IMG/VR virus record: IMGVR_UViG_3300046529_000082 | Location: 1-25,874 of that record | Reading direction: 5' to 3' (one strand) | DNA: 25,874 bases | Source of the DNA: a virus | In this document: positions 1 through 25,874 of the stretch, piece by piece | Numbering within the stretch: the stretch's first letter is position 1 | How the letters are laid out: each line of letters begins with the position of its first letter | Program-made: the position numbers and the translations under genes | The notes under the pieces: generated by a model | Databases searched by the model: none | What the model saw: the letters and a program-made list of their open reading frames with translations, nothing else | Told to the model about the DNA's origin: nothing

Positions 1-14
1 AAGGAATGGAGCGC

Positions 15-188
15 ATGAAGAAGCGCTTCCTTGAGACCGGAAAGATGGCCTTTGATGGCCTCGCGTTGGAAGCGGTGCGACGTGCCGTAGAAATTTGGCG
101 CGATCAACTGGCGATGAGCACGCTGGGCGAGTTGACTGCGGCGAGCGATGTGGTGCATCGGCACTTTTATCAGAAGGAGGCTGCGTAA
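15..188 (+). CDS. Small hypothetical protein, start near the left edge
   Basis: A 57-residue charged, probably helical protein of unknown function. The ATG at 15 is preferred because AAGGA at 1-5 lies 9 bases upstream. An in-frame ATG at 6 is also possible, and the frame is open to the window edge, so the gene could begin further left. It ends in KEAA, and its TAA (186-188) shares one base with the ATG of the next gene, behind AAGGAGG at 174-180. That marks it as a member of the coupled operon. No family is recognised. Confidence 0.55.
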   Translation: MKKRFLETGKMAFDGLALEAVRRAVEIWRDQLAMSTLGELTAASDVVHRHFYQKEAA

Positions 189-913
189 TGGGCGGCAAAG
201 CATGGACTCATGCCGAAGAAGTCATTCTCAGGGATGTCTTCGAAAACGGCCACAACATCGCGCGCAGCGTGTCGCGGTTCGATGGGCGCACCTACGAAGG
301 CATCAAGGCTCATGCCAAGCGCCTGAAGCTTGACCACGCAGACTATCGGTCATGGACTCCGGACGAGGACGCGATCCTTCGCGAAATCTGGACTACTCCG
401 CGTTGCATCAAGGTCGGAATGCATCGACTCGAGCGACGTTCGTATGAGGCCGCGAAGATCCGGGCCGCACGACTTGGGCTGGGCAAGAAAACCCCCGCCG
501 AAAAAGGCACGCGCTCGTACGTGTTGCGTTCAATAAAGGCCGTTCTTGCTAATGGCGTTCAGATGTCGATGAAGGAAATCGCAGCCAAGTCGGGAATGGA
601 CCGGAAAAGTATTCAGGGAGTCATTTCCGAGAATCGTGGCAAGGAATTCTATGTCGCGTCTTGGGGGCGCGTCGATGCGTGGCATTCCGTCATGAAGTTT
701 GCACTTGGGACTGGGCCCGATGCCCCGAAACCCGCAGCAAAGACGCTGCAGGAATATTGGAAGGGCTATCGAGATCGAAAGCGTCTGAAGCGCGGCGGCT
801 TTAACCCCTTCGCCGCCGCAGCCGGCCTGATCGAAGCACCAAAGGGCGAGCCGGGTCGAGTGTACATCCACCTGACCGACTCGAAAGACGATGAATATGC
901 GGAGGCAGCATGA
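188..913 (+). CDS. Two-repeat Myb/SANT-like DNA-binding protein
   Basis: A 241-residue protein, probably a phage-encoded DNA-binding regulator. Two tandem helical repeats are visible at about residues 6-48 and 56-98. Each begins W(T)xxE(D/E)xILR and ends with GR(S/T)YEaxKxxAxRLxL-like spacing, the tryptophan-cluster layout of Myb/SANT/GcrA-type domains. Around residues 125-150 (MSMKEIAAKSGMDRKSIQG) there is a separate helix-turn-helix or winged-helix signature. The C-terminal third is basic, then acidic. The start at 188 is chosen over upstream in-frame starts because AAGGAGG lies at 174-180 and it overlaps the previous stop by one base. Its target and role are unknown; regulation of phage transcription is an inference. 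Confidence 0.8.
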   Translation: MGGKAWTHAEEVILRDVFENGHNIARSVSRFDGRTYEGIKAHAKRLKLDHADYRSWTPDEDAILREIWTTPRCIKVGMHRLERRSYEAAKIRAARLGLGKKTPAEKGTRSYVLRSIKAVLANGVQMSMKEIAAKSGMDRKSIQGVISENRGKEFYVASWGRVDAWHSVMKFALGTGPDAPKPAAKTLQEYWKGYRDRKRLKRGGFNPFAAAAGLIEAPKGEPGRVYIHLTDSKDDEYAEAA

Positions 914-1158
914 AGGTAAATGGAATTGAAATTCCCGAGAAAGCAATCTTTGCCGCCGAGTGCTGCAGAGACAAAGCCGAATTCGATGCACAAGCTATTC
1001 GCTGCGCCATCATGGACCCGATTCTTCAAGCCAACATAGCCACTCGACGCGAGAGTTACGACATTGTGGACTATGCAGCGACACGCCTCATATCTCAATG
1101 GGCCAAGCAAGGGCTTATCAAGAAGGTTGCCGGAACGCGCCGGTGGGAGGCCGCATGA
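910..1158 (+). CDS. Hypothetical 82-residue protein, winged-helix-like C-terminus
   Basis: The ATG overlaps the previous TGA as ATGA, behind GGAGG at 901-905. The second half (YDIVDYAATRLISQWAKQGL, then IKKVAGTRRWEAA) looks like the recognition helix and wing of a small winged-helix fold of the kind common in phage accessory proteins. No catalytic motif is seen. It ends in EAA, encoded by the recurrent junction cassette at 1146-1158. Function unknown; DNA binding is a weak inference from the fold pattern. Confidence 0.75.
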   Translation: MKVNGIEIPEKAIFAAECCRDKAEFDAQAIRCAIMDPILQANIATRRESYDIVDYAATRLISQWAKQGLIKKVAGTRRWEAA

Positions 1159-1394
1159 GCGATCGCGAGATAGAACAAGGGGGTGGAATGAATAAGACGG
1201 GTTGGTTCTCGGCTGACGTGAAACCGGTGCACGTAGGTGTCTATGAGACGAGTTTCGCCTATGGCGGTGGATTCAGTGAATGGAATGGTTATCACTGGAG
1301 CAATCAATACGACACGCCCCAGCGCGCCAAGGATATGGCGTATTTCGCTGGCGAGCAGGACAAATGCTGGCGCGGCCTGAAGGAGCCAGCATGA
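1155..1394 (+). CDS. WF-PVH-GVY family small protein, paralog A
   Basis: First of three paralogs in the window; the others are at 2251 and 2460. The core reads TGWFSADVKPVHVGVYE, followed by a WNGYHW segment and a terminal CWRGLKEPA. Two starts compete. ATG 1155 has GGAGG at 1146-1150 and an ATGA overlap. ATG 1188 begins MNKTGWF, matching the N-terminus of paralog C exactly, with a G-rich SD just upstream. Paralogy favours 1188 (68 residues); the junction favours 1155 (79 residues). The tryptophan/aromatic-rich core suggests a compact beta fold. No function is known to me. Confidence 0.75.
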   Translation: MSDREIEQGGGMNKTGWFSADVKPVHVGVYETSFAYGGGFSEWNGYHWSNQYDTPQRAKDMAYFAGEQDKCWRGLKEPA

Positions 1395-1609
1395 CCACCC
1401 AAACCCTAAAAGCCATCACGCACAAGGAAGTACTCGCAGTGATGGACCGTTACGACGTGCTGTGCTCCGTCGACCGATTCACGGCGATCTTGCAATGGTG
1501 CGAGCAACGCACGCTTGAATGGGTCGCTGAAACTGAGGACGCCCAGCGTCGCGCTATCGCCCACACTACTACGAAGGAAGAGAAGGAGGAAACGCATGCC
1601 GACTTGTAA
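1391..1609 (+). CDS. Hypothetical 72-residue protein
   Basis: The start overlaps the TGA of paralog A as ATGA, with GGAG at 1382-1385. The product is helical and ends in a highly charged Lys/Glu tail. Its 3' end overlaps the start of the GIY-YIG endonuclease gene by 14 bases and contains that gene's SD (AAGGAGG at 1583-1589), so the two are probably translationally coupled. No recognised domain. Confidence 0.7.
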   Translation: MTTQTLKAITHKEVLAVMDRYDVLCSVDRFTAILQWCEQRTLEWVAETEDAQRRAIAHTTTKEEKEETHADL

Positions 1610-2258
1610 GCCAGGTATCTACGTTATCACGAACAAATGCGAAGAAATCTATTACATCGGTCAATCGTCTAGCCTCTCTAGGAGATGTTCGAGCTATAAG
1701 ATGTTCTTCAAGAACCGAACGAAGAATAGCCTACATCGGAAATTGGTGGCACTGCTGGATAAATACGGGCCCGCTTCATTTGTTTTTACCGTGCTTGAGG
1801 TGTGCGCGCCAGAAATGCTGATTGAGCGGGAGGGATTTTGGATTGATTTCTATCGGAATCAATACCCGGGATTGGTAGCCAACAATGAAGGTCCCAACGA
1901 TAAGCCACCGGTGTCAGAGGAAGGTCGAAGATTGAGGATTGCCGCACTTACCGGAGTCAAGAGGCCTAACATTTCGGCGGCAATGAAAGGCCGACAATTT
2001 TCTGCTGAGCATCGCGCACGCATTGGTGAGGCGAAAAAACTCCACTATTCGCTTGGCGGACGGAATCCCTCAGCCCGGACTGTGATGTGTATCGAGACGG
2101 GGACCATATTCCCGACTTGCCTGGATGCCGCAGCGTGGGTCCGCACTCAAGGAAGGCCGAAGGCTGAAAGTTCATCGATTGCCAAAGCTGGCAAGGGGTT
2201 GCGAAACCGGGCGTATGGGTTCAAGTGGAAATACCTCAGCGAGGACACTCATGAATGA
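1596..2258 (+). CDS. Free-standing GIY-YIG homing endonuclease with NUMOD repeats
   Basis: A 220-residue homing endonuclease that makes a sequence-specific DNA break so its gene is copied into related genomes. The catalytic N-terminal domain shows GIY (residues 7-9), YIG (20-22), Arg 29/30, Glu 77 and Asn 96/97, as in the I-TevI family. A NUMOD3-type DNA-binding segment follows (KRPNISAAMKGRQFS, then AEHRARIGEAKK, about 123-148). A NUMOD1-like segment runs to the C-terminus (about 161-214, ending YGFKWKYL). The start is fixed by AAGGAGG at 1583-1589. The gene lies between paralogs A and B/C and overlaps paralog B by 8 bases. It has no intron or intein context, so it acts as a mobile free-standing gene. 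Confidence 0.92.
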   Translation: MPTCKPGIYVITNKCEEIYYIGQSSSLSRRCSSYKMFFKNRTKNSLHRKLVALLDKYGPASFVFTVLEVCAPEMLIEREGFWIDFYRNQYPGLVANNEGPNDKPPVSEEGRRLRIAALTGVKRPNISAAMKGRQFSAEHRARIGEAKKLHYSLGGRNPSARTVMCIETGTIFPTCLDAAAWVRTQGRPKAESSSIAKAGKGLRNRAYGFKWKYLSEDTHE

Positions 2259-2463
2259 AAGCGGGCTCACAGATTGGTTTTCACCAGAGATTAGGCCGGT
2301 TCATGTCGGCTTTTATCTTTCGCAAATATTTGATGGTGGATGGATTTACGATTGGATGGTTTGGTTTGATGGGCGGCATTGGCGTGACCATAGCGGCTGC
2401 ACGCTTATCGACCAGGCGGTGACGTGGCGGGGGTTAATTGAACAGAGCAAGGAGGCAGTGTGA
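2251..2463 (+). CDS. WF-PVH-GxY family small protein, paralog B
   Basis: A 70-residue paralog of the proteins at 1155 and 2460. The core is LTDWFSPEIRPVHVGFYLSQ, then WFDGRHWRD and a terminal TWRGLIEQ, which corresponds to CWRGL in paralog A. The start overlaps the end of the homing endonuclease gene by 8 bases. Only a weak SD (GAGGA at 2241-2245) is present, so translation probably depends on coupling. Its stop overlaps the GTG start of paralog C. Function unknown. Confidence 0.8.
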   Translation: MNESGLTDWFSPEIRPVHVGFYLSQIFDGGWIYDWMVWFDGRHWRDHSGCTLIDQAVTWRGLIEQSKEAV

Positions 2464-2684
2464 ATAAGACTGATTGGTTTCCGGGCGATGTAAAGCCGGT
2501 TCATAGGGGCGTGTACTTGACGCGCGATGAGGACGACGTTCAGTGGCTCAATTATTGGAACGGCTACCAATGGGGATGGGGCTCTCGATATGGCGCCCAT
2601 GACTCATGGCCCAGAGAATCCGCCGGGTGCGCCAGCTTCCAACATCGTAAATGGTGCGGACAAACGGAGCAAACAACATGCTGA
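2460..2684 (+). CDS. WF-PVH-GVY family small protein, paralog C (GTG start)
   Basis: A 74-residue third copy. It begins NKTDWFPGDVKPVHRGVYLT and continues with YWNGYQWGWG. It uses a GTG start that overlaps the preceding TGA, with AAGGAGG immediately upstream (2449-2455). The C-terminus differs from copies A and B: the WRGL motif is replaced by KWCGQTEQ. That indicates divergence or a changed 3' end after duplication. Function unknown. Confidence 0.8.
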   Translation: MNKTDWFPGDVKPVHRGVYLTRDEDDVQWLNYWNGYQWGWGSRYGAHDSWPRESAGCASFQHRKWCGQTEQTTC

Positions 2685-2842
2685 GCGCAGAACTGGTGGT
2701 GAAGATCGGGGCCCTCTCGCGCAAGATCGAAGAGGCCTCGGCCAAGGGCTTTAAGGAGAACGCCATGGCCCTCAATCTCGTGTCGGAACTCAAGGATACG
2801 GTGGAGTTGCTTGAGGAACTGGCGCATCGGGAGTTTGCATGA
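2678..2842 (+). CDS. Small helical hypothetical protein (54 residues)
   Basis: A short acidic/basic helical protein whose heptad-like hydrophobic spacing suggests a small coiled coil. ATG 2678 is chosen because GGAG lies about 9 bases upstream and the start overlaps the end of paralog C by 7 bases. In-frame starts further upstream would lie deep inside paralog C. The stop overlaps the next ATG as ATGA. No family recognised. Confidence 0.65.
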   Translation: MLSAELVVKIGALSRKIEEASAKGFKENAMALNLVSELKDTVELLEELAHREFA

Positions 2843-3597
2843 GCCGAATCGTCTGCTGGTTCTCCTGCGGCGCGGCCAGTGCAGTCGCGACCAAGCTGGC
2901 GATCACCGACGCCTGCAAGTCAGGCGCAGAAGTGATCGTCGCCTATGCAGGAATTCTGGAGGAGCACCCCGACAATCGCCGCTTTCTTGCCGACTGCGAA
3001 GCATGGTTTGGACAAAAGGTGGTCATGTTGAGCAACGAGAAGTTCGGCGCGTCGATTTACGAAGTGTTCAAGCGCGAGCGCTTTCTCGTTGGCCCACGCG
3101 GTGCGGCATGCACTCGACTGCTGAAGAAAGGCGTCCGCGAGTCGTTCGAACTCCCCGGCGACCGCCAGGTGTTCGGCTACACGATGGAAGAACAGGATCG
3201 CGTGGACCGGTTCATCGATGCGAACAACCACGTCGATCTGTGGGCGCCGCTGATCGACAGGGGTCTATCGAAAGGTGATTGCCTGGCGATCGTCAAGGGC
3301 GCAGGCATCCAACTGCCCGCCATGTATGTGCTGGGCTATCGGAACAACAACTGCATCGGCTGCGTCAAGGGCGGCGCTGGCTACTGGAACAAGATCCGCG
3401 TCGATTTCCCGGAAACTTTCGAGCGAATGGCGAAGGTTGAGGAATACCTCGGCCGCACCGTCTGCAAGATCACCGAGGAAGGAGTGACGCGCCGCGTATC
3501 GCTTCGCGAGTTGCCGCCCCATGTTGGCGACTACGAATCCGAGCCCGACATGAGCTGCGGCATTTTCTGCCACATGGCCGAACAGGAGATTGCGTAA
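2839..3597 (+). CDS. PAPS-reductase/ATP-PPase-like phage protein
   Basis: A 252-residue member of the phage PAPS reductase-like (adenine nucleotide alpha hydrolase) family. The N-terminal strand and loop read IVCWFSCGAASA (residues 4-15), which occupies the PP-loop position usually written SGGKDS. The Lys-Asp of that motif is absent here. Cys 91, the pair Cys 172/Cys 175 (NNCIGC) and Cys 240/Cys 244 could bind an Fe-S cluster or zinc, as in PAPS/APS reductases and DndC. The length fits the phage family. Whether it reduces sulfate, modifies DNA or does something else is not known. No DndA/D/E-like neighbours are visible. ATGA overlap at the start. Confidence 0.85.
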   Translation: MSRIVCWFSCGAASAVATKLAITDACKSGAEVIVAYAGILEEHPDNRRFLADCEAWFGQKVVMLSNEKFGASIYEVFKRERFLVGPRGAACTRLLKKGVRESFELPGDRQVFGYTMEEQDRVDRFIDANNHVDLWAPLIDRGLSKGDCLAIVKGAGIQLPAMYVLGYRNNNCIGCVKGGAGYWNKIRVDFPETFERMAKVEEYLGRTVCKITEEGVTRRVSLRELPPHVGDYESEPDMSCGIFCHMAEQEIA

Positions 3598-3920
3598 TGA
3601 AAACTGAAATTTGCCCAACCTACTGGACCCGAATCTACATCGCTGGCGATCTGGCGACGATCAAGCAGGTTTGCCGCGAGAACTGTATGGATGTCGGCCT
3701 GTGCGTCACGGTTGACCCGACGACCTATATCTACACTGGCTGCGAAGAATCTGGCGCTGTTATCGGCCTAATCAACTACCCGCGCTTCCCGTCGACTCCC
3801 GATGAGATTTACAACAAGGCTCGCGAACTGGCGGAAAAGATCATGGGACGCTGCTGCCAGCACTCGTTCTCAATCATGACGCCGACTGATACGGTCTGGT
3901 TTAGCCGGAGGCCGGGATGA
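3597..3920 (+). CDS. Conserved phage hypothetical protein (GLCVTV/NYPRFP family)
   Basis: A 107-residue protein with the hallmarks of a widespread small phage family of unknown function. It has an IYIAGDLATIKQVCR start, GLCVTVDPTTYIYTG in the middle, GLINYPRFPS, and an aromatic end near TDTVWFSRRPG. The family is recognised from memory; its role is not established. It may adopt a small alpha/beta fold. The start shares one base with the previous TAA. Its C-terminal codons carry the GGAGG SD (3907-3911) for the next gene. Confidence 0.8.
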   Translation: MKTEICPTYWTRIYIAGDLATIKQVCRENCMDVGLCVTVDPTTYIYTGCEESGAVIGLINYPRFPSTPDEIYNKARELAEKIMGRCCQHSFSIMTPTDTVWFSRRPG

Positions 3921-4141
3921 CCTTCAAATCCGAATGGGCCGGCAACGAAACCGACCGCAGCGGCATCGCTACATTCGAAGTCGGCACGATCAAGCGCGAT
4001 GTTCTGTTTGCCGAATTTACGCAGTATCACGCAGTGGCCCAACTTTTGAATGAGGCTCGCAAGGTTGGGCGCGAAGAAGCCGCCAAGGAGTTTGCATTCA
4101 AGGTTACGCGGTTTGCTAGAGAGATGGGAGCGGCAGTATGA
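3917..4141 (+). CDS. Hypothetical protein (74 residues)
   Basis: A small protein with a polar N-terminal half and a helical C-terminal half (LLNEARKVGREEAAKEFAFKV and onward). The start overlaps the previous stop as ATGA behind GGAGG at 3907-3911, and its end overlaps the next ATG in the same way. No recognised domain. Confidence 0.7.
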   Translation: MTFKSEWAGNETDRSGIATFEVGTIKRDVLFAEFTQYHAVAQLLNEARKVGREEAAKEFAFKVTRFAREMGAAV

Positions 4142-4482
4142 GCGACGACAGCGAAATCAACATCTTCCGCGCACTGGACTTCATTCGAGATAACGCGCAG
4201 CCCTACGCCCAAGCCAAGGCCCAGCGCGTCTATCTCGAGAACTTCCGAAAGAGCAAGAAGGCATTGCTGATGCGTGCCGCTGAGATTCGCGGGCACAAGA
4301 CAGCGGCAATCCAGGAGCGCGAGGCCTACGCCGATGATGGCTATGTCGAGATTCTGGCGGCACTTCAGGTGGCGACCGAAGAAGAGGAGCGGCTACGCTG
4401 GATGATCGTAGCCGCGGAGGCAAAGATCGAATGCTGGCGCACCATCGAGGCGAATCGTCGCGCGGAAGCGAGGGCACTGTGA
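4138..4482 (+). CDS. Coiled-coil hypothetical protein (114 residues)
   Basis: Almost entirely alpha-helical and rich in Ala, Glu, Arg and Lys, consistent with a coiled coil. It resembles small phage proteins of unknown function found near replication/recombination genes, but I cannot name the family. Coupled on both sides: an ATGA overlap at the start and a GTGA overlap at the end. Confidence 0.7.
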   Translation: MSDDSEINIFRALDFIRDNAQPYAQAKAQRVYLENFRKSKKALLMRAAEIRGHKTAAIQEREAYADDGYVEILAALQVATEEEERLRWMIVAAEAKIECWRTIEANRRAEARAL

Positions 4483-4691
4483 GCATCGTATTCAAAAAGG
4501 CCGAGGGCCACGGCGGGAAAAAGGTCTGGTACGACCGCAGCAAAAGCCGATCCACCGGACAAAGATGGCGCAAGTATCACGTGTTCGCACTTTCGCTAGT
4601 GGTATGCAGCGAGGGTTCGCTGTGGCGACTAATCATCGGGCCCTGGGCTATCGCATTCCGGTTCCGCGGCACGAAAGGAGGCGGGCAATGA
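4479..4691 (+). CDS. Small hypothetical protein with hydrophobic segment (GTG start)
   Basis: A 70-residue protein: a basic N-terminal third, then a largely hydrophobic stretch (HVFALSLVVCSEGSLWRLII, continuing to about residue 62) and a basic tail ending GTKGGGQ. The GTG at 4479 overlaps the previous TGA as GTGA and is the best-placed start; an ATG at 4431 would lie deep inside the previous gene. The hydrophobic part could be a beta-rich core or a weak membrane segment. No lysis-protein hallmark is clear. Its end contains the SD (AAAGGAGG) of the next gene. Confidence 0.6.
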   Translation: MSIVFKKAEGHGGKKVWYDRSKSRSTGQRWRKYHVFALSLVVCSEGSLWRLIIGPWAIAFRFRGTKGGGQ

Positions 4692-5161
4692 AGCGTACCG
4701 GATTCGGACCACGCAAGTCCACGCTCAAGCGCTCGCCCTTCTCCCGCAAAGGCTCACCCTTCTCGCCCGACCGCCAAACATTCGAGCGCAACCAGGAGGC
4801 GAAGAAGAGAGTCGGTCTCAAGCGGAAGGCGAAGCGGCCGACCGTCGAGGAGGGGGCGAAGTATCTGGCGGCTTGCTGCGGGGAACCGTGCTTTCTCCGC
4901 ATGTACGGCTGTCTCGGCGGCGGCGAGACGGTTGTGCCCTGCCACTCTAACCAAGCGCGGCACGGGAAGGGAATGGGCATCAAGGCGAAACACGAATTCA
5001 CGGTTCCGGGGTGTGCTAATTGTCATGCGCTCATAGACCAAGGGCCGGGACTGCGCGAGCACAAGTTCGCTGCGTGGGACGTCGCATTCGAGGCGTGGGT
5101 TCCGGTGCGGGCCAGGAAGATGGGCATCGAAATTGAACAACAAGAATTGGAGGTCGCTTGA
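4688..5161 (+). CDS. DUF1364 (YbcO-like) putative nuclease
   Basis: A 157-residue protein of the DUF1364 family of lambdoid phages and prophages, thought to be an HNH-like nuclease acting in recombination. Family signs are Cys 63/64, Cys 68 and Cys 75, then ETVVPCHSNQARHGKGMGIK (79-98), and the metal-binding CANCHALID (109-117). The N-terminal 50 residues are very basic and include RSPFSRKGSPFSPDR, probably a DNA-contacting extension. ATG 4688 follows AAAGGAGG at 4675-4682 with good spacing. It ends at TGA 5159-5161, overlapping both downstream starts. Nuclease activity is inferred from the family. Confidence 0.8.
   Translation: MKRTGFGPRKSTLKRSPFSRKGSPFSPDRQTFERNQEAKKRVGLKRKAKRPTVEEGAKYLAACCGEPCFLRMYGCLGGGETVVPCHSNQARHGKGMGIKAKHEFTVPGCANCHALIDQGPGLREHKFAAWDVAFEAWVPVRARKMGIEIEQQELEVA
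5149..5153 (+). promoter_or_regulatory. Single SD serving two starts in different frames
   Basis: GGAGG lies 4 bases before a TTG (5158) that opens the methyltransferase frame. It lies 8 bases before an ATG (5162) that opens the alternative frame. The spacing is better for the ATG. Both starts would compete for the same ribosome-binding event. Confidence 0.6.
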
Positions 5162-6096
5162 ATGAGCTTCATCTATTCGCGGGCGCTGGTGGAGGCATTC
5201 TCGCCGGCCAACTTAGAGGAAACCAATGCGTCTGCGCCGTCGAGCGGGAGCCCTACGCTCAAGCCGTGCTTGTGGCACGACAAAACGACGGTACGTTCCC
5301 CCCTTTCCCGGTTTGGGATGACGTGTGCACCTTTGACGGACGACCGTGGCGCGGCATTGTTGACATCGTTGCTGGCGGCTTTCCGTGTCAAGACGTCAGC
5401 GTTGCAGGAACAGGCGATGGCCTCGACGGCGAGCGAAGCGGACTATGGACTGAAATGGCGCGGATCATTCGCGAAGTACGCCCCAAGCGAGTCGAAGTGG
5501 AAAACAGCCCAGTGCTCACTTCTCGGGGACTCGGACGAGTTCTTGGAGACTTGGCCGAGATGGGGTTCGATGTTGAATGGGGAGTGCTATCTGCGGCCGA
5601 TTGTGGCGCCCACCATCTCCGCGAGCGCATCTGGATTCTGGCCCACGCCGACAGCGAGTCTAGCGGACAAGGGTGGCCGGGTGACGCCGACGAAGGGGCG
5701 CGAGGGCGGAACTTTGATCGAAGCGCTGTCGGCGCGCATGTTTCCGACTCCATGCGCGATCGACTCGGGCGGCGGCCGGATGAACAAGAGCGCGAGCTCG
5801 GGAGCCAAAGAGCGCCCGACGCTGGGGTTGATGGCGCGAAAGGGGTTGTGGCCGACGCCATGTGCAAGCGCATCCAAGGGATCGTCGCCGGCAGCGCTGA
5901 CGCGAAAGAATGGCAAAGACCGTTCCAACGATCGGATCGACCACGCGGTTATGGCTTCGGACGGTGGCCAGCTGAACCCGGAATGGGTCGAGTGGTTGAT
6001 GGGATGGCCCATCGGGCACACCGCATTAGAGCCCTTGGCAACGGACAAGTATCAAGAGTGGCTTGCGCAGCATTCACCCTACTCTCAAATAAATGA
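5158..6096 (+). CDS. C5-cytosine DNA methyltransferase
   Basis: A 312-residue DNA (cytosine-5) methyltransferase that would transfer a methyl group from S-adenosylmethionine to cytosine in phage or host DNA. Motifs in order: SAM-binding motif I HLFAGAGGG (5-13); catalytic motif IV GFPCQ with Cys 77 (74-78); motif VI EN at 115-116, followed by Ser instead of the usual Val; motif VIII HLRERIW (153-159); motif X RALGNGQV (291-298). The start must be the TTG at 5158, since motif I begins five codons later. The middle (about 163-270) is the expected target-recognition region. Almost the whole gene is overlapped by the ORF at 5162. A protective anti-restriction role is likely but unproven. Confidence 0.88.
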   Translation: MNELHLFAGAGGGILAGQLRGNQCVCAVEREPYAQAVLVARQNDGTFPPFPVWDDVCTFDGRPWRGIVDIVAGGFPCQDVSVAGTGDGLDGERSGLWTEMARIIREVRPKRVEVENSPVLTSRGLGRVLGDLAEMGFDVEWGVLSAADCGAHHLRERIWILAHADSESSGQGWPGDADEGARGRNFDRSAVGAHVSDSMRDRLGRRPDEQERELGSQRAPDAGVDGAKGVVADAMCKRIQGIVAGSADAKEWQRPFQRSDRPRGYGFGRWPAEPGMGRVVDGMAHRAHRIRALGNGQVSRVACAAFTLLSNK

Positions 6097-6112
6097 CCAG
6101 GAGGCCGCATGA
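5162..6112 (+). CDS. Overprinted ORF with WPTP repeats, second frame of the methyltransferase gene
   Basis: A 316-residue ORF in the +1 frame relative to the methyltransferase, open over the same 950 bases. Three internal repeats of (W/F)PTP(T/C)A occur at residues 159-165, 193-199 and 229-235. Other striking segments are ETWPRWGSMLNGE (129-141) and LNPEWVEWLMGWPIG (271-285). I recall these motifs in phage proteins often labelled DNA methyltransferase-associated or hypothetical. It has ATG 5162 with ideal SD spacing. It ends in QEAA with TGA overlapping the next ATG, in the same junction cassette as other genes of this operon, whereas the methyltransferase stops 13 bases before that ATG. Function unknown. 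Confidence 0.7.
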   Translation: MSFIYSRALVEAFSPANLEETNASAPSSGSPTLKPCLWHDKTTVRSPLSRFGMTCAPLTDDRGAALLTSLLAAFRVKTSALQEQAMASTASEADYGLKWRGSFAKYAPSESKWKTAQCSLLGDSDEFLETWPRWGSMLNGECYLRPIVAPTISASASGFWPTPTASLADKGGRVTPTKGREGGTLIEALSARMFPTPCAIDSGGGRMNKSASSGAKERPTLGLMARKGLWPTPCASASKGSSPAALTRKNGKDRSNDRIDHAVMASDGGQLNPEWVEWLMGWPIGHTALEPLATDKYQEWLAQHSPYSQINDQEAA

Positions 6113-6375
6113 AAAATCTAGACGAGCTGGAACAGTTAGCGAAGGCGGCAGTCACCAGCGGCCTACCTGGTGACCGCATGATGTTTGCCCTGAAAGCAAT
6201 GGACCCGGAGGGGATGCTCGCCCTTATCGCCGAGGTTCGAGAGCTGCGGGAGACTCCATCAGATGACGCCGTTCTTTGCGCGCTGGTAGCCTGGTTCGAT
6301 GTGAATCACCCAGACCAAGAAGATTTCCGGGCGAGGATGAGGAAAGCCATCGCCGCAGCACGAGGTGCCAAATGA
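6109..6375 (+). CDS. Hypothetical protein, Ea22-like character (88 residues)
   Basis: A helical, acidic protein whose first half (LDELEQLAKAAVTSG...MDPEGMLALIAEVRELRE) resembles phage Ead/Ea22-type small proteins. The second half is a short amphipathic region. The start lies in the recurrent GGAGGCCGCATGA junction at 6100-6112. The 3' end overlaps the next gene by 4 bases. Function unknown. Confidence 0.7.
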   Translation: MKNLDELEQLAKAAVTSGLPGDRMMFALKAMDPEGMLALIAEVRELRETPSDDAVLCALVAWFDVNHPDQEDFRARMRKAIAAARGAK

Positions 6376-6530
6376 AAACCCTCATCCTATGCCTGGGCTT
6401 CTACGGCCTCGGCATATTCAACTGCGCCGTGTTTGCTGCGGTGTATATGCTGCATCGGCCACGGTACACGGCGCCGACGTTGCGCAATCGAAATGCTGGA
6501 GGACTAACATGCGCTACGCTGCCGAAGTGA
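6372..6530 (+). CDS. Small single-pass membrane protein (52 residues)
   Basis: A short protein with one strongly hydrophobic segment near the N-terminus (about residues 3-26, LILCLGFYGLGIFNCAVFAA and onward) followed by a basic, polar tail. ATG 6372 overlaps the previous stop as ATGA. It could be a minor membrane protein. It lacks the two or three spans of typical holins and has no lipobox, so I do not call it a lysis protein. It overlaps the next gene by 22 bases. Confidence 0.6.
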   Translation: MKTLILCLGFYGLGIFNCAVFAAVYMLHRPRYTAPTLRNRNAGGLTCATLPK

Positions 6531-6736
6531 TCGACCTCCTATCTTCTGCCCCAGGCCAACCCTTCAAGAAGCGGCACATCGTCAATCACATCGCGCGAGA
6601 TGATAAGCAACATCGCCGGTTTATTCGCGTAGGAGTATGGCGGGTTTTGAAGGTACTGGAGGAGAGTAAGCAAGTCGAAGTGACGACCTCTGAGGTGAGG
6701 GGATCGTCCGCGTTGTATTCATGGCGAGATACCTAA
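6509..6736 (+). CDS. Winged-helix-like small protein (75 residues)
   Basis: The pattern of three helices followed by two strands (residues 1-45, then VEVTTSEVRGSSALYSWR) fits a compact winged-helix DNA-binding protein. ATG 6509 is preferred because GGAGG at 6498-6502 lies 6 bases upstream. Longer in-frame starts would run far back into the neighbouring genes. It is the last gene of the operon, 12 bases before the terminator stem. Function unknown. Confidence 0.7.
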   Translation: MRYAAEVIDLLSSAPGQPFKKRHIVNHIARDDKQHRRFIRVGVWRVLKVLEESKQVEVTTSEVRGSSALYSWRDT

Positions 6737-6748
6737 TCTGATTCTTTT

Positions 6749-6774
6749 CGGGGCTACATGCCCCGCTTTATTTT
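6749..6774 (+). terminator. Rho-independent terminator of the early operon
   Basis: Stem CGGGGC (6749-6754) / GCCCCG (6760-6765) with a TACAT loop, followed by CTTTATTTT. It lies 12 bases after the last gene of the early operon and before the regulatory region of the next operon. Confidence 0.85.
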
Positions 6775-6784
6775 GCTCATTAAA

Positions 6785-6852
6785 TTAGTACTACTAAAAG
6801 TGTTTCACGCACTTTTGAAAATTTACTTTGTAAATGATAGAGTCGTTTAAAC
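6785..6852 (+). promoter_or_regulatory. Palindrome-rich promoter/operator region
   Basis: This AT-rich gap holds four perfect dyads: TTAGTA-C-TACTAA (6785-6797), AAAAGTG/CACTTTT (6796-6802 and 6810-6816, 7-base loop), ATTTAC-TTT-GTAAAT (6821-6835) and GTTTAAAC (6845-6852). A sigma70-like promoter fits: TTGAAA at 6815-6820, 17-base spacer, TAGAGT at 6838-6843. The third dyad falls inside the spacer, where a bound repressor or activator could act. Promoter and operator roles are predictions. Confidence 0.6.
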
Positions 6853-6868
6853 CAGCAACTCTAAACTC

Positions 6869-8032
6869 ATGACCGATCCGAAACTCAAAGAATTCGCCAG
6901 CGACCGTCAGAAAGAATTTATTGATGCTATCGAGCGGTATGGAAGCCAACGCGCTGCAGCTGAAGCGCTAGGGATCTCGCGCGGGACGATTAGCAATGCA
7001 ATGGCGTCGCTGTATGCGAGAGCGGCGAAGATGGGTTATGCGCCAGGGCATTGGACCGGAGGAGTAGCGCCTGGATTCGTAACCGGAAAGGTCACTGTTG
7101 CCGTCAATGCAAAGACCGGGGAAGTCGAGCGCTACTGGCAGCGTCAACACCCTGAAGCGTCGCAGATGGAAGCCGCGATGCGTGCCGCTGTCGATGCGAT
7201 GAAAGAGGAGATTCCGGCAGCGGCACCGATGCCATCCCCACTCGCCTCAAATGAAAATCTTCTGAATCTTTACCCGATCACAGACTTTCACCTCGGCGCT
7301 CTCGCATGGGGAGAGGAGACTGGTGAAGATTGGGATATGAAGATTGCAGAAGATCTGTTGATTCGCTGGTTCGCAGCAGCTATAGCGCAGTCCCCTGACG
7401 CAGAAGTAGGCGTGTTCGTCAACTTGGGAGATTTCATGCATTGGGACGGTCTGGAGGCAGTTACTCCTACCCACCGATTCACTCTCGATGCTGATACACG
7501 ATTTCAGAAACTAGTTCGTGTCAATATCCGATTGAAGCGCCGCATTCTCGCAATGCTGCTGCAAAAGCACGAACAGGTGTATTTCATCGACGGCGAAGGC
7601 AACCATGACTTAGCGTCAAGCGCCTGGGGTCGGGAAGCGTTCGCTGCGCTGTACGAAAACGAGCCGCGCATCTTCGTGGAAACGCGGCCCGATCCGTATT
7701 ACTGCGTGGAGCACGGTAAAACATCACTTTTCTTCCACCACTCTCACAAAAAGAAGAAAGAGAACCTGGAAACGACGCTGATCGCGAAGTTCCGCGATGT
7801 TTTCGGTCGGACGAAATTCAGCTACGCACACACTGGCCACCTTCACCACGATTGGATGAAGGAAACGAACACGATGCACATCGAACAGCATGAGACGCTG
7901 GCTGCGCCGGACAGCCATGCAAGCCGCGGGGGTTGGATGAGCAATCGCAGCGCCAAGTGCATCACGTATCACAAAGAGTTTGGTGAGGTTGGACGACTTA
8001 CTATCTCGCCTGAAATGGTTGAGTCGGCATAA
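6869..8032 (+). CDS. HTH-metallophosphoesterase fusion protein
   Basis: A 387-residue two-domain protein. The N-terminus has a helix-turn-helix (about 27-47, RAAAEALGISRGTISNAM). The C-terminal domain (about 133-380) is calcineurin-like with the full metal-ligand set: D139-F-H141, GD 187-188, GNHD 244-247, His 290/291/293 and GHLH 323-326. It would bind two metal ions and cleave phosphodiester or phosphomonoester bonds. The HTH suggests DNA recognition, hence possibly a site-specific DNA phosphoesterase or a regulator. It is first in the packaging operon, directly behind the palindromic promoter. No SD is visible before ATG 6869, which is unusual here. Similar proteins occur upstream of phage terminase genes; the function is unproven. 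Confidence 0.85.
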   Translation: MTDPKLKEFASDRQKEFIDAIERYGSQRAAAEALGISRGTISNAMASLYARAAKMGYAPGHWTGGVAPGFVTGKVTVAVNAKTGEVERYWQRQHPEASQMEAAMRAAVDAMKEEIPAAAPMPSPLASNENLLNLYPITDFHLGALAWGEETGEDWDMKIAEDLLIRWFAAAIAQSPDAEVGVFVNLGDFMHWDGLEAVTPTHRFTLDADTRFQKLVRVNIRLKRRILAMLLQKHEQVYFIDGEGNHDLASSAWGREAFAALYENEPRIFVETRPDPYYCVEHGKTSLFFHHSHKKKKENLETTLIAKFRDVFGRTKFSYAHTGHLHHDWMKETNTMHIEQHETLAAPDSHASRGGWMSNRSAKCITYHKEFGEVGRLTISPEMVESA

Positions 8033-8041
8033 GGAGAGATC

Positions 8042-8368
8042 ATGCGCCCACGCCGAAACAAACTCGACCTATCGCCTATCGCCCTGCGCGACTTCCTGAA
8101 GGTCAATCCGCCCCGCTCGCTCAAAGAACTGATGCTGTTCTTCGCCGGCACAGAAGAGGAAGTGCAATATGCCCTCTTCCTGGCCGTCGAGTCAGGCTAT
8201 CTCGTCTACTACCCGCCGCAGCGCAAAGCACAGGCTCGGTGGGCATTTGACGACCGGAATAAGACGGATGTTGCAGGGCCGCGAATCTCGCCGTTGGAGC
8301 CCGCCGGCGAACTCAAGTACGACTTGTATGCGCATGCTCGGCTGGCTGCTGGATTTAGGCGGCAGTAG
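8042..8368 (+). CDS. Winged-helix-like hypothetical protein (108 residues)
   Basis: The first 75 residues (ALRDFLKVNPPRSLKELMLF, then EEVQYALFLAVESGYLVYY) have the helix-helix-recognition helix-strand order of a winged-helix domain, possibly DNA-binding. ATG 8042 follows AAGGAGA at 8031-8037. It lies 9 bases after the metallophosphoesterase stop, in the same transcription unit. No catalytic motif is seen. Confidence 0.7.
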   Translation: MRPRRNKLDLSPIALRDFLKVNPPRSLKELMLFFAGTEEEVQYALFLAVESGYLVYYPPQRKAQARWAFDDRNKTDVAGPRISPLEPAGELKYDLYAHARLAAGFRRQ

Positions 8369-8407
8369 TTGCATACGGTTATTCAAGGCCGACAATCAAG
8401 AGAGAAG

Positions 8408-8421
8408 CCGCCATTCGGCGG
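8408..8421 (+). other. GC-rich hairpin in a short intergenic gap
   Basis: CCGCC (8408-8412) and GGCGG (8417-8421) flank an ATTC loop in the 77-base gap between two genes. No T-run follows, so it is not a standard terminator. It could be an RNA processing or stability element. Low information. Confidence 0.35.
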
Positions 8422-8445
8422 ATAACCCACGTTTGGAGCAATCGA

Positions 8446-8619
8446 ATGGCGATTTCTGACGGTAGCAATCTCAAGGGCGCGGTGGACTTTGCAAAGTGTG
8501 CGCGCAGCGATAAGGCTGGCAGCTTCCACGGTGGAAAGCCGCCTCCTGGCCCGAAGAAAGAGCCGTCTCGCCTGAATGGTGTACCGGCCCCGAAGGAACG
8601 CGGCGTCAGCAAGAAGTAA
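8446..8619 (+). CDS. Small Gly/Pro/Lys-rich protein (57 residues)
   Basis: A short, basic, probably disordered protein. It begins AISDGSNLKGAVDFAKCARS and has a central HGGKPPPGPKKEPSRLNG stretch, ending in GVSKK. ATG 8446 has GGAG at 8435-8438 as SD. The position just before a run of small basic proteins and in-line spacing support a real gene. No domain is recognised. Confidence 0.65.
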   Translation: MAISDGSNLKGAVDFAKCARSDKAGSFHGGKPPPGPKKEPSRLNGVPAPKERGVSKK

Positions 8620-8623
8620 CGCC

Positions 8624-8839
8624 ATGGCGAAGCTGACGACCAAGGCGCGCAAAGAGATTCCGAAGAAAGAGTTCGGGCTTCCTGACGCGAAGAAGTATCC
8701 GATGCCGGACCGTGCTCACGCCGGGAACGCGAAGGCGCGAGCTAGCCAGATGGAGAAGAAGGGCAAGCTCTCCGAATCCTCGAAAGAGAAGATCGACGCT
8801 AAGGCTAACAAGATTCTCGGAAAAGGGAAAAAGAAATGA
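8624..8839 (+). CDS. Small Lys-rich protein, DUF6582-like (71 residues)
   Basis: A very basic protein with the pattern K-x-FGLPDAKKYPMPDRAHAGNAKARAS (residues 16-42), seen in a family of small phage and bacterial proteins (DUF6582-like, recalled from memory). The C-terminus is a Lys tail. Possible nucleic-acid or virion contact is only a guess from the charge. ATG 8624 lies 4 bases after the previous stop. Its TGA overlaps the next ATG. Confidence 0.7.
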   Translation: MAKLTTKARKEIPKKEFGLPDAKKYPMPDRAHAGNAKARASQMEKKGKLSESSKEKIDAKANKILGKGKKK

Positions 8840-9117
8840 CCGACGAAACCGCACCGCAAACCATCGACCCTATCGCTCCTACTGAGGACGCACCGATTCC
8901 GCTCGCTACCGAAGTTACTGAACTCGCTTCCGTTTCCGAGGTAGCTGCTGAACTCTCTGCCGGAAAGCCCGTTGATCCGGCGCAAGTCGTCGAAGCCGTG
9001 GTTACGACCGCATCGCTGTTCGCTGAACTCGTTGGCGTCGTGAGCCGTGACGCACGCGGCATCTCGCATCAGCTCGAAAGCGTCCTGGCGCGGTCAAAGT
9101 CGCATCTGGGGCTGTGA
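8836..9117 (+). CDS. Acidic Ala/Glu-rich hypothetical protein (93 residues)
   Basis: An acidic N-terminal half rich in Thr, Glu, Pro and Ala (likely disordered) and a helical C-terminal half (PAQVVEAVVTTASLFAELVG and onward). It overlaps the basic protein upstream as ATGA and is followed by another small charged protein. No family recognised. Confidence 0.65.
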   Translation: MTDETAPQTIDPIAPTEDAPIPLATEVTELASVSEVAAELSAGKPVDPAQVVEAVVTTASLFAELVGVVSRDARGISHQLESVLARSKSHLGL

Positions 9118-9305
9118 TGGCTACGCGCAAAGCACCGACTCCCAAGATCAGTTCGGATGAGGCCAAGTGGCGCGCCCGTTCCGACGCTGACACGCTCGCC
9201 GCGGCCGAAGCTATCAAAGCCGATCGCGCTCGTCTCGCTGGCGCCAAGAAGTACGCTGGCGAAGAGGCAGAACGATATTCCAAAGTTGCCAAGGGCAGCA
9301 AATGA
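9117..9305 (+). CDS. Small Lys/Ala-rich phage protein (62 residues)
   Basis: Helical, charged protein: DEAKWRARSDADTLAAAEAI, then KADRARLAGAKKYAGEEAER. This resembles a common small phage protein found near terminase genes, of unknown role. ATG 9117 shares one base with the previous TGA; a GTG at 9114 would add one residue. Its TGA overlaps the next ATG. Confidence 0.65.
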   Translation: MATRKAPTPKISSDEAKWRARSDADTLAAAEAIKADRARLAGAKKYAGEEAERYSKVAKGSK

Positions 9306-9499
9306 AGCAAGACAGCTTGGAGTATCGCGTTCGCCGCAAGTCCGAACTCACTGAGTTCATGGGCGCCGACATCGATGACCTGATCGAGCAGGAGGCGAAG
9401 CAGTCTCGCGCTCGTGTGGCGGCTGAGGTGATCGGATCGTTTGTCGCTCGTGCTCGTCATAGCACAGGTGATATTCAGCACATGGCAATGGATTATTGA
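9302..9499 (+). CDS. Hypothetical 65-residue protein upstream of terminase
   Basis: A charged, helical small protein. The ATGA overlap with the previous gene and the GAGGT at its 3' end (9498-9502), which serves as the terminase SD, place it in the packaging operon. No domain seen. Confidence 0.65.
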   Translation: MKQDSLEYRVRRKSELTEFMGADIDDLIEQEAKQSRARVAAEVIGSFVARARHSTGDIQHMAMDY

Positions 9500-9512
9500 G
9501 GTAATTCTGCCG

Positions 9513-9995
9513 ATGCCCCGCGCCCCTGGAAAGAAAGAACTGCCCAAGAATAAGCCCGGACGAGCAACAACCTATAGTCAGGCAATCGCTGACGAGATTT
9601 GCGAACGACTGGCCGAGGGTGAGCCGCTCCGTGTTATCTGTCGCGATGAGCATATGCCGGCATGGCGCACTGTGTATGAGTGGAGACAGGCGCGAGAGGA
9701 GTTTTCCGCACGCATCGCGCTCGCGCGTGAGATTGGCTTTGATGCAATCGCCGAAGAAGCGCTGATGATCGCCGACACACCGGTCGACGGAGTCAAGACT
9801 GAGCTTAGCGATAATGGCAAGAAGGAAGTTCACGAAGACATGCTGGGCCATCGCAAATTGCAGATTGAGACGCGCCTGAAGTTGTTGGCTAAATGGTCAC
9901 CAAAGAAGTATGGCGAGAAGGTCCAGACTGAATTGACGGGTGCTGGTGGCGGCCCCGTGCAAGTTATTGCTACGTCGCTGGACGAGGCCCTGTGA
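9513..9995 (+). CDS. Terminase small subunit
   Basis: A 160-residue DNA-recognition subunit of the packaging motor. A helix-turn-helix lies at about 25-60 (IADEICERLAEGEPLRVICR, then PAWRTVYEWRQA), as in terminase small subunits with HTH domains. A helical oligomerisation region follows. The segment LQIETRLKLLAKWSPKKYGE near 117-136 is characteristic of this family. ATG 9513 is chosen with GAGGT at 9498-9502; a start at 9441 would overlap the previous gene. Its stop overlaps the GTG of the large subunit. Confidence 0.85.
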   Translation: MPRAPGKKELPKNKPGRATTYSQAIADEICERLAEGEPLRVICRDEHMPAWRTVYEWRQAREEFSARIALAREIGFDAIAEEALMIADTPVDGVKTELSDNGKKEVHEDMLGHRKLQIETRLKLLAKWSPKKYGEKVQTELTGAGGGPVQVIATSLDEAL

Positions 9996-11371
9996 CATTC
10001 CAGCTAACACCCAAGCAGCTAGAGGCACAAGCGATGCTGGCTGGCCCGGCAACGCATCTGATGCTGTTCGGTGGCTCGCGTTCGGGCAAGACGTTCTTGC
10101 ATACGCGCAATATCGTCATGCGCGCCCTGAAGGCTCCGGGTAGCCGTCATGGAATCTTCCGCTTCCGCGCCCTGCATGTGCACGAATCGATCGTTCTAGA
10201 TACGTTCCCAAAGGTTATGAGCATAGCCTTCCCTGGTGTGCCGCATACGATGCATAAGGGCGACGGCTATGTGAGCATCCATACAGGGAGCGAAGATTCG
10301 GAGATTTGGTTCGGCGGCCTTGATGACAAAGAGCGCGTGGAGAAGATCCTTGGTAAGGAATTCGCCACGCTCTATTTCAATGAGTGCTCGCAAATCCCCA
10401 TGAGTTCAGTAGACATCGCGACTACCCGTCTTGCGCAGCGTGTCATGATGAAGATTGAGGGGCGCCAAGATGTTCCGCTTCAGATGCGCGCGTATTACGA
10501 CGAGAACCCTCCAAGCAAAGCGCACTGGACATATAAGAGATTCGTTCAGAAGGTTGACCCGGAAACTGGTGAGCCCCTGCTTAAGCCGCAGGATTACGAC
10601 AGTTTCCAGATCAACCCAGGCGATAACACGGCCAACTTAAGCAGCAGCTATCTTGAAACGCTGCAGGGCATGAGCCCTCGTCTTCAGAAGCGCTTCCTTA
10701 AGGGTGAGTTCAGCGATGCCACGCCCAACCAGCTTTTCGCCGAAGAAACAATCGAGAAGTGGCGACATCGTCACGGCGATCCGCTCCCTGATTTTGTGCG
10801 TGTTGTTGTCGCTGTTGATCCCTCTGGATCTGGGGATGCGGATAATGCGGATAACGACGCAATCGGAATTGTTGTCGTGGGACTTGGTACTGATGGCCGC
10901 GCATACGTATTGGAAGACTGCACCGTAAAGGCTGGGCCGGCAACGTGGGGCGGTGTTGCTACAAGCGCATTCGACCGCCATGCCGCCGATATCGTGGTTG
11001 GAGAGACGAACTACGGCGGCGCAATGGTAGAGCATGTTATCCAGACGGCTCGGCCGCGTACACCATATAAGCAAGTATCAGCCTCGCGCGGAAAGTCGGT
11101 ACGTGCTGAACCGTTCTCATCGTTCTACGAGCAGGGAAAGGTGCGGCATGTTGGCGTATATCGCGAGCTTGAAGACGAATTGACCGCGTTCAGCACTGTT
11201 GGCTACATGGGCGAACGCTCGCCTAACCGTGCCGATGCGCTGATATGGGCGCTCACTGAGATATTCCCCGGCATGGTACGCGCGAAGAAAGAGAAGAAAG
11301 ACTTCCAGACGATGCCGAAGAAGAACCCTCTGAACACTGGCCGCTCATTGGGCGGCAACTGGATGGCATAA
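9992..11371 (+). CDS. Terminase large subunit
   Basis: A 459-residue packaging ATPase/nuclease. Walker A is GGSRSGKT (27-34). Walker B is ATLYFNE (125-131), ending in catalytic Glu 131. The C-terminal RNase H-like nuclease has AVDPSG (Asp 276), VGETNYGG (336-343) and NRADALIWAL (Asp 415). It translocates DNA into the prohead through the portal and cuts the concatemer. The GTG start overlaps the small-subunit stop as GTGA. Length is normal for the family and no motif is missing. Confidence 0.95.
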   Translation: MTFQLTPKQLEAQAMLAGPATHLMLFGGSRSGKTFLHTRNIVMRALKAPGSRHGIFRFRALHVHESIVLDTFPKVMSIAFPGVPHTMHKGDGYVSIHTGSEDSEIWFGGLDDKERVEKILGKEFATLYFNECSQIPMSSVDIATTRLAQRVMMKIEGRQDVPLQMRAYYDENPPSKAHWTYKRFVQKVDPETGEPLLKPQDYDSFQINPGDNTANLSSSYLETLQGMSPRLQKRFLKGEFSDATPNQLFAEETIEKWRHRHGDPLPDFVRVVVAVDPSGSGDADNADNDAIGIVVVGLGTDGRAYVLEDCTVKAGPATWGGVATSAFDRHAADIVVGETNYGGAMVEHVIQTARPRTPYKQVSASRGKSVRAEPFSSFYEQGKVRHVGVYRELEDELTAFSTVGYMGERSPNRADALIWALTEIFPGMVRAKKEKKDFQTMPKKNPLNTGRSLGGNWMA

Positions 11372-13621
11372 ATGGCCGAACGACAAAAAGATATTATCCG
11401 TCGCGCCCATGATCGATACCGATCGGCGGTCGAGTGGGAAGCAGATACGCGCCAGAAGTTCAAGGATGACATCCGGTTCCTGTACGCCGATCCTGATAAT
11501 CAGGAGCAGTGGAATGCTGCGGTGAGAGCCCAGCGCTCGCTTGCCGGCCAGCCAATGGTCACGATCAACAAGACGCATACGCACTGGCTCCACGTCGTCA
11601 ACCAGGGCAAAGAGAACAAGCCGCAAGTTAGTGTGACCCCGACTGGCGATGAAGCAACGTATGAGGCTGCTCAAATATTCGAGCAGATCATTCGGCGCAT
11701 CGAGTACATCTCGGACGCTCAGACAGCCTACGACAAGGCGAGCGAGTTTCAGGTGGGCGGCGGCATTGGTTACTGGCGCATCGTGAGCCGGTACACGGAT
11801 GACAACACGTTCGACCAAGAGCTGTTTATCGATCAGGTTCCCGATCCGCTCTCGGTCTATATTGACCCGCACATCAAGAAGCAGGATGGATCGGACGCAC
11901 GGTTCGCCTTCATCTTCGACGACATGCCGCGCGACGAGGCCGAGAAGAAGTATCCGAGTCTGGTTCGTAAGCAGACTGCAGGCGGCAGCGATGCGCTGTC
12001 GTGGAATCGCCAGGACACAATCCGGGTAGCGGAGTATTACGAGCGTGCCGAGTCTAGGGAATGGCTGTATGCGATCCCGACCGATGATGGCAGTACGCGT
12101 CTCGTGCGTGAGTCAGATATGCCGCCAGAAGGCCGCGACATGCTTAAGATGGCGATGGAGCGCGGCGATAATGTCCAGCGCCGTCGTATCCCGAAATACT
12201 CGGTCGACTGGTATCTGATCGTTGGTGATGAGATCGCAGAAAAGTCAGAGTGGCTCGGTAAGTACATCCCGATCGTTCGTGTTCCGGGCGAAGAAGTCAT
12301 CATTGAGGGCCGACTCGACCGTAAGGGGCTGGTACGCTACCTAAAGGATGCTCAGCGCGCGTTCAACTACAACGCATCGGCCGCGCTTGAGTATGGTGCG
12401 CTTCAGTCGAAATCTCCCTATATCGCTCCAGTCGAAGCTATCGAAGGCCTCGAGAACTACTGGGCCACGGCGAACACGCAGAACCACTCCTATCTGCCGT
12501 ACAACAACGCGGACGAGAACGGCGCACCGATTCCGCCGCCGCAGCGTCAGCCGGCGCCCGCTAGTGCGCCCGTCTTCATGGAAGGCATGCAGACGGCTGA
12601 GCATGAGTTGATGATGGCATCGGGCCAGTATGAAGCCACGTTCAGCGCACAAGGTAACGAGATTAGCGGCGTATCGATCGAGCAACGCCAGAAACAGGGC
12701 GAGCGCGTCACGTTCCACTTTCAGGACAATCTTGCCAAGGCTATCAAGTTCACTGGCAAACAGTTGATCGACCTTATCCCGAAGTACTACGACACACGGC
12801 GTGTCATTCGAATCATGTCGGAGTCGGGCGAAGAGCAGCAGATCCAGATTGATCCGCAGGCCAAGCAGGCATTGCAGCAGCAGGACGCTGAGCAAGACGC
12901 CAAGATAGCTGCGATCTTCAACCCGAACGTCGGTACCTATGAGGTGATGGCATCAGTCGGCCCGAACTTCGAGACGCGACGCAAGCAGGCATTCGATGCC
13001 ATGACTAACATGCTGGCCACGAATGCGGCGCTCGCCAATGTGATTGGCGACCTGTACATGGGCTCGGCTGACTTCCCATCCTCGGACAAGTTGCAGGAGC
13101 GTATGCGGAACTGGATTAGCGCAACGAATCCGGCTGTGCTTGGCAAAACTAATCCGCAAGTCGCGCAACTGCAGCAGCAATTGCAGCAGGCCATGGGGCA
13201 CATCCAGCAACTCACTCAGCAGCTTAACGACAAGGGTGTACAGCAGCAGCTTGAGTCGAAGCGTGTCGACATGGATGCGCTCAATCACCTGGCGCTGCGC
13301 ATGGAGAACGACAACAAAACTGTACTCGATGCATTCAAGGCTGAAAGCGATCGCCTGAAGGCTCTGGCTCCTGTTATGACGCCTGAAGCGCTTGATCCGA
13401 TCGTGCGCAAGGCAATCGCTGAAATGCTTCGTGCCGCTGCGCCTGATGGTGGCGTAACACCCGATAACGTCGACCCAGCCAACGCCTATGCGGCAGGCAT
13501 CAATAGTGTAATGCAACCGATTCCGCAGATTGAACAGCAGCAACAGGCAGGCGATCAGCAAGCGCATCAACAGAAGATGAATCAGGCCGCGCAGCAGTTG
13601 GCGCAGTCACAACAATCGTAA
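11372..13621 (+). CDS. Portal protein, P22-like
   Basis: A 749-residue portal, close to P22 gp1 in length. It forms the dodecameric ring at one capsid vertex that docks terminase and later the neck proteins. Family signs: the N-terminal helical region with INKTHTHWLHVVNQGKENKP (about 65-84), a GIGYWRIVSRY strand (near 130-140), a long stem/wing region, and a Gln-rich helical barrel at the C-terminus (QLQQQLQQAMGHIQQLTQQL and a terminal Gln/Ala tail). The ATG directly follows the TAA of the large terminase. Confidence 0.93.
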   Translation: MAERQKDIIRRAHDRYRSAVEWEADTRQKFKDDIRFLYADPDNQEQWNAAVRAQRSLAGQPMVTINKTHTHWLHVVNQGKENKPQVSVTPTGDEATYEAAQIFEQIIRRIEYISDAQTAYDKASEFQVGGGIGYWRIVSRYTDDNTFDQELFIDQVPDPLSVYIDPHIKKQDGSDARFAFIFDDMPRDEAEKKYPSLVRKQTAGGSDALSWNRQDTIRVAEYYERAESREWLYAIPTDDGSTRLVRESDMPPEGRDMLKMAMERGDNVQRRRIPKYSVDWYLIVGDEIAEKSEWLGKYIPIVRVPGEEVIIEGRLDRKGLVRYLKDAQRAFNYNASAALEYGALQSKSPYIAPVEAIEGLENYWATANTQNHSYLPYNNADENGAPIPPPQRQPAPASAPVFMEGMQTAEHELMMASGQYEATFSAQGNEISGVSIEQRQKQGERVTFHFQDNLAKAIKFTGKQLIDLIPKYYDTRRVIRIMSESGEEQQIQIDPQAKQALQQQDAEQDAKIAAIFNPNVGTYEVMASVGPNFETRRKQAFDAMTNMLATNAALANVIGDLYMGSADFPSSDKLQERMRNWISATNPAVLGKTNPQVAQLQQQLQQAMGHIQQLTQQLNDKGVQQQLESKRVDMDALNHLALRMENDNKTVLDAFKAESDRLKALAPVMTPEALDPIVRKAIAEMLRAAAPDGGVTPDNVDPANAYAAGINSVMQPIPQIEQQQQAGDQQAHQQKMNQAAQQLAQSQQS

Positions 13622-13635
13622 CCACCGGAGAAACC

Positions 13636-14394
13636 ATGAGCGACGTACAGGCAGAAGTGACGCAAGAACTCGGTAACACGCAAGCCGAAGAGGTGCTCGA
13701 GCAGCAGACGGAATCGACGCAGCAGGAACAGCAGACGCAACAGCCCGATACGAGCTGGGTGCCGAAGCGTATCAGCGAGATTACTGCGGCACGGCGTGCA
13801 GCTGAATCGCGTGCGGCAGAGTTGCAGGCCGAGTTGGATCGTATGAAGGCTGAGCGTCAGCAACCGGCGCAGCAGGATGGCCAGACGACGCAACAGGCTG
13901 CTCCGCAGAGCAATCAATCGATGGAGCAGCTCGCCCGCTCCTACGCCGAGAAGATGGTCCGCGAGCAGCGTGAGACTGAGACGCTTAACTCGAAGATTGG
14001 CGCCATCAACGAAGCCGGTGCGAAGGAATTCGGCGTGGACTTCGACAAGTCGGTACAGAACCTGCAAATGGCCGGCATCGGCGGCCCCGAGTTCCTGAAG
14101 GTGCTGTCGAACATCGACAACGCAGCCACAATCGTCACATACCTTGGTAAGTCGGAGAACATCAACGAGGCCATCCGCATCGGCTCGCTCGACCCGGTGC
14201 AGATGGGTATCGAGATGATGAAGATGTCCGGTAAGGCTACGAAGGCGTTCGCCAAACAGATCAGCAAGGTGCCGGCACCGATTGAGCCCGTTGCTGGCCG
14301 TGGTAATACGGATTCCGATGGTGCCGAGCCTGACCCAAGCGATCACAAGGCATGGATCGCCTGGCGCGCAAAGAATTCGCGTAAGCGTCGTTAA
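13636..14394 (+). CDS. Scaffolding protein
   Basis: A 252-residue protein between portal and coat, where P22 has scaffolding protein gp8. The first 100 residues are Gln/Glu-rich and coiled-coil-like. The middle is helical (EQLARSYAEKMVREQRETET). The C-terminus is basic (WRAKNSRKRR), as expected for electrostatic binding of scaffold to coat. It would guide procapsid assembly and then leave. SD CCGGAGA lies 6-12 bases before ATG. Identification rests on position and composition. Confidence 0.82.
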   Translation: MSDVQAEVTQELGNTQAEEVLEQQTESTQQEQQTQQPDTSWVPKRISEITAARRAAESRAAELQAELDRMKAERQQPAQQDGQTTQQAAPQSNQSMEQLARSYAEKMVREQRETETLNSKIGAINEAGAKEFGVDFDKSVQNLQMAGIGGPEFLKVLSNIDNAATIVTYLGKSENINEAIRIGSLDPVQMGIEMMKMSGKATKAFAKQISKVPAPIEPVAGRGNTDSDGAEPDPSDHKAWIAWRAKNSRKRR

Positions 14395-14585
14395 TGCTGC
14401 TCGTCGCCTTCGCTGTACTCCTGCTATCCGGAGGCGTTCAAGTCATGCCGACATTCGATCAGAACCTGGATGTCGGCTGCTGCATCATGTATTGGGAAGC
14501 GTCGAAGGCGACGACGGGAAGTGTTGAGGTGAAGAAGGATGCGACGAGTTGGGCGGTTAGTGCAAAGGTTCGGGAGAGGTTTTAA
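14394..14585 (+). CDS. Possible small protein with hydrophobic N-terminus
   Basis: A 63-residue ORF whose ATG overlaps the scaffold TAA by one base. It begins with a hydrophobic stretch (LLVAFAVLLLSGGVQV). A better SD (GGAGG at 14431-14435) precedes an in-frame ATG at 14445, which would give a 46-residue soluble product (MPTFDQNLDVGCCIMYWEAS and onward). The longer form would look exported. Either form is uncertain, and the region could be an untranslated leader of the coat gene. Confidence 0.4.
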   Translation: MLLVAFAVLLLSGGVQVMPTFDQNLDVGCCIMYWEASKATTGSVEVKKDATSWAVSAKVRERF

Positions 14586-14757
14586 CCGCTATTGCATCCT
14601 TTTACTCAAGGCATAGCATGTGAATCTAGGCTGCGGCGAGCCGTAATCGCTGGGTTAAGTCGAGCCTCATTCGACGGATTGGCCCGTTAAGTTGGTCTCC
14701 GCAGGGCAGGGACGAGCGCCAGAAATGGCTTTCTTGTTTTTGCCTTTGGAGATTTAC
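14586..14757 (+). other. Leader region of the coat gene
   Basis: A 172-base stretch without a gene. A weak promoter-like pair (TTGCAT at 14592-14597, 16-base gap, TAGCAT at 14614-14619) and a small dyad GTCGA/TCGAC (14659-14663 and 14671-14675) are present. The coat SD (GGAG just upstream of 14758) closes the region. A separate promoter or mRNA-stabilising leader for the abundant coat protein would make sense, but the elements are weak matches. Confidence 0.35.
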
Positions 14758-15957
14758 ATGGCTGGGAACAGTCTGCTCACAATCAATACGATCACCAATG
14801 AGGCAGTCCGCCTCTTCACGCAGTCCAACGCATTCCTCCGCACCGTCTCGCGTCAGTACGACGACCAATTCGCGCGTTCCGGCGCGAAGATCGGTAACAC
14901 CCTCCGCATTCGCCTGCCGAACGACTATGTCGTGAACGACGGCCCGGCAATCACGCCGCAGGGCACGAACGAGCAGAACACTACGCTCACCGTCGCGCAG
15001 CAGTCGAACGTGCCGATCAGCTTCGGTACGGCTGAAAAGACCATGTCGTTGGACGACTATAGCGAGCGCATTCTGGCGCCGGCTATCAACCGTCTGGCAG
15101 CAAAGATCGCTAGCCGTCTGATGACCGTTGCGCAGCAGTCGTGCAACCTGGTCTATAAGAACTCGTCGGGTCTCGTGTCGCCGGATGCTGGTACGTGGCT
15201 CACGGCTGGCGCTACGCTGTCGCAGAACCTGGCGCCGGAAATGGACCGCAAGATCATTCTCGATCCGATGACGCAGGCCCGTACGGTCTCGTCGCTGGCT
15301 GGCCTGTTCAATCCGCAACGCAAGGTGAGCGACCAGTTTGAATCGGGCATGCTCACGACCGACACCCTCGGATTCGACTGGATGGCAGATCAGACGGTGC
15401 GCATTCAGACAGTCGGTACGTTCTCGGCTGGCACGGTCAACGGCGCAAACCAGACGGGCAACACGCTCATCGTGAGCGCGATCACTGGCACGCTGAACCA
15501 GGGTGACGTGATCACCATCGCTGGTGTCAACGCGATCAACCGCCTTACCGGTGACGATCAAGGCACGCTTCGTCAGTTCGTGGTGACTGCTCCGGTTAAT
15601 TCAGGCGCTACGTCGATTCCGATTTACCCGGCTATCGTCCCGGCACCCGCACCGTTCAACACGGTTACGGTATCGCCGGCCAACGGTGCGGCGATCAGCA
15701 CGGTAATGCCGGCTAGCTCGCAGTACCGTATGAACCTGGCGTACTACCCGGAAGCGTTCACGTTGGCCACGGCTGACCTAGAAATGCCGACGACTGGCGT
15801 GGTGGAAGCTGCGCGCGCCGAGTTCGATGGGGTTTCGCTCAGGTTGCTGACCGCCTATGACGTGATGAGTGACCAACTTGTTACCAGAATCGACTGCCTG
15901 TACGGCTATGCAGCGATTCGTCCGGAATGGTCGTCGATCGTGGCTGACGTGCTGTAA
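14758..15957 (+). CDS. Major coat protein, P22-like
   Basis: A 399-residue major capsid protein. The opening (LLTINTITNEAVRLFTQSNA), the ARSGAKIGNTLRIRLPNDY strand region and the C-terminal YDVMSDQLVTRIDCLYGYAA with RPEWS match the P22-gp5-type HK97 fold. A central Gly/Thr/Val-rich stretch (about 214-315, including GTLNQGDVITIAGVNAINRL) corresponds to the telokin-like insertion domain of P22 coat, which has the same GDxIxxAGV wording. ATG 14758 is selected with GGAG upstream; a 22-residue longer version lacks an SD. A strong terminator follows. Confidence 0.92.
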   Translation: MAGNSLLTINTITNEAVRLFTQSNAFLRTVSRQYDDQFARSGAKIGNTLRIRLPNDYVVNDGPAITPQGTNEQNTTLTVAQQSNVPISFGTAEKTMSLDDYSERILAPAINRLAAKIASRLMTVAQQSCNLVYKNSSGLVSPDAGTWLTAGATLSQNLAPEMDRKIILDPMTQARTVSSLAGLFNPQRKVSDQFESGMLTTDTLGFDWMADQTVRIQTVGTFSAGTVNGANQTGNTLIVSAITGTLNQGDVITIAGVNAINRLTGDDQGTLRQFVVTAPVNSGATSIPIYPAIVPAPAPFNTVTVSPANGAAISTVMPASSQYRMNLAYYPEAFTLATADLEMPTTGVVEAARAEFDGVSLRLLTAYDVMSDQLVTRIDCLYGYAAIRPEWSSIVADVL

Positions 15958-15978
15958 GGTTCTCCTCCGGTGCGGTTT

Positions 15979-16008
15979 GGAGCCGGGGGCGACCTCGGCT
16001 CCTTTTTT
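15979..16008 (+). terminator. Strong rho-independent terminator after the coat gene
   Basis: GGAGCCGGGG (15979-15988) pairs with CCTCGGCTCC (15993-16002, one G-T wobble) around a GCGA loop (GNRA type), followed by TTTTTT. It sits 21 bases after the coat stop and only 11 bases before the next ORF. It would limit transcription downstream relative to coat. Confidence 0.9.
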
Positions 16009-16019
16009 GAGAGTAACGC

Positions 16020-16301
16020 ATGCAACACATCAACCATTCCAACGGCCGCAACTTCACTGCGCCCTATCGGTTCATCGAATACCCGAAGTGGGTCTCGCTT
16101 GCCGATGGGTCGAAACTTCTCGTGCACGATGAGGATGAGGAAGCCGCGGCTGTCGGCTCCGAAGAGGGTGACCTTGATGGCATCCGTGAGGATGTCGAGG
16201 AGCGCCAACGCCTCTTCGCCGAAGCCAAGTCACTCGGCCTGAATCCGCATCACAAGATGAAGGCCTCCCGTCTGCGTCAATTGATCGAATCCCAATCTTA
16301 A
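16020..16301 (+). CDS. Small head protein with HeH/LEM-like C-terminus
   Basis: A 93-residue acidic protein. The N-terminal part (HSNGRNFTAPYRFIEYPKWV) is followed by an acidic linker. It ends in a helix-extended loop-helix-like motif (LFAEAKSLGLNPHHKMKASR, then LRQLIES, about 65-92). Such motifs are common in small proteins encoded next to phage coat genes. The ATG lies right behind the coat terminator with only a weak SD (GAGAG). The exact role in the head is unknown. Confidence 0.78.
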   Translation: MQHINHSNGRNFTAPYRFIEYPKWVSLADGSKLLVHDEDEEAAAVGSEEGDLDGIREDVEERQRLFAEAKSLGLNPHHKMKASRLRQLIESQS

Positions 16302-16311
16302 GGAGCATTCC

Positions 16312-16722
16312 ATGAAGAAACTGTTTCTCGCTCTCGTCGCCCTGATGGGCATTTTCGCGTCGGCTAGTTCGTTCGCTCAGTCGAGCACGTTTAACCCGTC
16401 GACCGGCTTTCAGACGATCAACAACACGTGCGGCACGTACTTTCTGCAGAACGGTACGTACTACAACGCTCAGGGTGCAAGCATCGGTAGCTCGCTCCCG
16501 GTCTGCGTTCCGCCGTTCAGCGCACAGAGCTCCAGCGCGGCTGTCATGATCCCGGCTAAGTACGTGACCGCCAGCCTGCCGGCATGTAGCGCATCGACGG
16601 TTGGTCTCGTTGCTGTCACCACGGATGGTGCGGCCACTCCGGTGTACAACGCCACGGCGACTGGTGGCGGTGCTGTTGTCGTGGAAGTGCTGTGTAACGG
16701 GGTTTCCTGGACGAATCACTGA
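16312..16722 (+). CDS. Exported tail-like protein with Sec signal peptide
   Basis: A 136-residue protein with a textbook Sec signal peptide: KK at 2-3, hydrophobic core LFLALVALMGIFASAS, and an expected cut after SSFA (Ala 22/Gln 23). The mature part is Ser/Thr/Gly-rich. Its C-terminus (PACSASTVGLVAVTTDGAAT, then GGGAVVVEVLCNGVSWTNH) resembles the C-terminal domain of phage tail fibre or appendage proteins from betaproteobacterial phages, as I recall them. Three Cys in the mature part could form periplasmic disulfides. AAGGAG at 16300-16305 fixes the start. An exported protein in a virion operon is unusual. Confidence 0.82.
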   Translation: MKKLFLALVALMGIFASASSFAQSSTFNPSTGFQTINNTCGTYFLQNGTYYNAQGASIGSSLPVCVPPFSAQSSSAAVMIPAKYVTASLPACSASTVGLVAVTTDGAATPVYNATATGGGAVVVEVLCNGVSWTNH

Positions 16723-16734
16723 TCGGCCGAAGAC

Positions 16735-17367
16735 ATGCGCAAATACTTCGATGTCGTCTTCTACACCACGAGCATCCCTGTAGCTGGCGCGCTTGTCTTC
16801 GTCACTGATCAGAGCGGGAATCTGGTGACGCTGTATTCGGATGATGGCGTCACGCCGACTGATAACCCGCTCACAACGGACTCCACCGGCTTCTATTCGT
16901 TCTACGTGGCCGATGGAGTCTATAACCTTCAGTACATGGTCAACGGGGTTTCTCTCCGTAATCTGACCGACGTACAGATCTTCGATGAGTCGAATTTTTC
17001 CTCTTCGACACCACAGATCCTCAAGTCCGTCAACCTGACGGGCCAAAGCGGAAACATTGCTCCCACGACGTTCTATACGGTTCCCGCAACGGGCGCCGGC
17101 ATGTATCGCGCAACCGTCGACCTGATCATCACGACTGGCGGAGGCACTGGTGATATCACAATCCAGATTGGTAACAACAATGGGATCGTGACGAATACGC
17201 AGACATTCGATACCGTTATGAGCACATCGACAGCAGGTAATGAGAATGGTGGGCCTCTTGTTTTCTATGCCGCAGCAGGCACGCCGATTACCTACGGCAC
17301 GACAATGATCAACGTCACGACCGGGAGCGTGTACACCTTGCGCGTCCGTCTGGAATACCTTGGATAA
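16735..17367 (+). CDS. Tail appendage protein with Ig-like/regulatory-like N-domain
   Basis: A 210-residue protein without a signal peptide. Residues 1-85 (KYFDVVFYTTSIPVAGALVF, then YSDDGVTPTDNPLTTDSTGF and YVADGVYNLQY) follow the carboxypeptidase-regulatory-like beta-sandwich often found at the N-terminus of podoviral tail spikes and fibres. The C-terminal 120 residues are a second beta-rich Thr/Gly domain. It is probably a tail or head appendage, or a short fibre module that lacks a receptor-binding enzyme domain. The SD is weak. Confidence 0.75.
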   Translation: MRKYFDVVFYTTSIPVAGALVFVTDQSGNLVTLYSDDGVTPTDNPLTTDSTGFYSFYVADGVYNLQYMVNGVSLRNLTDVQIFDESNFSSSTPQILKSVNLTGQSGNIAPTTFYTVPATGAGMYRATVDLIITTGGGTGDITIQIGNNNGIVTNTQTFDTVMSTSTAGNENGGPLVFYAAAGTPITYGTTMINVTTGSVYTLRVRLEYLG

Positions 17368-17372
17368 AAGAG

Positions 17373-17579
17373 ATGAGCTATACACAGGAAGGAAACAGCG
17401 TCTGGAGCGTGTCCCGTAATACGTGGGTGAGCGTTTGCTTCCTGGCTCACACCTACGTTTTCAACGGTGACGGGACGATTTCCACCGATACCTGTACGGA
17501 TGGCGTCAATAGCTGGACGAAGACTTACGGCTATACAACCGGTAACCTTACGTCTGAAACTACCTGGGTGAGGCAATAA
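17373..17579 (+). CDS. Small beta-rich hypothetical protein (68 residues)
   Basis: Tyr/Trp/Thr-rich short protein (VWSVSRNTWVSVCFLAHTYV, FNGDGTISTDTCTDG, TWVRQ) with a likely beta fold. It starts 6 bases after the previous stop and shares one base with the next ATG. It lies inside the tail-appendage cassette; no family recognised. Confidence 0.65.
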   Translation: MSYTQEGNSVWSVSRNTWVSVCFLAHTYVFNGDGTISTDTCTDGVNSWTKTYGYTTGNLTSETTWVRQ

Positions 17580-18442
17580 TGTGCATGACTCTTGGGGAGT
17601 TCCAGAAGGATCTGATCATCTTTCAGAAGTTGATCGCGACCCTTGCATCTGGCGGGGGAGGCAGTGTAGGCGGTGGAACCTTGGCTCCAGCCAAGGATAC
17701 GATCGCCAACTCCACAGCCGGTATGACGATCATCGGCCCGGATATCATCTCGGCGGCTGAATCGATCTTTAACCGTGAGGGCGCAGTCACTGCAGACTTC
17801 ACGGATACGACCGATACAGCGGCGACTATCATTTCGTCGATTCCTTCGGGCTTCTCGACGGCTGCTGCGAACGGTGCATCGTGGATCTTCACCTACGTCA
17901 ACACAACCGGATTTCAGGCCACTATCGCGCCCGGCACTGGCGTAACGATCTTCTCGTCGGGCGCAGCAGCGAGCGCAAAGGTTCCGCGGTTGTCGTCGCT
18001 GACGTTTGTTGTCACGCAAGCCAGCCCGACTACGGTAACGATGGCTGCTGTCAATGCATCGCGGTTGATCAACTACCCAGCGACTCTGTATTACCCGGTT
18101 ACGGCAACTACGGGTGAGGTAATCCCTTTCAGTGCCCCGTCTGACCTTAAATACCTTGCGCGTACGGGACCTACTGCGGCATTCACGGATACCACGGACA
18201 CGGCAGCAAACATGATTGCGGCTATTCCTGGACCGGCTGCACTTAGTATTACTGGCCTTACCTGGACGCTTCGGTACATCAATAATACTGCGTTTCAGGC
18301 AACGTTCGCAGGCGGAACGGGCGTAACGATGGACCCGAACAACCTGATTTCTCCCGGAACATTCCGCGATTTCATGTACCAGATTACCTCTACAACTACA
18401 CCGGCAATCAGTGTCGTGTCGGTCGGCAGTGGATCGAACTAA
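17579..18442 (+). CDS. Tail-like protein with duplicated beta domains
   Basis: A 287-residue Thr/Ala/Gly-rich protein. A short helical start (MTLGEFQKDLIIFQKLIATL) and a Gly hinge lead to two copies of one domain, at about residues 74-161 and 202-287. Each copy begins FTDTTDTAA, runs through a W(I/T)(F/L)xYxNxTxFQAT strand pair and GTGVT, and closes with a TT/SPxxVxxV strand. The duplicated unit resembles beta-sandwich modules in phage tail and capsid-surface proteins. No signal peptide. GAGG lies 6 bases before the ATG. Confidence 0.75.
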   Translation: MCMTLGEFQKDLIIFQKLIATLASGGGGSVGGGTLAPAKDTIANSTAGMTIIGPDIISAAESIFNREGAVTADFTDTTDTAATIISSIPSGFSTAAANGASWIFTYVNTTGFQATIAPGTGVTIFSSGAAASAKVPRLSSLTFVVTQASPTTVTMAAVNASRLINYPATLYYPVTATTGEVIPFSAPSDLKYLARTGPTAAFTDTTDTAANMIAAIPGPAALSITGLTWTLRYINNTAFQATFAGGTGVTMDPNNLISPGTFRDFMYQITSTTTPAISVVSVGSGSN

Positions 18443-18445
18443 ACC

Positions 18446-19534
18446 ATGAAAAAGTATCTGCCTTTGATTGCGGCATCCCTTATCGGCCTTGGTGCTGCGG
18501 CTGCGCTATCGCCTATAGCCTTTGCTCAGACCACTCCGTCTAACAGCTATAGCGTCCCTGGCCCGACTGTTATGGGCAAAGTAGATGGCAGTATCACGCT
18601 CCAAAACATCCCGTTTGCTCCGGGTGCGGGCGCAAGCGCAGTCATTGCTACGACGCAATCGGTTGCAGCAGGCTATTTGCCGCTGACGGGTGGGACGGTC
18701 ACAGGAAGTTTGGCTACCACGGGTAATGTCAGCGTCCAGGGAAACCTGAGTTCCACCGCCAACACACAGCCAGCTGGTCCAACCAACTCAGGTGTATCAC
18801 TAGGGGGATCGCCTACATACGCTTTCATCGGCATGTACGATCAATCGTTGACTGCGAATAATCGGACATCGCAGATTATTTTCCTCAGTGGGCAAACGCA
18901 ATTCAGGCTTGCGAATGATGCATCGAGCGCGACAGCCAATTGGCTGGTTGCATCGGGAGGGTATGCCTCCGGAATCACAGGCATCACGTCGAACAGCGGA
19001 AGCGGAACATGGGCGCATACCGGTGCGTTCAGTGCGACGTCTAACATCACGGGGTTTAATGTTGTAGCCAACGGTGGAAGTGTTTATGCGGGTGGCGCAC
19101 CTAGCACGCCATTGAACGTGACGACGCAAAGCAGCGTTCAATTGTTCACAGGCGGAGCCGCCAACCAGTCAACGATCGCGCTTATCAATTCCACGAATTC
19201 GGCTAACAACCGTAGTGCGTACTCGCAATGGGCGGGCGGTAACTTCGTCATCGCCGGCTTCGCTAACGATGCGTTCACCGGCGGCGTGCCAATCCTGCAA
19301 GCGCAGGGCGGATTCGCCACTGGCATCACCGGCATTCTTTCGAGCAGCGGGACGGGTTCATGGACCCATACCGGCAATATGGCTGTGTCTGGACACGATC
19401 ACGGCAGGCAGCGGAACCCTCAACGTCTATTCCGCCAGCGGCGTAGCTGTTACGACTCCCCATGTAGTGACTGGCACCGTTACCCTCGCATCGGGTGCCG
19501 CTACTGCTACATTCACCAGCAGTGCTGTTTTTAG
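18446..19534 (+). CDS. Exported tail-fibre-like protein, 5' segment of a frameshifted gene
   Basis: A signal peptide opens the protein: KK at 2-3, hydrophobic run to about 25, predicted cut after IAFA at 27/28. A typical tail-fibre module YLPLTGGTVTGSL (77-89) follows. Then come two related repeats, about 124-204 and 244-316, each with (T/S)ANNRxxxxx, ANDA, GG(Y/F)A(S/T)GITGI and G(T/S)W(A/T)HTG. After codon 316 (19393) the frame becomes Arg/Gln/His/Cys-rich and unlike any tail protein. The true C-terminus continues in the +1 frame from 19395. Intact, the product would be about 409 residues. Confidence 0.72.
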   Translation: MKKYLPLIAASLIGLGAAAALSPIAFAQTTPSNSYSVPGPTVMGKVDGSITLQNIPFAPGAGASAVIATTQSVAAGYLPLTGGTVTGSLATTGNVSVQGNLSSTANTQPAGPTNSGVSLGGSPTYAFIGMYDQSLTANNRTSQIIFLSGQTQFRLANDASSATANWLVASGGYASGITGITSNSGSGTWAHTGAFSATSNITGFNVVANGGSVYAGGAPSTPLNVTTQSSVQLFTGGAANQSTIALINSTNSANNRSAYSQWAGGNFVIAGFANDAFTGGVPILQAQGGFATGITGILSSSGTGSWTHTGNMAVSGHDHGRQRNPQRLFRQRRSCYDSPCSDWHRYPRIGCRYCYIHQQCCF

Positions 19535-19676
19535 CAACACGACGTCTTACAACTGCACAGCGACGGATACAACGTCCAACAGCGCAGTAAGCGTGAAGAA
19601 CGCTTCGGCGTCGTCGATCACGTTCACTGGGCCCACGACAGCCGAAGTTATCGCGTATCAGTGCGTGGGCAACTAA
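19395..19676 (+). pseudogene. Out-of-frame C-terminal segment of the 18446 gene
   Basis: In the +1 frame, bases 19395-19673 encode 93 residues (TITAGSGTLNVYSASG, then PHVVTGTVTLASGAATATFT, ending EVIAYQCVGN). This matches the C-terminal domain often found on Burkholderia-type phage tail proteins. It has no start codon or SD of its own at this point, so it belongs to the preceding gene. Removing one base near 19394 fuses it smoothly (MAVSG-TITAGSG). A 1-base insertion, a sequencing error or a +1 programmed frameshift could each explain it. Confidence 0.68.
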
Positions 19677-19681
19677 TCAGC

Positions 19682-19759
19682 AAGGGACCATTCCCTTCCC
19701 CGTTGCATTAGCTTATTCGGGGCCTACCATCGAAAGGGATCTCTCAATCGGTCCCTTTC
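19682..19759 (+). promoter_or_regulatory. Structured leader with alternative hairpins before the gp4-like gene
   Basis: Two mutually exclusive foldings use the same bases. Outer stem: AAGGGACC (19682-19689) with GGTCCCTT (19750-19757), enclosing CCCCG/CGGGG (19698-19702 and 19718-19722). Local hairpin: GAAAGGGA (19732-19739) with TCCCTTTC (19752-19759), ending right at the ATG (19760). No SD lies at the usual distance, so start access could be controlled by folding. There is no T-run, so it is not a clear terminator. Confidence 0.5.
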
Positions 19760-20521
19760 ATGACTGTCTCACTCAACACTGCCCCGCCGCAAACTACAGT
19801 ACTGGATATCATCAATCTGGCGCTGAAGACGGCTAACGTGTTGGGTGTTGGGCAAGCAGCATCGGCCGAGGACTTGAGCGATTCATTCTCGCTGCTGAAC
19901 ATGCTGATGGCGCAGCTTCAGCGCCGCCGTTACATGATCTACCAGCTTGTGACGGTCGCCAAGCAGGCAACAGGTCAGCTTTCGTACACGGTCGGCCCTG
20001 GTGGCGATTTCGACATCGCGCGCCCCTCCAAGCTCGAGTCTGCCTTTTTCCGGCAGAACGTTCAGACTCCCCTTCCCGTCGACTATCCGCTTGAAATCCT
20101 CCGCTCGACCGAGGACTACAACCGGATCAGCATCAAGAATCTCAACGCCTTCCCGCGATTCGCCTTCTACGACATGGCGTATCCGATCGGCAATCTGTTC
20201 GTTTGGCCCGTGCCGAACAACATGTACGAGATTCACATCACGGTCATGCAGCAGTTACAGCAGTTCGGGACCGTGAGCGATGTGATTACAATGCCGCCTG
20301 AGTATTCGGCAGCGCTGATGTGGAATCTTGCGCTCGAGATGTATGTGATGTTTGGCCTTCCTCCGAATCCGCAGGTTCAGGGTAAGGCCGAGGCATCGTT
20401 ACGCATCATTGAAGAAAGTAATGCAGCCATACCCCAGCTTCAGTTGCCGGTAGCAGTTAGGCCGCAGAGAGGCGCAACTTACAATATTTACGGTGACTTC
20501 CAGATCGGGAGCACTCCGTGA
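19760..20521 (+). CDS. Tail accessory/DNA stabilisation protein, P22 gp4-like
   Basis: A 253-residue neck protein that would bind the portal after packaging and start closing the head, like P22 gp4. Helical opening TTVLDIINLALKTANVLGVG, then SLLNMLMAQLQRRRYMIYQL (about 45-65), the beta region LSYTVGPGGDFD, and (P/L)PVDYPLEIL are typical of this family, which is longer than P22 gp4 (166 residues). It immediately precedes the gp10-like gene, the same order as in P22. Confidence 0.85.
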   Translation: MTVSLNTAPPQTTVLDIINLALKTANVLGVGQAASAEDLSDSFSLLNMLMAQLQRRRYMIYQLVTVAKQATGQLSYTVGPGGDFDIARPSKLESAFFRQNVQTPLPVDYPLEILRSTEDYNRISIKNLNAFPRFAFYDMAYPIGNLFVWPVPNNMYEIHITVMQQLQQFGTVSDVITMPPEYSAALMWNLALEMYVMFGLPPNPQVQGKAEASLRIIEESNAAIPQLQLPVAVRPQRGATYNIYGDFQIGSTP

Positions 20522-21954
20522 AGGTAGCCCTCACTACGGGCGCCTACTCTGCAAAGTCCCTCGTCGCCGAGGCTCAACGGTCGATCAACCTGTACGGCGA
20601 AAAGGGAATCGAAGGCTCGCCCTTTCCCTTCACCTTCTACCCTTCTCCAGGTCTCACTCAACTCGCATCTGCTACGCCGACCAATGGCTCGGGCTGGCGT
20701 GGCCTATTTATGGCATCCAATGGCGTCCTGTACGGCGTCTGCGGCTCGTCCGTGTACTCAATCAATGCATCGTGGACGCTTACGAAGCTTGGTGATATTG
20801 GTACGCAAGTCGGCAAGGTATCAATGGTCGATAACGGGACCGATCTCGTTATCGTTGACGGATCACCGATCGGTTATCAGGTTGTGCTTTCGGGTAGTGC
20901 ATTCTCGACGCTCGATTCTACTGATTCATTCATGGGCGGCAACACGATTGATTATGTCGACGGATTTCTTGTCGCCAACGTGCCTGGGCAGAACCAGTGG
21001 TATTCATCGCTGGTCGACCAAACAGTATTTAACGCACTCTACTTCGCAGGCAAGACCGGCTATTCCGATACCCTCGTCGGCCTGATGGTGGCAAAGCGCT
21101 ACATCTACCTGTTTGGTACATCAACAACAGAGGTTTGGTACGACTTCGGGAGCGCAGGCGGTACGCCATTCCCCTTCAGCCGTATGCCGGGCATCTTTAT
21201 GCCTTATGGTCTCGCTGCTGTCGGATCCCTCGCGCAGATGGACGGTGATATCTACTGGCTGGCCCAATCTCCCCAGGGCGATGCATTCATTTGCCGCTCG
21301 CAAAGCTTCAATGCGCAGCACATCTCAACGTTCGCCATCGATAATGAACTCGCATCTTATGGAACTCTCTCTGACGCGATCGGCTGGACATATGAGATAG
21401 ACGGCCATTTCTTCTACTGCATCACGTTCCCGACTGCCGACAAGACATGGCAGTACGACATGAGTACTGGGCAGTGGAATGAACTCGCGTGGATCGATGA
21501 TAACGGCCAGCTCCACCGTCACCGCGCGAACTGCTACGCCTCGGCCTATGGTCAGCCGATCGTAGGCGACTGGCAGAACGGAAATCTGTACCTATGGGAT
21601 GTGAACAACTATACAGACAACGGAAACCCGATTCCGCGCATCCGATCCTTCGCTCATAGCGTCGACGACAACAGCGACCGCATCAGATATCGCGAGTTCA
21701 TTGCCAATATGGAAGTCGGTAATGGCGCGAACAACGGGCCAGTGCCCGTCTATCTGCGTTGGAGCGACACACGCGGCAAGTCCTGGGGCAACGCGATCAG
21801 CACAAGCCTCGGCATGGAAGGCGAGTACCTGACATCCCTTCAGTTTCAGCGCCTTGGCATGGCTCGCGATCGAGTCTTTGAACTGTCATGGTCTGCGCCA
21901 TGCAAAACGGCTCTTTTAGGTGCATGGGTGCAAGCTCAGCAGAATAACCAATGA
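20518..21954 (+). CDS. Tail accessory/DNA stabilisation protein, P22 gp10-like
   Basis: A 478-residue protein, close to P22 gp10 (472). It forms the ring beneath gp4 that carries tail needle and spikes. Family features: the N-terminal YSAKSLVAEAQRSINLYGEK, the PSPGLTQLA segment, a beta-propeller-like series of Trp/Tyr/Gly strands, TSTTEVWYDFG, and a late PIVGDWQNGNLYLWD strand. The GTG start overlaps the previous TGA as GTGA. No motif appears truncated. Confidence 0.9.
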   Translation: MKVALTTGAYSAKSLVAEAQRSINLYGEKGIEGSPFPFTFYPSPGLTQLASATPTNGSGWRGLFMASNGVLYGVCGSSVYSINASWTLTKLGDIGTQVGKVSMVDNGTDLVIVDGSPIGYQVVLSGSAFSTLDSTDSFMGGNTIDYVDGFLVANVPGQNQWYSSLVDQTVFNALYFAGKTGYSDTLVGLMVAKRYIYLFGTSTTEVWYDFGSAGGTPFPFSRMPGIFMPYGLAAVGSLAQMDGDIYWLAQSPQGDAFICRSQSFNAQHISTFAIDNELASYGTLSDAIGWTYEIDGHFFYCITFPTADKTWQYDMSTGQWNELAWIDDNGQLHRHRANCYASAYGQPIVGDWQNGNLYLWDVNNYTDNGNPIPRIRSFAHSVDDNSDRIRYREFIANMEVGNGANNGPVPVYLRWSDTRGKSWGNAISTSLGMEGEYLTSLQFQRLGMARDRVFELSWSAPCKTALLGAWVQAQQNNQ

Positions 21955-22634
21955 GCCTTAACTTACAGACCAGTGTACCGCTCATAAACATCCCCCTCGT
22001 CGATCCAACAACAGGGATGATTAATGAGGCATGGTTTCTCTTCCTGATTCAGTTATTCCAGAGATCGGGTGGCGATGCCGCATCGATTCCATCTGCGATA
22101 ACCGTAGATGCCGTTTTGAGTGCAGAGGAGACTTTCGCCTCGCCAGTATCGCCTCAAAATAGCGAAATCCTGTCTCTCGAAAAGATAGCAAGCCAACTCA
22201 TTAATCAGGGCCTACGCTTAGATAGCGAAGTTACTGCCCCTGACGTGTCTGTTCATATCGATCCGCTTAGCAGGGAGATTTCCTATCCCTCCCTATTGGC
22301 TCAATCGGATCCGCTTGGCATCGAAATGACCATGGCTGAGCGGCGCGACTCTAGTTCCATATCGGAGATGACATTCGCACCAGTTTATAGCACGGATAGC
22401 ACTCGGTCTCCTCAAGTGGTAACGGCAGGTACTTCACCGTGGACCTATAAGGCAAGTGCTCGCCAGGCAATGCATATCATTGGCGGGACTGTTTCAGCGC
22501 TGTCGCTCTCGCGTGGCTCGACCACGTTGACGATTGACTATCTCGGGACTGGTCAACTGATCGAGATGAGCCCTGGGGATTCAGTGACCGTGACTTATTC
22601 AGTCGCGCCACCAGTAACAATTTTATCGAGGTAA
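21951..22634 (+). CDS. Phage tail/neck protein
   Basis: A 227-residue protein that begins PLINIPLVDPTTGMINEAWF, followed by LFLIQLFQRSGG. This entry motif (fibre-like preamble, then a hydrophobic helix) is common in podovirus virion proteins. The C-terminal 90 residues form a likely beta sandwich (IIGGTVSALSLSRGSTTLTI). It sits where P22 has the tail needle gp26 but does not show long needle heptads, so it is more likely a tail adaptor. ATGA overlap with the gp10-like gene. Confidence 0.72.
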   Translation: MSLNLQTSVPLINIPLVDPTTGMINEAWFLFLIQLFQRSGGDAASIPSAITVDAVLSAEETFASPVSPQNSEILSLEKIASQLINQGLRLDSEVTAPDVSVHIDPLSREISYPSLLAQSDPLGIEMTMAERRDSSSISEMTFAPVYSTDSTRSPQVVTAGTSPWTYKASARQAMHIIGGTVSALSLSRGSTTLTIDYLGTGQLIEMSPGDSVTVTYSVAPPVTILSR

Positions 22635-22637
22635 GGG

Positions 22638-22979
22638 ATGCAGCGAGTTCCAAAGTCAATCGCCCCAGCGCAGCTAACCGTAACGGCGGTGACCTATTAC
22701 ACCGCGCCTGCTGGCACGACGTCGACGGTCAATAACCTTTCGCTGACGAATACCTCGGTAAGCCCAGTAACAGTGACGCTTTACAACGTGCCATCCGCAG
22801 GGACCGCAGGGGTAACGAATGCGTTCCTATCGGCCTTTTCACTGGCGGCAGGACAAACCTATGTGCCGCCGCAAGCTATTGGGCTGCAACTTGCGCCCGG
22901 TTCGACTTTGCAGGCTCTGGCCGGAACCGCGGCTGCGGTAACGCTCATGGGCGGCGTTTATGAAACTTCAGGGAGCTAA
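22638..22979 (+). CDS. Small beta-sandwich virion protein (113 residues)
   Basis: Thr/Ala/Val-rich protein with alternating strands (YYTAPAGTTSTVNNLSLTNT, VTVTLYNVP, SLAAGQTYVPPQAIGLQLAP). The layout matches short phage proteins thought to decorate the virion. SD GAGG lies about 6 bases before ATG. The role is inferred from position. Confidence 0.75.
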   Translation: MQRVPKSIAPAQLTVTAVTYYTAPAGTTSTVNNLSLTNTSVSPVTVTLYNVPSAGTAGVTNAFLSAFSLAAGQTYVPPQAIGLQLAPGSTLQALAGTAAAVTLMGGVYETSGS

Positions 22980-22981
22980 GA

Positions 22982-23329
22982 ATGCCGAATTATCGAAAGG
23001 GTGTTGAGAGTGACGAGTTAGTCGATATCACAAAGATCAACTTTGTGAATGCACCGGGCAAACCGCTGGCAGCAATCTATCACGCGAGCGCTACGCTCAC
23101 GCCGGCCGCAGTTGCAGCCAACACGACCGCCGAACAGACCTTTCCGCTTGCCGGTGTTGCGGTTGGCGATGTAGTTTGGGTAACGAAGCCGAGCGCGCAG
23201 GCTGGCCTGGGCGTCGTTAATGTCCGTGTGAGCGCAGCCGGTACGCTGGCGATCACGTTCTCGAACAACACCGCGGCCGCGATCACGCCGACTGCTGGCG
23301 AAACGTATCAGGTGGGCGGCATTCGGTAA
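22982..23329 (+). CDS. Small beta-rich virion protein (115 residues)
   Basis: After a polar start, residues 30-115 alternate strands and Gly/Ala turns (TFPLAGVAVGDVVWVTKPSA, VVNVRVSAAGTLAITFSNNT), the signature of a small beta-sandwich common in phage structural operons. It begins 2 bases after the previous stop and shares one base with the next start. Function not established. Confidence 0.75.
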   Translation: MPNYRKGVESDELVDITKINFVNAPGKPLAAIYHASATLTPAAVAANTTAEQTFPLAGVAVGDVVWVTKPSAQAGLGVVNVRVSAAGTLAITFSNNTAAAITPTAGETYQVGGIR

Positions 23330-23820
23330 TGCGAATTTCTATCGAACCTTTCACACGCGAACTTGCAGACGAGATTATTCCGCTCGGTCAGCAAAGTTGG
23401 GATGAATGTTCAGAGATAAAAAAAGATACCTGCGCCTATCACGGACAACGCGGGCTTCAGATTGATCCCAACATTGATCAGTTCCTTCATCTTGCTGATC
23501 ATGGTGCTTTGATAGCAATGACGTTGCGTGAAGAGAGCGGTATTTTGCGTGGTTACGCTCTGTTGATCCTCTACAAAAGCTTGCATCTAAAAACCGAGTT
23601 GTGCGGAAATATAGATACGTTCTATGTTCAGCCCAATCACCGGTTTTATATGCCACGCTTCATGTCAAAAATTGAGGACACACTCCGCTCGCGCGGCGTC
23701 AGCATCATTGCGTGGCCCGTCACGCTGACTGGAAAGCTGTATGAGATTCTTCAGCGTCGCGGCTATATAGCCGATGACGTGGTTATGGAACTCAAACTCA
23801 AAGACATTAAGAAGGATTAG
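23329..23820 (+). CDS. GNAT-family acetyltransferase-like protein
   Basis: A 163-residue protein with GNAT-like order: an N-terminal helix-rich part (FTRELADEIIPLGQQSWDEC), central strands (GALIAMTLREESGILRGYAL, then LILYKS), a CGNIDTFYVQPNHR strand and turn (Q/R-x-x-R/G-like loop), and a C-terminal YEILQRRGYIADDVVMELKL typical of GNATs. It would transfer an acetyl group from acetyl-CoA to an unknown acceptor. Such genes recur next to ejection-protein genes in podoviruses of Gram-negative hosts. Enzymatic activity is inferred. Confidence 0.8.
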   Translation: MRISIEPFTRELADEIIPLGQQSWDECSEIKKDTCAYHGQRGLQIDPNIDQFLHLADHGALIAMTLREESGILRGYALLILYKSLHLKTELCGNIDTFYVQPNHRFYMPRFMSKIEDTLRSRGVSIIAWPVTLTGKLYEILQRRGYIADDVVMELKLKDIKKD

Positions 23821-23822
23821 CT

Positions 23823-24587
23823 ATGTGCGTCGCTGCAGCAGTAGCAGCTGGAGTGGGTGCTGTTGGAAGCATAGCGGGTGCTGCTATCAGCGGGAGTGCG
23901 GCTGACTCTGCAGCCAACACGCAGGCAAACGCAGCAAATAATGCCACGCAGCAACAGTGGCAGATGTTCCAGCAGATGCAGCAGAATCAGCAGCCGTACA
24001 TGCAGCTTGGCACAAACAATATTGCCGGGATGCAGTCTCAGCTTAGCAAGCTGCAGGGGATGAATTTCAACTTCAATCCAACTCAGCAGCAACTGGAGCA
24101 GACGCCAGGATATCAGTTCACCTTGCAACAGGGCCAACAGAACGTCAATAACCAGTTGGCGGCTCAGGGATTGAATCTCTCGGGAGCTCAGGCTATGGGG
24201 CTGTCGAACTATGACACTGGACTAGCCAGCCAAACGTATCAGCAGCAGTATCAGAACGCACTCCAACAGTTCCAGACAAACTATGGCGTTCAGTCGGATA
24301 CATACAACCGACTATCTGGTCTGGTTGGGCTCGGTCAGAATGCAGCGGCCGGCGTCGGTAATGCCGGCATGCAAACGGCAGCCTCTGCTGGTAACACAAT
24401 GATGTCAGGCGCGGCAGCGCAGGCAGCTGGTACGGTCGGTGCGGCGAACGCAATCAGTGGCGGGATCTCAGGGCTTGGAAGTAATGCGCTTCTCTATTCG
24501 CTCATGCAGCCGTCTGCTGCAGGTGGTTCGTTCTATGGAAGCAATGCTGGCGTACCGGGTTGGACCCCGGCTCAAGGAGGGCAGTAA
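23823..24587 (+). CDS. DNA transfer/ejection protein (Gln/Ala/Gly-rich)
   Basis: A 254-residue internal virion protein. It has a hydrophobic Gly/Ala N-terminus (AVAAGVGAVGSIAGAAISGS), a Gln-rich helical section, and the family stretch TPGYQFTLQQGQQNVNNQLA, then AQGLNLSGAQAMGLSNYDTG (about 93-136). Its C-terminus is Gly/Ala-rich. Position, size and the Gly-rich start resemble P22 gp7-type ejection proteins, which are delivered with the DNA to form a channel through the cell envelope. AAGGA SD before the ATG. Confidence 0.82.
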   Translation: MCVAAAVAAGVGAVGSIAGAAISGSAADSAANTQANAANNATQQQWQMFQQMQQNQQPYMQLGTNNIAGMQSQLSKLQGMNFNFNPTQQQLEQTPGYQFTLQQGQQNVNNQLAAQGLNLSGAQAMGLSNYDTGLASQTYQQQYQNALQQFQTNYGVQSDTYNRLSGLVGLGQNAAAGVGNAGMQTAASAGNTMMSGAAAQAAGTVGAANAISGGISGLGSNALLYSLMQPSAAGGSFYGSNAGVPGWTPAQGGQ

Positions 24588-25874
24588 ATGCCGCTCGATC
24601 CGACTATCTCTCTCGGAATACAACAGCCTCAAAATCCTATGCAGTCTCTCCAACAGCCGCTACAAACGGCTCAAGGTCTGCTCGCGCTGCGTCAGAACAC
24701 AATGCAACTCAATGCGAACCAGGCTATTTCGCAAGCCTATTCGCAGGCGATCAACCCTGATGGCTCAGTCGACTTCAACAAGTTGCAATCGACGGCGGCA
24801 CAAAACGGTGCCGGTGCATTCCTGCCGCAGTTCATGGGCCAGATCGCACAGCAGCGCAATGCTCAGCAGCAGTACGACACTAGCCAGCTTGATATGCACC
24901 TCAAGCAGCAGCAGAATATCCGCGGCATGATCGGTTCGCTTATGCAAGACCCGGACATGGGAAAAGCAGATATGTCCAGCAAGATCGCCGGACAGATTTC
25001 CAGCGCGGTGCAGGCTGGGACACTGCCGCTTGATCGGGGAATCAAAGAAATTCAGGAAATTCCGCAAGATCCGCAAGCGCAAGCTGGATGGATCAAGAAT
25101 CACTTCATCAACTCTTTGTCTGGCGAGGCACAGTTGCAGGCACTGATGCCGAAGCAAATGACGGTTAATCGCGGCGGCGAGACAGATGTTATGAACGTCG
25201 ACCCGATGACCGGCCGACTGACTGTCAGCGGCGCCCTTGCGAATACCCTTACCCCTGGCGAGGCAGCACAGCGCATCTCCGCAGTCGGCCCCGATGGTAC
25301 TCCCGGCACGATCTCGCTTGGCTCTACGGTTCCCGGTGCACAGGGCTCTCAAGGTGCCCAAGGCGCATATACAGGGCGCTATAACCAACAAGGGGGCGCC
25401 GCTCCAGGTGGTTCGCCGTCGGGTTTCGTTGCGACAGGTCTATCGCCTGCCGCTCAGGCATCGCAGACTGCCGGCGCGAGTGCACAGGCTACGCAGTCTG
25501 CTACAGCAGCGCAGGATCTGCACAATGCAGCAGCCGATGCGCCGATGCGCCTTAACTTGCTGGAGACGGCTCGAAATGCACTGACGGGCGCAGATGGCAA
25601 TGCTCCTCCGCTTGATACAGGTCCTAATAGCGATTGGCGTAATACGGCAAAGTCGTTTGTCAATTCGCTCAGCCCAGGCATAGCCAAGGAAGCAGGCTGG
25701 ACGGGCGATATCCAGAACTATGACGAATTCAAGAAGATCCTGACGAACTATGCTTCGTCCGTCTCCGGGTCTATCGGGTCGGGAACTGATGCACGTCTTA
25801 ATGCTGCAGTCACTGGAAACGCAAACCCAGGCATTTCGAACCTTGCCAATCAGGACATTCTCACGAAGACGATC
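24588..25874 (+). CDS. Large ejection/internal virion protein, 3' end outside window
   Basis: Open for 429 codons to the right edge with no stop, so the gene is partial. ATG 24588 follows AAGGAGG and starts right after the previous TAA. The protein is Gln/Ala/Met-rich and helical (SLGIQQPQNPMQSLQQPLQT at the start). It has a Gly-rich stretch with collagen-like GxQ turns near 245-262 and a helical end (LHNAAADAPMRLNLLETARN). This fits the gp20/gp16-like ejection proteins that follow gp7 in P22. Possible lytic activity cannot be assessed because the C-terminus is missing. Confidence 0.8.
   Translation, partial: MPLDPTISLGIQQPQNPMQSLQQPLQTAQGLLALRQNTMQLNANQAISQAYSQAINPDGSVDFNKLQSTAAQNGAGAFLPQFMGQIAQQRNAQQQYDTSQLDMHLKQQQNIRGMIGSLMQDPDMGKADMSSKIAGQISSAVQAGTLPLDRGIKEIQEIPQDPQAQAGWIKNHFINSLSGEAQLQALMPKQMTVNRGGETDVMNVDPMTGRLTVSGALANTLTPGEAAQRISAVGPDGTPGTISLGSTVPGAQGSQGAQGAYTGRYNQQGGAAPGGSPSGFVATGLSPAAQASQTAGASAQATQSATAAQDLHNAAADAPMRLNLLETARNALTGADGNAPPLDTGPNSDWRNTAKSFVNSLSPGIAKEAGWTGDIQNYDEFKKILTNYASSVSGSIGSGTDARLNAAVTGNANPGISNLANQDILTKTI

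Follow-up and report, generated by a model that had tools for sequence, protein, structure and literature searches.

Among prokaryotes and their viruses, long same-strand overlaps in which both products are shown to be under selection are, to our knowledge, rare and a matter of debate. Among the C5-cytosine DNA methyltransferases, the small subunit of M.EcoHK31I is encoded in another frame within the large-subunit gene. In this two-polypeptide enzyme (YGGCCR), motifs I-VIII and X are found on the large subunit and motif IX on the smaller polypeptide (PMC3404938). M.AquI (CYCGRG) is naturally divided into two chains, alpha and beta, one of them catalytic and the other with motif IX and part of the variable region (PMC3404938). 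A hidden reading frame of another kind is represented by the ShiLan element, an out-of-frame HNH ORF in a phage methylase gene (PMC11855218).

Here we analyze a viral contig of 25.9 kb from IMG/VR (IMGVR_UViG_3300046529_000082, positions 1 to 25,874; this whole stretch is referred to below as the window). The same ~950 bases of the window carry two open ORFs in different frames, as an earlier note on this DNA had claimed: alpha (5158-6096) and beta (5162-6112), the latter in the +1 frame. The comparisons described below suggest that the locus very probably encodes one heterodimeric C5-cytosine DNA methyltransferase with the two subunits in overlapping frames. A single heterodimeric enzyme is the most likely product because the C-terminal half of beta is found in frame between motifs VIII and X in single-chain relatives.

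The two overlapping genes and their parts

The alpha ORF (5158..6096, plus strand, 312 aa, TTG start) encodes a predicted C5-cytosine methyltransferase large subunit which contains, in the alpha frame, motif I (5173-5196), motif IV with PCQ (5374-5400), motif VI (5497-5511), which reads ENSP and is ENV-like, motif VIII (5611-5640) and motif X (near 6037-6051, ..RALGNGQV). The Pfam family PF00145 matches alpha with E 1.3e-30 at residues 3-167 only, phrog_363 matches it with E 1.1e-63, and the hhalign alignment with canonical C5-methyltransferases (E 2.3e-25) extends only up to about residue 168. Thus, the earlier description of a methyltransferase intact across its whole length is valid for the PF00145 motifs I, IV, VI and VIII and for motif X, all of which are present in the one chain, and fails for motif IX and the conserved recognition domain, which are absent from alpha according to Pfam and to profile comparison with canonical enzymes. 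The catalytic half with motifs I-VIII (5158..5643, plus strand) is overprinted by the N-terminal segment of beta (residues 1 to ~150), and the pre-X region with motif X (EPGMGRVVDGMAHRAHRIRALGNGQV.., 5974..6087, plus strand; GNGQV), which is detected in the alpha frame by the aX profile (83 bits, 5959-6087), is overprinted on the motif IX of beta. Under the repeats, alpha is hardly conserved in sequence and beta is conserved in blocks.

The beta ORF (5162..6112, plus strand, 316 aa, ATG start) encodes a putative recognition-region and motif IX subunit. In PHROGs, its match is phrog_1008 (E 5.6e-30), a family labeled 'DNA methyltransferase', and no family in Pfam or NCBIfam is matched. All the features previously pointed out in this frame are present, namely three (W/F)PTP(T/C)A repeats (WPTPTA at 5639-5656, FPTPCA at 5741-5758 and WPTPCA at 5849-5866), ETWPRWG (5546-5566) and LNPEWVEWLMGWP (5972-6010). 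The N-terminal segment includes a conserved block (KWKTAQCSLLGDS .. ETWPRWG, 5495..5566, plus strand) that lies over alpha motifs VI to VIII. The target-recognition-like region (5639..5968, plus strand) belongs to the beta frame, alpha running through it as passenger sequence, and aligns with single-chain methyltransferases; the motif IX equivalent (GQLNPEWVEWLMGWP, 5966..6010, plus strand), also in the beta frame, has an in-frame counterpart in single-chain relatives. The repeats resemble the 'TL' consensus of C5 recognition domains, P(STCA)PT(ILV)(TASV) (PMC2413257).

When compared with an alignment of single-chain C5-methyltransferases, beta yields an hhalign match with E 2.4e-17 that spans the WPTP region and LNPxWVExLMGxP. 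In each of six distinct single-chain relatives (L205, L197, L192, L291, L296 and L301), one ORF holds motifs I-VIII, WPTP-like repeats, LNPxWVExLMGFP or a close variant, and motif X, the LNPxWVExLMGFP-type segment being located in frame between the recognition region and motif X. Because the single-chain relatives align there, the C-terminal half of beta appears to correspond to the segment that separates motifs VIII and X in a C5-methyltransferase, where the recognition domain and motif IX have their place. In canonical methyltransferases from public genomes, LMG[FY]P is found at the same spacing in motif IX (RxLTPRECARLMGFP). The only hhalign alignment between beta and these canonical enzymes falls at motif IX in the right register, at a probability of 0.2% and E 0.35, which is not significant, and the R and RE residues of the canonical motif are missing from beta. 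The assignment of a putative motif IX to beta is based on order, register and homology to the single-chain enzymes. The PADLOC profile for orphan methyltransferases (oMTase) PDLC03718, the only PADLOC match of beta, aligns in order with alpha residues 3-162 (profile positions 5-159) and with beta residues 220-282 (positions 289-351). A search of solved structures with the beta profile returned nothing significant, and the AlphaFold model of beta alone (100 sequences) has no confident fold (pLDDT 57, pTM 0.27). In the model of a single-chain enzyme, the catalytic part and the motif X helix are confident and the recognition region is not resolved; the best Foldseek matches of this model are to M.HhaI, with about 184 aligned columns.

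The starts of the two genes are packed into TTGAATG (5158..5164, plus strand), where the alpha TTG at 5158, the TGA of the upstream gene at 5159-5161 and the beta ATG at 5162 are all inside 7 nt, after GGAGG, with the beta start 4 nt after that of alpha. Among 118 distinct loci, xTGAATG is found at the start of the pair in 110 and a Shine-Dalgarno-like string in 95. A single ribosome-binding site would serve both genes, with initiation either at TTG 5158 for alpha or at ATG 5162 for beta. Such adjacent-start initiation is supported by analogy with the ambiguous initiation at overlapping AUGUG/GUGUG start codons in Escherichia coli, although the start spacing differs (PMC9841429). Motifs I-VIII, for AdoMet binding and catalysis, would then come from alpha together with the C-terminal motif X, and the target-recognition region (the WPTP-repeat segment) and the motif IX equivalent would come from beta. 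The separate chains would assemble into the usual two-lobed enzyme, which would methylate phage DNA at a specific site. We infer translation of both ORFs, assembly, activity and specificity from the sequence, along with an anti-restriction role: judging from the family, the methylation most likely shields the phage DNA against restriction by the host.

The coupled junction that had been reported for beta is indeed found at its 3' end, where the stop (..GCATGA) and the ATG that starts the next gene at 6109 share the bases ATGA (6109..6112, plus strand). This junction is not specific to beta because ATGA is found at alpha stops in 53 of the 118 loci, compared to 46 for beta stops. The gene directly upstream of the pair (4565-5161) encodes an HNH endonuclease (phrog_131, E 8.3e-30), and terminase, portal and scaffold genes are located downstream (PHROGs). 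A homing-endonuclease-like gene (1515-2258, phrog_314/5123) and a PAPS-reductase-like gene (2839-3597, phrog_424) are also found near the methyltransferase.

The N-terminal segment of beta (~150 aa) is conserved but has no known counterpart, and none in the single-chain enzymes, so that its conservation is not explained by a simple split. Tentatively, the first ~150 residues of beta might be a segment made de novo by overprinting on the catalytic domain and now selected across phages, for example as an alpha-beta assembly or regulatory domain, and the repeat array might allow specificity to change by swapping of recognition units without touching the catalytic part. Together with a possible stand-alone beta on one contig without PF00145, the same segment could be taken to indicate that beta has a job of its own, as an anti-restriction protein or a regulator or inhibitor of the methyltransferase, and was overprinted by chance. 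We consider this unlikely because the C-terminal half of beta is homologous to precisely the part of the single-chain methyltransferases that alpha is missing, and no similarity of beta to HNH, GIY-YIG, anti-restriction or other defence families was found in Pfam, PHROGs and PADLOC. The same homology (E 2.4e-17) to the recognition and motif IX segment speaks against a separate second function, which the earlier note had considered in the form of a possible modification or anti-restriction pair; given this homology, the two products are most likely parts of a single modification enzyme.

Selection on the alpha and beta frames

The scan of the viral contigs in IMG/VR for beta identified at least 598 confirmed relatives. 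Among the best 80 of these (at least 598) relatives, beta is open in 80/80, so that the beta-frame stops that would speak against a second gene are not observed, alpha is open in 79/80, with a stop in L064 as the sole exception, and the third frame contains ~16 stops on average; in most of these 80, the alpha start is 4 nt ahead of the beta start. Over the catalytic half, the beta frame is stop-free in 123 of 126 loci, compared to 8.1 expected when the synonymous codons of alpha are shuffled within each gene, and the score of the beta N-segment profile is a median of 9 SD over the codon shuffles in loci that were not used to build the profile, where the shuffles disregard sequence context and the related loci are counted without being independent.

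The codon-position rates (at 80-90% identity) are 0.144/0.070/0.287 for alpha positions 1/2/3 in the catalytic half and 0.090/0.067/0.343 for beta positions 1/2/3 in the recognition half. The fastest position is the alpha third over motifs I-VIII and the beta third, which is the alpha first, between the first WPTP repeat and motif IX, so that within the gene the constraint passes from the alpha frame to the beta frame. In the catalytic half, the mean rates are similar to those of the controls, and it is only by codon shuffling and by per-codon synonymous conservation that the constraint on beta in this region becomes visible. In particular, the excess of synonymous codon identity in alpha averages 0.17 in the window-type loci. 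In relatives with beta starting part-way, the excess is 0.116-0.145 under beta vs 0.008-0.023 outside, a difference within the same loci that speaks against common descent as its source. Frozen synonymous codons of alpha are found at beta residues such as W113, T115, P132 and G135; for example, alpha V114 is encoded by GTG in 60/60 GTN codons, matching beta W113, and alpha A133 by GCC in 64/64 GCN codons, matching beta P132.

Constraint is also apparent in the opposite direction. Across the recognition region, the alpha frame is stop-free in 217 of 219 nested loci vs 20.7 expected with shuffled beta codons. When motif X is located in beta, there is no constraint on the alpha frame in this region, as indicated by 9.94 stops compared to the expected 10.22. 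In the nested loci, alpha has to cross the repeats to reach motif X, so the overlap persists precisely in those loci in which an open frame is required for a part further downstream. Thus, purifying selection, as detected by sequence comparison, acts on both frames: for beta, it is seen in the shuffle, codon-position and synonymous tests alike, and the overprinting with both products conserved that had been suggested is borne out. Comparison also establishes which frame is functional in each region of the gene, in addition to the openness of the frames and the homology between the C-terminal half of beta and a part of the single-chain enzymes.

The path of constraint (frame 0, then +1, then 0) and the existence of single-chain forms with exactly that domain order would also be compatible with programmed frameshifting, whereby one polypeptide is produced by a +1 shift after motif VIII, for the recognition region and motif IX, and a shift back for motif X. 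This explanation appears quite improbable since the beta frame over the catalytic half need not then be open (123/126) or conserved at the amino acid level. Furthermore, window-type loci would require two shifts, alpha need not stay open through the recognition region (217/219), there would be no role for an ATG located 4 nt behind the start of alpha, and no slippery heptamer stands out 3' of motif VIII.

Long spurious ORFs are common in GC-rich genes and beta lacks a Pfam family, so beta might conceivably be an echo of the conservation of a methyltransferase that alone is real. We reject this possibility as highly improbable because it is contradicted by the codon-position pattern, with the coding signature of the C-terminal half in the beta frame rather than in the alpha frame, by the synonymous contrast, with the constraint on alpha ending where the beta overlap ends, and by the single-chain enzymes, in which the C-terminal half of beta is in frame. 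A hidden homing endonuclease, for which the ShiLan element in a phage methylase gene is a precedent (PMC11855218), is rejected as having next to no probability, given that beta extends over the entire gene, that searches of Pfam and PHROGs gave no HNH or GIY-YIG match for it, and that its C-terminal half is in frame in single-chain methyltransferases.

Related loci and the origin of the overlap

The arrangement interpreted here as a heterodimeric methyltransferase encoded in two frames is also found in named phages. When the final 66 conserved residues of beta from the window were used to search recorded phages, the same layout was found in phage N15 gene 58, coliphages K1G and Bas74, Edwardsiella phage eiAU and mycobacteriophage Hades. 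The motif variant is LNPxHSRWLMGxPxEW in N15, K1G, Bas74 and eiAU, and PNPTWLAWLMGFPVEW in Hades. Within N15 gene 58 (L364, NC_001901.1 44546-45541), an unannotated +1 ORF contains WNTPTAS repeats and GGQLNPHHSRWLMGLPVEW and is a predicted beta subunit. Similarly, K1G ORF30, a 'putative Mte8-like protein' (L362 1090-1782, GU196277.1 26630-27322), is a likely beta subunit, being contained wholly, in the +1 frame, within the methylase gene ORF31.

The N15-type set was selected by alpha peptides outside beta (VDERSI and TQCHFFA), with the named phage records added, which answers the objection that the loci were picked by beta itself. This independent set includes 83 loci with motif X, of which 67 have a recognizable motif IX, always in the +1 frame; alpha is open to motif X in all 67 of these, and the excess synonymous identity is 0.235 under beta vs 0.015 outside. 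The layout of overlapping predicted subunits recurs in hundreds of phages.

Classified by profile, with the frames of the motifs taken relative to the catalytic half and without deduplication of loci, 269 loci are nested like the window (motif IX in +1, X in 0), 24 have both IX and X in +1, that is, in beta (e.g., L118, L132 and L193), and 12, duplicates included, are single-chain. Relatives of beta without the overlap, which the note had mentioned, do exist but mostly are in-frame fusions, i.e., single-chain enzymes, or forms with X also in beta. The search for stand-alone homologs of beta produced only one candidate, an ORF with the recognition region, IX and X on an incomplete 16.8-kb contig (L194 2501-3193, and L321 from the same contig) with no PF00145 anywhere on the contig.

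In the tree of the catalytic part, which is unrooted and has many weak branches, 18 changes of architecture or start type are needed, several of them forced by well-supported branches. Motifs IX and X are consecutive in the loci of the Diva type and occupy the same bases in the window type (beta 5966-6010, alpha 5974-6051). The nested layout most likely arose by frame changes inside an ordinary single-chain gene, after which each ORF was kept open through the coding half of the other. Several loci show unusual organizations. The single ORF L244 2471-3739 contains LNPDWVEWLMGFP in the alpha frame just before motif X and a passenger-like middle, and might be a re-fusion intermediate; in L260 2972-3136, the methyltransferase reading is broken by a stretch with CDYNKPYDVMWLCQKCHHEWHK that resembles an HNH or zinc-binding insertion; and odd frame combinations in L151, L180 and L186 (e.g., frame 0 for IX combined with +2 for X) could represent frameshift pseudogenes or recent rearrangements.

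Comparison with known systems

In this overlap, each frame would encode one half of the same enzyme, the gene changes its functional frame partway along its length, and the architectures of sister loci serve as built-in controls. The presence of the same layout in laboratory phages (N15 gene 58, K1G, Bas74 and Hades) implies that gene prediction with one ORF per locus has probably lost many phage recognition subunits. If this is the case, recombinant 'alpha-only' clones of such enzymes would be inactive or mis-specified. Natural split methyltransferases are also useful in targeted methylation.

The large subunit of M.EcoHK31I is similar to alpha in having motifs I-VIII and X and no IX (PMC3404938). 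The recognition domain of that enzyme, however, has been assigned to the large subunit, whereas here the recognition-like repeats and the coding constraint are in beta, and beta covers essentially all of alpha, starting 4 nt after it. M.AquI is comparable as a natural split between a catalytic subunit and a subunit with motif IX (PMC3404938) but differs in that its small subunit also carries motif X, as in 24 of the relatives analyzed here, in contrast to the window, where X is in alpha. The single-chain orphan phage C5-methyltransferases (PF00145, phrog_363/116, PDLC03718; e.g., L205, L197 and L192) contain the same parts in one chain, in a single ORF with no overlap. The ShiLan element shares the hidden second-frame ORF in a phage methylase gene but is an inserted homing endonuclease rather than a methyltransferase part.

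The most similar annotated genes are g50 of Paenibacillus phage Diva ('g49 internal gene') and K1G ORF30 ('Mte8-like'), the same kind of +1 ORF in a methylase gene, in which beta begins inside alpha and not at the alpha start. The records of these two phages indicate that a beta-type ORF has already been seen and annotated without explanation; among open-licence PMC papers, we found none describing an overlap of the alpha/beta type in phages. Thus, motif IX on a separate small subunit was known before from M.EcoHK31I, and the new features here are the near-complete overlap, the adjacent starts, the predicted recognition region in beta, the three interconverting architectures and the breadth of the distribution.
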